A DNA stretch of 47,463 nt from the NCBI GenBank assembly GCA_035533075.1, contig DATLUO010000114.1, positions 1-47,463 on the forward strand. The letters are read 5' to 3'. Positions 1-47,463 of the stretch are shown here, piece by piece. The notes below the pieces were generated by a model that saw nothing but the letters and a program-made list of their open reading frames with translations, made no database searches and was not told where the DNA came from. This DNA comes from Pirellulales bacterium (GTDB lineage Bacteria > Planctomycetota > Planctomycetia > Pirellulales > JAICIG01). How positions within the stretch are numbered: the first letter of the stretch is position 1; each line of letters begins with the position of its first letter. The position numbers were made by a program, and so were the translations under genes.

Positions 1-178
1 TTCCGTTTGCCCGTGGAAACGGAGCCGTGACTTCGAATGACTCGGAACCAAAACAACGCTGACGATCCGATCCGGCCGCGTAAAGAGCCTTCTACGCGTT
101 CTGATGCCATGACGCGACCGTCACGGCCGCCACGCGGGTTGCTGTGGAACTGGGTCGCCTCCCGAGAGAAATCTGCAC

Positions 179-559
179 GTGAACGCTTGGAATCGCGGGC
201 ACAAACCCGACTGGTGGAACTGGGCGGCGACGGAGGTAGCGACGGTGCCCGAAGGTTGGTATTTCTTGGCGGTTTCTCTCCAGGCCGGCGGAATCGACAC
301 GGGCACGCTGACCGTGACCATCGACGACCAGCAGTACACGCTGGCCTCGCAAGTGGTCGATGCCGACTCGCCGCAGGTGGCCGATTGGCTTGGCGGAGCG
401 CCCGGAGCGGTGCTCGATGAACTGGCCGTCTTCCAGCGAGCGCTGTCGGAGCAGGAAATCATGGCCGTTCGCGCCGTTGGGCTGGACGGCATCCCGTTCA
501 CTTCCGTTCGGGCAGCGGTCGTCCCGGAGCAAGACGATGCCGGGCGGCACGATAACTAG
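179..559 (+). pseudogene. LamG/concanavalin A-like domain remnant
   Basis: The reading frame carries a segment typical of the end of a LamG-type jelly-roll domain: a GWYFLAVSL strand, a short TVTIDDQQYTL strand, and a closing motif DELAVFQRALSEQEI of the kind that ends many LamG domains in secreted planctomycete proteins. The frame has no convincing start. The GTG at 179 lies mid-domain, and stops at 38-40 and 109-111 close the same frame upstream, so the N-terminal strands are missing. Its 3' end overlaps the convergent gene ending at 498. I read it as a decayed or truncated fragment of a larger secreted protein. It could also be a C-terminal exon-like piece left by a rearrangement. No signal peptide is visible. 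Confidence 0.4.
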
Positions 560-1394
560 CGGTAACGGGCGCCAGTAGGCTGTTGACTTGTTCCGCGGTA
601 AAAAACGGCTTGCCGTCGAGAGCGGCGACGATCTCGGCCGAGCTGAGGCGAAACGCGCCGTAGGACCCAACCTTCTCGGTGCATTCGAGCAGCAAGCCGA
701 CTTCCGGGTTGGTGCCGTTGGCGAACGCAAACACCGCCCCATCGAGCGCGCCCGTGTCCGCGTCGCTGTAGCGGTCGATCGGCTGGGGCAGCAAGCGGCA
801 TTCGACCGCGTTGCCTTCCAGTTTTTCATGCGCGGAAAACCGTTGCGCGATTTTCCGGAACTGGGCGAGCCGCGCACGGCCCGTCGTGGCAGGCAACGGC
901 GCATTGGACAGAGGAACCAATTTCAACTCCGTGGTCTTGGGCGACCACCTTGGACCACGAGGCGATTTCATCTCGAAGCCGTCTTCCGCCAGCGACACAA
1001 ACTCATAGCTCAGCGTTTCCCCATTGGGGCCCGATTCGTAAAGCTCCAGCGTGACAAGGGCGAGTGGGCGCCCCTTCTCGGCTAATCGCCAAATTGCCGC
1101 GTCGAGCAAGCCGCGCGTCGGATCGTTGTAACGCAGCAAGGGGCGAGTGCCGAATCGCAGGCGGCCGGGCGACTTGATTTCGGCCGACGCGAGCCGCAGC
1201 TCGCCGAGCGCCATCTGCATGACTTCCAGCCGGCCTTTCACAGGTGGCTGGCGTGACTCCTCTTCACTCGCGTCGCATAAGGCGGCGGCCTGCATGAGGA
1301 GCGTCATGCAGGCCACCGGCGACAGCCAGCGGATTTGGCACGAACACCGACGAAGGCAGGATTCAAGCGGCGACCGGATTTGTCGCCACCGCAC
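498..1394 (-). CDS. exported hypothetical protein
   Basis: Unrecognised protein of about 298 residues. The GTG at 1394 is 21 bases beyond the stop of the upstream peptidase gene and has a GAGG about 10 bases upstream. It gives an N-terminus with several Arg followed by a hydrophobic stretch (SPVACMTLLMQAAALC), which looks like a signal peptide. An ATG at 1307 is the alternative start but would shorten that signal. The C-terminal half holds the block DGAVFAFANGTNPEVGLLLE followed by a strand-rich tail. The same block recurs in a fragment at 23533-23823, so this belongs to a paralogous family. The function is unknown and export is inferred. It probably shares a transcript with the M24 peptidase. 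Confidence 0.7.
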   Translation of the reverse strand: MRWRQIRSPLESCLRRCSCQIRWLSPVACMTLLMQAAALCDASEEESRQPPVKGRLEVMQMALGELRLASAEIKSPGRLRFGTRPLLRYNDPTRGLLDAAIWRLAEKGRPLALVTLELYESGPNGETLSYEFVSLAEDGFEMKSPRGPRWSPKTTELKLVPLSNAPLPATTGRARLAQFRKIAQRFSAHEKLEGNAVECRLLPQPIDRYSDADTGALDGAVFAFANGTNPEVGLLLECTEKVGSYGAFRLSSAEIVAALDGKPFFTAEQVNSLLAPVTASYRAARHRLAPGRPLPERK

Positions 1395-1414
1395 ATGTCG
1401 TTGTGCCTCGCTTG

Positions 1415-2518
1415 CTACAGTTCCAGCGGAAACGGGCTCAAACATTCCACGCCGGTGGCCGTGACGAGATAGTCGTTCTCCAGTCGGATGCCCGCCCGCA
1501 ACTCCGGCGAATAGAGGCCCGGCTCGGCGGTGAACACGTCGCCTTCCGCAAAATGATCGTCCCACTTGGGGTTCAGGTGCGGGCCTTCGTGCGGAAACAG
1601 CCCGATGCCGTGGCCGAGGTGATGGTCGAAGCTGCCGGGCATGAACGCGTCGAGATACTCCTTGATTTGCTGGTAGAACGCGCGACAGCTCACGCCCGGC
1701 TTCACCGTTTGTTCCAACAGCGGAAACACTCCCGCCAGCCGCTCCCAGGCCGCGTGTTGCTCGTCGGTGGGTCTGCGATTCACGGCCACCGCGCGGCAAT
1801 TGTCGGCGAAATAACCGCGGAAGGCCGGACCGAGATCGAGAATATAGAGTTCGCCGTCTTGAGCGCGGCGGTTGCGCGGCGGGCCGCCTTTTTCGCCGCA
1901 GGCGTAGTCGTTGCCGGTGCCGGTGAGCATCTCGCCGAATTCTTCCACCGCGACGGCCTGAAGCTGATCGAACACGTCGAGTTCGTTGACGCCCGGCCCG
2001 ATGATCTGCCGTGCCCGCTCGTACATTTTTCCGGTGGCCGCGATCGCCTTCTTCAGCCGGGCCAGCTCGTCGGGTTCCTTGCGGCGGCGGAGGCGATAGA
2101 GGTCGGGTTCGATGTCGACCAGCTCCGCGGTGAATTCGTTGGCCAGCGAGGGCGCAAAGCAGGAGAACTCGACGCCGAGCCGCATCGGTCGCCGTCTGCT
2201 GACGAACTGTTTGGCGAGGGCGGCCGAACAGGCCGCTCGCTGGTCGTTGCGCAGGGTTCCAAGCCAGCGGGCGTCGTAGGTCACGAGTTCGTCGGCGGCC
2301 ACGACGGGTTCGTCTTGCGGGGCGATCAGCGTACAGCGGCCGTCAGCCGCGAGCATGGCCGCCGCCTGTACCAGCCACGCAAAGCGAGGCCCCGTGAGCC
2401 ACTGCACATGCTCGGCGGTTTGCACGATGACCAGATCGAGCTTCTTCTGCTGCATCTCGGCCAGCAGGCGCTTCTGCCGGCGGCGACAACATTCAATGTT
2501 GATTTCGAGATCGTTCAT
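1415..2518 (-). CDS. M24 family aminopeptidase (Xaa-Pro peptidase-like)
   Basis: Cytoplasmic metallopeptidase of the pita-bread fold, 367 residues. It has an N-terminal creatinase-like domain (about 1-150) and a C-terminal catalytic domain. All five expected metal ligands are visible: Asp228 (ILDLGP), Asp239 (YFADN), His303 (HHLGHGIG), Glu332 (FTAEPG) and Glu347 (IRLEND). The family removes N-terminal residues next to proline or cleaves Xaa-Pro dipeptides. The exact substrate cannot be read from the sequence. I chose the ATG at 2518 because the longer in-frame extension to 2602 is encoded by a dispersed repeat (2564-2603). The exported hypothetical gene follows 21 bases downstream. Confidence 0.9.
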   Translation of the reverse strand: MNDLEINIECCRRRQKRLLAEMQQKKLDLVIVQTAEHVQWLTGPRFAWLVQAAAMLAADGRCTLIAPQDEPVVAADELVTYDARWLGTLRNDQRAACSAALAKQFVSRRRPMRLGVEFSCFAPSLANEFTAELVDIEPDLYRLRRRKEPDELARLKKAIAATGKMYERARQIIGPGVNELDVFDQLQAVAVEEFGEMLTGTGNDYACGEKGGPPRNRRAQDGELYILDLGPAFRGYFADNCRAVAVNRRPTDEQHAAWERLAGVFPLLEQTVKPGVSCRAFYQQIKEYLDAFMPGSFDHHLGHGIGLFPHEGPHLNPKWDDHFAEGDVFTAEPGLYSPELRAGIRLENDYLVTATGVECLSPFPLEL

Positions 2519-2563
2519 GATGGGATTGTCAGCGAGGATGAAACCATTGGATTTCGCAAACGG

Positions 2564-2603
2564 CGTAGGGTAGGGCAAGCGAGCTTGCGAGCGCTGGCCC
2601 ACC
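2564..2603. repeat. family D palindromic repeat, single unit
   Basis: Copy of the family D unit (consensus starts GTAGGGTGGGACCAGCGAGC and ends CGCCGGCCCACC). It lies just upstream of the M24 peptidase start and is open in the same frame as that gene. Other D units are at 5740, 14508, 14630, 26739, 26788, 37054 and 38345. Confidence 0.75.
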
Positions 2604-2717
2604 GTCAGCGATTCTGGCCCTCATGGTAGCAGCAACCACGCGGGTAAGTGAGGGCCCACTATGGCGAGATCAACCTCCGAAAAAAACTGCGGTGGCTGGG
2701 GCAGAGACTGGCCCGTT

Positions 2718-2947
2718 ATACTTCACGCGGCCGAGAATGAGACATTTTTCCGCGAGCAAAAGCGGTGGCTGGGGCAGAGCTTGGCCAGATAGCGGTTGGC
2801 GCCCATCAATGGCGTGGCGGCCAAGCGATGCCCCGGCTGGACGTACCGGGGCATCGTCTGGCCGCCGAGATGAACGAAGTGCCACCCTCCACCTGGCCAG
2901 ACTCTGCCCCAGCCACCGCGTATCTCATTCTTGGCCGCGTGAAGTAT
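2718..2947. repeat. family A MITE-like element, full length
   Basis: About 230-bp element with terminal inverted repeats. The left end contains ACTTCACGCGGCCGAGAATG, and the right end contains its near-exact complement, finishing in CGCGTGAAGTAT. Inside, GGTGGCTGGGGCAGAGCTTG pairs with a complementary arm near 2895-2920, and a central GATGCCCCGGC pairs with CCGGGGCATC. The whole can fold into one long hairpin. A partial second arm precedes it at 2691-2716. It contains no plausible gene. Confidence 0.8.
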
Positions 2948-3016
2948 AAAAAGTTGGCCGTGCGATGGTTTCGTTGTTATACCGATGTTGTTCCGCCACG
3001 ATGGAGCTTGCCCGTC

Positions 3017-3181
3017 GTTGTTCTACACAAGCAGCCGCGTAGCGGCGACAGAGCGCGTGGTGCGATACCTCTGTCACCGCTACGCGGCTTGCCTAATCTA
3101 CCGCATCGGTACCGTGGGCTCGCGCCCACGGCTAAACTATCTCGCCGCTACGCGGCTGACGCGCGAGACGTGTAGAACAAC
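3017..3181. repeat. family B element with 12-bp terminal inverted repeats
   Basis: 165-bp element bounded by GTTGTTCTACAC and GTGTAGAACAAC. It contains internal palindromes built on GCCGCGTAGCGGCGA and on CCGTGGGC/GCCCACGG. A second copy in the opposite orientation starts at 23843 and lacks its far end. The element is non-coding. The stretch from 2519 to 3378 holds no gene, only repeats. Confidence 0.75.
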
Positions 3182-3228
3182 GGTGGCTTGCCCCGGTGGC
3201 GTGGGATTTCCCGACGGAACAAAATCTC

Positions 3229-3373
3229 AAAAGCGCCGCGGCCAGCCGATGCCCCGGTAGCGCCACCACCGGGGCATCGCTTGGCCGGCGGCGAGTCTTG
3301 TGGGGCGAACTCGGTCGCGGCCAAGCTCTGCCCCAGCCACCGAAATGTCTCACCGTCGCGCGCGTGCAGTATG
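3229..3373. repeat. family A element, shortened form
   Basis: About 145 bp with the internal GATGCCCCGG/CCGGGGCATC hairpin, one GGCCAAGCTCTGCCCCAGCC arm, and a degenerate right terminus (GCGCGTGCAGTAT). It is nearly identical over its length to the copy at 9120-9270. It abuts the 3' end of the FlgG-like gene. Confidence 0.75.
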
Positions 3374-3378
3374 AATGG

Positions 3379-4425
3379 CTACCGGTCCGGCCCGCCGAGA
3401 AGTCGCTCCAAGCAACTCAACATTCGCTCGGTCGCTTTCCAGGCCCTCAGCTCGTCATCGAAATCGACATTGGATTGCTCCAGGGCATTCGGTTGCAACG
3501 TGCCCAGGCTGTTCGTGCCCGGTTGGCCGAAGATCGCGGCGCCCGACGAAAGCGTCTCCTGGTAAAGGTTTTCGCCCATGGCCAGCAGACTTCCGGGATT
3601 CATGAATTTTGCCAGTTGCAATTGGCCCACCTGCGAGAATTGCGTCTGGCCGTATTGCTGGATGGAGACGTTGCCTTCGGAACTGATCACGATGCCCATC
3701 GTGCTGATGGGGATGGAGATCTGCGGCTGCACGACGCGGCCCGTGTTCGACGACCCGACGACCAGGATGCCGTTGGAGTTGACGGCGAAATTGCCGGCCC
3801 GCGTATACAAGAAGCCGTTGGTCGTGGGGTCGATCACCTGGAAGAAGCCCTCGCCGACGATGGCCACATCGAGCGAGTTGTTCGTGATCTCGATCGTCCC
3901 CTGATCGAACGCGATCTGTGTGCCCTGCACGCGCGTTCCCAGGCCGATCGCCAGGCCCGTGGGGGCATAGTTGTTGAATGCGTCCTGCGCGCCGGGCAAC
4001 TTGACCTGCCGGTATTTGCCGTCCTCAAACGTGACGCGGCTGCGCTTGAAGGCGATCGTGTCGGCATTGGCCATGTTGTGGCCGATCACCGCCAGCTTCG
4101 TCTTCAACGCCCTGACAGCTTCTGTCAGAATCTTTGTCGCTTCATCATGGCGGACGTCGCGCGGCGGAGCATCGAGAGCGGCATCGTTGAGCAACGACGG
4201 GGCTTTCGTGGCTGCCGCCGGTTCCTGTTCCAGATAATTGGCCTGAACGATCATGGACGTCGCTGCCGGCGACTTGCCTTGTTCGTGGCTTCGACGCGGC
4301 ATTGGTGCGCTGGTTTGCACTTGCCGCGCGTCTGACCCTTGCGGCAGGCTTGTGGGCGAATCGCTACAGCCGCAGACGAGACTGGAGAAAAGCATCAACG
4401 CCGAGGAAAAGCGCAAGGCACGCAT
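3379..4425 (-). CDS. FlgG/FlgF-like flagellar rod protein with lipoprotein signal
   Basis: 348 residues. After a linker of roughly 85 residues, the protein shows the flagellar rod/hook N-terminal motif (LAVIGHNMANADTIAFKRSR, 111-130), the middle segment LDVAIVGEGFFQV with YTRAGNF, and a C-terminal SNVDFDDELRAWKATERM that matches the conserved rod/hook tail. Such proteins normally polymerise into the flagellar distal rod and carry no signal peptide. Here the N-terminus is MRALRFSSALMLFSSLVCGC followed by SDSP, which looks like a lipoprotein signal with Cys20 as the lipidated residue. No other flagellar gene is nearby. It may be a membrane-anchored paralogue of FlgG rather than a working rod subunit. 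The ATG at 4425 is the natural start. Confidence 0.8.
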   Translation of the reverse strand: MRALRFSSALMLFSSLVCGCSDSPTSLPQGSDARQVQTSAPMPRRSHEQGKSPAATSMIVQANYLEQEPAAATKAPSLLNDAALDAPPRDVRHDEATKILTEAVRALKTKLAVIGHNMANADTIAFKRSRVTFEDGKYRQVKLPGAQDAFNNYAPTGLAIGLGTRVQGTQIAFDQGTIEITNNSLDVAIVGEGFFQVIDPTTNGFLYTRAGNFAVNSNGILVVGSSNTGRVVQPQISIPISTMGIVISSEGNVSIQQYGQTQFSQVGQLQLAKFMNPGSLLAMGENLYQETLSSGAAIFGQPGTNSLGTLQPNALEQSNVDFDDELRAWKATERMLSCLERLLGGPDR

Positions 4426-4527
4426 GGGGCATCCTTTCCGCCGCGCCGTGGCGGCGATATGGCAACTCGCGGGGGCCGCGAAGAGCGGCCGAGATTAGCG
4501 AATCGACGTTATCGCGGCAAGACGGGT

Positions 4528-5706
4528 TCAGCGCGGACCGTTCTGCTCTTGCGCCACCAGTGCGGCGATGTCGAGCGTGCTCACGATCCCCAGCGGGTGG
4601 TCGCCCTCGACCACCACGATGCGATGCACGTGGTGCCGCACCATTTCGGCCGCGACCTCGGCGACGGGGGTATCGGGCGAACAGGTCATCACCTGTTCCC
4701 GCATGGCGTCTTTGACCTTCAACTCGCTGAGCCGCCGGTGAAACCCGCCGAACTCTTGCGGAGCGGGATGCTTGAAACCGTCGGCCTGGTTCTCCAGCCA
4801 GACCTCTTCCGAGACCTCGGCGTCGAGCGCCTCGACCAACTCTTCCACGCGCACCAGATCGCTACGGCTGACGATGCCGACCAGCTTGCCGCGATCAACG
4901 ACGGGCGCACCCGACACGTGCGATCCGATGAGCAAATGCCGCAGATCCGCCAGCGATTGGCCTGGTGTGGCCGTGACCAGGTTGCTGCGCATGATGTCGC
5001 GCGCCACAAGACTGGAAATGGGCGGCATCGAAGTCTCCTTTGTTACGAAAGCGTAGCCCATCGGCCGCGTCCGGGCAAACTCCGCGCGGTAGACCGGCTC
5101 GCCCGACAGCCGCGTGCGGCGCTCGAAGTGCGTGCGGTAGTCGAGATCGTGCTGGGCCGGATGTTCGGCCACTTCCAGCGGGCCTTCCAGCCGCGTTACC
5201 CGCTTAATCAGATCGAGCGTGCTTCGAAAATACTCCTGCACGTCGGTCCAAAAGTGCAAACGGCCGTCGGGCGACAGCGTCCGTTCGACGTCGGCCAGGA
5301 AGCCGGCGTTCAGCACGCGACGTTTCTTGTGACGGGCCTTCCACCAAGGATCGGGAAAATAGACGTGGATGGCCGCCAGGCAGGCGTCGGGCAATCGTTC
5401 GCGGAACACGCGCAGTGCGTCGCCGTGCATGACGCAGGCATTGGTCAATCCCCGTTTCGCCAAGCGCGCCGCGGCATAGCGGGCGTACTTGTTCGAGACC
5501 TCCATGCCCAAGAAGTCGCGATCGGGGGCGTTCGCCGCCGCCGCGACCAGGAACAGGCCCTTGCCGGTGCCGACTTCCACTTCCAGCCGCGCTTGCCGGC
5601 CGAAAATCGCCTCCGGCTGCCACGGCGCCGGCAGATCGTCGAACGTGCGCAGCCAGCGGCCAAGTTCGAGCGAGGGGTCGATTTTGCGCAGCGCACGGCG
5701 GGCCAT
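4528..5706 (-). CDS. trmB: tRNA (guanine-N7-)-methyltransferase fused to a CBS domain pair
   Basis: 392 residues. Residues 1-226 are TrmB, which methylates N7 of guanine 46 in tRNA using S-adenosylmethionine. Visible features are the AdoMet motif EVGTGKG (44-50), the catalytic/tRNA-binding motif FPDPWWKARHKKRR (117-130) and the late HFERR motif. Residues 227-392 are two CBS domains (VARDIMRSNLVTATPGQSL and LKVKDAMREQVMTCSPDTPV begin them), which usually bind adenine nucleotides. The two parts are joined without a stop. An AAGGAG site lies 6 bases before an in-frame ATG at 5028, where the CBS part begins, so a separate CBS protein is probably also made. The fusion may have arisen by loss of the trmB stop codon. 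Confidence 0.88.
   Translation of the reverse strand: MARRALRKIDPSLELGRWLRTFDDLPAPWQPEAIFGRQARLEVEVGTGKGLFLVAAAANAPDRDFLGMEVSNKYARYAAARLAKRGLTNACVMHGDALRVFRERLPDACLAAIHVYFPDPWWKARHKKRRVLNAGFLADVERTLSPDGRLHFWTDVQEYFRSTLDLIKRVTRLEGPLEVAEHPAQHDLDYRTHFERRTRLSGEPVYRAEFARTRPMGYAFVTKETSMPPISSLVARDIMRSNLVTATPGQSLADLRHLLIGSHVSGAPVVDRGKLVGIVSRSDLVRVEELVEALDAEVSEEVWLENQADGFKHPAPQEFGGFHRRLSELKVKDAMREQVMTCSPDTPVAEVAAEMVRHHVHRIVVVEGDHPLGIVSTLDIAALVAQEQNGPR
5026..5040 (-). promoter_or_regulatory. internal Shine-Dalgarno and ATG for the CBS-domain protein
   Basis: On the minus strand an AAGGAG lies 6 bases upstream of the ATG at 5028-5026, inside the trmB-CBS reading frame and in frame with it. This is one of the best ribosome binding sites in the window. 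It predicts a 166-residue CBS-only product (4528-5028). Confidence 0.6.
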
Positions 5707-5739
5707 GAGGGTTATTATCGTCGGTCGGGCGAGCGGCGC

Positions 5740-5782
5740 GTAGGGTGGGCCGGCGCTCGCAAGCTCGCTGGTCCCACCCTAC
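5740..5782. repeat. family D palindromic repeat
   Basis: A GTAGGGTGGG end and a CCCACCCTAC end enclose CCGGCGCTCGCAAGCTCGC. It is located between the HNH gene end and the trmB start. Confidence 0.75.
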
Positions 5783-5830
5783 GGCTTACGTTCAGTCGCC
5801 TTGGCCGAAGTCCGCTCAGCCGGATCGCCT

Positions 5831-6223
5831 TCAACTCGGGCCCGCCGTTCGCAACCGGATCTTAAGCCGAGACGGTGTGTTCAGTTGCAGCACGCGAATC
5901 GTCGTCCGCCCAACCGCCGTTAATCCCACGATCCGAGGACCGTCCCAAGCAAAGTGATCCGCCCACCTTTGCACACGAGGATTAAACAGTGGCGTGATCG
6001 CATTTGATTGCGGATCAATTCCCGTCAGATCACTGCCCTTATGTAGGTTGCACTCGGCGCATGCTAAAGCGAGATTGTCGAAGCCATCGTCTCCCCCGTG
6101 CTTCTTCGGCAGGACATGCTCTATTTGCAGGGCAACTAACGGAGACTCAGTTTGGCTGCGTTGACAGTACTCACAGCGCTGCTCGGCTCGTTCTCGGACC
6201 GCGCTTCGCAACGCGCCGTCCAT
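5831..6223 (-). CDS. HNH endonuclease
   Basis: 130-residue HNH nuclease. The zinc-ribbon Cys pairs are CEYC (Cys17, Cys20) and CAEC (Cys55, Cys58). Between them lies the HNH core: His36 in IEHVLPKKHGG, Asn50 in FDNLAL and His61 in NLHKGSD. The family cuts DNA using one metal ion. This stand-alone form resembles the short HNH proteins common in planctomycetes and cyanobacteria rather than an intron endonuclease. It starts 4 bases after the stop of a small acidic helical protein, so the two are co-translated. The role could be defence, a toxin-like module or DNA repair. The sequence does not decide. Confidence 0.85.
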   Translation of the reverse strand: MDGALRSAVRERAEQRCEYCQRSQTESPLVALQIEHVLPKKHGGDDGFDNLALACAECNLHKGSDLTGIDPQSNAITPLFNPRVQRWADHFAWDGPRIVGLTAVGRTTIRVLQLNTPSRLKIRLRTAGPS

Positions 6224-6226
6224 CCT

Positions 6227-6496
6227 TCATGCCCCACTCTGCGCCAGGTGAAAGCGGGCTTCGGCTTGCAGCACGGTCAGTAAATTGTTTGCCTCGATAT
6301 AGCCCTCGTATTCGGCCCGCTCGGCCTCGGACAGTTCTCCTTCGTTGGCTTTGTCAGCCAGGAGGGCGACGCGGTCCGCCAATTGGGCCTCGGCCTGTAA
6401 TTCAGCCAACCGCCGCGTTTGCTCGTGCGTCAGAAGCGAGAAGATGGGTGCAGTCCCGCGGTGAAACGCATCGTGGATGTCGTTGACGCTGCTCAT
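6227..6496 (-). CDS. small helical protein paired with HNH nuclease
   Basis: 89 residues, predicted all-helical and acidic (ADKANEGELSEAERAEYEGY in the middle), with no signal peptide and no recognised domain. Its stop lies 4 bases before the start of the HNH gene, a coupling that suggests a functional pair. The order (small protein first, nuclease second) is that of many antitoxin-toxin pairs, but there is no DNA-binding motif I can identify. The partnership is inferred from position only. Confidence 0.7.
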   Translation of the reverse strand: MSSVNDIHDAFHRGTAPIFSLLTHEQTRRLAELQAEAQLADRVALLADKANEGELSEAERAEYEGYIEANNLLTVLQAEARFHLAQSGA

Positions 6497-6511
6497 AAAC
6501 TTGATTTTAAT

Positions 6512-7714
6512 CTACGCCACCGCCGCCGCCCAGACTTCCAGCATCTGAAACTGCGCGCCAAAATCCTGCTCGTCGATGCCCAGCGGGCTTTTGAAAAAGC
6601 TGCACAGAAACCGCAGTTGGCCCACGTCGCCGTTGCGGTAAGCCCGCTCGGTGAAACGGATCAGATCGAGCACCAGCGGGGCCGCCAACAGCGAATCGCA
6701 GCCTTGCCAGATGAATTGCAACGTCATCGGCGTGCCCAAAAAGCCCGTGAAGTGAATGTGGTCCCAGGCCGTCTTCCAGTCGCCCATGCTGTCGATCCGC
6801 TCGATCGTCACCAGCGTCTGCGGAGCGTAGCCAAGAATCTGCCCTAGCAGCCGGTCTTTGCTGGTCACCTTGGCCTGCTTGTTGGCCGGGTCGTCGAGCA
6901 CGCGGGCATCCATGTTTCCAAAAATGTTGTGCCCGACCCAACTCATCACGTTCAGGTTCCGCTTGCGAAACATCGGGGCCAGCACGCTTTTGAGCAGCGT
7001 TTCGCCGGTCTTGCCGTCGTAGCCCATGTGGCGGGTGCCCCGCTCACGTGCCAACTCGTCGATGGCCGGCAACGACGAGCCGAGCGAGGGCGTGAAATTG
7101 ATGTACGAACAGCCCAGGTCGAGGGCCGCGATCGCGTACAGCGAACTGGCCGGCGGCACCACAGGATCCGGATCGTCGATCCGCTTTTCAAGCTCGCTCC
7201 ACCGCTGGGGAAAACCGGCCGTGTCGACGGGAGGCTCGGTCGACGACACGTTGACCACCACCACATGCTCCAGCTTGTGCTGCTCGGCAAACGACCGCAG
7301 GTCATGCTGGATGCGCTCGATCGCCTCGCGCGGCTTTTCCTGGATTTGCTTCGCCTCAGTGCCGGCCAGCGAAGCGATGGTCGGGCCGACGTTCAAGAGC
7401 GTGCCCGGCCGGATCAGCTTGTCGATGCGGTCCAGCTCCGACTTGCACTTGTTAAGCACGCCAAGGTCGATGGCCCGGCTCTCGTTGTGCATCCGCAGGG
7501 CCTCGTCGTAGGACCGCGCGTCGCGAATCTCATGGCCGCCGACGACAAACTCGTCCCACGCGGCCAGGCCGAGAGCGGCGAAATCGGGTAGCTCGCTCAC
7601 CAGTCCGGCCTTGCCGATCAGGCCCTTTTTCAGGGCGATCAGGCCGACGGTGGCCGTCGACGCCACGCCGCCTTTGGCGCCAATCAGCCAGACACCGATA
7701 CGACCACGCGGCAT
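6512..7714 (-). CDS. ino1: inositol-3-phosphate synthase (myo-inositol-1-phosphate synthase)
   Basis: 400 residues. It makes 1L-myo-inositol 3-phosphate from glucose 6-phosphate with NAD, the entry step to inositol lipids and related solutes. The sequence shows an N-terminal Rossmann fold (GVWLIGAKGGVASTATVG), the VNVSSTEPP region, YINFTPS and a GKTGETLLKSVLAPMF active-site segment, followed by LNVMSWVGHNIFGNMDARVL. Length fits the bacterial/archaeal type. The ATG at 7714 gives the family N-terminus. A longer in-frame start at 7834 would overlap the divergent aminotransferase and add nothing recognisable. No good ribosome binding site is visible before 7714. It is transcribed divergently from the aminotransferase. 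Confidence 0.88.
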   Translation of the reverse strand: MPRGRIGVWLIGAKGGVASTATVGLIALKKGLIGKAGLVSELPDFAALGLAAWDEFVVGGHEIRDARSYDEALRMHNESRAIDLGVLNKCKSELDRIDKLIRPGTLLNVGPTIASLAGTEAKQIQEKPREAIERIQHDLRSFAEQHKLEHVVVVNVSSTEPPVDTAGFPQRWSELEKRIDDPDPVVPPASSLYAIAALDLGCSYINFTPSLGSSLPAIDELARERGTRHMGYDGKTGETLLKSVLAPMFRKRNLNVMSWVGHNIFGNMDARVLDDPANKQAKVTSKDRLLGQILGYAPQTLVTIERIDSMGDWKTAWDHIHFTGFLGTPMTLQFIWQGCDSLLAAPLVLDLIRFTERAYRNGDVGQLRFLCSFFKSPLGIDEQDFGAQFQMLEVWAAAVA

Positions 7715-7832
7715 AGAGGAGGGCAAATGAACGAAGGCAGAGGAGCTGCCTTTCAAGGAGTGAACCGGAAAGGTACTATGATTGTCCGGTCGAGCGCCGC
7801 CGTCAAGAACCCTGACCCCTGAACCCAATTCC
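7715..7832. promoter_or_regulatory. divergent promoter region
   Basis: 118 bases between the ino1 and aminotransferase starts, which are read outward. The right part (about 7808-7826) is a single arm of the family F repeat (CCCTGACCCCTGAACCC). I could not assign -35/-10 boxes with confidence. Confidence 0.4.
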
Positions 7833-9032
7833 ATGCCCGTTATCTCTCGTCTCGTTCAGGCCCTCGAGCCTTCGGCCACTTTGGCCATGGCCGCCAAAGC
7901 CAAGGAGCTGAAGGCGTCCGGCAAAACGGTCTACGATTTCAGCGTCGGCGAGCCCGACTTCATCACGCCCGAACACATTCGCAAGGCGGCCACCGAGGCC
8001 ATGAACGCCGGCCACACGCATTACACGGCCGTCGGCGGCATTCCAGAACTGCGGGCGGCGATTGTGCGACGCTACCGCGAGCGACACGGCCTGGATTACT
8101 CGCCGCAGCAAGTGGTGGTCTCCAACGGGGCCAAGCATTCGCTGCACAACGTTTTTACCGTGCTGTGCGATCCAGGCGACGAGGTCATTGTTCCGGCGCC
8201 TTACTGGGTGAGCTACGCCGAGTTGGTGAAGCTCACCGGTGCCCGGCCGGTGATCGTCGACACCTGCGAAGAAGACGACTTCAAGCTTACGCCGGCCCTC
8301 CTGCGGGCCGCCATCACGCCGCGGACGAAGCTGCTGCTGATCTGCTCTCCCTCGAACCCGACGGGCAGCCTCTATTCGCCCGCCGAGCTGGCGGCGCTGG
8401 CCGACGTGGTGCTGGAAAAGAACCTGCTGGTCGTGGCCGACGAGATCTACGAGCGGCTGATTTACGGCGGCCATCGCTTCGCCAGCTTCGCCACCGTGCG
8501 GCCCGACCTGGCGGAGCGCACGGTCACGGTCAACGGCGTGAGCAAGGCCTACGCCATGACCGGCTGGCGGATCGGTTGGACGCTCTCGCCGTTGAATGTG
8601 GCCAAGGCGATGGAGAGCCTGCAAAGCCAGGAGACCTCGAATCCGTCGAGCGTCAGCCAATACGCCGCATTGGCGGCGCTGGAAGGTCCGCAGGAGTGTG
8701 TCGACGAGATGCTGAACGAATTCAGCCGGCGGCGCGAGTTCGTCGAGCGCCGCATCCGGGGCGAGTTGCCCAAGCTGAGCTGCTGCGAGATGGGCGGCGC
8801 CTTTTACGCCTTTATCAATATCAAGGCGCACCTGGGCCGCAGTTATCGCGGCGTGCCGGTCGAGAATTCGTCGCAGTGGTGCTTGGAGCTGCTGTCGCAA
8901 CAAAGTGTGGCGATGGTGATGGGATCGGCCTTCGGAGCTGAAGGTTACGCGCGGCTTTCATTCGCCACCAGCCTGGAGAACCTGGAGAAAGGGCTGGAGC
9001 GGATCGAGGCCTTCTTGAACGGCCCGGCGTGA
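7833..9032 (+). CDS. class I pyridoxal-phosphate aminotransferase (aspartate aminotransferase-like)
   Basis: 399 residues of the aspartate aminotransferase I-gamma subgroup. Visible landmarks are FSVGEPDFITP, YTAVGGIPELR, the NGAKHSLHN cofactor segment, CSPSNPTG (the Asn that contacts the cofactor), DEIYERLIYGG, and the Schiff-base Lys238 in SKAYAMTGWRIGW. The final third has an Arg in the expected place (GYARLSF) for the substrate carboxylate. It probably interconverts aspartate or a similar amino acid with 2-oxoglutarate. Prephenate or aromatic substrates cannot be excluded from sequence alone. The ATG at 7833 matches the family N-terminus. It is divergent from ino1. Confidence 0.9.
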   Translation: MPVISRLVQALEPSATLAMAAKAKELKASGKTVYDFSVGEPDFITPEHIRKAATEAMNAGHTHYTAVGGIPELRAAIVRRYRERHGLDYSPQQVVVSNGAKHSLHNVFTVLCDPGDEVIVPAPYWVSYAELVKLTGARPVIVDTCEEDDFKLTPALLRAAITPRTKLLLICSPSNPTGSLYSPAELAALADVVLEKNLLVVADEIYERLIYGGHRFASFATVRPDLAERTVTVNGVSKAYAMTGWRIGWTLSPLNVAKAMESLQSQETSNPSSVSQYAALAALEGPQECVDEMLNEFSRRREFVERRIRGELPKLSCCEMGGAFYAFINIKAHLGRSYRGVPVENSSQWCLELLSQQSVAMVMGSAFGAEGYARLSFATSLENLEKGLERIEAFLNGPA

Positions 9033-9077
9033 TTTTGGATTTGGATTTTGGATTGTTCGGAATCCAAAATCTAAAAA
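9031..9077. repeat. family G palindrome (ATTTTGGATT type)
   Basis: A GATTTTGGATTTGGATTTTG arm, a short spacer, and a complementary AATCCAAAATCTAAAA arm directly behind the aminotransferase stop. A longer copy is at 11318-11387. It could act as a hairpin terminator for the aminotransferase. Confidence 0.65.
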
Positions 9078-9078
9078 C

Positions 9079-9270
9079 TGCGGTGGCTGGGGCAGAGGCT
9101 GGCCAGGCAGCGGTCGAGAATGCTCAAAAGCGCCGCGGCCAGCGGATGCCCCGGTAGCGCCACCACCGGGGCATCGCTTGGCCGCGGCGCGTCTTGTGGG
9201 GCGAACTCGGTCTCGACCAAGCTCTGCCCCAGCCACCGAAATGTCTCACCGTCGCCCGCGTGAAGTATTA
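9079..9270. repeat. family A element
   Basis: Contains both GGTGGCTGGGGCAGAG and GCTCTGCCCCAGCCACC arms around the GATGCCCCGG/CCGGGGCATC hairpin, and ends in CGCGTGAAGTAT. The end falls 3-4 bases before the ATG of the methyltransferase at 9274, so the element supplies that gene's entire upstream leader. It is nearly identical to 3229-3373. Confidence 0.8.
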
Positions 9271-9273
9271 CCG

Positions 9274-10119
9274 ATGTTTGCCCCGAATGAGTATCAACTG
9301 CTCGATTTTGGCGAGGGGCGAAAGCTCGAGCGATTCGGGGCGGTCGTGCTCGACCGCCCCGCGCCCGCCGCGACAGGACCGATCCAAGACAGCGAACGAT
9401 GGGCGGCGGCCACGGCCCGGTACGAGCGGACCACGGGCAATCGCGGCGCGTGGCGGGCCGTCGTTGCCGCGTCGCAACTGCCGGTAGGTTGGTCCGTTCG
9501 CCACGGCGGCACCGTGCTGGAGTTGAAGCTGACGCCGTTCGGTCACCTGGGCGTCTTTCCGGAACAGGCCGCCAACTGGGACTGGATTGCCGAACGGGTC
9601 GCCGCCGCCGGACGTGGAATACGGGTATTGAACCTGTTCGCCTATACCGGGGCCAGCACACTGGCGGCGGCCGGCGCGGGAGCCGAAGTGGTGCATGTCG
9701 ATGCCGCCCGTAACATTCTGGCCTGGGCACGGCGGAATGCTGAACTTTCCGGCCTCGGCGGGGCGCCGGTCCGTTGGATTTGCGAAGACGCGGTCACCTT
9801 TGTGCGGCGCGAACTGAAACGCGGCAATCCGTATCATGCCGTGATTCTCGATCCGCCCAGTTACGGGCACGGAGCGAAGGGCGACGTCTGGAAGCTGGCG
9901 GAGCACTTGCCGTCGCTCTTGGCCGACTGTGCCCGGTTGACGGCATCGAACCGGTCGTTTGTATTGCTCTCTTGCCACACGCCGGGCTTTGGGCCGGAAG
10001 CCTTGGCAGCGATGCTTGCTGATGCGTTCGACGGCGACGACATGGAATCGGCTGAGATGCGGGTGACCGCGCTGAGTGGCCGCGTGCTGGTCAGCGGAGC
10101 CATGGCACGCTCACGGTAG
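9274..10119 (+). CDS. class I SAM-dependent methyltransferase, RlmI/RlmK-like
   Basis: 281 residues. The AdoMet site is LNLFAYTGASTLAAAGAGAE (motif I) with VHVDAARNILAWARRNAE following. The catalytic-loop motif is DPPSYG, which with the FPEQAANWDWI lead-in resembles the C-terminal half of the rRNA cytosine-C5 methyltransferases RlmI/RlmK (COG1092). The N-terminal PUA domain of RlmI is absent, so it is a short form and the RNA substrate is uncertain. The ATG at 9274 sits immediately after a family A repeat, with no recognisable ribosome binding site. Its TAG stop is formed by the first bases of the family C element at 10116. Confidence 0.82.
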   Translation: MFAPNEYQLLDFGEGRKLERFGAVVLDRPAPAATGPIQDSERWAAATARYERTTGNRGAWRAVVAASQLPVGWSVRHGGTVLELKLTPFGHLGVFPEQAANWDWIAERVAAAGRGIRVLNLFAYTGASTLAAAGAGAEVVHVDAARNILAWARRNAELSGLGGAPVRWICEDAVTFVRRELKRGNPYHAVILDPPSYGHGAKGDVWKLAEHLPSLLADCARLTASNRSFVLLSCHTPGFGPEALAAMLADAFDGDDMESAEMRVTALSGRVLVSGAMARSR

Positions 10120-10225
10120 CCCGTTTGCTCCGCAAGCGGAAGCCGATTCCGCTGCCGCTCGATCTTTCGATAAGGACAATCGAACTTGCTAGAAAGCCGT
10201 TCCGCTCACGGAGTCAACGGGCTAC
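10116..10225. repeat. family C element between convergent genes
   Basis: 110 bp with terminal inverted repeats GTAGCCCG...CGGGCTAC and subterminal CTCCGCAAGCGGAA / TTCCGCTCACGGAG. The left GTAG contains the TAG stop of the methyltransferase. The right end contains, on the minus strand, the TAG stop of the SGNH-like gene. It probably serves as a two-way terminator hairpin. Confidence 0.8.
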
Positions 10226-11400
10226 CTCACCTCATGTCGGCGGCCGGCGGCGAGGCCCGGCACCGTCGATGGGGCGGCCGGTCGCGAGTCGGATGAGGCC
10301 AACCAGCCGCGCAGCGCGTCTTGGCCCAACTTGACCGAAAGCCGCTCCGCGGCGTCGGCCAACAGATGCTGCCCGTCCGCAAAATCGGCGTCGTTGCACC
10401 AATGGCTGGCGTCGAAAACCTGGGCATCGTACTCGCGGCCCAGCTCCCACAGATAGCGGCTGATTCTCTGCTGGGCAAGCGTAACCTCGGCGTCGCGCAG
10501 CTCCTCCGCTTCGGGCATCAGCAACAACGCCGCGACAATTCCCTCTTGCCGACAGAGTGCCAGGATCTGCCGCAACGCGCGATTGGGACGGTCGCTCACC
10601 TCAAAGTCCCGATAACCGGGCGCGTAGATCTGTCGCACCAGTTTGGCCCTGGCTTGTCGCATTGCCGCGTCGGGCCTGGGCCACGCACCAGGCACCCAGC
10701 CCGACGGCGTCGTTTGATCGAGGGCGGAAGTGTCGGAAACTGCCGGGGCGGGCAACCAATGGGGCATAACACGCCTCAGCAACTCGCCACGAAGCCGGTA
10801 GCATGCCGCGGCGCGGTAGCCCAGCCAATCACGCCCGGATGCCAGTGGGGCGTCCAGGTAGTCGCGGAGGAGCCACAAGTCACGCGCGTCGCAGCGCTCG
10901 ATCGGCGGGATGTGTGCGCCCATCAACTCCGGCGCCGTCTTCAGCAAAGCAGGGTGAACTTCGATGACCACCCATCGCGGCCGAATGCCGGCGGCGAGCA
11001 ATCGTTGGAAGTACAGCAGTTCGTAGAGCGGGCCGCCGCCCAGGATGCCGAAGTTGTAAACCAAGGGCGTCTCGGCGGTGGCGGCGTCGAACAACCGGTC
11101 GGGCCGAACTCCGTAGGCCGTCCGCGAGCTGCCCAACAGGAGCAACAGGGGGCGTTGCGGAAGCTGGCGAAGCTGGGTCTTCAAGAGCGCCAGTTTACGG
11201 CCATATTCCGGCTCGCGCAGGCCGGGTTCGATAAAGTCGGCGGCGAAGTTCGCGGCCAATTGAAAGGCGACGAACGCGACGAGCGCGCACGCCAGCTCAG
11301 TCCTTCCGCGGCGCCCTGATTTTGGATTTTGGATTTTGGGTTTTGGATTCCGACAATCCAAAATCCAAAATCGAAAATCCAAAATCATGCTGGCAACCAT
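10222..11400 (-). CDS. SGNH/GDSL-like hydrolase, membrane-anchored
   Basis: About 392 residues. One transmembrane helix (ACALVAFVAFQLAANFAA, about 35-52) is followed by an outward-facing domain with a serine motif (LLLLLGSSRTAYGVRPD) and a late DASHW...DGQHLL segment suited to an Asp/His pair. This is the arrangement seen in SGNH esterases of the AlgX/AlgJ or DUF1574 type that acylate or deacylate polysaccharides. The start is odd: the only in-frame ATGs (11400, 11388) lie in or beside a family G repeat, so residues 5-28 are repeat-encoded. It follows cpaE by 43 bases and may be the last gene of the pilus operon. Its stop lies in the family C element. Confidence 0.7.
   Translation of the reverse strand: MVASMILDFRFWILDCRNPKPKIQNPKSGRRGRTELACALVAFVAFQLAANFAADFIEPGLREPEYGRKLALLKTQLRQLPQRPLLLLLGSSRTAYGVRPDRLFDAATAETPLVYNFGILGGGPLYELLYFQRLLAAGIRPRWVVIEVHPALLKTAPELMGAHIPPIERCDARDLWLLRDYLDAPLASGRDWLGYRAAACYRLRGELLRRVMPHWLPAPAVSDTSALDQTTPSGWVPGAWPRPDAAMRQARAKLVRQIYAPGYRDFEVSDRPNRALRQILALCRQEGIVAALLLMPEAEELRDAEVTLAQQRISRYLWELGREYDAQVFDASHWCNDADFADGQHLLADAAERLSVKLGQDALRGWLASSDSRPAAPSTVPGLAAGRRHEVR
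11318..11387. repeat. family G palindrome inside the 5' end of a gene
   Basis: Repeated GATTTTGGATTTTGG units form one arm, followed by a complementary series of AATCCAAAATC units. It encodes the N-terminal residues of the SGNH-like protein and includes the possible ATG at 11388. Confidence 0.75.
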
Positions 11401-11443
11401 CGTCACAGGTTGCCGCGCGGCTACAGCCGCGGCGCCACGGTCG

Positions 11444-12664
11444 CTACTTTCCGCCGCTCTTGGCGCCTTTCGACAAAAAACCCAGAAGTCGCCCTTTTCC
11501 AGGCTTAACAAGCTCGTCTTCGGGCGGGGGCTTGTGGCCCGACAACGCGTCGGAGAGTCCGACGATCGCCTGCGTAATCGAGGCCTTGGCGGCCTGTTCC
11601 ACCAGCGGCACGCCGTTGTTGCGCATTTCGACCATCGTGCGATAGTCGTTGGGCAACTGCCAGAAGATTTCGCGGCCGATCGTGTCTTGGGCCTTTTTCA
11701 GGCTGATGTTGCCGGCGTCGAGTCCCATGCGGTTGACGATGATCTTGACCTTCTCGGCCACGCCCTTCATGTTGCCGAACGACATCATCAGCCGCACGAC
11801 GTTGCGCAAGCAGGGCAGATCGAGCTGGGTCACCAGCAAGATGTGATCGGCCGCCTGCAAGGCCACCAGGTCGAGCGCGTTGTAGCTCTTGGAGAGGTCG
11901 AGCACCAGGTGCGTGAAGGTCGCCTTGAGCAGGCCGAGCACGCGCTGCAAGTCGTCGGGCGAAATCAGCGACATGTCTTCCATTTGCACCGGCCGCGGCA
12001 GCAGGAACAGCCCCGACGAGTGCTTGGTCAACGACCGCTTCAACAGGGCGAAGTCGAGTCGCGTGACGTTCTGGGCCACGTCGACCAGCGTGTAGTCGGG
12101 AATCGTGTCGAGGAACACGTCGGCGTCGCCCAAGCACAGGTCGAGATCGACCAGGGCCACGGTGTTCTGCGGATCGCGGGCCAAGGCGCAGCCCAGGTTG
12201 ACGGCGATGCTGGTCGTGCCCACGCCGCCCGTGGCGCCGGAGACGGCAATCACCGTGCTGCCGCGGGCCTTGGTCTCGCCGCGGCCGAAGCGGCGGTCGG
12301 AGACGCGGTCCAAGGCGTCGAGCAGGTCTTGCAGCCGCAGGGGATGATTGAGGAACTCCTTGGCCCCGGCACGCATGGCCCGCAGGATCAGCTTGCCGTC
12401 GGTCGAGCCGCTGACGATCAGAATGCTGCAATCGGGAGAGGTTTCGTTGAGCCGCGTCACCAGATCCAAGGCTTTCTCGACGTCCTGGTCGAGCGAGACG
12501 ATGCCGATGTCGGGGTGCGTCTGGGCCACCACGTCGGCGAAGAACTCGTAGCGCGAGCATTCGGCTTCCAGCCACACGCGGTCCATGCCCAAAAGCATGG
12601 TTTTCAAAGTCTCGCGGGTCTGGTCGTTCGGATCGGCGATCGCCAATCGAAGTACGTTGCTCAT
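11444..12664 (-). CDS. cpaE: Tad pilus assembly protein CpaE/TadZ
   Basis: 406 residues. It has an N-terminal response-regulator-like receiver domain (about 1-125) and a C-terminal MinD/ParA-type ATPase domain (about 135-370). CpaE/TadZ places the Tad pilus machine at its site in the cell. The Walker A-like motif is SGATGGVGTTSIAVNLG, where the usual signature and catalytic lysines of the MinD family are replaced. This is common in TadZ proteins and suggests weak or no ATP hydrolysis. The receiver domain keeps DIGIVSLDQDVEKAL but lacks a clear phospho-acceptor context. The start ATG is 4 bases after the cpaC stop, indicating coupled translation. Confidence 0.88.
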   Translation of the reverse strand: MSNVLRLAIADPNDQTRETLKTMLLGMDRVWLEAECSRYEFFADVVAQTHPDIGIVSLDQDVEKALDLVTRLNETSPDCSILIVSGSTDGKLILRAMRAGAKEFLNHPLRLQDLLDALDRVSDRRFGRGETKARGSTVIAVSGATGGVGTTSIAVNLGCALARDPQNTVALVDLDLCLGDADVFLDTIPDYTLVDVAQNVTRLDFALLKRSLTKHSSGLFLLPRPVQMEDMSLISPDDLQRVLGLLKATFTHLVLDLSKSYNALDLVALQAADHILLVTQLDLPCLRNVVRLMMSFGNMKGVAEKVKIIVNRMGLDAGNISLKKAQDTIGREIFWQLPNDYRTMVEMRNNGVPLVEQAAKASITQAIVGLSDALSGHKPPPEDELVKPGKGRLLGFLSKGAKSGGK

Positions 12665-12667
12665 ATA

Positions 12668-14464
12668 CTAGCGTAGGTCATAACCGGTGGGTCCGATGAA
12701 TCCGGGGACCTTTTTTTGCCGTGGCGCGCTCGGCCTGACCGTCGGTTGAAGCCGCCCCGAACGCGGCTGTCGAGCGGAGCTGACGAAGCCGGTGGTATTG
12801 GTGTTGCTGGATTTACCGGGGTGCAACGTCGGCGGCCGCGGGCGACCGGTGGTCTCGCCTGGTTGGACCGCGCCAGGCGGTTGCGATGGGCGGTCGGTGG
12901 GCTGCCCCGCCGCGGGTTTCGCACCGCTCGGCGTGCCGTCTTTGTCGTCATCGGACCAGGTGTCATCCGTCGCGGGTGGCGGAAACATGCCGTGGCTGTC
13001 GGGATAGGGCCCGTGCATGTTCGGACCTTGGCAGTTGGGCACCTCGACGTAGCCTTTGCAATAGAGCTCGTGGTTGTCGGGATCGGCGGTGGCGTAGCCT
13101 GGACCACCGGGGGGGACGTCGCAGGCGTCAATGGCATCCACCAGATGCGGCGTGACCATGATCAAAGTCTCGATCTCGTTGTATGAATCTTGCATGCGAC
13201 GGAACGGAATGCCTAACAGTGGCAAATCGCCGATCCAAGCCAGTCCGTTCGCCTGCGTTTCCGTACGGACTTGTACGAGACCGGCCAGGGCCAGCGTTTG
13301 GCCGGATCGCAGTTCGACGCCGGTGTCGCACTGCCGCTCCGCGAAACCGGGGATGGTGTAACCGTTGTAGGTTTGAGCGTTGGAAGGGTCGAGCTCGCTC
13401 ACGCGCGGGCGGACCTCCAAGCGGATCGCTCCGTTGCCTAAGACGATCGGCACGAAATCGACTTGCGTGCCGATTTGCATGAAGCCGAAGCTGGGGCCCG
13501 CGAGGCTGACCATTCGAGCGTACGGCACGCTGCCTCCCACGTGAAAGCTCGCCGGGCGGCCGCTGACCGTGACCAATTGCGGCTCGGCAACCACCTTGGC
13601 CACGTTTTTTTGCGTCAGAAGATTGAGCACGCCGAAGAATTGGTTGGAGCCGCTCATGACCCCAAACGTCATGCTCTGAGCGGTGCCGGACACGGGGGCC
13701 AGCAGTCCGAATGGGGTGGCGGCCGTGCCCAATGCCTGCGTCGTGCCTCCCGAGGAAGACGCCTGCTGCGAGAGAGTGTTCAACAAACCGCCCACGCTAT
13801 TCGTGGCAAAGCCTTGCCCCGGCCTTCCCAGCGTACCCCAGTCGAAGCCGAAGTTGCGCAGCTTGGTCCGCGAGACCTCCATCACTTTCACCTGCAACAA
13901 CACCTGCTGCACGCCGCCCACCTTGATGTTGTTGAGCACCTTGGGAGCGTAATCGCTGGCGATGTCGATAATCCGCCGTACCTCGCTGGGGTCGTCCACG
14001 TAGCCGCTGACAATCACGCTGGTGGCCGTGGGCACCACCTTCAGCGCCGCGGTGGGGAACTGCGTGCGCAACAACATCGAGAGTTCGCGGGCATCGGGAT
14101 ACACGATCAGGTCGACCGAATAAATGTTATCGTCTTCATCGAACAGGTTGACTTGCGTCACGCCGGGCTTCTTGGCCAGCACCTGAATCTGCGTTTCGGA
14201 GAGGGCCGTCACCTCGGCCACTTCCGGGTTGTTCACCTGCACCCGCGGCAGCGGTTTGCCAATGCTCAAAATGCGGCTGGTGTTGACCGTCAGCTCCAGC
14301 GTTTCGTTGGCGCTTTGGAGGCGATGGACGACCTGATTGCTGTTGGGAGGCCCGGCGCCGGCCGCCGAAACGAGCGCCGCCAGCAGTGCCAGTGGCGCCA
14401 GCGGAAGGCGCCGGCGTCGGAAATCACCGCACGGCGCGGTGCGTCGCGTCATTGAGTTGGACAT
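12668..14464 (-). CDS. cpaC: Tad pilus secretin CpaC/RcpA
   Basis: 598 residues. The signal peptide is LPLAPLALLAALVSAAGA. A pilus-associated N-terminal domain (RILSIGKPLPRVQVNNPEVA) and a BON-like segment (VIVSGYVDDPSEVRRIIDIA) follow, then the secretin domain (about 230-450) with VAEPQLVTVSGRPASFHVGG and the closing ELRSGQTLALAGL / PLLGIPFRR motifs. It forms the outer-membrane pore through which the Flp pilus leaves. Beyond residue 455 is an unusual 140-residue tail: first Cys- and acid-rich (ELYCKGYVEVPNCQGP), then low-complexity Pro/Thr/Gly-rich. Its role is unknown. It is in the operon with cpaE. Confidence 0.9.
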   Translation of the reverse strand: MSNSMTRRTAPCGDFRRRRLPLAPLALLAALVSAAGAGPPNSNQVVHRLQSANETLELTVNTSRILSIGKPLPRVQVNNPEVAEVTALSETQIQVLAKKPGVTQVNLFDEDDNIYSVDLIVYPDARELSMLLRTQFPTAALKVVPTATSVIVSGYVDDPSEVRRIIDIASDYAPKVLNNIKVGGVQQVLLQVKVMEVSRTKLRNFGFDWGTLGRPGQGFATNSVGGLLNTLSQQASSSGGTTQALGTAATPFGLLAPVSGTAQSMTFGVMSGSNQFFGVLNLLTQKNVAKVVAEPQLVTVSGRPASFHVGGSVPYARMVSLAGPSFGFMQIGTQVDFVPIVLGNGAIRLEVRPRVSELDPSNAQTYNGYTIPGFAERQCDTGVELRSGQTLALAGLVQVRTETQANGLAWIGDLPLLGIPFRRMQDSYNEIETLIMVTPHLVDAIDACDVPPGGPGYATADPDNHELYCKGYVEVPNCQGPNMHGPYPDSHGMFPPPATDDTWSDDDKDGTPSGAKPAAGQPTDRPSQPPGAVQPGETTGRPRPPTLHPGKSSNTNTTGFVSSARQPRSGRLQPTVRPSAPRQKKVPGFIGPTGYDLR

Positions 14465-14507
14465 CCGTGACCTCTCTTACAGACTTTCTCGAACTGAAAT
14501 CCGCGCC

Positions 14508-14668
14508 GTAGGGTGGGAGCGAGCGCGCTTGCGAGCGCCGGCCCACCAAGGTTAGGCGTCAGGCGTCAGGCATCAGGCGTCGGGTTGTTTGCCCTGACGC
14601 CTGACGCCTGAAACCTGACGCCTCAAATGGTGGGCCGGCGCTCGCAAGCTCGCTCGCTCCCACCCTAC
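14508..14668. repeat. composite repeat: family E palindrome nested in two family D units
   Basis: The outer arms are D units in inverted orientation (GTAGGGTGGGAGCGAGCG... and ...CGCTCGCTCCCACCCTAC). Between them, 14553-14626 is a family E palindrome made of GCGTCAGGCGTCAGG units and their complement CCTGACGCCTGACGC. The whole can fold into one long hairpin. It lies between cpaB and cpaC. A weaker copy of the same composite lies at 38246-38384. Confidence 0.8.
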
Positions 14669-14709
14669 GTCGAATCCCGTAGGTTTCACAAAATCCGTTC
14701 ATCGCCATC

Positions 14710-15753
14710 TTATCCAACGTCTCCGTCTTCTTGCTTTTCGGTTTCGGCAGGTGGCTGCCCGCCGGCTTCCGATGGCGGGCTGTCGCTCGCGGCCGGCGGC
14801 TCCACAGCGGCCGAAGGCGGCGGGGCCGCGGTCGACGGCGTAATCAGCTTTCCACGCCGAAATTCGACTTCGCGCGGCACGCTGCCGTCGATGATGGTCA
14901 TAACGAACACATCGTCCGGCGGCTCCGGCGCCACGCTCGGCGGCGGCGCGGGCGGCTCCGGCGCCTTAAGTTTGAGCGAAGTGATGAAGGAGTGCGGGTC
15001 GCCCGGCGGGCCGTCGCCCGCATCCGACCGGCCGGTAAGCAGCTTCTGCAGGTCGGCGCCGCCGGTGCTCTCCGCCACGTCGTCCACCGCGTTTCGCATG
15101 ACCAATTGCACCGTGCCCACCTGGGTCGCCAAGGCGACCAGCTCGGACTGTTCCGGCGTGACCAACACCGAGATGGTTTTGGCCGCCATGGTGTTGTTGT
15201 CGTTGCCCGAACGGTCGTAGAGATCGTCGACCGCGAAGATCTTGATGTTCTGCAAGAAGGTGCGGGTGACCGCCCGCGGCACGCCTCGGGCCTGGTTCTC
15301 GGGAACATGCACGAGCAAGTCGACCCGGTCGCCGGGCAAAATCATGCCGCTGGCGCCGCTGACCGCATCGACGCGGATGGGCACCACGCGCATGCCTTTG
15401 GGAATCATATCGATGGCGCTGCCGCCGTTTTCGCCTTTGGGCAAGAGCTTGGCCTCCAGAATCGGCTCGCCCGGATAGAACTTCGCTCGCGACCGGCGTC
15501 CCTCGACGTCTTCGAGTTTGCCGATGGTCCCGGCGGGCAACCGTTCTTTCGGCCACGGTTCGAGCTTGATCAACTGCGGAGTCAACGGATCGCCGACGCC
15601 GATTTCACCGGCGGCCACGAAAATGGGTGTGGTCTCGGCGCCGTCCGTCGTTGGGGCGGCGCGGCGGTTGGCCATCACTTGGTTGATGCCGATGGACGCC
15701 ACCAGCCCGCAACCGAGCGCCAGCGTAAGCAGGATAATTGATTTGGGTCGCAT
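14710..15753 (-). CDS. cpaB: Flp pilus assembly protein CpaB/RcpC
   Basis: 347 residues. The N-terminal membrane anchor is SIILLTLALGCGLVASIGIN (5-24). A SAF domain follows from about 45 (TPIFVAAGEIGVGDPLTPQL), then the RcpC-type region with GMRVVPIRVDAVSGASGMIL and PGDRVDLLVHV, which is the family signature. CpaB is a periplasmic partner of the CpaC secretin. The last 80 residues are Pro/Ala/Glu-rich and probably disordered, as in other planctomycete CpaB proteins. It is separated from cpaA by a family E repeat and from cpaC by the D/E composite. Confidence 0.88.
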   Translation of the reverse strand: MRPKSIILLTLALGCGLVASIGINQVMANRRAAPTTDGAETTPIFVAAGEIGVGDPLTPQLIKLEPWPKERLPAGTIGKLEDVEGRRSRAKFYPGEPILEAKLLPKGENGGSAIDMIPKGMRVVPIRVDAVSGASGMILPGDRVDLLVHVPENQARGVPRAVTRTFLQNIKIFAVDDLYDRSGNDNNTMAAKTISVLVTPEQSELVALATQVGTVQLVMRNAVDDVAESTGGADLQKLLTGRSDAGDGPPGDPHSFITSLKLKAPEPPAPPPSVAPEPPDDVFVMTIIDGSVPREVEFRRGKLITPSTAAPPPSAAVEPPAASDSPPSEAGGQPPAETEKQEDGDVG

Positions 15754-15878
15754 GTCGTTACTTTCGGCAGCACGTGAAGAATTCGTGCAAGACGTCTTTC
15801 TGCGCAGGACAAATCCGCATTATTGTTTCCACCGGTCGTTGAACTGTTTCGCTTAGGGTGACTTGGGCGAGAATTCGG

Positions 15879-15959
15879 TAGGCGTCAGGCGTCAGGCATC
15901 AGGGGTCAGGGGCGTCAGGTTGTTTGTCCTGACGCCTGACGCCTGAAACCTGACGCCTC
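15879..15959. repeat. family E palindrome
   Basis: GCGTCAGGCGTCAGGCATC units and the complementary CCTGACGCCTGACGCC units with a short TTGTTTG loop. It lies between cpaA and cpaB. Copies also occur at 14553-14626 and 38292-38340. Confidence 0.8.
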
Positions 15960-15965
15960 CCTGCT

Positions 15966-16547
15966 TCAGGCCAACATTCCCGCCCAGGCAAAGTACAGGA
16001 TGGTGCCGATGGCAATCGGAATGCCGTAAGGCAAGAGCAACATCGAACTTTTGCGGCCGGCCGCGATGGCCGCCAGCCGTTCCGGCTGACGGACCGTCAT
16101 GATTTCGCCGAGGATCATCCAGAACTGGCTTTGATGTTTTTTCCATGCTCGCCGCCAGGCGACCATGGCCACCGCGATCACCCCGCCGACCACGGCCGAA
16201 AGACAGAACGCGTAAAGTGTGACGGTTGCGCCGACCCAAGCGCCGACGCCCGCCAACAGCTTGACGTCGCCGGCCCCCATGCCGCCAATGGCGTAGAGGG
16301 GCAGAAGCACGCCCAGCCCGGCCGCGGTGCCCAACAGGCTATGGGCCAGTCCCTCCCAGCCGCCCGCCGCGCCGCAGTAGACCCAGCCGCTCACGATGAA
16401 CGGAAAGGTCAGCCAGTTGGGCACTTTCAGTTTCCAGCCGTCGATGGCCGCCGCGACGACCAGGGCAGCGGTAACGAACCAAACGGGCCAATGGCGGGCG
16501 GCGATCGCCGCAATGTCGGTATCAGTGCTGAAAAACACGCTTTTCAC
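15966..16547 (-). CDS. cpaA: prepilin peptidase CpaA/TadV
   Basis: 193-residue integral membrane aspartic peptidase (A24) that removes the leader of Flp pilins. The catalytic pair is visible as Asp36 (AAIDGWKLKVPNWLT) and Asp94 in the GxGD motif (GMGAGDVKLL). Five or six transmembrane helices are evident. As in other TadV proteins, the N-terminal methylase domain of PilD is missing. The start is a GTG at 16547, directly after the TAG of a 36-codon ORF, so the two would be coupled. An additional loop (about residues 127-165) with RQPERLAAIAAGRKSS lies before the last helix. Confidence 0.88.
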   Translation of the reverse strand: MKSVFFSTDTDIAAIAARHWPVWFVTAALVVAAAIDGWKLKVPNWLTFPFIVSGWVYCGAAGGWEGLAHSLLGTAAGLGVLLPLYAIGGMGAGDVKLLAGVGAWVGATVTLYAFCLSAVVGGVIAVAMVAWRRAWKKHQSQFWMILGEIMTVRQPERLAAIAAGRKSSMLLLPYGIPIAIGTILYFAWAGMLA

Positions 16548-16658
16548 CTATGAGGCCCGCAGGCAAATCAGAGAGTGTACACAGGCGGCGACGATCCCCA
16601 GCAGCGTCATCACTGCCTGGGCCGCGGCCATGCTGTCGAGTGGCAAAACCGGATACAT
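16548..16658 (-). CDS. possible small membrane protein in the Tad operon
   Basis: 36 codons from ATG 16658 to TAG 16548, ending on the base next to the cpaA GTG. The translation begins MYPVLPLDSM, continues with the hydrophobic stretch AVMTLLGIVAACVHSLICL and ends RAS. One membrane helix is predicted. No strong ribosome binding site is visible, and the family is unknown to me. The exact stop-start adjacency with cpaA favours translation, but it could be a leader ORF with no product function. Confidence 0.4.
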   Translation of the reverse strand: MYPVLPLDSMAAAQAVMTLLGIVAACVHSLICLRAS

Positions 16659-16722
16659 AACGTCGGTCCCGAGTATTTGCGGCGGCGATGCGCTGCCGCT
16701 ATGACAAGCGTAGGTCAAAAAA

Positions 16723-16837
16723 AGGGCTCAGGGTTCAGGGTTCAGGGTTCAGAGCTCTTTGGTCTTCGGTCTTTGTAGCCGCTCGCAATCGTCCCTTAAT
16801 CCTGAACCCTGAACCCTGAACCCTGAACCCGAGCCCC
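16723..16837. repeat. family F palindrome (GGGTTCAGG type)
   Basis: GGGCTCAGGGTTCAGGGTTC units, a central spacer of about 55 bases, then CCTGAACCCTGAACCCTGAA units ending in GAGCCCC. It lies between the flp genes and the small ORF/cpaA. Single arms occur elsewhere (about 7808-7826). Confidence 0.8.
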
Positions 16838-16851
16838 GAACCGCCAAGCGC

Positions 16852-16900
16852 CAAAAAAAGCCGCCCTCGGGCTCCCGTCAAATCGGGCGCCCGAGGGCGA
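16852..16900 (-). terminator. intrinsic terminator after flp1
   Basis: On the minus strand, CGCCCTCGGGCGCCCG pairs with CGGGAGCCCGAGGGCGG around a short ATTTGA loop, and the stem is followed by a run of seven T. It lies about 60 bases behind the first-listed flp gene. This would separate high pilin expression from the assembly genes downstream. Confidence 0.75.
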
Positions 16901-16961
16901 GCAAAGGAGGCGGTCGAGCCCCATTCCGGCGGTCAGGCCGGGACACTCCGCCCGGTGTCGA

Positions 16962-17159
16962 TTAACTGGCGCCACTCAGCGAGGTGGCGATCGAATTGAA
17001 CGTGGCGTTCGCGTTCGTACCGATCGAGCCGATCGCGGTCAAACAGACGATCACGATCAGGGCCAGCATCACGGCGTACTCGACGGCGGTTGGGCCGTCT
17101 TCCGCCGCCAGAAAGCGACGTAGGGATCGAATTGCATTGAGCATGGTGTTGGTTCTCAC
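16962..17159 (-). CDS. flp: Flp-type pilin 1
   Basis: 65-residue Flp/Fap pilin, the major subunit of Tad pili. It has a short basic leader, then the processing site and hydrophobic stalk EDGPTAVEYAVMLALIVIVC. Flp cleavage follows the Gly of this motif, four residues before Glu-Tyr. The mature part (about 45 residues) ends in ATSLSGAS. It is nearly identical in its mature region to the neighbouring pilin, so this is a tandem duplication. The ATG at 17159 is used here, and an internal ATG at 17144 is possible. CpaA is the likely processing enzyme. Confidence 0.9.
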   Translation of the reverse strand: MRTNTMLNAIRSLRRFLAAEDGPTAVEYAVMLALIVIVCLTAIGSIGTNANATFNSIATSLSGAS

Positions 17160-17178
17160 TTAGGTTATGGGAGATGAA

Positions 17179-17219
17179 GCCGCCCTCGGGTTCCCGACAA
17201 ATCGGGCACCCGAGGGCGA
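17179..17219 (-). terminator. stem-loop between the two flp genes
   Basis: On the minus strand CGCCCTCGGGTGCCCG pairs with CGGGAACCCGAGGGCG. It is the duplicate of the flp1 terminator stem but lacks the T-run, so it may attenuate transcription or protect the upstream flp mRNA rather than terminate fully. Confidence 0.5.
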
Positions 17220-17279
17220 GCAAGGAGGCGGTCGAGCCCCATTCCGGCGGCCAGGCCGGGAAACTCCGCCCAGTGTCGG

Positions 17280-17462
17280 TTAACTGGCGCCACTCAGCGA
17301 GGTGGCGATCGACGTGAACGTGGCGTTCGCGTTCTTACCGATCGAGCCGATCGCGGTCAAGCAGACGATCACGATCAGGGCCAGCATCACGGCGTACTCG
17401 ACGGCGGTTGGGCCGTCTTCCGACACCAGGAAACGTTGCACCTTCAAAGCGAGATTCTTCAT
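17280..17462 (-). CDS. flp: Flp-type pilin 2
   Basis: 60-residue Flp pilin, first in the presumed operon. The leader MKNLALKVQRFLVSEDG is followed by PTAVEYAVMLALIVIVC. The mature sequence differs from its downstream duplicate at a few positions near the C-terminus (KNANATFTS here, TNANATFNS there). A clear GGAGG site lies about 6 bases before the ATG at 17462, stronger than that of the duplicate. The two genes, including their downstream hairpins and the 60 bases behind the stops, arose by one tandem duplication. Confidence 0.92.
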   Translation of the reverse strand: MKNLALKVQRFLVSEDGPTAVEYAVMLALIVIVCLTAIGSIGKNANATFTSIATSLSGAS

Positions 17463-18153
17463 TGCATCCTCCGATTCTTGGTTGTCGGCGACCGGACCGG
17501 CCCAGGCCGCTACCAGCCGAGACAACCGTTTCAAGTAAATACCGGGTTTCCCGCGGCGGTCCGCCGGCCCTTTCGGTCCGGCCCGGCCTGCAACCCGCTG
17601 CGGCAAACCCCCGTTGTCCTTACTCGCACCATGCCCTCGCCAGAGTCGGAAGTGCTTTCTGCCCGAACGGCCGCGTTGGCGACCGTGCAGGCAACACCCT
17701 TTCGGCAGCCAGGCTGCCAGACGCGCCACGAGCGCGGCTGGTCCTTGGCTTTGCGTCCCGGCCTCACGGCCGGTTTGCCTTTGTCGAGGATGCAGGGGCG
17801 GCAGGCCCTTGTTTTACGCGGATCGTGTGGTTCGGGCACTTGACCAAGACGTGAAGTTGCGGCACACGGGTGCGTGCCGACTGCTTGTTGGAAAATGGCC
17901 CGTTCACTTCGAGCTGCGTGACGGCCACCGTTCCCGGTCGCCGTCGCAAAGAGTCGCGTGAACACGCTCGTCTCTGCACTGAAAACCTAGTTCAACTCCG
18001 CGGCATGTCAAATCGCCGGCTTGAATAATTCTGGAGAAGTTCCGTGCGGAACGGCAGGCAAGTCGATAATCCCTCCGCTCGCCGCCCGGAACGAACGATG
18101 ACGTAAGCTTGTGATGAGCGGGCCTGTTTATTGTTCTGGGATGCAAGAGACTC
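17463..18153. other. 690-bp intergenic region, divergent regulatory region
   Basis: No convincing gene in either direction. The frames that stay open are Arg/Pro-rich and lack domain features. It separates the flp/Tad operon (leftward) from the methyltransferase gene (rightward) and should hold both promoters. I could not identify sigma boxes or operators with confidence. Confidence 0.5.
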
Positions 18154-18870
18154 ATGTCAACGCTTTGCCGGCCGCTCTTCGACGCCTATTCTGAAACCTA
18201 CGACGACGTCCTGAACGCGGCGATTTCGGCCAGCGGCGAAACAAAGGACTACTTTGCCCGCGGACGTATGGAGTGGCTGGCCACGCGTCTTCGCGGCTGC
18301 GCTGGACCGGTCCGGTCGGTGCTCGACTACGGCTGCGGCACGGGCACGTCGACGCCCCTCTTCTTCGATATCCTCGGCGTTCAGCGCGTGCTCGGCGTCG
18401 ACGTCTCGTCTGCCAGCCTCGAAGTCGCGGCCCGTCGCTACGGCTCGCCGGCGACGGAATTCAGGCTCGTCGACGAACATGCCACGACGAGCAGCGTCGA
18501 TCTGGCTTTCACCAACGGCGTTTTTCACCACATTGCGCCCGGCGACCGCCCAGCGGCGGTCGACCACATGATCCACTCCTTGAGGCCGGGCGGATGGCTG
18601 GCCTTCTGGGAAAACAACGCCTGGAACCCGGGTACGCGTTATTGCATGTGGGTCAACCCATTCGACCGCGATGCCGTATCGCTCTCACCCGTCGAGGCCG
18701 TGCGGTTGTTGAACCAGTCTGGGTTGCAGATCGTTGAAACCACCTACACGTTCGTATTTCCGCGAGCGCTCCACTGGTTGCGACCGCTCGAACCCCGTTT
18801 GTGTCGGCTGCCGCTGGGCGCCCAATTCCTGATCCTTGCTCGAAAGCCTGGGCCGGGTCCCGTAGCATAA
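18154..18870 (+). CDS. class I SAM-dependent methyltransferase
   Basis: 238 residues. Motif I is VLDYGCGTGTSTPLF, the acidic end of strand 2 is LGVDVSSASLEVA, and the strand-4 region is DLAFTNGVFHHI followed by LRPGGWLAFWENN. This is the methyltransferase type 11/25 layout, typical of enzymes acting on small molecules, lipids or sugars. The remaining C-terminal part (YTFVFPRALHWLRPLE) is hydrophobic and may contact a lipid. The membrane glycosyltransferase-like gene starts 12 bases downstream, so a shared task in lipid-linked sugar or cell-surface chemistry is likely but inferred. Confidence 0.82.
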   Translation: MSTLCRPLFDAYSETYDDVLNAAISASGETKDYFARGRMEWLATRLRGCAGPVRSVLDYGCGTGTSTPLFFDILGVQRVLGVDVSSASLEVAARRYGSPATEFRLVDEHATTSSVDLAFTNGVFHHIAPGDRPAAVDHMIHSLRPGGWLAFWENNAWNPGTRYCMWVNPFDRDAVSLSPVEAVRLLNQSGLQIVETTYTFVFPRALHWLRPLEPRLCRLPLGAQFLILARKPGPGPVA

Positions 18871-18881
18871 AAAGGTCTGAG

Positions 18882-20543
18882 ATGGACAATCGCCGACGAA
18901 CCTTGCCGGCCAGCGATGCCCCGGCGCTGACGCGGCCCGAACAGGGACCGGCCTGGCCTCTGGGCCTGGCCGGACTGGCGCTGTGCGTCTTTGCCGTGGT
19001 GGCACTTACCTCGCCCGGTCGCATCGACGTCGTCGACGGGCATACGCGCTATGAAGTGGGCCGCAGTTACGTCGAGCATGGCGATTCGATCGTCCGCAAT
19101 CCCGACGCCTGGTTCGCCGTCTTCCCCGGACGTAACGGCGAGCTTTACTCCAATTACCGCTTTCCCCAAAGCATCGTCGCGGCGGCCGCGATTCTTGCGT
19201 CCGACCTCACGGGACCGGTGCGCGAAATCCGCCGGCACTTTTTCTTTTCGCTCAGCGGGGCCGTACTCTGTGCCGCGATCGCGGTGTTGTATGCCTGTTG
19301 GTTCCGGCGAATGGGCCACGGTCGCATCGCGTCTCTCGCCTGGGCGGCCGGTGGCATTTTCTGCACTCCAACCTGGTTTTATGGCACGACCACGTTCGAC
19401 GACGTGCTCGGCTCGCTCGTCGTCTTATTGGCGATCTTTGCCGCCGGGATCCTGCGCCAAGGTCGGCCGATCGGCGCCGCGGTCGTGAGCGGCTCGCTGC
19501 TGGGGCTGGCCTTCAATTGCAAGCCTCCGTTGGCGCTGTTCTTACCCGTGGCGGTCGCCGCCTTGTGGGACGCGCGGCGTTCGAAGCACGAGCGGTGGCT
19601 GCAAGCGCGGATCGTGTTCTTCTGCGCGGCCGTGGGGGTCATCGGCTACGAGGCCTACGATCTCTGGAAGTTCCCACCGAGCACCTGGAAAGCGCTCGCC
19701 GATGCCCGTGAAGAATACGTGGCGATGTGGCCCGGTAGCCCGTTGGCCGGGTTCCTCAGTCTGCTGGTGAGCCCGGGCATGGGCGCGCTAGGGTATTGGC
19801 CGGCGATCGTGATCGCGCTGTTCGGCCTCGTCGCGTGGCGTCGCCAGCAGCGACTGATTGCCGGGATGACGGGCCTGTCGTGTCTGTTCTTTCTGGCATT
19901 TATCGGCAGCATTCGTTTCTTTTCCGGGGAGCCGGCCTGGGGACCGCGCTACTTGACGCCGGTGTTCGCCCTGTTGTGGCTTGTCGTGCCGGCCGGCGCG
20001 ACCCGCTTGCGTTGGCCGATCGCGGCGTCGCTCTTGGCCCTTTCGTTCATCATTCAATTGGCGGGCTTGAGCATCGACACCCTGCGGTTCTTCTCCGGCG
20101 AGAACGAGCTGGCTGTGGAAGGCTTCTTGAACGACCCTTGGACGTATTTCCGGCCCGGCCGCTCGCAACTGTTGGCGCGGTCGCGTCAAATATGGGAGGT
20201 GATGAGCTACGACGGGCCTGCGCCCAAGTCGTTCAGCCCGGCCAAGAAGCCTTCGCTGCCGTTGACCTTCGATCTCACAGCGAAAGAGCCGCTGGAAGCG
20301 ACGCGCCACCATACACTGAGCACGTTTCGGCCCTGGTGGTGCGCGTATCCCTACCTGGCCGCGGACGAACGTCCGGTCGATTTGCGGTTCGCGCTCAAGT
20401 TACTGCTCGCGACGGCCGTCTCCGGGCTAATGCTGCTCGCCTGCGTCGCGTATAGCGGAATTCGTGAGAATTCCGGCGCGGGCAGCAGGCTGCCGCATGT
20501 GGGTTTTGTTCTACGCGACCGATCCGGAACGCCCAATTTATAG
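18882..20543 (+). CDS. polytopic membrane protein, GT-C glycosyltransferase-like
   Basis: 553 residues with about 10-12 transmembrane helices. A loop after the first helix holds HTRYEVGRSYVEHGDSIVRN and an acidic NPDAWF stretch. The ordering (first helix, large external loop with Asp/Arg, many helices, soluble tail) is that of GT-C transferases of the ArnT/PMT (GT39) or GT83 type, which use a polyprenyl-phosphate sugar. The helical core includes FNCKPPLALFLPVAVAALW and EPAWGPRYLTPVFALLW. The substrate is unknown. The ATG at 18882 is preferred over a longer frame from 18801 that overlaps the upstream gene. It is paired with the methyltransferase. Confidence 0.7.
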   Translation: MDNRRRTLPASDAPALTRPEQGPAWPLGLAGLALCVFAVVALTSPGRIDVVDGHTRYEVGRSYVEHGDSIVRNPDAWFAVFPGRNGELYSNYRFPQSIVAAAAILASDLTGPVREIRRHFFFSLSGAVLCAAIAVLYACWFRRMGHGRIASLAWAAGGIFCTPTWFYGTTTFDDVLGSLVVLLAIFAAGILRQGRPIGAAVVSGSLLGLAFNCKPPLALFLPVAVAALWDARRSKHERWLQARIVFFCAAVGVIGYEAYDLWKFPPSTWKALADAREEYVAMWPGSPLAGFLSLLVSPGMGALGYWPAIVIALFGLVAWRRQQRLIAGMTGLSCLFFLAFIGSIRFFSGEPAWGPRYLTPVFALLWLVVPAGATRLRWPIAASLLALSFIIQLAGLSIDTLRFFSGENELAVEGFLNDPWTYFRPGRSQLLARSRQIWEVMSYDGPAPKSFSPAKKPSLPLTFDLTAKEPLEATRHHTLSTFRPWWCAYPYLAADERPVDLRFALKLLLATAVSGLMLLACVAYSGIRENSGAGSRLPHVGFVLRDRSGTPNL

Positions 20544-20552
20544 GAACTCGGC

Positions 20553-20618
20553 CAGCTTCTGCCCCAGCCACCGCTTTTGCTCGCGCGGAAAAATGTCTCA
20601 TTCTCGGCCGCGTGAAGT
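20553..20618. repeat. family A half-element
   Basis: Only the right arm is present: CTGCCCCAGCCACCGCTTTT, then CATTCTCGGCCGCGTGAAGT. It is fused directly to the family H element that starts at 20617, sharing the bases GTAG. Confidence 0.65.
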
Positions 20619-20725
20619 AGAGCTGCGAACGATCTCCAGCGCGCTGGAGATCACCCCCCAGATGGTTCCAGTGGCCTTGCGGATGCCGCCCGCTTGCCGG
20701 GCGGAGGTTCACGTTCGCAGTCTAC
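20617..20725. repeat. family H palindromic element at the pncB stop
   Basis: 109 bp. The left end is GTAGAGCTGCGAACG and the right end, on the complementary strand, is GTAGACTGCGAACG. An internal hairpin is built on GATCTCCAGCGCGCTGGAGATC-type pairing. The right terminal GTAG contains the TAG stop of pncB (minus strand). Confidence 0.65.
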
Positions 20726-22191
20726 TTGAACCCCCGCGCTTCCAGAATCAATTGCTTCCGCAGCTCGTGCAGCCGCGGCTCCAGGCCGGCGGGGTATTCA
20801 TGCGGGTTGTCGAACCGCTTGATGCTGTGCGAGAACCGACCTAGCTCGGCGAGCGTCCGCTCGCGCACCGCCGGCAAGTCGGGCTGCTGGTACACCAACC
20901 GGCCCTGCCGGAAGATCGGCACCAGCAAATCCGCGTGCCGCGCCTCGCCGGGCACGTGCTTGCGGCGCGTGTCGTCGTGCGGATCGACGATCCACGCCTC
21001 GTCGCCGCAGCCAAGTTCCAGGTCGTAAATCAGGTCGCCCAGGCACTCGCCGGCGACCTCGTAACGCCGCACTTGCAAGATGCCCGGCGTCGAGCTCTTG
21101 GCCGCTTGCTCCGAGAGCTTGAGGCAGCGCCGCCATGCGCCGCCGGGCCCTCGGACGGCTGAGAGCTTGTAGACGCCGCCCAGGGCCGGCTCGTCGAAGG
21201 CCGTCACCAGGTGCGTGCCGACGCCCCACACGCCGATCGTCGCCTGCTGCTGCTTGAGACTGGCGATCAGCCGTTCGTCCAGATCGCCGCTGGCCACGAT
21301 GAATGTGTCGTTGAGGCCGGCCGCGTCCAGAATCTTGCGGGCTTCGATACTGAGATAGGCCAGGTCGCCGGAATCGAGCCGCACGCCTTCGAGCTTCTGG
21401 CCCCGCGAGCGGAGCCAGCGGCCGATCTCCACGGCATGCCGCACGCCCGCCAGTGAGTCGTAGGTATCGACCAGGAACACGCAGTTGTTCGGCATGGCCT
21501 CCGCGTAGGCCCGAAAGCTTTCCAGCTCGCTGCCGAACGACATCACCCAACTATGCGCGTGCGTGCCGCGCACGGGGATGCCGAACCAGCGGCCGGCCAG
21601 CACGTTCGAGGTCGCGTCGCAGCCGCCGACGTAGGCGGCACGCGCGGCGGCCAGGGCGCCGTCGATGCCCTGCGCCCGGCGCAGCCCGAATTCGAGCACC
21701 GGGTCGCCCTGCGCCGCCAGGCACACGCGGGCCGCTTTGGTGGCGATCAGCGACTGAAAGTTGACGAAGTTCAGCAAGGCCGACTCGACAAGCTGCGCCT
21801 GCCCGATCGGCCCCTGCACGCGCACCAGCGGCTCGTGCGGAAAGACGATCGTCCCTTCGGGCACGGCATCCACGTCGCAACGGAATTCCCAGTGCCGCAG
21901 CTCGTCGAGAAAAGCGGCCGCAAACAGCGGTTGGCCGTCGGTTCCCGTCAGCGAGCCAAGATAGGCCAGATCGTCGTCATCGAACCGCAGGTGCCTGAGC
22001 CAATCGATCAGGTACGCCAGGCCGCACGCCACGGTGAAGCCGCCATGAAAGGGATGATGGCGAAACTGATGCTGAAACACGGCCTCGCGGTCGGCCGTGC
22101 CCGACTGCCGATAGCCGTAGGCCATCGTCAGCTCATAGAGGTCGGTCAGCAGGGCCAGCGAGGGGCGGTAGAGGCTGGCGAGCGGGTACAT
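20722..22191 (-). CDS. pncB: nicotinate phosphoribosyltransferase
   Basis: 489 residues. It converts nicotinate and PRPP to nicotinate mononucleotide in NAD salvage. Family features in order are LLTDLYELTMAYGY at the N-terminus, VNFQSLIATKAARV, EFGLRRAQGIDGALAAARAA, the phosphohistidine/active-site segment RGTHAHSWVMSFG, DTYDSLAGV, VRLDSGDLAYLS and GVGTHLVTAFDEPALGGVYK. The length is that of the longer bacterial branch, with a C-terminal domain that includes DDTRRKHVPG. The ATG at 22191 fits the family start. The TAG stop lies in a palindromic repeat. Confidence 0.93.
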   Translation of the reverse strand: MYPLASLYRPSLALLTDLYELTMAYGYRQSGTADREAVFQHQFRHHPFHGGFTVACGLAYLIDWLRHLRFDDDDLAYLGSLTGTDGQPLFAAAFLDELRHWEFRCDVDAVPEGTIVFPHEPLVRVQGPIGQAQLVESALLNFVNFQSLIATKAARVCLAAQGDPVLEFGLRRAQGIDGALAAARAAYVGGCDATSNVLAGRWFGIPVRGTHAHSWVMSFGSELESFRAYAEAMPNNCVFLVDTYDSLAGVRHAVEIGRWLRSRGQKLEGVRLDSGDLAYLSIEARKILDAAGLNDTFIVASGDLDERLIASLKQQQATIGVWGVGTHLVTAFDEPALGGVYKLSAVRGPGGAWRRCLKLSEQAAKSSTPGILQVRRYEVAGECLGDLIYDLELGCGDEAWIVDPHDDTRRKHVPGEARHADLLVPIFRQGRLVYQQPDLPAVRERTLAELGRFSHSIKRFDNPHEYPAGLEPRLHELRKQLILEARGFK

Positions 22192-22283
22192 TCGATCGAT
22201 GGCGGCCTCCCTGGCGATCGTAGGTTGCAGATCACACTCGCATTCATCTTAGAATGCTCGCTGGCCGGGGAAAAGGCCGGAGC

Positions 22284-22526
22284 TCACTCGCGGCCGGCGA
22301 GCGCAGCCAGTTCCGCCTCGATTTCGGCCTCGCTCGCATCTTGGAAAGCGGGCAGCGTCTTCATGGCCGCCACCGTGGGCAGAAGCTGACAGTTGATCGG
22401 CGCCGGCTCGCCCGGCTTCCTATTGCCGGCAAGCTTCAACAGACCCTGCTCGCCGAGGCGCTGGAACGTGGCAGCCAACTGTCCGGGCGTCTTCGCCAGG
22501 CATTTCGCCGCCTTGCCGACGGTCAA
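22284..22526 (-). CDS. small hypothetical protein, winged-helix-like
   Basis: About 80 residues if started at TTG 22526. The sequence TVGKAAKCLAKTPGQLAATF followed by LGEQGLLKLAGN resembles a helix-turn-helix or small winged-helix core. The C-terminus is acidic and helical (DASEAEIEAELAALAGRE). No ATG or GTG start fits the frame downstream of the previous stop, so the start is uncertain. The frame is open upstream and overlaps the end of the membrane protein gene. It is probably translated after that gene, and DNA binding is a guess. Confidence 0.5.
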   Translation of the reverse strand: MTVGKAAKCLAKTPGQLAATFQRLGEQGLLKLAGNRKPGEPAPINCQLLPTVAAMKTLPAFQDASEAEIEAELAALAGRE

Positions 22527-22554
22527 CAGATAGCTGGCATCGCCCCGGTTGTTT

Positions 22555-23307
22555 CTATCCCGCGAGCAACCAGGGCGCGGCCAGCGGCAACACAGCCAAC
22601 CAGGTCGCGGTGGCGATGCCCGTCCAGTGCAGCCAGCCACGTTCGTCCCACCTGCGGTCGGCTTTTGTCACGGGCAAAATCGCTTCCCACGCCGCGAGCG
22701 TCGCCGCGCCGAGGGCGGCCGCGGCTGCCAGGCGAGGTGGAGTCAGCAGAGCGAACGATCTCGCCAGAATGCCGTTGGCATCGAATACGGCAAGCAACAA
22801 GGGCAAGGCGTCGAGCAACGCGACCGCGCCGAAGAACCACTTCCAACGTGCCGCGAGCCGTCTGCTGAACAGCGGCACGACGAAGGCGCAGGCCGCGGCG
22901 GCCTCGACAATTCCCCGCGGATCTTTGACCCATTTCCCCGATGCGCTTTCCGCCAGCGTTTCGACGGTCACGACGGCGCCGAGCACCGCCAGCAGCCATT
23001 GCCCCGGCTCGATCGGCCACGGCGCGCCGCGGAACGACCGCGCGAGCGTAATGGCCAGGCCGGCCCAGGCCGCCCCCTCGCCCGCCGCGACCAGCGTCAA
23101 AAAAAACGCCCCCATGATGCCCGGCGGACGCTCGGCCAGTGTCCGGGCCACGGCCAGAAACAACGAGCAGCAACCGGTCCACAGCAATAGATGGACGATG
23201 CTCAACCGCGGACGGTCGCGCGTGGCAAGCGTTGCCGCCATGCGCGGCCGAGGCGAATCTTGGGTGACGATCCGCACCTCCGACGCATCCGCTTCCCGTT
23301 CGTCCAT
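22555..23307 (-). CDS. hypothetical multi-pass membrane protein
   Basis: 250 residues with about seven transmembrane helices, starting after a soluble N-terminal stretch of about 40 residues (MDEREADASEVRIV). The first helix segment RLSIVHLLLWTGCCSLFLAV is of a kind I associate with many uncharacterised planctomycete membrane proteins. No catalytic motif is visible. I chose the ATG at 23307 because the upstream extension lacks sense and the charged N-terminus looks natural. The small helical gene downstream probably belongs to the same transcript. Confidence 0.75.
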   Translation of the reverse strand: MDEREADASEVRIVTQDSPRPRMAATLATRDRPRLSIVHLLLWTGCCSLFLAVARTLAERPPGIMGAFFLTLVAAGEGAAWAGLAITLARSFRGAPWPIEPGQWLLAVLGAVVTVETLAESASGKWVKDPRGIVEAAAACAFVVPLFSRRLAARWKWFFGAVALLDALPLLLAVFDANGILARSFALLTPPRLAAAAALGAATLAAWEAILPVTKADRRWDERGWLHWTGIATATWLAVLPLAAPWLLAG

Positions 23308-23532
23308 CTTCGCCTCGTGGAAATGGGGAACTACGAACCACGCTTTGACGGCCGCTCTGGATAGCGTACTCGCCCACGCGACGATACGTAACCCTGTCGG
23401 CCGCTGGCGTTGTTCGATTCGGCGACGGAAGTACAATCAACCTTGGTGCGCGACAAAGTAGCTGTTTTTCGAACGGAGGGAATATCGGTGGCCAGGAACT
23501 TGCCCCATCCGTTGGCCGTCGTGGTGGCAGCC

Positions 23533-23823
23533 GCTCTACCGCTACCACGAGGCCAAACGGCATATCCCTGACGGAACGATGTTCGCCTTTGCGATGGGCA
23601 CGAATCCCGAGGCACTGCTCTTTCTCGAGGCCCGCGATGATGCCGACGGGCAATCGTCGTGGTATTTCGGACTGGCGCGGCGCGGATCGTCGGCGGAGAT
23701 TCACGTTTTGCTCGACGAGAAAGAGGTCTGGTGCGTGCGACCCATGACACGGGTCACACCCCAAGATCCCTTTTGTCATTTTCTCCGCCCCATGACCGGC
23801 AACCCGGTTCTGGCGCCACCGTG
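23533..23823 (+). pseudogene. truncated paralogue of the exported hypothetical protein at 498
   Basis: The translation around 23545-23720 reads PLYRYHEAKRHIPDGTMFAF, then AMGTNPEALLFLEA, and matches PIDRYSDADTGALDGAVFAF and ANGTNPEVGLLLE of the protein at 498-1394. Both continue with an SAEI-containing strand. The N-terminal two thirds, including the signal peptide, are missing. Upstream in the same frame the translation turns into unrelated Trp/Arg-rich sequence. The frame ends at a TGA at 23821. I read it as a decayed duplicate. An ATG at 23579 could still allow an 81-residue product. Confidence 0.6.
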
Positions 23824-23842
23824 AACCCAGGGCGTTACCCTC

Positions 23843-24003
23843 GTTGTTCTACACATCTCGCGCGTCAGCCGCGTAGCGGCGAGATAGTTTAGCCGTGGGC
23901 GCAAGCGGCGCAAGCCCACGGTACCGATGCGGTAGATTAGCCAAGCCGCGTAGCGGCGACAGAGGTATCGCACCACGCCCTCTGTCGCCGCTACGCGGCT
24001 GCG
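23843..24003. repeat. family B element, right end missing
   Basis: Starts with GTTGTTCTACAC and runs as the reverse complement of the copy at 3017-3181, through the GTACCGATGCGGTAGATTAG centre to CGCCGCTACGCGGCTG. The expected closing GTGTAGAACAAC is absent. The end instead joins the 3' end of the secretin-like gene. Confidence 0.7.
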
Positions 24004-24419
24004 CGGATCGTTGGCGTCCCTCTACCGTGGGCGCAAGCCTGGCTGGTAATCAGCAAGTACCCGTCGCGCACGACGTAGGTCAGGTCGAGTTGGCCCAACA
24101 TCAGCCGCAGCAGCGACCGCAGGGTGATGTCTCCCAGGCGGACCGTGATGGGCGTGTCGCTGCCGGCACCGGCGTCGCCGAGGGCCTTGTGGTCGAGTTG
24201 GATCTCGATCTTGTGCTTTTGCCTGAGCACATCGACCACACCGCCGAGCGGCTTCTCCGCGAAGTCGACGGTGGTGGCCTGGCCGAGCGCCGCGAGGATC
24301 TTGGCTTCGCCCTCGGTAGGCAGCGGCCTGGGGTCGGTCGGTTCGGCCGCGCCGAGGGCCGTCACGAACCAAACGTGGATAGACAGACACAACCAAACGG
24401 GGATTGCGACGCGCAGCAT
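23991..24419 (-). CDS. short secretin/STN-domain-like exported protein, C-terminus altered by repeat
   Basis: 142 residues. The signal peptide is VAIPVWLCLSIHVWFVTALGA. The mature part is one STN/secretin-N-like domain: VDFAEKPLGGVVDVLRQ, then the GSDTPITVRLGDITLRSLLR strand and helix, and LDLTYVVRDGYLLITS. I recall many planctomycete proteins with this domain that continue beyond the LLIT strand. Here the last 16 or so residues (QACAHGRGTPTIRAAA) are encoded by sequence at the family B repeat boundary, so the natural C-terminus seems to be lost. The ATG at 24419 fits the signal peptide. The function is unknown. Periplasmic location is inferred. Confidence 0.65.
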   Translation of the reverse strand: MLRVAIPVWLCLSIHVWFVTALGAAEPTDPRPLPTEGEAKILAALGQATTVDFAEKPLGGVVDVLRQKHKIEIQLDHKALGDAGAGSDTPITVRLGDITLRSLLRLMLGQLDLTYVVRDGYLLITSQACAHGRGTPTIRAAA

Positions 24420-24449
24420 AACCGCTCTCCTTCTGTTCGACCAACACAC

Positions 24450-25193
24450 GGAACGTGCCAGACATGGGCCCGCCCGGCGTTGCCTCGACGCCGAACGGCC
24501 ACGGCGCTTGCGACCTTACCACCGCGGGAGGCCAAAAGCAAGCAACTCGCAGCCCGCGTTGACAACCGAGCACCATCTCATCACCAAGGCCGCCGGCCTG
24601 CGGATGCCCGGCCGCGTGGTCGGCGGCGGCGGATTTTTTTCCGCTGAAAAAAGAGTCGATCGCGGCGACCGCCAGGGCGCGACGGAGCGTGCGCATCGCC
24701 TCGGCCTGCGCGTCAGGCGACACGTTTGTCGCGTCGACGCATGCGCGCGGCCGGGCCTTCGCCAACCGGATGCAAGACAAAAGCGACACGGGCGTGTCGC
24801 TTTTGTTTCGCGCGAGGGACTCATTTGGTCCCGGCCTTCGAGACGGCGCGCCCTGCAAAAGCGACGCGCGCGACGCTTTTGTCGCGCACCCGGGGCCGGT
24901 TGTGCGCGAGCGTCTCGACGCTCAAACCACGTGGCCCGTGGCTTGTCGGCGCCGCGCGGACGCGACACGCGTGTCGCTTCGCGCGCAGACCAAGACCGGA
25001 TGGGGCGAGTGAAACAGATTCCGCGCCCCATTCTAGTTCTTGCTGTTTTTCACGGCCGAAATCGACGATTTTGCGCGGGCCAGGCTGTACCTGCGGAAAC
25101 GGGCCGGCATTGACGAAGCGGCCGGCAACGCTTAGAGAGACATTCGCGACATCAACCGGCGGACTGTTTTGACCCATCATTCGGAGACCTGTC
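24450..25193. other. 744-bp region without a supported gene
   Basis: The open frames are Arg/Ala-rich and have no domain features. The region holds a perfect palindrome (24778-24807), a related weaker one at 24856-24881 built on CAAAAGCG/CGCTTTTG, and GC-rich alternating CGCG stretches. The promoter of the cyclophilin lipoprotein gene should lie near the right end. Confidence 0.5.
24778..24807. repeat. perfect 14-bp-arm palindrome
   Basis: ACAAAAGCGACACG, then GG, then CGTGTCGCTTTTGT. A weaker relative lies at 24856-24881. Both strands would form a stem with a T-rich foot, so it could work as a terminator in either direction, but no gene ends nearby. Confidence 0.7.
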
Positions 25194-25904
25194 ATGTATT
25201 GCAACGATTCCTGCCTGGCTGTTTTTATGATCGCCGCCATCATGATGGTGACGAGTTGCGCCGGGGGCGGGGAAAAGAAAGCAGAACGGTCGGCCGCCGG
25301 CCAGGAATCTGCCGTCGATCGAAACCCCGCGCTGCGCGATCCCTCGCTCGCCACCGACCGGGCCCCCGACCGGTTCCGGGCGAGATTCTCGACGACCCAG
25401 GGAGACTTCGTCATCGAGGTGACCCGCGATTGGGCGCCCCAGGGGGCCGATCGCTTCTACAATCTGGTCAAGATCGGCTACTTCGACGACGCGGCGTTCT
25501 TCCGCAACATCGAGAACTTCATGGTGCAGTTTGGGATCAACGGCGATCCGGCGGTCAACAAAAAGTGGAAGAAATCCAACATCAAAGACGACCCCGTCAA
25601 AGAGTCGAACCAGCGGGGCTACGTCACCTTCGCGCAGGGCTCGGCTTTGAACTCGCGCTCGACCCAGGTGTTCATCAACTTTCGCGACAACGGCCGGCTC
25701 GACGGCATGCGCTTCGCCCCCTTCGGCCGCGTCGTCGAAGGCATGGACGTCGTCGAGTCGCTGTATAAAGGGTACGGCGAAGGCGCTCCGAACGGCCGCG
25801 GCCCCGAACAGGGCCGCATTCAGGAAGAGGGAAACGCCTACCTGAAGCAGGATTTTCCCAGACTCGATTACATCAACAGCGCCAAGATCGTGAACGATCA
25901 GTGA
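25194..25904 (+). CDS. cyclophilin-type peptidyl-prolyl isomerase, lipoprotein
   Basis: 236 residues. The N-terminus is a lipoprotein signal (MIAAIMMVTSC) with Cys22 as the lipidated residue after V-T-S. A linker follows, then a cyclophilin domain (about 60-225) with FSTTQGDFVIEVTRDWAPQG, FYNLVKIGYFDDAAFFRNIE, FMVQFGINGDP and STQVFINFRDN, ending in GRVVEGMDVVESLY. Cyclophilins isomerise Xaa-Pro bonds. The canonical active-site Arg of the FHR motif is present in FFRNIE. It probably acts on exported proteins at the membrane. The ATG at 25194 gives the signal, and a closer ATG at 25230 is possible. Confidence 0.87.
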   Translation: MYCNDSCLAVFMIAAIMMVTSCAGGGEKKAERSAAGQESAVDRNPALRDPSLATDRAPDRFRARFSTTQGDFVIEVTRDWAPQGADRFYNLVKIGYFDDAAFFRNIENFMVQFGINGDPAVNKKWKKSNIKDDPVKESNQRGYVTFAQGSALNSRSTQVFINFRDNGRLDGMRFAPFGRVVEGMDVVESLYKGYGEGAPNGRGPEQGRIQEEGNAYLKQDFPRLDYINSAKIVNDQ

Positions 25905-25923
25905 CGAGCTAGGTCTGTCGCTG

Positions 25924-26047
25924 GTCGATTGATGGATGGATCGCCGGGCGGTGGCTGGGGCAGAGCTTGGCCGGATCCGGCCCGGTTTAAGGACACGCGC
26001 TGCGGCCAAGCGATGCCCCGGCCACCGCCTGCCGTCCATCAATCGAC
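25924..26047. repeat. family A element with its own outer arms
   Basis: The core GGTGGCTGGGGCAGAGCTTG and GCGGCCAAGCGATGCCCCGG is bounded by GTCGATTGATGGA and TCCATCAATCGAC instead of the usual CTTCACGCGG ends. It lies between two convergent genes. Confidence 0.7.
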
Positions 26048-26071
26048 CCATAATCGAGCACTGGCGACGTT

Positions 26072-26626
26072 TCAAAGCGGCCAGATAATGCTCCCCTCGT
26101 AGTCGTATAGCGGCAGCGCCAGCCGCTCAAATTCGGCCAGGAGATGGCTCAGCACTGAATCGGCGTCGGCGGGGTGAATGGCGACGCCCAGAAAGCGATC
26201 GTGCGGAACGTGGCCTTGCACATAAACCTCGTCCTGGCATAGTTCCGGCCAGGCATCGCCCATCTGTTCGGGCATCAGCACCGGAAACCGCGGATCGACG
26301 AACACGGCGAACCGGCCCGGGTCGCTGATCGTGTAAAGCCACGACTGCGGGCCGAAACGGTGCAGAAAAACAAAGTCCTCGTAAGCCGGCTCGCAATTCA
26401 GCACGGTCAAGTTCAAGTCGGAAACGACGGAGCCGTCGTCCGAGCGTGCCGGGGCCAGCAGGCCGGTCCGCAGTATCGCCGCCAGCCGATCGGTCCGCGG
26501 CGGGGTCTGTTTGCGCGGATAGCGCGTGGCCACGTGGAACAGATCGCCCTCCTGCCAGAGCTTACGGAGCTTCGCACGTGCGCATGGCTCGCCCGGCGCG
26601 TTGGTCCTTGGAGTGGATTGTGGCAT
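26072..26626 (-). CDS. hypothetical protein with ADP-ribosyltransferase-like features
   Basis: 184 residues and not a family I can name. The order of features resembles small ART-fold proteins (DarT, Tpt1/KptA): LFHVATRYPR (possible nicotinamide-site His), DRLAAILRTGLLAPA (the usual helix and GL turn), a core FVFLHRF...FAVFVDPRF, and late DEVYVQGHVPHDRFLGVAI with a candidate catalytic Glu. This is inference from pattern only. The ATG at 26626 is chosen because the longer frame to 26779 is made of family D repeat. No antitoxin-like macrodomain gene is adjacent. Alternatives are an RNA 2'-phosphotransferase-like or non-enzymatic protein. Confidence 0.6.
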   Translation of the reverse strand: MPQSTPRTNAPGEPCARAKLRKLWQEGDLFHVATRYPRKQTPPRTDRLAAILRTGLLAPARSDDGSVVSDLNLTVLNCEPAYEDFVFLHRFGPQSWLYTISDPGRFAVFVDPRFPVLMPEQMGDAWPELCQDEVYVQGHVPHDRFLGVAIHPADADSVLSHLLAEFERLALPLYDYEGSIIWPL

Positions 26627-26719
26627 TTCGGATGTCCCGGCAAAAGCCTCATGATCGCGGCGGGGGTCTTGCTTGACGACGGGAGTCTTGCTCGTCGTCC
26701 AGACGCCCCGTATTCTAGC

Positions 26720-26855
26720 AGTGAGTTGGTCACGAGGTGTAGGGTGGGACCAGCGAGCTTGCGAGCGCCGGCCCACCACGATTGCCGAAAATGGCGGGCC
26801 GGCGCTCGCAAGCTCGCTGGTCCCACCCTACGGCTATTGCTACGACCAACTCACT
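26720..26855. repeat. paired family D units with outer inverted repeat
   Basis: Two D units face each other (26739-26778 and 26788-26831). They are flanked by AGTGAGTTGGTC and GACCAACTCACT, which pair with each other. The whole folds into a three-part hairpin, between the ART-like gene and the protease gene end. Confidence 0.75.
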
Positions 26856-26874
26856 ATTAAGACACTACCCCAGC

Positions 26875-27933
26875 CTACGCCGCCGCCGACGGCGCAACGC
26901 TGCGACGCATACGAATCAAAAGCGCGAATGCGCCCACCACCGCCAGCAGCGTCTTGGCCTGATCGGCGCGGGTACGCCCCAGCCAGGTCTGCCAGTCGGA
27001 AGCCGGAGCACGGGTGTCCGAACCGGCGCCGTGTTGTGCCGAGGCATCCCCGGTAGTCGGGCCGGTTCGAGGACGGTTCGCCAGCATGGTTCCAGCAGCT
27101 TGCCGGTCGTTCGCACTCAACGTGGCCGAAGCGGTCGATTGAATCGAAATCAGCGCACCGGCCACCGGCGGAGACGCCGCGATCTGCGGAGACGCGGTGA
27201 CCGTCGGTTCGGCGTCAGACGGTCGGCTGCCGGGAACGACGGAACTCAAGAACCGCCGCACGCGGCCGCAGTAGCTTCCGGTGGTATAGCCGTTTCCCTC
27301 GCCCCACAGGACGCCGGCCAGCTCGCCCCGCCCGTTGAAAATGGGTCCGCCCGAATCGCCTTGCCGCGCAATCACTTTTAACTCGACCATTTCGCGCGGC
27401 AACCGCGTGTTTGGGGCCAGATAGTTGGTGCAAGGGCCGCTGGCCAGCCGGTAAGGACCTTTGCCGTAGCCGGCGATCGACAGCCGCTCGCCGGGCCGCG
27501 GCGCCTCCGTCGCCAGCCGCACCGGCCCGGCATTGGGCCGCCAGATCACCAACGCGGCCAGGTCCCAATCGTGATCGGCCCGCACCACCTGCGCCAACGA
27601 TCGAAAGCCGTCGGCGAACAACACCGTCGGCGGACTCGCCGACTCGCTGACTACGTGCCAGTTCGTGACCACCAACCCGTGCTCGCCGTTGACATCGACC
27701 AGCGTGCCGGAACCATAGGACGTGCTCCCTTTTTCGGGCACGATAATGCGCACGACCGCCGGATGCGGGTGAGTGTTTTCGGTCGGAAGATCGAGGTCGG
27801 GGTCGGCCGACATGGCGAAAGAGCGCGTGGCGCGCGGCGGCAAAGCGCCCACGTCGCGAAAGGTATCTGCCTTCAGCGACAGGGCCCACAGGCCCACGAA
27901 CAAGCCAAGACAAATCAGACCGGGCCGTTTCAC
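26875..27933 (-). CDS. secreted trypsin-like serine protease with C-terminal membrane anchor
   Basis: 352 residues. The signal peptide is LICLGLFVGLWALSLKA. The chymotrypsin-fold domain (about 55-235) has the full catalytic triad: His93 (VVTNWHVV), Asp124 (HDWDLAAL) and Ser194 (RQGDSGGPIF). A 90-residue Ala/Thr/Pro-rich linker follows, then a C-terminal helix (AKTLLAVVGAFALLIRMRR) with basic residues that should anchor it in the membrane. No PDZ domain is present, unlike HtrA/DegP. It starts with GTG at 27933 behind a strong GGAGG. A 37-codon ORF ends 12 bases upstream. Confidence 0.87.
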   Translation of the reverse strand: MKRPGLICLGLFVGLWALSLKADTFRDVGALPPRATRSFAMSADPDLDLPTENTHPHPAVVRIIVPEKGSTSYGSGTLVDVNGEHGLVVTNWHVVSESASPPTVLFADGFRSLAQVVRADHDWDLAALVIWRPNAGPVRLATEAPRPGERLSIAGYGKGPYRLASGPCTNYLAPNTRLPREMVELKVIARQGDSGGPIFNGRGELAGVLWGEGNGYTTGSYCGRVRRFLSSVVPGSRPSDAEPTVTASPQIAASPPVAGALISIQSTASATLSANDRQAAGTMLANRPRTGPTTGDASAQHGAGSDTRAPASDWQTWLGRTRADQAKTLLAVVGAFALLIRMRRSVAPSAAA

Positions 27934-27944
27934 CGCGCCCTCCT

Positions 27945-28058
27945 TTACTTGGCGGGCTTCGGGCGGCGGCTTTCGTTCTTGATGATCTGCCGCAGAAGCT
28001 CTTGTCGCAAGCGTTCGAGCTCCGCCTGGCGGTCGCTGGTAGAATTTGTCGCTGACAT
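27945..28058 (-). CDS. possible 37-residue basic helical protein
   Basis: ATG 28058 to TAA 27945. The translation is MSATNSTSDRQAELERLRQE, then LLRQIIKNESRRPKPAK: an amphipathic, charged helix with a Lys/Arg/Pro tail. It ends 12 bases before the protease GTG, and the protease ribosome binding site lies right behind its stop. There is no strong ribosome binding site of its own. The coding-like composition and the operon position support it. I know no homologue. Confidence 0.45.
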   Translation of the reverse strand: MSATNSTSDRQAELERLRQELLRQIIKNESRRPKPAK

Positions 28059-28232
28059 GGCTTTACGCGGCGATCGGTCGGCCGCCTTCAGGAACTGCTT
28101 GTCAATGCGGAAAGTCCGTTCCGCCGAAATACCGATCCTTGAGAACGACGGGCGTCAAACATCCCTTTCGGCCGCTCGGCCACGATATCTGCAACGCGTG
28201 ACGCTCCACACGCAAAGTTTGCCCAGCTTGAA

Positions 28233-28475
28233 CTATTTCACCAGCGGCCGGAGCATCGACATGAAGTCGTTTTTGGCTTGAATGGCGGGCGGGTTCAGCC
28301 GCACCTTGGGCGGCCCCGACTGCGCCTTGTTGCCGGGCGACACCATCGCGATCGTCAGCTCGCCATCGGTAGAATAGCGGTCGCCGCCGCCGTTGCGGCC
28401 ATCGAGCGTGGCGCCGACGCCGGTCACCTGAAACACTTCGGTCAACTGTCCGGCCTTGCCGAGCGTGTCGATCAC
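28233..28475 (-). pseudogene. C-terminal remnant of an unidentified protein
   Basis: The frame ends with DGRNGGGDRYSTDGELTIAM, then VSPGNKAQSGPPKVRLNPPA and QAKNDFMSMLRPLVK, which looks like genuine protein sequence. There is no proper start. The upstream bases on this strand coincide with the antisense of a tcmP-like fragment at 28464-28742. It is therefore probably the 3' end of a gene cut by a rearrangement. No family recognised. Confidence 0.45.
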
Positions 28476-28742
28476 ATCAAGGCGGAGATCGTCGCCGATT
28501 ATTTCTTCGTCTGGGCGAAGGTGATCGTCGCATCGCAGAAGCGTTACCGGAAGGAAGATCGCATCGCCTACATCGATCTCTTCGCCGGACCTGGGCGGTA
28601 CAAGTCTGGCGCGTTATCGACGCCGCTGTTAATTCTCGAGCGAGCATTAGGCGATGCCGACCTTTGCAAGCGGCTGGTTGCTGTCTTCAACGACAAGGAT
28701 GAACAGTACCCGTTCACGGATTTTAACTGGTGTCCTAGCTAG
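28464..28742 (+). pseudogene. tcmP (three-Cys-motif partner) fragment
   Basis: The frame reads DHIKAEIVADYFFVWAKVIV, then EDRIAYIDLFAGPGRYKSGA and LSTPLLILERALGDA. This matches the conserved N-terminal part of three-Cys-motif partner proteins (KxxIVxxYFxxWAxVI and RIxYIDxFAGPGRY). Intact TcmP proteins continue for a further 200-300 residues. Here the frame ends at 28742 after FNDKDEQYPFTDFNW. It has no start codon of its own and abuts another gene remnant on the other strand. It is a broken copy of a gene usually found with a partner phage/defence-associated gene, absent here. Confidence 0.6.
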
Positions 28743-28835
28743 CCAAGAATCTGTCGTTCGGGTCATTGGGATGGTAAACCCCGTCTTCATCTGCCAAGGA
28801 AGGCGTACGGGCTCTGCTTGTCAGAACCCATTGGC

Positions 28836-31800
28836 TCAGGCCTCGGCATCCATCAGCGACCGCGGCAGGCCGTGGCCGGGCACGTTGGCGTACAGCAGCC
28901 AATAGGCCACCGGAATCACGAACAACGTGAACAGCGTCGAGGCGAACAGGCCGAAGATCAACGACCAGGCCAGGCCCGAAAAGATCGGGTCGATGATGAT
29001 CGGCACGGCGCCCAGCATCGCCGCGCTGGCGGTCAACAGAATCGGCCGCAAACGCACGACGCGGCTTTCCATGATCGCGTCGAACAGCGAGCGGCCGCGG
29101 GCCAGCGAAAGGTGAATGAAATCGACCAGGATGATCGAGTCGCGCGTGACGATGCCCGACAGAGCGATCATGCCGATCATGCCCGTGGCCGTGAAATAGA
29201 CCGGGTCGAGGTAACCGCCCACGTGCTGCGCCTGCAAGGCATTCAACAGCCAGAAACCGGGCATCACGCCCAAGATCGTCAGCGGGATCGCTAGCATGAC
29301 CACCATGGGGATGGTGAACGAGCCGGTCTGGGCCACGAGCAGAATGTAGATGCCGATCATCGCGGCGCCGAAGGCCAGGCCCAGGTCGCGGAACACGTCG
29401 AGCGTGATTTTCCATTCGCCCTCCCCGGCGAAGTCGACCCGGATGCCGGCCGGCAGCGACCATAACAGCCCGCTGCCGTTGGAGAAGAACGTCCGCTCTT
29501 CGACCGGCCGGGGCGCTTGGCTCGTGAAAGGCGTGTTGCTAGAACCAGTGCCGGAGACGGAGAGAGGGAGAGAGGGAGGGAGCGAGCGATGCCGAATCTC
29601 TCCGTCTCCCCGTCTCCCACTCTCTCCGTCTCGCTGCGCCCCAGCCACCGATGCTTTCGGCAGCGTACCGCGGCGGTCGGCCAGCACGTCCACCACTACG
29701 TCGGCGGGCGGGCGGCCCGCCGTTTCGGCGAACACATAGGCCACACGCTGCAGGTTCTTATGGTAAATCATCTGGTCGACGCGGGCCGTCGCCCACCGCC
29801 CCAACTCGGCCAGCGGAACGAGCTGGCCGCCGTCGCCCTTGACTTGCAGCCGCGTCAGGTCGGCCGCACTGGTCCGCCGGACAATGGGCAGCAGCAGCTC
29901 GATGCGCAACGGGTTGCGTTCCGTGTCGTTGCGAATCACACCCACGGTGCTTCCCGCCAATACCGCGCGCAGCGTTTGGGCGATTTGCTCGGTGCTGACG
30001 CCGTTCAGCGCGGCCTTTTCTTTGTCGGTGACGAAGGTCAGCCTGCGCTGGGCCGCCTCGCGGATGTCGTCCACGTCCACCACGTTCGGCTCCTGGCTGA
30101 GGCGTGCCCGGACCGTGTCGGCGGCCAAGAGAAGGTCGTCATAGCGATGATCGGGCTGACCGTAAACCTCGGCCACCACGCTGGCCATCACCGGCGGACC
30201 GGGCGGCGTTTCCACCAGTTTCAGGCGCGCCTCGTGCCGGTCGGCGACGGTCTGCAGCTCGTTTCGCATCCGCAGGCCGATTGCATGGCTTTGCAGGCCG
30301 CGGTTTTTCTTGCCGGCCAGATTGATGCGCAGCTCGGCCACGTTGTCGCCGCGCCGCAAATAGTAGTGCCGCACCAGCCCGTTGAAATCCATGGGCGAGG
30401 CCACGCCGACGTAGCTCGTGAAGTCGGCCACTTCGGGCACGCTCCGCAGATACTCTTCGAAATCGCGGACGGCCGCGTCGGACCGTTCCAGCGTCGTGCC
30501 TTCGTCGAAGTCGAGCACCAGCAGTAGCTCGTTCTTGTTGTCGAACGGCAGCATCTTGAGCGGCACGCTGCGCGTGGCGGCCAGCCCCATCGCGCCCACC
30601 GTCAGCCCGGCGATGACCAACAGAAACGTCCAGGCCACCCGCCGCGAGTGCAACAGCGGCGCCATCAAGGGATAGAAGATTTTGTAGAGCCGCGATTGCT
30701 TGACGGCCTGCAGGTCGTGCGCGTCGTGCTCGCCGTGCCCCGGCGTGCCGCCGCCTTCATACTTGTGCCGCAGCGCATGGTAGGCCAGCCAGGGCGTGAT
30801 CGTGAACGCGACGAGCATCGACATGAGCATCGTCACGGGCACGTTGAGCGCCATCGGACGCATATAAGGCCCCATCATGCCGGTGATGAAAAACATCGGC
30901 AGAAAGCTGACGATCACCGCCAGCGTGGCCGTGATCAGCGGCGGCCGGATTTCGGCCACGGCTTCCAGCACGATGCGGCGAGTGGCCTTCTTGCGCAGGG
31001 CGAAGTGCCGGGCGATGTTCTCCACGTCGACGATCGGATCGTCCACCAACAGCCCCAGCGACAGGATGAGTGCGAACAGCGTCACGCGGTTGATCGTGAA
31101 ACCGAACAGCAGATTCACCGCCAGCGTCAGCCCGAACACGACCGGTACGGCCACGGCCACGATCAGCGCCTCGCGCCACCCCAGGCCCAAGCTCAACAGC
31201 GCCACCACGATCACGACGGCGACGGCCAGCCCCTCGACCAGCTCGTTCACCTTGTCGTCGGCGGTGAGGCCGTAATTCCTGGTGATGACGAGCTGCATAT
31301 CGTCGGGCACGATCGTGCGGCGCAGGGTTTCGGCCTCGTCGAGCACGGCTTCAGCGACCCACACGGCGTTGGAGCCTTTTTTCTTGGCGATGGCAATGGT
31401 GACGGCCGGCATCGCCTGGCCGCCGGATCCTGCAGTTGGTTCGACCGTTGTGTGGCCAGGCTCTGCCCCAGCCACCAGCGTCGAGGGAAAGTCTTCCTCC
31501 CGCGTGAATCCGCGGGCCGGCCCCCAACCGTGCCGCACGTAGCTGGCGACTTCTTCCGGTCCGTCGTCGACTTGGGCGATGTCCTTCAAGAAGACCGGCT
31601 CCTGGTTGAACACGCCCACGACGAGATCGCCCAATTGCGCGGCGTCGCTGAAACGCTGGCCGGCGGCGACGTCGATCACGCGATCGCCGGCGCGGAAATC
31701 GCCCGCCGTGAGGTGGACGTTGGCGGCGGAAATCGACCGCTGAACGTCGAGCGGCGAGATGCCGTGCCCGGCCAGATCGTCGGGATCGAGCAGCACGCGA

Positions 31801-32387
31801 ACGACCCGCGGTCGGCCGCCGACGACATAGGCCCGCGAAACGTCCTTGGCCCCGGCCAGCCGTTGGGCGATTTCTTCGCCTACGCGGCGCAGCGTCATGT
31901 CGTCCGACGTCGGGCTGGCCAGCGTCAGCGTCAAGATCGGCACGTCGTCGATCTCGACCGGCTTGACCACCCAGCCGCTGACGCCGGGCGGCACGATGTC
32001 GCGGTTCTCGTCGATCTTCTTGAACAGTTTCACCAGGCTCCGCTCGCGGTCTTCGCCCACGTAAAAGCGGACCGTGACGATCGCCTGGTCTTCGCGGCTC
32101 ATCGAGTAGACGTATTCCACGCCGTCGATCTGGTAGAGAATCTTTTCCAGCGGCGTGGCGACCAATTGTTCGACTTCGGCCGCGGCGTGTCCGGGAAAGC
32201 TCACATAGACGTCGGCCAGGGGCACGATGATTTGCGGATCTTCCTCGCGCGGCGTGACCCCCAGCGCCACCAGGCCCACCACCGTGGCCAGCAGCACCAG
32301 GACCAGCGAGAGATTCGAGTCGAGGAAAACCTTCACCACCTTATTGGTGAATTGATGTTCCTGGCCCGCGGCGTGGCCTTCGATCAT
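28836..32387 (-). CDS. RND efflux transporter, inner-membrane pump (AcrB/HAE1-like), with repeat-derived insertions
   Basis: 1183 residues. Typical RND layout: the first helix (SLVLVLLATVVGLVALGV), a porter domain, helices 2-6 with the conserved ALILSLGLLVDDPIVDVENI (Asp pair in helix 4), a second large periplasmic loop and helices 7-12 (FTATGMIGMIALSGIVTRDS). It uses the proton gradient to export substrates through a tripartite complex. The preceding gene encodes its adaptor, overlapping by ATGA at 32384-32387. No outer-membrane TolC gene is in the window. Two stretches look inserted: about residues 302-327 (family A repeat) and about 911-946 (a GA-rich palindrome with a family A scrap). Both are in frame and in periplasmic regions. 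The substrate is unknown. Confidence 0.9.
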   Translation of the reverse strand: MIEGHAAGQEHQFTNKVVKVFLDSNLSLVLVLLATVVGLVALGVTPREEDPQIIVPLADVYVSFPGHAAAEVEQLVATPLEKILYQIDGVEYVYSMSREDQAIVTVRFYVGEDRERSLVKLFKKIDENRDIVPPGVSGWVVKPVEIDDVPILTLTLASPTSDDMTLRRVGEEIAQRLAGAKDVSRAYVVGGRPRVVRVLLDPDDLAGHGISPLDVQRSISAANVHLTAGDFRAGDRVIDVAAGQRFSDAAQLGDLVVGVFNQEPVFLKDIAQVDDGPEEVASYVRHGWGPARGFTREEDFPSTLVAGAEPGHTTVEPTAGSGGQAMPAVTIAIAKKKGSNAVWVAEAVLDEAETLRRTIVPDDMQLVITRNYGLTADDKVNELVEGLAVAVVIVVALLSLGLGWREALIVAVAVPVVFGLTLAVNLLFGFTINRVTLFALILSLGLLVDDPIVDVENIARHFALRKKATRRIVLEAVAEIRPPLITATLAVIVSFLPMFFITGMMGPYMRPMALNVPVTMLMSMLVAFTITPWLAYHALRHKYEGGGTPGHGEHDAHDLQAVKQSRLYKIFYPLMAPLLHSRRVAWTFLLVIAGLTVGAMGLAATRSVPLKMLPFDNKNELLLVLDFDEGTTLERSDAAVRDFEEYLRSVPEVADFTSYVGVASPMDFNGLVRHYYLRRGDNVAELRINLAGKKNRGLQSHAIGLRMRNELQTVADRHEARLKLVETPPGPPVMASVVAEVYGQPDHRYDDLLLAADTVRARLSQEPNVVDVDDIREAAQRRLTFVTDKEKAALNGVSTEQIAQTLRAVLAGSTVGVIRNDTERNPLRIELLLPIVRRTSAADLTRLQVKGDGGQLVPLAELGRWATARVDQMIYHKNLQRVAYVFAETAGRPPADVVVDVLADRRGTLPKASVAGAQRDGESGRRGDGEIRHRSLPPSLPLSVSGTGSSNTPFTSQAPRPVEERTFFSNGSGLLWSLPAGIRVDFAGEGEWKITLDVFRDLGLAFGAAMIGIYILLVAQTGSFTIPMVVMLAIPLTILGVMPGFWLLNALQAQHVGGYLDPVYFTATGMIGMIALSGIVTRDSIILVDFIHLSLARGRSLFDAIMESRVVRLRPILLTASAAMLGAVPIIIDPIFSGLAWSLIFGLFASTLFTLFVIPVAYWLLYANVPGHGLPRSLMDAEA
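29551..29652. repeat. purine/pyrimidine palindrome with family A scrap inside the RND gene
   Basis: GGAGACGGAGAGAGGGAGAG on one side and CTCTCCGTCTCCCCGTCTCC plus CTCTCTCCGTCTCG on the other form an inverted repeat. It is followed by CGCCCCAGCCACCG, an end of the family A arm. It stays open in the RND frame and encodes the low-complexity stretch around SLPPSLPLSVSG. Confidence 0.7.
31407..31480. repeat. family A core inside the RND gene
   Basis: On the minus strand GGTGGCTGGGGCAGAGCCTG leads to a centre and closes with GGCCAGGCGATGCC, matching the family A core. The encoded segment VAGAEPGHTTVEPTAGSGGQ then AMP sits directly before the conserved AVTIAIAKKKGSNAVWVA of the pump. Confidence 0.75.
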
Positions 32388-33508
32388 GAGGCTACCCCAC
32401 GACCATTTTGGTCCGCCGGCAACACGACTTGCTCGCCTTCACGCAGACCGGAGAGCACCTCGACGTCGTTGTCAAATCGCCGTCCGGTGCGGACCGCGCG
32501 CCGCACGGTGCGGCCGCGATCGACGACGCGTACCAACTCGAGCTGCCCGACGTTGCTGACGGCCTGCCGCGGAACGACGAGCACCTCTTCTTGCTCCAGT
32601 GGAATCAGCATCCGCGCGAACATTCCGGGGTAGACGCCCTTGGGGCCGGTGCCCGCCACCTTCACCAGAAACGCCCGGCTGGCGGTCCGCGCTTCAGGAA
32701 CGATCTCGCTGATCTTTCCGCTGTAGCGCCCGCTCAGCCCTTCGATTTCCACGCCGATGTCCTGCCCCACTTCGAGCCGCTGCGCCAACGACTCGCGCAC
32801 GCTGGCGACGAGCTGCATGCGTTGAGGATCGAACATGGTGAGGAGCACTTGTCCGGGCATGACCAGGTCGCCCACGTCGACCTTTTTGTCGATCACGGTG
32901 CCGTCCATCGGCGAGAGGATGGTGGCCCAATCGAGCGTGGCCTGGACTTCGTTGACCGTCTCCTTGGCGCGGCGCAGCTCGGCTTGCAGCGAGGTGAGCG
33001 TGGTGGTGATTCTGTCGTACTCCTGGCGACTGACGGCGCCCGTTTTCACCAGGGACCCGTACCGCTGTTCATCGGTGACGGCCTGGTTATAGCCGGCCTC
33101 CGCCGAGACGGCCGCCGCTTGCGCCTGTTCGAGCTTGGCGCGCAGGTCGGCGTCGTCGAGCCGGACGAGCACCTCGCCGGCCCGCACGTGCTGTCCGGCC
33201 TTGAGGTTGACTTCGACGACGCGCGCCAGCAGCTTCGAGCCGATCGTGGTTTCGTGTACTGCCCGAATCGTTCCCACCGCCGACTCGACGAGCGGCACAC
33301 GCAGGACGCGGACCGCAACGACCCGGCCTGAAACCTCAGCCGGTTCCGCGGGACCGGGCCGTGGGGCGGCCGCCACTTTGGGTTCGAACTTCCCGGCCAG
33401 CCACAGCAAGAGCACCGTCACTCCAGCGGCGAACGCCAGCGCTATCAGGGCGCGGCCTGCTAGATCCATCACACGTCGCCAGCGTTCGGTCAGTCGGGAC
33501 ATTCGCAT
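32384..33508 (-). CDS. RND efflux membrane fusion (adaptor) protein
   Basis: About 374 residues. The N-terminal helix is ALIALAFAAGVTVLLLWLAG. The biotinyl-lipoyl half motifs are KLLARVVEVNLKAGQHVRAG and LSPMDGTVIDKKVDVGDLVM, separated by a helical hairpin (DADLRAKLEQAQAAAVSAEA and SLQAELRRAKETVNEVQATL). The barrel and membrane-proximal domains follow. This is the HlyD/AcrA family. It bridges the RND pump at 28836 and an outer-membrane channel. Its stop overlaps the pump start by ATGA. The start could be ATG 33508 or 33502. The bases upstream are a CCCTCAT tandem, not a ribosome binding site. Confidence 0.88.
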   Translation of the reverse strand: MRMSRLTERWRRVMDLAGRALIALAFAAGVTVLLLWLAGKFEPKVAAAPRPGPAEPAEVSGRVVAVRVLRVPLVESAVGTIRAVHETTIGSKLLARVVEVNLKAGQHVRAGEVLVRLDDADLRAKLEQAQAAAVSAEAGYNQAVTDEQRYGSLVKTGAVSRQEYDRITTTLTSLQAELRRAKETVNEVQATLDWATILSPMDGTVIDKKVDVGDLVMPGQVLLTMFDPQRMQLVASVRESLAQRLEVGQDIGVEIEGLSGRYSGKISEIVPEARTASRAFLVKVAGTGPKGVYPGMFARMLIPLEQEEVLVVPRQAVSNVGQLELVRVVDRGRTVRRAVRTGRRFDNDVEVLSGLREGEQVVLPADQNGRGVAS

Positions 33509-33913
33509 GAGGGATGAGGGATGAGGGATCAACGGCTGAATTGCGAAAGGCAGTTTCGATGCCAAAGCGAGTTGGGCGGCATTCCGGCCGGGATTACGAA
33601 GAAAGCTGACGCTGCGGGCGCGCCAGAATTGTGCGAAAACGCGCGCTTAGCGCGCGGCACGGCCGCGTAGCGTAAGCGTCCTCGCTTGCGCCAGTCGTGG
33701 AACGGAGACGATAGGCGATGCCCGGTTCGACGCACCGGGGCATCGCTTGGCCGCCACGCTCTTGAAGGGCGCCAGCCGCTATCAGGCCAAGCTCTGCCCC
33801 GGCCACCGGCGCGCTGGCTGAAGAATGCGGCAAATGGCTGGCGAAGGCCGGGCCTCGCGAACCGCTTTTCCTCGCCGGCAAAACGTCTCATTCTCGGCCG
33901 CGTGAAGTATCGA
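33509..33913. repeat. repeat-filled intergenic region with a family A element
   Basis: About 33716-33910 is a family A element with GATGCCCGG/CCGGGGCATC and GCCAAGCTCTGCCCCGGCCA arms. It ends in CATTCTCGGCCGCGTGAAGT four bases before the stop-side end of the DUF1501 gene. A GGGATGAGGGATGAGGGATC triplication lies at 33509-33530. No gene is supported. Confidence 0.7.
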
Positions 33914-35353
33914 TCAAGAACAAACTTCGTGAATCACGCGTCCTTGCACGTCGGTCAAGCGAAAGTCGCGGCCGCCGGAACGGAATGTGAGCCGCTCGTG
34001 GTCGAGGCCCAAAAGGTGCAAGATCGTGGCGTGCAGGTCGTGAAGGGTGCAGATGTTTTCGACCGCGAACATGCCCAGCTCGTCGGTTGCTCCGTAGACG
34101 GTTCCGCCCTTCGTGCCGCCGCCCGCAAGCCAAACGCTGAAGCCTTCGGGATGATGGTCGCGACCGTCGCGGCCGGCCGAGTGCGGCGTGCGGCCGAACT
34201 CGCCCGCCCAGACCACCAACGTGTCGTCGAACAGCCCGCGGGCCTTCAGGTCGCGAATCAAGGCGGCGATCGCGCGATCGGTGTCCAAGGCGTTCTTCTC
34301 GTGGCCCGCCTTGAGGTTGCCGTGCTGGTCCCAGGTGCCATTCGAGTTGCCGGGCGGACACGTGATCTCGACGAACCGCACGCCCGACTCGATCAGCCGC
34401 CGCGCACGCAGGCATTGAATGCCGTACAGCCGCTGGGAAGGAATGTCGGAATCAATACCGTAAAGCCGCTGGGTGGACCGCGTCTCGCGGCCCAGGTCCA
34501 GCACGTCGGGCACCAGCGATTGCATGCGATACGCCATCTCGTAGTTTTTGATCGCTGATTCCACCGCGTCGCTGCCGGCCAGCGATTGTGCGAACGCCTG
34601 GTCTTCCTCGACCAGCAACGCCAGCTTGGCCCGTTGCAGACGCGCGTCGCGATCGGCCGGTTCGATGTTTTCGATGGGAGTGCCGTCGGCGTTGAGCAGC
34701 GTCGCCTGATGGTTGGCGGGCAAAAAACCGCTGGAGAAACTTTCCAGGCCGCCGCAGGGCACCACGCCGAAGCTGAGCACCACGAAACCCGGCAGGTTCT
34801 CGTTCTCGCTCCCCAGGCCATAGGTCGTCCAGGAACCCAAGCTCGGCCGCCCGGCGTTGTTCACTCCGGTGTGCAAACGCAGCACGCCGCTGGAGTGGAC
34901 GGGCAGGTCGGCCTTCATGGAGCGAATCACGGCCAGGTCGTCGGCGCAGGCGGCGATGTGCGGAAAGAGGTCGCTGACGGGCATGCCCGACTCGCCATGG
35001 CGGCGAAATACCCAAGGACTTTTCAGCCATTGGCGGTTGCCCGAGGCCGTGGGGTTTTTCGATTCGGTAAACGGCTTGCCGTCGGCCGCGTCGAGCGCCG
35101 GTTTGGGATCGAAGGAATCGACGTGCGAGACTCCGCCGTCCATGAAGCAAAAGATGACCCGCTTGGCCCGCGGCGCGAAGTGCGGCCCCGTCGGGCTCGC
35201 TGCCGGCGCGGCTGCGGCATTGCCGTGCGATAAACCGGCCAGCGCCAACAGACCGAAGCCGTTTGCGGCGGCGGCGAGCGCTTCGCGCCGATTGAGCGCG
35301 GCGGGGCGGCGGCCGGGGCAGCGAGAGGGCGAACAACGAGTGCGGTCGATCAT
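33914..35353 (-). CDS. DUF1501 domain protein, Tat-exported
   Basis: 479 residues. The N-terminus has a twin-arginine signal (LNRREALAAAANGFGLLALA), so it is probably exported folded. The DUF1501 body includes RAKRVIFCFMDGGVSHVDSF, MKADLPVHSSGVLRLHTG, RARRLIESGVRFVEITCP and DDTLVVWAGEFGRTPHSAGR, with the RDHHPEGFSVWLAGGG motif, related to the alkaline phosphatase/sulfatase fold. The role is unknown. In planctomycetes it usually follows a large DUF1549/DUF1553 cytochrome-like gene, which is not present next to this copy. A local duplication, QRLYGIDSDIPS then QRLYGIQC, is visible near residue 310. ATG 35353 is the start. Confidence 0.88.
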   Translation of the reverse strand: MIDRTRCSPSRCPGRRPAALNRREALAAAANGFGLLALAGLSHGNAAAAPAASPTGPHFAPRAKRVIFCFMDGGVSHVDSFDPKPALDAADGKPFTESKNPTASGNRQWLKSPWVFRRHGESGMPVSDLFPHIAACADDLAVIRSMKADLPVHSSGVLRLHTGVNNAGRPSLGSWTTYGLGSENENLPGFVVLSFGVVPCGGLESFSSGFLPANHQATLLNADGTPIENIEPADRDARLQRAKLALLVEEDQAFAQSLAGSDAVESAIKNYEMAYRMQSLVPDVLDLGRETRSTQRLYGIDSDIPSQRLYGIQCLRARRLIESGVRFVEITCPPGNSNGTWDQHGNLKAGHEKNALDTDRAIAALIRDLKARGLFDDTLVVWAGEFGRTPHSAGRDGRDHHPEGFSVWLAGGGTKGGTVYGATDELGMFAVENICTLHDLHATILHLLGLDHERLTFRSGGRDFRLTDVQGRVIHEVCS

Positions 35354-35584
35354 CCTTACATGCCTACACTCTATGCCACCGCAAAGCAAGGATTGCCGCG
35401 CGGCCATCCTTGACAAGTTTGGGCCGTCGGCCTACAAAAAGGCAAGGCTTCGGCGTGGCGAACCGTCGAAGGCCCAACGTCGCCGGCGGTTCCATCAGCG
35501 ACGCGACTAAGCTCCTCAGCACCAGACCAAACGGCGCAGAGATCGGTTTTCGATTTCCATTTCATTGCTTGAGGGTCGGATCCT

Positions 35585-36712
35585 ATGAAGCTTCGCAGAA
35601 CAGCGTTTACGCTTGTCGAGTTATTGGTCGTCATCGCGATCATTGGCATTTTGATCGCGCTGTTGTTGCCGGCCGTGCAGGCCGCCCGTGAGGCGGCCCG
35701 CCGCAGTCAGTGCAACAACAATCAGAAGCAAATCGCGCTGGGGTTGTTGAACTACCACGATGTTCATAGCCAGTTTCCGCCCAGATCCATGGGAACGACG
35801 GGCTTTATGGGCAATGTCCCGAAGGGTGGCAAGGTTTGCGGCAACGGCAACGCCGCCCATTGCAACGAAAATCGTCTTAGTACCCGCGTCTTTCTGCTTC
35901 CTTATATCGAGCAGCAAGCGCTTTGGGACAACATTCGCGGTGCCGGCATACCAGGCTTCCTGCCCCAGGGGCCGGTTCCTTGGCACACCGGCTATGCGCC
36001 CTGGCTGGAAACGATTCCCGCCTATGTTTGCCCGTCGGAAACGTTTAACATGTCGCAGAACCTTTACCCAGTGGCCCGCTCGAACTATCACTTCAGCGTT
36101 GGCGACACCCTGAGCACCAATTTGAACACGAACGGGGGAACGATTCGCGGCATGTTCGGGCGCGCGATAAAGTGCTCGTTGGCCAACGTCCTGGACGGCA
36201 CCAGCAACACGGCGATGGTGGCCGAACGTTGCTTCACTTATTTCACCAAGTCTAAGAGCTTTCTGGACAAATATCCCGTCAAGAGCGGCCTCTATGCGGT
36301 GACGAACGCTGCCATACCTGCCAACTGTCTCGCTCAGGCGGCGGGCATGTATTACCACCCGGGCACCGCCTTTGCCGCCTGCTGCAATATCACCTGGGGA
36401 AGCAATCGTTGGCCCGACGGCGACCCGCCCTACTCTTCGTTCTCGACAATTTTACCGCCCAACAGCCCCAATTGCGTGATCAACGGGGCCAACGACGGCG
36501 ACCACCCGATGATCAGCAGCGTGTCGAGCAATCATCCGGGCGGCGCCTTGGTGGCCATGGCGGACGGTTCGGTGAGGTTCGTCAACGAAGGCATCGACTG
36601 CGGCATGTTGACCGTCACGGAGGTGACTTCAGGCCCCAGTCCCTACGGAGTCTGGGGCTCCTTGGGATCGAAAGACGGCGGCGAGGGAAGAACGGACACG
36701 CAGCAGTTCTGA
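35585..36712 (+). CDS. DUF1559 pilin-like protein (prepilin-type N-terminus)
   Basis: 375 residues. A type IV prepilin/pseudopilin leader and stalk ([20 protein letters not shown]) is followed by [19 protein letters not shown], the planctomycete signature. The DUF1559 body (about 35-360) has [27 protein letters not shown] and a closing [20 protein letters not shown]. Many paralogues of this family occur in planctomycete genomes. They are presumed surface or pseudopilus proteins processed by a prepilin peptidase. The ATG at 35585 has GAGGG about 11 bases upstream. The gene is single, with the stop inside a small stem-loop shared with the convergent neighbour. Confidence 0.92.
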
Positions 36713-36728
36713 TCGGTCTAACCGATCA
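36710..36728. terminator. stem-loop at the ends of two convergent genes
   Basis: TGATCGGT pairs with ACCGATCA around a CTA loop. The left arm includes the TGA stop of the DUF1559 gene and the right arm includes the TGA stop of the small membrane protein gene on the other strand. Short stem and no long T-run, so termination is only plausible. Confidence 0.35.
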
Positions 36729-37031
36729 AAATCGGCATCGCGATGCCGGCCAGGTCACCAGCGCCGCTCCGGCGGCGCAGATGGCCGGCGCGACCAGATC
36801 GGCCCGATGGAAGGCCATCGCCCAGGTCACAAGCACCGCCGCGCACGCAAGCGCAGCGGTCGTCAACTTTGCCGCGGCCCCGCGCACACGCTCAACGGCC
36901 CGTTGATCGTGATGCGCCAGGGTTGCCTGGCAGCCTCCGCCCGTGGGCAATCTGAGAATGCGGCCCGCATGCCGGAGCTTCTCTTCCAGCTCCCAGCCGT
37001 CGAACGTTTCCAAAAGAGTCAAGGGCGACAT
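36726..37031 (-). CDS. small hypothetical membrane protein
   Basis: 101 residues from ATG 37031. The soluble N-terminal part (LETFDGWELEEKLRHAGRIL) includes an RLPTGGGCQATLAHHDQRAV stretch. Two hydrophobic helices at the C-terminus (LACAAVLVTWAMAF and VAPAICAAGAALVTWPA) form a hairpin in the membrane. No known family. The frame extends upstream to 37094, but those residues are family D repeat and are not counted. It is convergent with the DUF1559 gene. Confidence 0.6.
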   Translation of the reverse strand: MSPLTLLETFDGWELEEKLRHAGRILRLPTGGGCQATLAHHDQRAVERVRGAAAKLTTAALACAAVLVTWAMAFHRADLVAPAICAAGAALVTWPASRCRF

Positions 37032-37053
37032 ACCAGGCGGCGTGGATTTCGAG

Positions 37054-37092
37054 GTAGGGTGGGACCAGCGAGCTTGCGAGCGCCGGCCCACC
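37054..37092. repeat. family D unit
   Basis: Starts GTAGGGTGGGACCAGCGAGC and ends CGCCGGCCCACC. It lies just upstream of, and in frame with, the small membrane protein gene. Confidence 0.75.
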
Positions 37093-37334
37093 ATCGTAGG
37101 GCGTCATGACGACACAGCATGTTGCATTCGGCAGAACGGTGCCCTCGACTGTAGCGAATCTCGTGGCACGATCGGCAGCCGCCTTATCATCGCTACGAAC
37201 TGCCGTAACGTGCCGGCTTGCAACGACCGCGCAAGTCAGCCTGTTTGCAAGTTGCCGCCCCGCGCTCTACGTTTGCAAGCCTGACCTAGGTATCGCAGAG
37301 ATTCTGTACCCTCCGCTTCACCCGGACCACGACT

Positions 37335-38249
37335 ATGTCCCAGACCGCCGTCGCCGCCGAGCTTGACCTGACGAAGTTGCTTGCCGGAGCGCAGCTTCCC
37401 GCCCTGCCCCAAAGCGCCATCCAACTGCTGGAGCTGTCGAACGACGAGCGTAACGGCCCGACGCAGTTCGCGGTGCCCATCGAGGCCGATCCAGGGCTGG
37501 CCGGTCAGGTGTTGAAATTCGTCAACTCGGCCTATTTCGGCTTCGCTCGCGAGATTTCGAGCGTCAAGCTGGCGATCACGCTGGTGGGCATGCGCACGAT
37601 CAAGAACTTTACGCTGTGGAGCGCGGTCTTCAGCCTGATGCCGAACCCCAAGTGCGGCATGTTCGACCTGCGCAGCTTGTGGCAAGACTCGCTGCGCCGG
37701 GCGTTGTTCGCTCGAAGCTTCGCCCGGATGCTCGGCATGCGTGAGGCGGAAGAGCCGTTCGCGGCGGCCTTGCTGCAAGACATGGCGGTGCCGCTCTTGG
37801 CCAGGGAGCTTTCCGCGGAATATGCCGAGCTGTTGGCCGACCGGCAGCAAGGCAAGCTGCGATTGTCGCAACTCGAACGCGAACGGTTCGGCTGGACCCA
37901 CGCCCATGCCGCCGCTCAAATGGCCCGGCAGTGGAACCTGCCCGAAGAGTTTGCCACGCTCATCGAGCGTCATACCGAGTTGGACACGCTGTTGTCGGGC
38001 GAAAATGTGCCGCCGGGCGACCTGGCCGTGGCGCTCTCGTCGTTGCTGCCGGCGGCGAGCGACGACACTTGGTGCGAAGTGGGGCAATTCGACGTTTGTT
38101 ACCAACGGTTCTGCCCCGTCGGCGGGCCACGGGCGGTCGAATTTTTGCGGACGATCGACGCGGAGTTCGTGGCCTTCGCCCCGGTGCTCAAAATCACGGC
38201 TCCCGCCCAATCGCTCGAAATGCGGTACGCCGACACGGTCACGTCGTAA
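37335..38249 (+). CDS. HDOD domain protein
   Basis: 304 residues. The HDOD domain covers about residues 15-220: ALPQSAIQLLELSND, ADPGLAGQVLKFVNSAYFGF, and SSVKLAITLVGMRTIKNFTL are its usual markers. Further on, AALLQDMAVPLLAREL and GWTHAHAAAQMARQWNLPEE recall the HD-type helices but without the metal-binding HD pair, so it is not a phosphodiesterase. HDOD proteins act in signalling, often near cyclic-di-GMP or chemotaxis regulators. No EAL, GGDEF or CheY domain is attached here. The TAA stop falls at the edge of a degenerate family D unit. Confidence 0.88.
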   Translation: MSQTAVAAELDLTKLLAGAQLPALPQSAIQLLELSNDERNGPTQFAVPIEADPGLAGQVLKFVNSAYFGFAREISSVKLAITLVGMRTIKNFTLWSAVFSLMPNPKCGMFDLRSLWQDSLRRALFARSFARMLGMREAEEPFAAALLQDMAVPLLARELSAEYAELLADRQQGKLRLSQLERERFGWTHAHAAAQMARQWNLPEEFATLIERHTELDTLLSGENVPPGDLAVALSSLLPAASDDTWCEVGQFDVCYQRFCPVGGPRAVEFLRTIDAEFVAFAPVLKITAPAQSLEMRYADTVTS

Positions 38250-38384
38250 GGTGGCACTGGCAAACTTGCGAGCGCCTGGACATCGATTTGAGGCGTCAGG
38301 TTTCAGGCATCAGGCATCAGGACAAGCAACCTGACGCCTAACGATGGTGGGCCGGCGCTCGCAAGCTGGCTCACTCCCACCCGA
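38246..38384. repeat. D/E/D composite repeat
   Basis: A degenerate left D unit (GTAAGGTGGCACTGGC), a family E palindrome (38292-38340: GGCGTCAGGTTTCAGGC ... AACCTGACGCCTAAC) and a right D unit (GGTGGGCCGGCGCTCGCAAG...CTCCCACCC). Same architecture as 14508-14668. The left terminus contains the TAA stop of the HDOD gene. Confidence 0.7.
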
Positions 38385-38495
38385 CGCCCGGCGCTTTGGC
38401 GGCGGGGGGCATTTGAGCAAACGCTGACGGCGCATAGAATAGCGGTAAAGAGCATGCCCGTCCGAGGCCGTGATTGATGAGGGAGGGAGCGAACC

Positions 38496-39011
38496 GTGTC
38501 GGGAAGCAACCGCACCCGCGTGCAGCGGGTTCTACGAGAGGTCGAAGGGTATTTGGAGCTTGGCATGCCCCAGACCGCCCTCGATCTGCTCTCGCGGCTG
38601 GACGACCCCGGCACGTTCCGCGGCCAGAAGCTCTACCTGACCGGCGAGGCCTTGCGGGCCTTGCAGCGGCACGCCGAAGCGATCGCCGCGCTCGAACAGG
38701 CCGCCGACCTGCTGCCGAGCAAGCTCGACATCTGGCTGGCGCTGGGCTGGTGCCGCAAACGCACCGGGCGGCTCGATCTGGCCATCGGCGCGTTGGAGCG
38801 GGCGGAGGAAGTCAGCCCGGAAGAAGCCGTCGTGCATTACAACCTGGCCTGCTATTGGAGCCTGGCCGGCAAAAAGCAGCGGGCATTGGCCTACCTTTCA
38901 CGGGCCATCGCGCTCGATTCGAACTACCGAGACATGATCGTCGATGAGCGCGATTTCGACCCCATCCGCTCCGATCCCGAGTTTCGGGCGTTGACGCAGA
39001 TCATCGTCTAG
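38496..39011 (+). CDS. TPR-repeat protein
   Basis: 171 residues with three to four tetratricopeptide repeats: GYLELGMPQTALDLLSRLDD, GEALRALQRHAEAIAALEQA, LGWCRKRTGRLDLAIGALER and NLACYWSLAGKKQRALAYLS. TPR proteins are adaptors that hold protein complexes. The C-terminus (DMIVDERDFDPIRSDPEFRA) is the usual ending of single-gene TPR proteins of this group. It starts with GTG 38496, seven bases behind GAGGGAG. No signal peptide, so it is cytoplasmic. The partner is unknown. Confidence 0.85.
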   Translation: MSGSNRTRVQRVLREVEGYLELGMPQTALDLLSRLDDPGTFRGQKLYLTGEALRALQRHAEAIAALEQAADLLPSKLDIWLALGWCRKRTGRLDLAIGALERAEEVSPEEAVVHYNLACYWSLAGKKQRALAYLSRAIALDSNYRDMIVDERDFDPIRSDPEFRALTQIIV

Positions 39012-39025
39012 CCGATCACGGGCCC

Positions 39026-40726
39026 TCACTCAACGCGCTTGCCGAAATGAAAGCGCAGGCGGTCGATCGCCCGCCGCACCTCAGCCTCGACTTCGCTCTC
39101 GGTCAACCTCTCCGCTTCGACCAGAACCGCGGCCAGTTCGCGCAACGTGGCGCGGCTCAATCGCGGGTCGTAGAGCAGCATCAGCCGACGTTCGACCAGG
39201 TCGTCGAGCCGACGCACCCATTCGTGATCGATCACCCAGCGGACAAATCGCCGCGGCAAATCGGTGCCCGAAACGCAATCCCGGCCGTTTGCGGCGCACT
39301 CGGCCAGAATCGTGGCGGCCTCGGCGCCGCAAAGCTCCCAGACCGTGCGGACCTGCTCGACGGTGAAGCCCGTCTCCTCCGCCACGCGGCGCCATCGACG
39401 TTCCCTCAGTGTGCGATCTGCCGAATAACCTTCCGCGCCGGGCAAGGGCCTTTCGCGGCTGGTTTGCGGCGGCGGCCCAAGACCAAGCCGGTCCCGGACC
39501 GCCACCACCGACGATTCAGCCAGCGAGCGACAGGTGGTCAGCTTGCCGCCGATCACCGAAAAGACGGGCACGGCCCCGCCGGTGTGTTCTTCCAGCCAAT
39601 GCCGGCGCGTGATGACCGCCGTGGTCGTCTCGTCGACCCGCGGCAGTGGGCGGACGCCGCTATAGTACATGTCGATGTCCGATCGTGTCAGGCCGGCCGA
39701 GGGCAGCACCTCATTCGCGGCGGCGAGCAGATACGCCAATTCGTCTTCGCTCGCTGTGGCCTCGGCCGGGTCTGCGGAGAACGGCACATCCGTCGTGCCA
39801 ACCAGCACCGAGCGGCCGAACGGCAGGATGAACACCGGCCGGCCATCGGCGGCTTCGGCATAGATGCCGACGTCGCCGAGCGCCTCGCGCAGCGCGGTAT
39901 TCGCAGTGACAAAGTGGCTCCCCTTCGTTCCGCCCATCAGGGTCTTGGAAGGCACGTGAAGTTGCCGCAGCGTGCGATCGACCCAGGCGCCGGTGGCATT
40001 GACGATGGCCGCCGGCTCGACCGAAATGACGGCCGCCTCGGCTCCCTGCGGACGAATGCTCGCCGTCGTGCCGTTCAGGCCCGCCTGGTGATAGGTCAGC
40101 AATTGAAACGAAACGCCCCGCTCGGCGGCGATGCGCCGAGCGTCGTCGAAGAGCGCCACGACGAACCTCTCCGGATACCGAATCTGCGCGTCGTAATAGC
40201 TGCACAGCCAGGGATACTTCCGCCGATCGACCGGCGGAGCGTCGGGAGCCTGCGGCGAGACCACTTCATGCCGGGGAAGCGTGGAATCGCGGGCGTACCA
40301 ATCGTAGAGCCGCAGTCCGGCCCGCACGAGCCACAGTCCGCGGCGCGGCGCCGACGTTGCTGCCGCTCGCCGCAGCTTGAGAAACCTTAGCGCCGACTCG
40401 ATCACGCCGCCGAAACGATTGCTGACGGGAATGAACAGCCGCAACGGCTTGACGAACTGCGGGGCCAGCCGCAACAGTCGGGCACGTTCGGCCAGCGACT
40501 CGCGCACCAGGTCGAATTCGCCGTATTCCAGATAGCGGAGTCCGCCGTGGATCAGCCGTGAGGAGTAAGCCGTGGCGCCGCACGCCAGGTCGCCGGTATC
40601 GACCACGATGGTCGACGTGCCCGACAGTGCGAACTCGCGGGCCAGCGCCGCGCCGTTGATGCCGGCTCCCAGGATGAGCACGAGCGAATCGTGCGGCGGA
40701 TCGAGCGACGTGTCATGGTCTGGCAT
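39026..40726 (-). CDS. glpD: FAD-dependent glycerol-3-phosphate dehydrogenase
   Basis: 566 residues. It oxidises sn-glycerol 3-phosphate to dihydroxyacetone phosphate, passing electrons via FAD to the quinone pool at the membrane. The FAD-binding motif is LILGAGINGAALAREFALSG, followed by SSRLIHGGLRYLEYGEFDLV, a GlpD signature. PVFILPFGRSVLVGTTDVPF and VFSVIGGKLTTCRSLAE are further landmarks, and a C-terminal helical domain (about 425-566) is present. The start ATG at 40726 matches the family. The frame is open far upstream but without meaning. It is divergent from the sugar-isomerase-like gene at 40871. Confidence 0.92.
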   Translation of the reverse strand: MPDHDTSLDPPHDSLVLILGAGINGAALAREFALSGTSTIVVDTGDLACGATAYSSRLIHGGLRYLEYGEFDLVRESLAERARLLRLAPQFVKPLRLFIPVSNRFGGVIESALRFLKLRRAAATSAPRRGLWLVRAGLRLYDWYARDSTLPRHEVVSPQAPDAPPVDRRKYPWLCSYYDAQIRYPERFVVALFDDARRIAAERGVSFQLLTYHQAGLNGTTASIRPQGAEAAVISVEPAAIVNATGAWVDRTLRQLHVPSKTLMGGTKGSHFVTANTALREALGDVGIYAEAADGRPVFILPFGRSVLVGTTDVPFSADPAEATASEDELAYLLAAANEVLPSAGLTRSDIDMYYSGVRPLPRVDETTTAVITRRHWLEEHTGGAVPVFSVIGGKLTTCRSLAESSVVAVRDRLGLGPPPQTSRERPLPGAEGYSADRTLRERRWRRVAEETGFTVEQVRTVWELCGAEAATILAECAANGRDCVSGTDLPRRFVRWVIDHEWVRRLDDLVERRLMLLYDPRLSRATLRELAAVLVEAERLTESEVEAEVRRAIDRLRFHFGKRVE

Positions 40727-40870
40727 CGTCCCTATTGTAGCGATGCCGCTTGGGGCGCGACGTCTTTTTGCCGTGCCCGCTTTTTCGGCTGAACGAGGCG
40801 ACCTCGACGGGCGACGACGGCTCGGCTTATACTTTCGGTTACGAAGTACACTGCCAATTCCGACAAACCC

Positions 40871-41755
40871 ATGCCTCATGAAGACATCCGCATCGGCACG
40901 CTGGTCAAGGCCGACCGCAATCCGATCGGTTACATCCGCCAAATCCTGCCCCACGGCTTCGAGAGCTTTCAACTTACCTTCCCCAGCGTGCTGGAAGGGC
41001 CCGATCTCGGGCAACTTGCCGAACAAGTGCGCCGCCTGCTCGACGAACAAGGCACGGCCGTCGTCAGCTCGCTGGGCATCTACGGAAACCCGTTGGTCGA
41101 CGGGCGCGTGGCCGAGGGGTTCGCCGCCTTGATCGACGCCGCCGGGTCGTTTGGCTGCCGGTTGGTGTGCGGCTTTACCGGGCGAATCGTCGGTCGGCCG
41201 GTGCCCGAATCGCTGCCGAAATTCCGCGAAGTCTTCACGCCCTTGGCCAAGCGGGCTGAAGATCGCGGCGTGCGGATCGCCTTCGAGAACTGCGACATGC
41301 ACGGCACCTGGGAAACGGGCGACTGGAACATCGCCCACGCCCCCAGCGCCTGGGAGATGATGTTTCACGAGGTGCCCAGCGACGCGATTGGACTCGAATG
41401 GGAACCGTGCCACCAGATGGTGAGCCTCATCGACCCGCTGCCGCAACTCCGCAATTGGGTGCATAAAGTGTTTCACCTGCATGGAAAAGATGCCAACGTA
41501 CTCTGGGACGTGGTCCGCACCGACGGGATTCGCGGCGGCAAGCCGTATGTCTATCATCGCACGCCGGGCTTCGGCGACACCAACTGGTCCGACGTGATCA
41601 CCATCTTGCGGCAAGCGGGCTTTCGCGGTTCGATCGATATCGAAGGCTGGCACGATCCGGTCTATCGGGACGAGTTGGAAATGACCGGGCAGGTCCGTGC
41701 CTTGCGGTATCTGAAAGAATGTCGCGGCGGCCAGTTCGTGCCGAATCCCTCGTAG
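40871..41755 (+). CDS. sugar phosphate isomerase/epimerase-type TIM barrel
   Basis: 294 residues of the AP-endonuclease 2/xylose-isomerase-like barrel. Metal-site residues are suggested by IAFENCDMHG (Glu), GLEWEPCHQM (Glu/His region), VFHLHGKDAN (His) and GSIDIEGWHDPV (Glu). Proteins of this family isomerise or epimerise sugars or inositols. An inositol substrate would fit the ino1 gene in the window but this is only association. It starts 145 bases from the divergent glpD. Its TAG stop lies in the terminal GTAG of a family C element. Confidence 0.85.
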   Translation: MPHEDIRIGTLVKADRNPIGYIRQILPHGFESFQLTFPSVLEGPDLGQLAEQVRRLLDEQGTAVVSSLGIYGNPLVDGRVAEGFAALIDAAGSFGCRLVCGFTGRIVGRPVPESLPKFREVFTPLAKRAEDRGVRIAFENCDMHGTWETGDWNIAHAPSAWEMMFHEVPSDAIGLEWEPCHQMVSLIDPLPQLRNWVHKVFHLHGKDANVLWDVVRTDGIRGGKPYVYHRTPGFGDTNWSDVITILRQAGFRGSIDIEGWHDPVYRDELEMTGQVRALRYLKECRGGQFVPNPS

Positions 41756-41870
41756 CCCGCTTGTTCCGCAAGCGGAGGGGCGATGCTGACCGTTGACGTC
41801 TTCCCGAAGGAAGACGCCCGAATTTGTCGAGAGCCGTTCCGCTCACGGAGTGCCCGGGCTACGTAGCCCG
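41752..41870. repeat. family C element between convergent genes
   Basis: GTAGCCCGCTTGTTCCGCAA ... TTCCGCTCACGGAGTGCCCG with the terminal CGGGCTAC, followed by a second GTAGCCCGC half-copy to 41870. An internal GTCTTCCCGAAGGAAGAC hairpin is present. The left GTAG holds the TAG stop of the isomerase-like gene. The stop of the large propeller gene begins immediately behind the right end. Confidence 0.8.
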
Positions 41871-44800
41871 CTATGGCGGCAGCGGCTGCGCGCTGAAGAG
41901 ATAGGCCAACAGATCGCGCAGCTCCTGCTCGGTCTTGACGAGTCCCGAGGGCATCGGCGAGATGGTGCTGTGGGCGCGCTGTTCGATGTCGGCTTTCGCG
42001 ACGGTGGCGCGTTTGGCGTCGGGCAACAACAGCTCCAATTGCTCGTCGGTGTCGTTGACCACCAGGCCGCTCAGCGTGCGGCCGTCGGCCAGGGCCAAGG
42101 TTGTGCCGCGAAAAGGATCGGCCACCTGCTTGCTGGGCAGCAGGACCGACTCGACCACGTAGGCCGTGTTAAAGCGGCGGCGGAGGCCGGCCAGGTTTGG
42201 CGCTCCGCCGCCCGGCTGCTCGAGTGTGACGCCGTGACACTTTGTGCAGCCGAGCGAACCGAACAAGGCCCGGCCTCGCTGCGCGTCACCCTCGCTGACC
42301 GCATTGCTCCAGTCGGCCGAAAGCAGTTCCGCCGGCACCTGGTCGCCGCCCGTGGCGGCTTGCTTCAGCCGCTCGGCCAACAGCCCAAAATCGACCTTCT
42401 CAGGCACGCCCGCCACGACGCCCTTGGCCGCGCGGAATCGCACCGTGATGTCGTTCATCGACGGCCGATCGACGCGTATCAAGACGTCGTTGCTTCCCGG
42501 TTGCAACTCGAACGCAGCGCCGTGTGAGGCGATGGCGACCGCTTGGCCGTTATGCCATACCGCGGCCGGGCCGCCGTCGGCAAGCTCGACGACGGCGGGT
42601 TGCCGCGCCGTGCTTTGGAGCTGGAAACAGAGATACAGCCGGCTTGACGGCTGGTCGCTGGAAAAGCTGCTGGTGAACCGTCCCTCGACCGGTTCCACCT
42701 GCTTCCATCCAAGACGCTCTGCTCCGGCCGGATACGTTGCCGACAAATCGATCGGCCCGCGATCGGGCGGCGCGGCCTTTTCCAAAAAGAACGACTCGTC
42801 GCCCGTCGGCCCCAGCAGCCAGGCCCGCTCGACCTTACGCGCGGCATACGTCGCCGCCTGACTTGCCAGCAGGCGACGGCGCGCTTCTGCGATTTGAGGC
42901 CCGGTAGCGGGATCGTTCAGCAAACTCAGGAAAAAAGCCGACTGTTCCACGACGTCGCTGTTTGAGTCGCCGAGAGCAGCCGTGAGCAGATCGAACAGCC
43001 GCCGCTCGTCGTCCGTATGCGGCGCCGACTTCCACCACTCGGCCGTCGTAAAGCTGCCGACGCGCCCCAGGGCCCGCAAATCGACCGGCTTCTCGGCGTC
43101 GGCGAAAGTGAGTCTGAAGGAGGCGTTGCCCGAGTTATAAGACAGCGGCAAACCTTCCGGCGGAGCATAATCCGATGGTGGAACGGTCAAACGGAAGCCG
43201 GCGGCAAGGATTGCGGTGCGCCGATCGGCAGCATCGTCCGACCGCGCCAAGCCGGCCAGTTCTTCATACGTGGCGCGCCGGGCAAGGAGCTTGGCCGCCG
43301 TCTGCCGCAAGTACGTGTCATCGCCGGCCGCCAACCGGGCAATGACGCCGACGGGCAAATCGCCGTCGCGATCGAACAACGCGACCAGTGCGGCAAGCTG
43401 CACGGACGGCTCGGCATCGTCCAGGGCGGCGGTAAACAACTCATCCGGCGCCTCGAGCCGACGGTATTCAGCCAGTGCGCGAAGCGCCTGCCGCCGCAAT
43501 TCGGCATCGCTGTTTTTCGCCAAACCGATCAGCAAGCGGCGGGCGTCGGCCGGGCCGCTGGCGGCGGCCAGCCAGGGAAGATGATATTTGGCCGTGCCCG
43601 ATGGGTCGATGTGTGCCAGCCGCGCCGCGGCTTCGTCGAGCAGGTCGCCGCCGCGGCGAAGCAATTCCTGGTGAGCGGCCGCGCGCCGTTGCCACAGCCC
43701 GTGCGAGAGCTCTTGCCACAGCCTTTCGGCCGAGACGCGGCCGACGTCGATGGGCTGCCACTGGCGGTCGGTTTCTCTGGAATTGGTGACCATCACGAGG
43801 TCGCTGTAGCAATGGGGCGACCCGACGTTGCCGCCCAGGTAAAGCTCGGTGACGAAGAACCGGCCATCCGGGCCGATCGCCGTCGCCACGGGCCGGGCAA
43901 AGCCGCGACCCAGCGTATAGTTGTCTTCTCGCGTCGAAAAGCTCGCGCCGCGGGGAACCAAGGGGCAATTCTGCACCGTCATCTGGTCCCAGCGCGCCAT
44001 CAAGAGGGATCCACCGTAGCCCGCTTGCTCCGCAAGCGGAACCGAGGTTGCCGAGCGGGACGGTGGTTCGTGAGGGAAAGCGTCATCGACGGGAGCGCCC
44101 TTCCGCTCACGGAGTGAGCGGGCTACGTGGCCGTCACGCCACACCAATCCGCAGGGCACGCCGCGTCCCATCGTCGCCGTGAGCGGCTCGACGAGGTCGT
44201 ATCGCCATGGGCTTTTGGAAGCCATCCAGCCGCGCGGCCAGGCGAAGTCGATGTGCGGCGTCACGTGCAACAGCCGGGCAGGCGCATAGAGATCGGCCCG
44301 GCTCTCGTGGTCGTTGTCGTTGGTAAACAGATCCCAGCGCGGGCTGAACGCCAGGCCGACCGGTCCGCGCAGGCCGCCGGCCACCACCTGAACGCGGCTG
44401 CCATCGGGCCGCATCCGCAGCACGGCACCCACGCCGGTGTAGGGTACGCGCTCGCCGTTCGGTCCGCAGTAAAGCGTCCAATGCCCCCAATGATCGGGCC
44501 GGTTCCAGTCGCCATAGTTCAACAGCGGGTCGCCGTGCGTCAGGTAAAGATCGCCTTCCGGCCCCCAGGCCAGGCAATGAAAGCTGACGTGCAGATCGAG
44601 CGGCAGCCCCCATAGGATGCGCCGAGGGTTGACGCCCAGCTCGACGCGCCCGCGCGGCAAAAGATAAAGGGCGTTGTCGGCCAGCACATACAGGTCGTCG
44701 CCGCGGAATTCGACGTCCATGACAATCGAATCCGGCGGCAGACGGCAAACTTGCTGCCGCAGCAAAAAGCCGCCCGGCGCGGGTTCGAAAAGATACACGG

Positions 44801-46478
44801 CCTCGCGCGCGCCGACGAACACACGCCCGGCACTGTCGACTTTGACGCCCAGGTAGGCGTCGTCGCGAGAGCGGTCGACGACCTGGCTGCGTGAGAAGGC
44901 GTCGGCCGGCAGCAGGTTCGGGCCCGGCGGTGGAACCAGACCCTGCTCGCGTGTCTCGCCGGCGACTTGCCGGGCGATGTTTTTCAGCTTGGAACGGTCG
45001 AGCGTGTCGCCCGATGGTTCCGTAAAGACCCACAGCCCAACCGTCTGCTCGTCCGCTTGCGGCGGCCCATCGCCACGATGCGGTCGCTCGCGAACGCCGC
45101 GACTCAATCGCACGTGGGCGATTTCGCCGTTGCAGCCGAGGCCGCCTTCCACAAGCCGGCCGAGGGCCAAACTACCGGGCACGGCCGCTTTGCCCGTCGC
45201 TTCCATCGCCTGGTCGGCCACGACCTCGCCATCGACGAGCAACCGCACGCGCGCCGGCTCGTAGAGCATGGCCACGCCGTGCCACTCGCCGTCGCAGACA
45301 TCTCTGGACGAGCGGACGTGGTCGGGCTTCATGCCGGGCAGATAGGCGGTGAGCGTGCCGCTACCCGCCATCGAAAACAGCTCCCAGTGTGCGCCCGACT
45401 GCTTGGTGTCGTTGGCCACGAGAATGTTGTAGTTGTCGCGCGCGGTCAGCCTGGCCCGACATTCGACGCTCAACGGCGGCTGCCGGTAATCGGCCCTGCC
45501 TTCAGCGATTCGGCCGAGAAACTGCCCGGCTGGCATGGCGGGAAGCTCGCCCACGGTCGTGCGGGGCGTTGGTTTTTCGCGGCGGGGAGATTGGTACTGC
45601 AGTTGAGCGACGAGCCAATCGAGGCCGTCGAGGTTGTCACGCAGCCGTTCTTCGGCGTCATCCTGGGTGTGGCCGAGGATTCCGATGGGGCCGCGGTAGC
45701 CACTGGCGCAAATCGTGCGCAGCAGCGGCAGGTCGATCGCGCCTTGCCCGAGCGGCAGGATCTTTCTGCCGACGTGGTCGCCCTCGCGGTCCATGCCGTT
45801 GAGATTGAGTGCCAGCAAATGCGGCAGCATCTTCTCGAGCAGGGTCACGAAGCGGTCGAGATGATCGTGGCCGTGGTGCAGGTTATAGACGATGCCGACG
45901 TTCGGCATTCCGAGCCGCTGGACGACGGCCAGCTCATTCTCCGGTTCGCCGAACCAGCCGCCGTGGTTATAAAGGGCGACTTTGCAGCCGAGCTTGGCGG
46001 CTTCGTCGGCGATCGGCTTGATCGTCGCGGCGGCCGCGGCGAGCTTCGCGGCCTGATCGCCCTGGGGCGCCGGGTCGCCCATCGTCACCCAGAGCTGGGT
46101 GTGAATGTTGTGGCGGCGCAGGGCTTCGAGAATCGTCCTGGCCTCGTCGTTGAGCGCGGCGGGAAACCAAACGGCGTCGAGCGAAATGTGGTGTTCCTTG
46201 AGCGCCGCGATCTCGCGCTCGAAGGTCGGAAGTTGTTCGGCCCGCCAGTCATAGGCGAACCGTTCGAAACCGAGTCGCTCGAGCATGGCCGCGCGTTCTT
46301 CCGGCGTGCGCTTCGCCCGATCGAACGGCACGATGCACCAGGCGACCAGGTTGTTTCGCGAGAAAAGTTCCGAGCAATTGTCCGCGGCGGCGGCCTGAGT
46401 TTGCATTCCGGCGAGCAGGGCCAGAACGGACAGGAACGGCAGGGACAGTCCAGGTGCGATGCGAAGAAGTGTCGCCAT
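41871..46478 (-). CDS. giant exported multidomain protein: isomerase-like barrel, LamG, beta-propeller, HEAT, cytochrome c
   Basis: 1535 residues. The signal peptide is LPFLSVLALLAGMQTQAAAA. A TIM barrel of the isomerase/epimerase type follows (about 35-310; VALYNHGGWFGEPENELAVV, LHHGHDHLDRF). Next are a LamG domain (about 325-475), a PVC-type dehydrogenase-like beta-propeller (about 510-905), HEAT-like helical repeats (about 930-1130), a further strand-rich domain, and a C-terminal cytochrome c domain with the haem motif CTKCH at about 1410 and the family ending PMPSGLVKTEQELRDLLAYL. Its probable role is periplasmic redox or binding of a carbohydrate. Residues about 784-821 are a family C repeat in frame. 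ATG 46478 suits the signal, and 46511 is an alternative. Confidence 0.85.
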   Translation of the reverse strand: MATLLRIAPGLSLPFLSVLALLAGMQTQAAAADNCSELFSRNNLVAWCIVPFDRAKRTPEERAAMLERLGFERFAYDWRAEQLPTFEREIAALKEHHISLDAVWFPAALNDEARTILEALRRHNIHTQLWVTMGDPAPQGDQAAKLAAAAATIKPIADEAAKLGCKVALYNHGGWFGEPENELAVVQRLGMPNVGIVYNLHHGHDHLDRFVTLLEKMLPHLLALNLNGMDREGDHVGRKILPLGQGAIDLPLLRTICASGYRGPIGILGHTQDDAEERLRDNLDGLDWLVAQLQYQSPRREKPTPRTTVGELPAMPAGQFLGRIAEGRADYRQPPLSVECRARLTARDNYNILVANDTKQSGAHWELFSMAGSGTLTAYLPGMKPDHVRSSRDVCDGEWHGVAMLYEPARVRLLVDGEVVADQAMEATGKAAVPGSLALGRLVEGGLGCNGEIAHVRLSRGVRERPHRGDGPPQADEQTVGLWVFTEPSGDTLDRSKLKNIARQVAGETREQGLVPPPGPNLLPADAFSRSQVVDRSRDDAYLGVKVDSAGRVFVGAREAVYLFEPAPGGFLLRQQVCRLPPDSIVMDVEFRGDDLYVLADNALYLLPRGRVELGVNPRRILWGLPLDLHVSFHCLAWGPEGDLYLTHGDPLLNYGDWNRPDHWGHWTLYCGPNGERVPYTGVGAVLRMRPDGSRVQVVAGGLRGPVGLAFSPRWDLFTNDNDHESRADLYAPARLLHVTPHIDFAWPRGWMASKSPWRYDLVEPLTATMGRGVPCGLVWRDGHVARSLRERKGAPVDDAFPHEPPSRSATSVPLAEQAGYGGSLLMARWDQMTVQNCPLVPRGASFSTREDNYTLGRGFARPVATAIGPDGRFFVTELYLGGNVGSPHCYSDLVMVTNSRETDRQWQPIDVGRVSAERLWQELSHGLWQRRAAAHQELLRRGGDLLDEAAARLAHIDPSGTAKYHLPWLAAASGPADARRLLIGLAKNSDAELRRQALRALAEYRRLEAPDELFTAALDDAEPSVQLAALVALFDRDGDLPVGVIARLAAGDDTYLRQTAAKLLARRATYEELAGLARSDDAADRRTAILAAGFRLTVPPSDYAPPEGLPLSYNSGNASFRLTFADAEKPVDLRALGRVGSFTTAEWWKSAPHTDDERRLFDLLTAALGDSNSDVVEQSAFFLSLLNDPATGPQIAEARRRLLASQAATYAARKVERAWLLGPTGDESFFLEKAAPPDRGPIDLSATYPAGAERLGWKQVEPVEGRFTSSFSSDQPSSRLYLCFQLQSTARQPAVVELADGGPAAVWHNGQAVAIASHGAAFELQPGSNDVLIRVDRPSMNDITVRFRAAKGVVAGVPEKVDFGLLAERLKQAATGGDQVPAELLSADWSNAVSEGDAQRGRALFGSLGCTKCHGVTLEQPGGGAPNLAGLRRRFNTAYVVESVLLPSKQVADPFRGTTLALADGRTLSGLVVNDTDEQLELLLPDAKRATVAKADIEQRAHSTISPMPSGLVKTEQELRDLLAYLFSAQPLPP
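44016..44126. repeat. family C element in frame inside the propeller gene
   Basis: 111 bp, exactly 37 codons, with GTAGCCCGCTTGCTCCGCAA at one end and CTCACGGAGTGAGCGGGCTA at the other. The gene stays open because its frame reads the terminal GTA-GCC rather than the TAG. Flanked by CCAC and GTGG. Confidence 0.85.
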
Positions 46479-46547
46479 GAAAGAAACTGTGGGGGAAGGA
46501 ATCAGGGGCAATGTTGTTCATTATTGTACACGAATACGCGGACCGCC

Positions 46548-47463
46548 CTATCGCTCGACAATCTTATTCCCGAACAGGAGTTTGTCGACTTCGACCAGCC
46601 GAAACTCGCGCCGCCTGGCGATGCTGTCGTCGACCAGCCGCATCAGGGCCGCGGCCTCGATGAAGGCCACGCTGCGGACCGGCGTGCCGGTCATGAAGCC
46701 GGCCAGCTTGTCGAGATCGTCCGGGCGAAAGCCGTGACCGATCACGGCGAAATAGACGCGTTCGATGCCCGACAGGGCCAGCTCGCGAGCGTGCCGCGTG
46801 GCGTATTCGCAGAACTGGCGGTCGTCGGTGCCCAACGTGTATCCGCGCCGCCGGACCTTGGCGTCGATGATCACGGCGAACCGCTCGACGGCGGCGACGG
46901 CCAGACAATCGGCCGTTCGCCCGCAGCCCTGGCCCAGTTCTCGCACCTCGAAGCCCAGGCAGCGAAAGGCCTCGGCACAGCGCTGCTCGAACCGCGTCGA
47001 AACCGGCATGGTCGTTTTGCCGCCGTCGCCGGCAACGCCCTCCGCCGCAACGCCCTCCGCGGCTCCGTCGGCGGCGTCTGCGGTCGGCACGGCGGGACCA
47101 TGCAGTCCGCGGGCAAGCTGCTCCAAATCCCACAGCGTGGCGGGCAAATGGGGAAATCGCTGCGCCGCGGGAGGTCTGCAGGCGGCCTCGCTTGGGCCGT
47201 GCGATGCCGGCCCGCTGGCCGCGGGCGTATCGTCGCCGCCGCGGTCCTCGCCGTCTGCCGCGTTGCGGCCGCGCACCCACAGCCGGTCTTGCCGCTCGGC
47301 GATGCGCGTGGCGATGGTCAAGAACCGCGGGTCGCCGTTTTGCTCGCGGACGGTCTGTTCGGCGATCGTCGTGACCGGCGCCTGGTCGCCGGCCAGCCCG
47401 CTTCTTCGCCGCGCCGAGCGCTCTTTCGACGTCCGCCGATCTTGCCGGCTGCGATCGAAGCTT
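46548..47463 (-). CDS. PD-(D/E)XK nuclease-like protein, 5' end outside window
   Basis: The frame is open to the right edge, so the start lies beyond position 47463 and about 305 codons are visible. The C-terminal half has FEQRCAEAFRCLGFEVREL, then the candidate metal-binding core RTADCLAVAAVERFAVIIDA with DAK (D-x(n)-DxK), and a long helix after it, as in restriction-endonuclease-like folds (FokI C-terminal type). The visible N-terminal part (QAPVTTIAEQTVREQNGDPR) is helical and is followed by an acidic, Gly/Ala-rich linker. It could be part of a restriction, repair or DNA-processing enzyme. A TTG at 47319-47321 is an unlikely internal start. No partner methylase is in view. Confidence 0.7.
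   Translation of the reverse strand, partial: SFDRSRQDRRTSKERSARRRSGLAGDQAPVTTIAEQTVREQNGDPRFLTIATRIAERQDRLWVRGRNAADGEDRGGDDTPAASGPASHGPSEAACRPPAAQRFPHLPATLWDLEQLARGLHGPAVPTADAADGAAEGVAAEGVAGDGGKTTMPVSTRFEQRCAEAFRCLGFEVRELGQGCGRTADCLAVAAVERFAVIIDAKVRRRGYTLGTDDRQFCEYATRHARELALSGIERVYFAVIGHGFRPDDLDKLAGFMTGTPVRSVAFIEAAALMRLVDDSIARRREFRLVEVDKLLFGNKIVER

Follow-up and report, generated by a model that had tools for sequence, protein, structure and literature searches.

REPINs are said to be single units that comprise two inverted REPs. For REPs carrying a GTAG tag, passages of a 2013 article by Di Nocera et al. report that their termini often supply stop codons to flanking open reading frames, such TAG stops (amber codons) being worded there in the authors' own way, that GTAG REPs are present in the PVC superphylum and that in-frame intragenic copies also occur (PMC3733652). 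Characterised TnpA-REP proteins read GTAG as a guide motif beside a hairpin and cleave at CT or CA (PMC8266576), and both the GTAG guide and a definition of the foot as GT[AG]G have been published (PMC8266576, PMC6006769). The mechanisms of REP dissemination have been called poorly understood (PMC8266576).

Little is understood of the way in which REPs select and open target DNA, and junctions with stop codons constitute a natural record: a coding sequence now finishes at the edge of the element, the protein is not truncated and the native stop is gone. Here we consider such junctions in the window, by which we mean the whole 47,463-nt stretch of DNA from a Pirellulales bacterium that was analysed, and in the genome to which it belongs. 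The stop overlap found here is a further example of the phenomenon described in passages of the 2013 article (PMC3733652), and is not new, since TAG-providing termini of GTAG REPs had been reported there. What is added is that 39 relatives lack family D, that the genes concerned are not truncated, and that complete elements have no native stop behind them (0/17).

GTAG-Tagged REPs and REPINs

The family C, D and H palindromes of the window belong to the GTAG-tagged REPs and REPINs. The 8.54-Mb genome carries, with no more than 3 mismatches allowed, 166 arms of family C and 729 of family D, the reversed-pattern controls yielding 3 and 0, respectively. The family H element gave 55 matches that were mostly partial. 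The majority of the C and D arms lie between called genes. Complete inverted pairs number 74 for D, typically of 96 nt, and 35 for C, typically of 111 nt, and a single D arm folds into a hairpin, at the foot of which GTAG stays unpaired. The tag reads GTAG in 45/47 C copies, and among 93 D tags there are 80 GTAG, 10 GTAA and 1 GTGG. Tandem REP copies adjoin as CTAC followed directly by GTAG, and REPINs have GTAG at both ends.

Family D elements and further repeats in the window are as follows:

2565..2604, + strand: family D REP arm
5744..5782, - strand: family D REP arm
14505..14672, unstranded: family D REPIN with a long segment between its arms
26739..26831, unstranded: complete family D REPIN, 93 nt, off any stop (-92.4 kcal/mol, z -17)
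37054..37092, + strand: single family D REP of canonical REP shape, an unpaired GTAG foot followed by a hairpin
2719-2754, 2763-2850, 3031-3182, 20550-20619, 23842-24002 and 33721-33910: dispersed repeats with no obvious GTAG tag

The last of these include further long dispersed repeats, for example TACTTCACGCGGCCGAGAATGAGACATTTTTCCG and GCGGTGGCTGGGGCAGAG. Units of GGCGTCAGG and CCTGACGCC form palindromic stretches at positions 14528-14624, 15854-15959 and 38286-38338 of the window, and such stretches also follow D arms at other places in the genome.

The preliminary description of this DNA had remarked that families C, D and H share no long sequence and yet all start with GTAG. The tag is the sole thing that they have in common, and it is accounted for as a transposase guide (PMC8266576); unrelated families share it because TnpA-REP/RAYT transposases read GTAG in this way. 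Outside the tag the families differ. Family E REPs (GTAGGGAACGGACTCCGTGCCGTTCC; for example at G000:C81:101498 and C64:17973) nearly always have TCT before them, and CT immediately precedes GTAG in 42/47 copies, which matches the dinucleotide cut by characterised TnpA-REP proteins (PMC8266576). Families C and D have no fixed flank like that of family E, a cytosine (in D also a thymine) being preferred before GTAG.

Genes Ending in Element Termini

Five genes had been claimed to end in the terminal tetranucleotide of an element, and when the sequence was read directly all five coincidences of stop and tag were found at the bases given for them:

9274..10119 (ORF 9178/9274-10119), + strand: class I SAM methyltransferase gene, stop TAG 10117-10119 within GTAG 10116-10119
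10116..10225, unstranded: family C REPIN of two inverted GTAG-REPs, 110 nt (-48.4 kcal/mol, z -4.7)
10222..11259 (ORF opens at 11511), - strand: DUF1574/SGNH-like gene, CTA 10222-10224 within CTAC 10222-10225
20617..20725, unstranded: family H element, from GTAG 20617-20620 to CTAC 20722-20725
20722..22191, - strand: pncB (nicotinate phosphoribosyltransferase), stop in CTAC 20722-20725
37335..38249, + strand: HDOD-domain gene, its stop the TAA of GTAA 38246-38249
38246..38385, unstranded: degenerate family D element with the tag GTAA
40871..41755, + strand: xylose-isomerase-like TIM-barrel gene, its stop the TAG of GTAG 41752-41755
41752..41862, unstranded: family C REPIN, 111 nt

The gene names are backed by Pfam (Methyltrans_SAM, DUF1574, NAPRTase, HDOD and AP_endonuc_2). 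The isomerase-like gene was skipped by the simple gene caller, there being a long ORF on the opposite strand; the glpD match on that strand starts only near 40729, and the isomerase-like gene is therefore real and free-standing. In the 10116..10225 element the TAGs of both ends serve as stops, for two convergent neighbours. Homology of the methyltransferase with a relative extends to the last residue but one, so that this end is native, and the final 22 or so residues of the SGNH-like protein before the element's TAG show no conservation, which suggests that the two ends were probably turned into stops by different routes. The pncB gene is 1 codon shorter than its orthologue in the closest relative, and the HDOD protein is conserved in relatives up to 3 residues or fewer from its end.

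Frequency of Stop Overlap

Genes were called with a codon-usage model in 2.44 Mb of the genome, partly chosen for holding C or D copies irrespective of their position relative to genes, and the distance from each stop to a GTAG in the same sense was measured. Within this sample, 36/154 C and D ends near the end of a same-sense gene coincide exactly, by their TAG, with the gene's stop. Position -4, where the tag's own TAG (TAA in a GTAA tag) serves as the stop, thus holds 36 cases for the two families combined, and every other position between -40 and +30 holds 0 to 5. Random placement, a comparison that the preliminary description had proposed, gave an expectation of 0.8 and a maximum of 7 in 20,000 simulations. 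In the tiling sample alone, which consists of long contigs in consecutive stretches, the overlap was seen in 5/18 cases for C and 14/60 for D, and 31 of the 36 stop-overlapping genes have a coding score of at least 40. The stop overlap is real and highly non-random.

A bias is also seen in the reading frame. Among the genes that read into an element and stop within the next 200 nt, 36/51 do so in the frame of the TAG, where one third would be expected (p ~6e-8); family D shows the bias strongly (24/29) and family C weakly (12/22, p 0.03). Genes ending in GTAG number 189, against 143 expected from the use of TAG and of G as the last base, an excess roughly equal to the count of REP-linked cases. 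An A directly precedes GTAG in 5/24 stop-overlapping D arms as compared with 5/197 others (p 0.002).

Insertion aimed at stop codons, one of the earlier suggestions, is not supported by these data, most arms lying away from stops, with 24/258 D arms and 12/147 C arms touching one; for family E there is 1 stop overlap among 66 arms. The spike would not require such targeting, because survivor selection combined with small target deletions would suffice.

Associated Y1 Transposase Genes

Twelve Y1_Tnp matches were detected in the genome. Among the Y1 (HUH) genes, one is bracketed by C REPINs, one by H arrays, one by E copies and one by F copies, and no transposase gene flanking family D was found among these matches. 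Two proteins of 241-242 aa attain 63-68 bits on the NCBIfam model REP_Tyr_transpos, which has a cut-off of 80 bits, and the F- and H-associated transposases score over the IS200/IS605 model. We infer that the C, D and H elements are mobilised by Y1 transposases of the TnpA-REP/RAYT type.

G000:C26, about 18.9-20.4 kb (L007/L009): H-associated transposase locus

The H-associated transposase is encoded by an open frame of 330 aa with two Y1_Tnp domains, and about 15 family H REPs surround the gene. By inspection, the first domain is without an HUH motif and the second carries HVH, and the protein looks like a single-chain pseudo-dimer.

Fate of the Native Stop Codon

No family D arm was found in 39 relatives at 3 mismatches, and the D insertions are therefore most likely later than the divergence from these relatives, the closest one included. 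The orthologues of 12 genes with REP-derived stops, taken from the closest relative and about 60-88% identical, end 2, 0, -1, 1, 0, 1, 2, 0, -1, 13, 0 and 2 codons further, such that 11/12 end within -1 to +2 codons, with TGA, TAA and TAG stops mixed. In two control gene sets the offsets were mostly 0 with a few outliers. Since the orthologues end at nearly the same place, the REP-stop genes are not appreciably truncated, and simple truncation of gene tails is ruled out by these lengths. One gene (C135) exceeds by 8 codons each of the three homologues with which it was compared (40-71% identical) and may have been extended as far as the element's TAG.

Sequences to the right of complete elements were examined for an in-frame native stop within 3 codons and none was present (0/17), 3 of 20 elements having been excluded, two for an abutting REP and the third because flanking sequence was lacking. 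As none of the 17 is followed by such a stop, the native one either was lost on insertion or is identical with the TAG; an element entering directly before a native stop that is then kept is ruled out by the same result. The earlier notion of elements that restore a stop is in accord with this absence and with the native length of the C-termini. The comparison with orthologues that had been advocated thus supported the native-length ends, and the stop triplets lacked the power to discriminate, TAG occurring in 2/12 orthologues of the overlapping genes and in 4/12 of those of control GTAG genes.

Self-comparison of the genome provided no clean empty site, mainly tandem REP arrays being recovered, together with one diverged paralogue carrying another GTAG sequence. 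In a gene cluster at G000:C65:9001-29000 (L169), paralogous sections have a GTAG sequence at about the same place:

Near 6.5, 8.0 and 10.6 kb of that locus: GTAG sites, two of family D and one like another GTAG repeat

An Intragenic REPIN

One element of the window lies in frame inside a gene:

41871-46478, - strand: gene for a PVC heme-binding CxxCH protein with an internal REPIN
44016..44126, unstranded: family C REPIN, in frame inside this PVC heme-binding (TIGR02604/TIGR02603) gene

The REPIN contributes 37 codons. A paralogue of the gene has 6 more residues beside the REPIN junction, and the matches in the closest relative and in another genome exceed the joined query by about 5 and 7 codons, these surpluses being total match lengths that do not give the position of the extra residues. 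The TIGR02604 match spans 251 residues over 218 profile positions, that is, 33 extra for the 37 codons of the REPIN. This single case suggests that the REPIN replaced about 4-6 native codons when it inserted. The five intragenic C and D elements have lengths that are, without exception, multiples of 3.

Origin of the Stop-Codon Junctions

The explanation that we consider probable is that an element replaces the last bases of a gene, native stop included, and that insertions with the TAG in frame survive. REPs and REPINs would be non-autonomous single-strand elements copied by Y1 transposases of the TnpA-REP/RAYT type, and GTAG would form the exact end of every C, D and H element because the transposase would recognise the hairpin with its unpaired 5' GTAG guide. 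An element landing at the 3' end of a gene would replace the last few bases and the native stop with them; if bases are deleted in this way, any insertion closer than some 15-20 bp to the stop would destroy it, and TAG would rescue one third of the frames. Survival of the gene would require an in-frame TAG from the element (or TAA, where the tag has mutated to GTAA) as the new stop, the remaining frames reading into the element and mostly being lost, and the spike would reflect survivor selection on an element with a stop at its very edge. Both the deletion of the native stop at insertion and the removal of the other frames by selection are thus presumed.

This explanation is based on the spike, the frame bias, the guide-bearing hairpin, the transposase genes flanked by C, E and H copies, the native-length C-termini and the missing native stop. 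Counting against it are the derivation of the target deletion from one intragenic case, the intragenic C and D lengths in multiples of 3, which are also expected from insertion with no net deletion, the A before GTAG in stop-overlapping D arms, which it does not predict, the weak frame bias of family C and the finding of no transposase gene beside D.

In IS608 the target tetranucleotide remains at the left flank, and a GTAG already present in the genome could similarly have been the target, with the element inserting beside it, GTAG gene ends being harmless and the stop being the gene's own. Native gene length and the lack of a native stop behind the element (0/17) are exactly what this predicts, the base before GTAG differs from that at other insertions, and the orthologue stops are compatible with it (TAG in 2/12 as against 4/12 for controls). 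However, biochemistry places GTAG within the element as a guide, with cleavage at CT or CA (PMC8266576), the tags at both ends of REPINs and the tandem joining of CTAC to GTAG imply that the tag is element-borne at at least one end, and the C (in D also T) before GTAG at other sites looks like a junction preference just outside the tag. We judge this origin rather unlikely, even though it accounts for several observations.

Improbable to a greater degree is positive selection, in which a hairpin at the stop would aid the host by attenuating translation, as in E. coli REPs, by stabilising mRNA or by terminating transcription. Published REPs within 15 nt of stops lower translation, the hairpins are very stable, and, relative to intergenic length, D arms are frequent where neighbouring genes are tandem or convergent and scarce where they diverge. 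Yet for such a role any position within about 15 nt would do, while the -4 bin is about 7 times as high as any neighbour, and the genes are functionally mixed (SecA, LysS, FabF, AroC, FabI, XseA and pncB, the names being a reading of the sequences). No T-run was seen by eye behind the hairpins in a limited set of printed element copies. Coincidence of intergenic placement with gene-calling artefacts, for which the selection of sites by eye and the home-made gene caller might speak, can be set aside almost entirely, given 36 overlaps where 0.8 were expected, 31/36 coding scores of at least 40, and conserved genes with orthologues.

Beyond replacement at individual genes, it is a tentative and somewhat doubtful generalisation that RAYT-driven REPs replace a short stretch of target or land on GTAG stops, such that gene 3' ends would be a preferred safe harbour and the TAGs would routinely serve as stops of essential genes.

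Comparison with Known Systems

Like REPINs, the C and D elements pair two inverted REPs, this being known here from sequence and not from movement as a unit. The arrangement of a Y1 HUH gene flanked by GTAG hairpins is that of the TnpA-REP/RAYT REPtrons (PMC8266576, PMC6006769), from which the H-associated protein differs in being IS200/IS605-like in score and in having two Y1 domains per chain. With IS200/IS605 elements such as IS608, the present systems share the logic of a single-strand Y1 transposase and a guide tetranucleotide beside a hairpin; unlike them, the C, D and H elements encode nothing, and the flanking target tetranucleotide is a feature of IS608. There is also a resemblance in form to the GTAG-tagged REPs as described in passages of Di Nocera et al. 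(PMC3733652), which are likewise palindromes with an unpaired GTAG at one end, occur as singles and dimers in many families, lie beside Y1 transposase genes and near gene 3' ends, and supply TAG stops; whereas those passages gave no null expectation, the excess of exact overlaps is here set against one.
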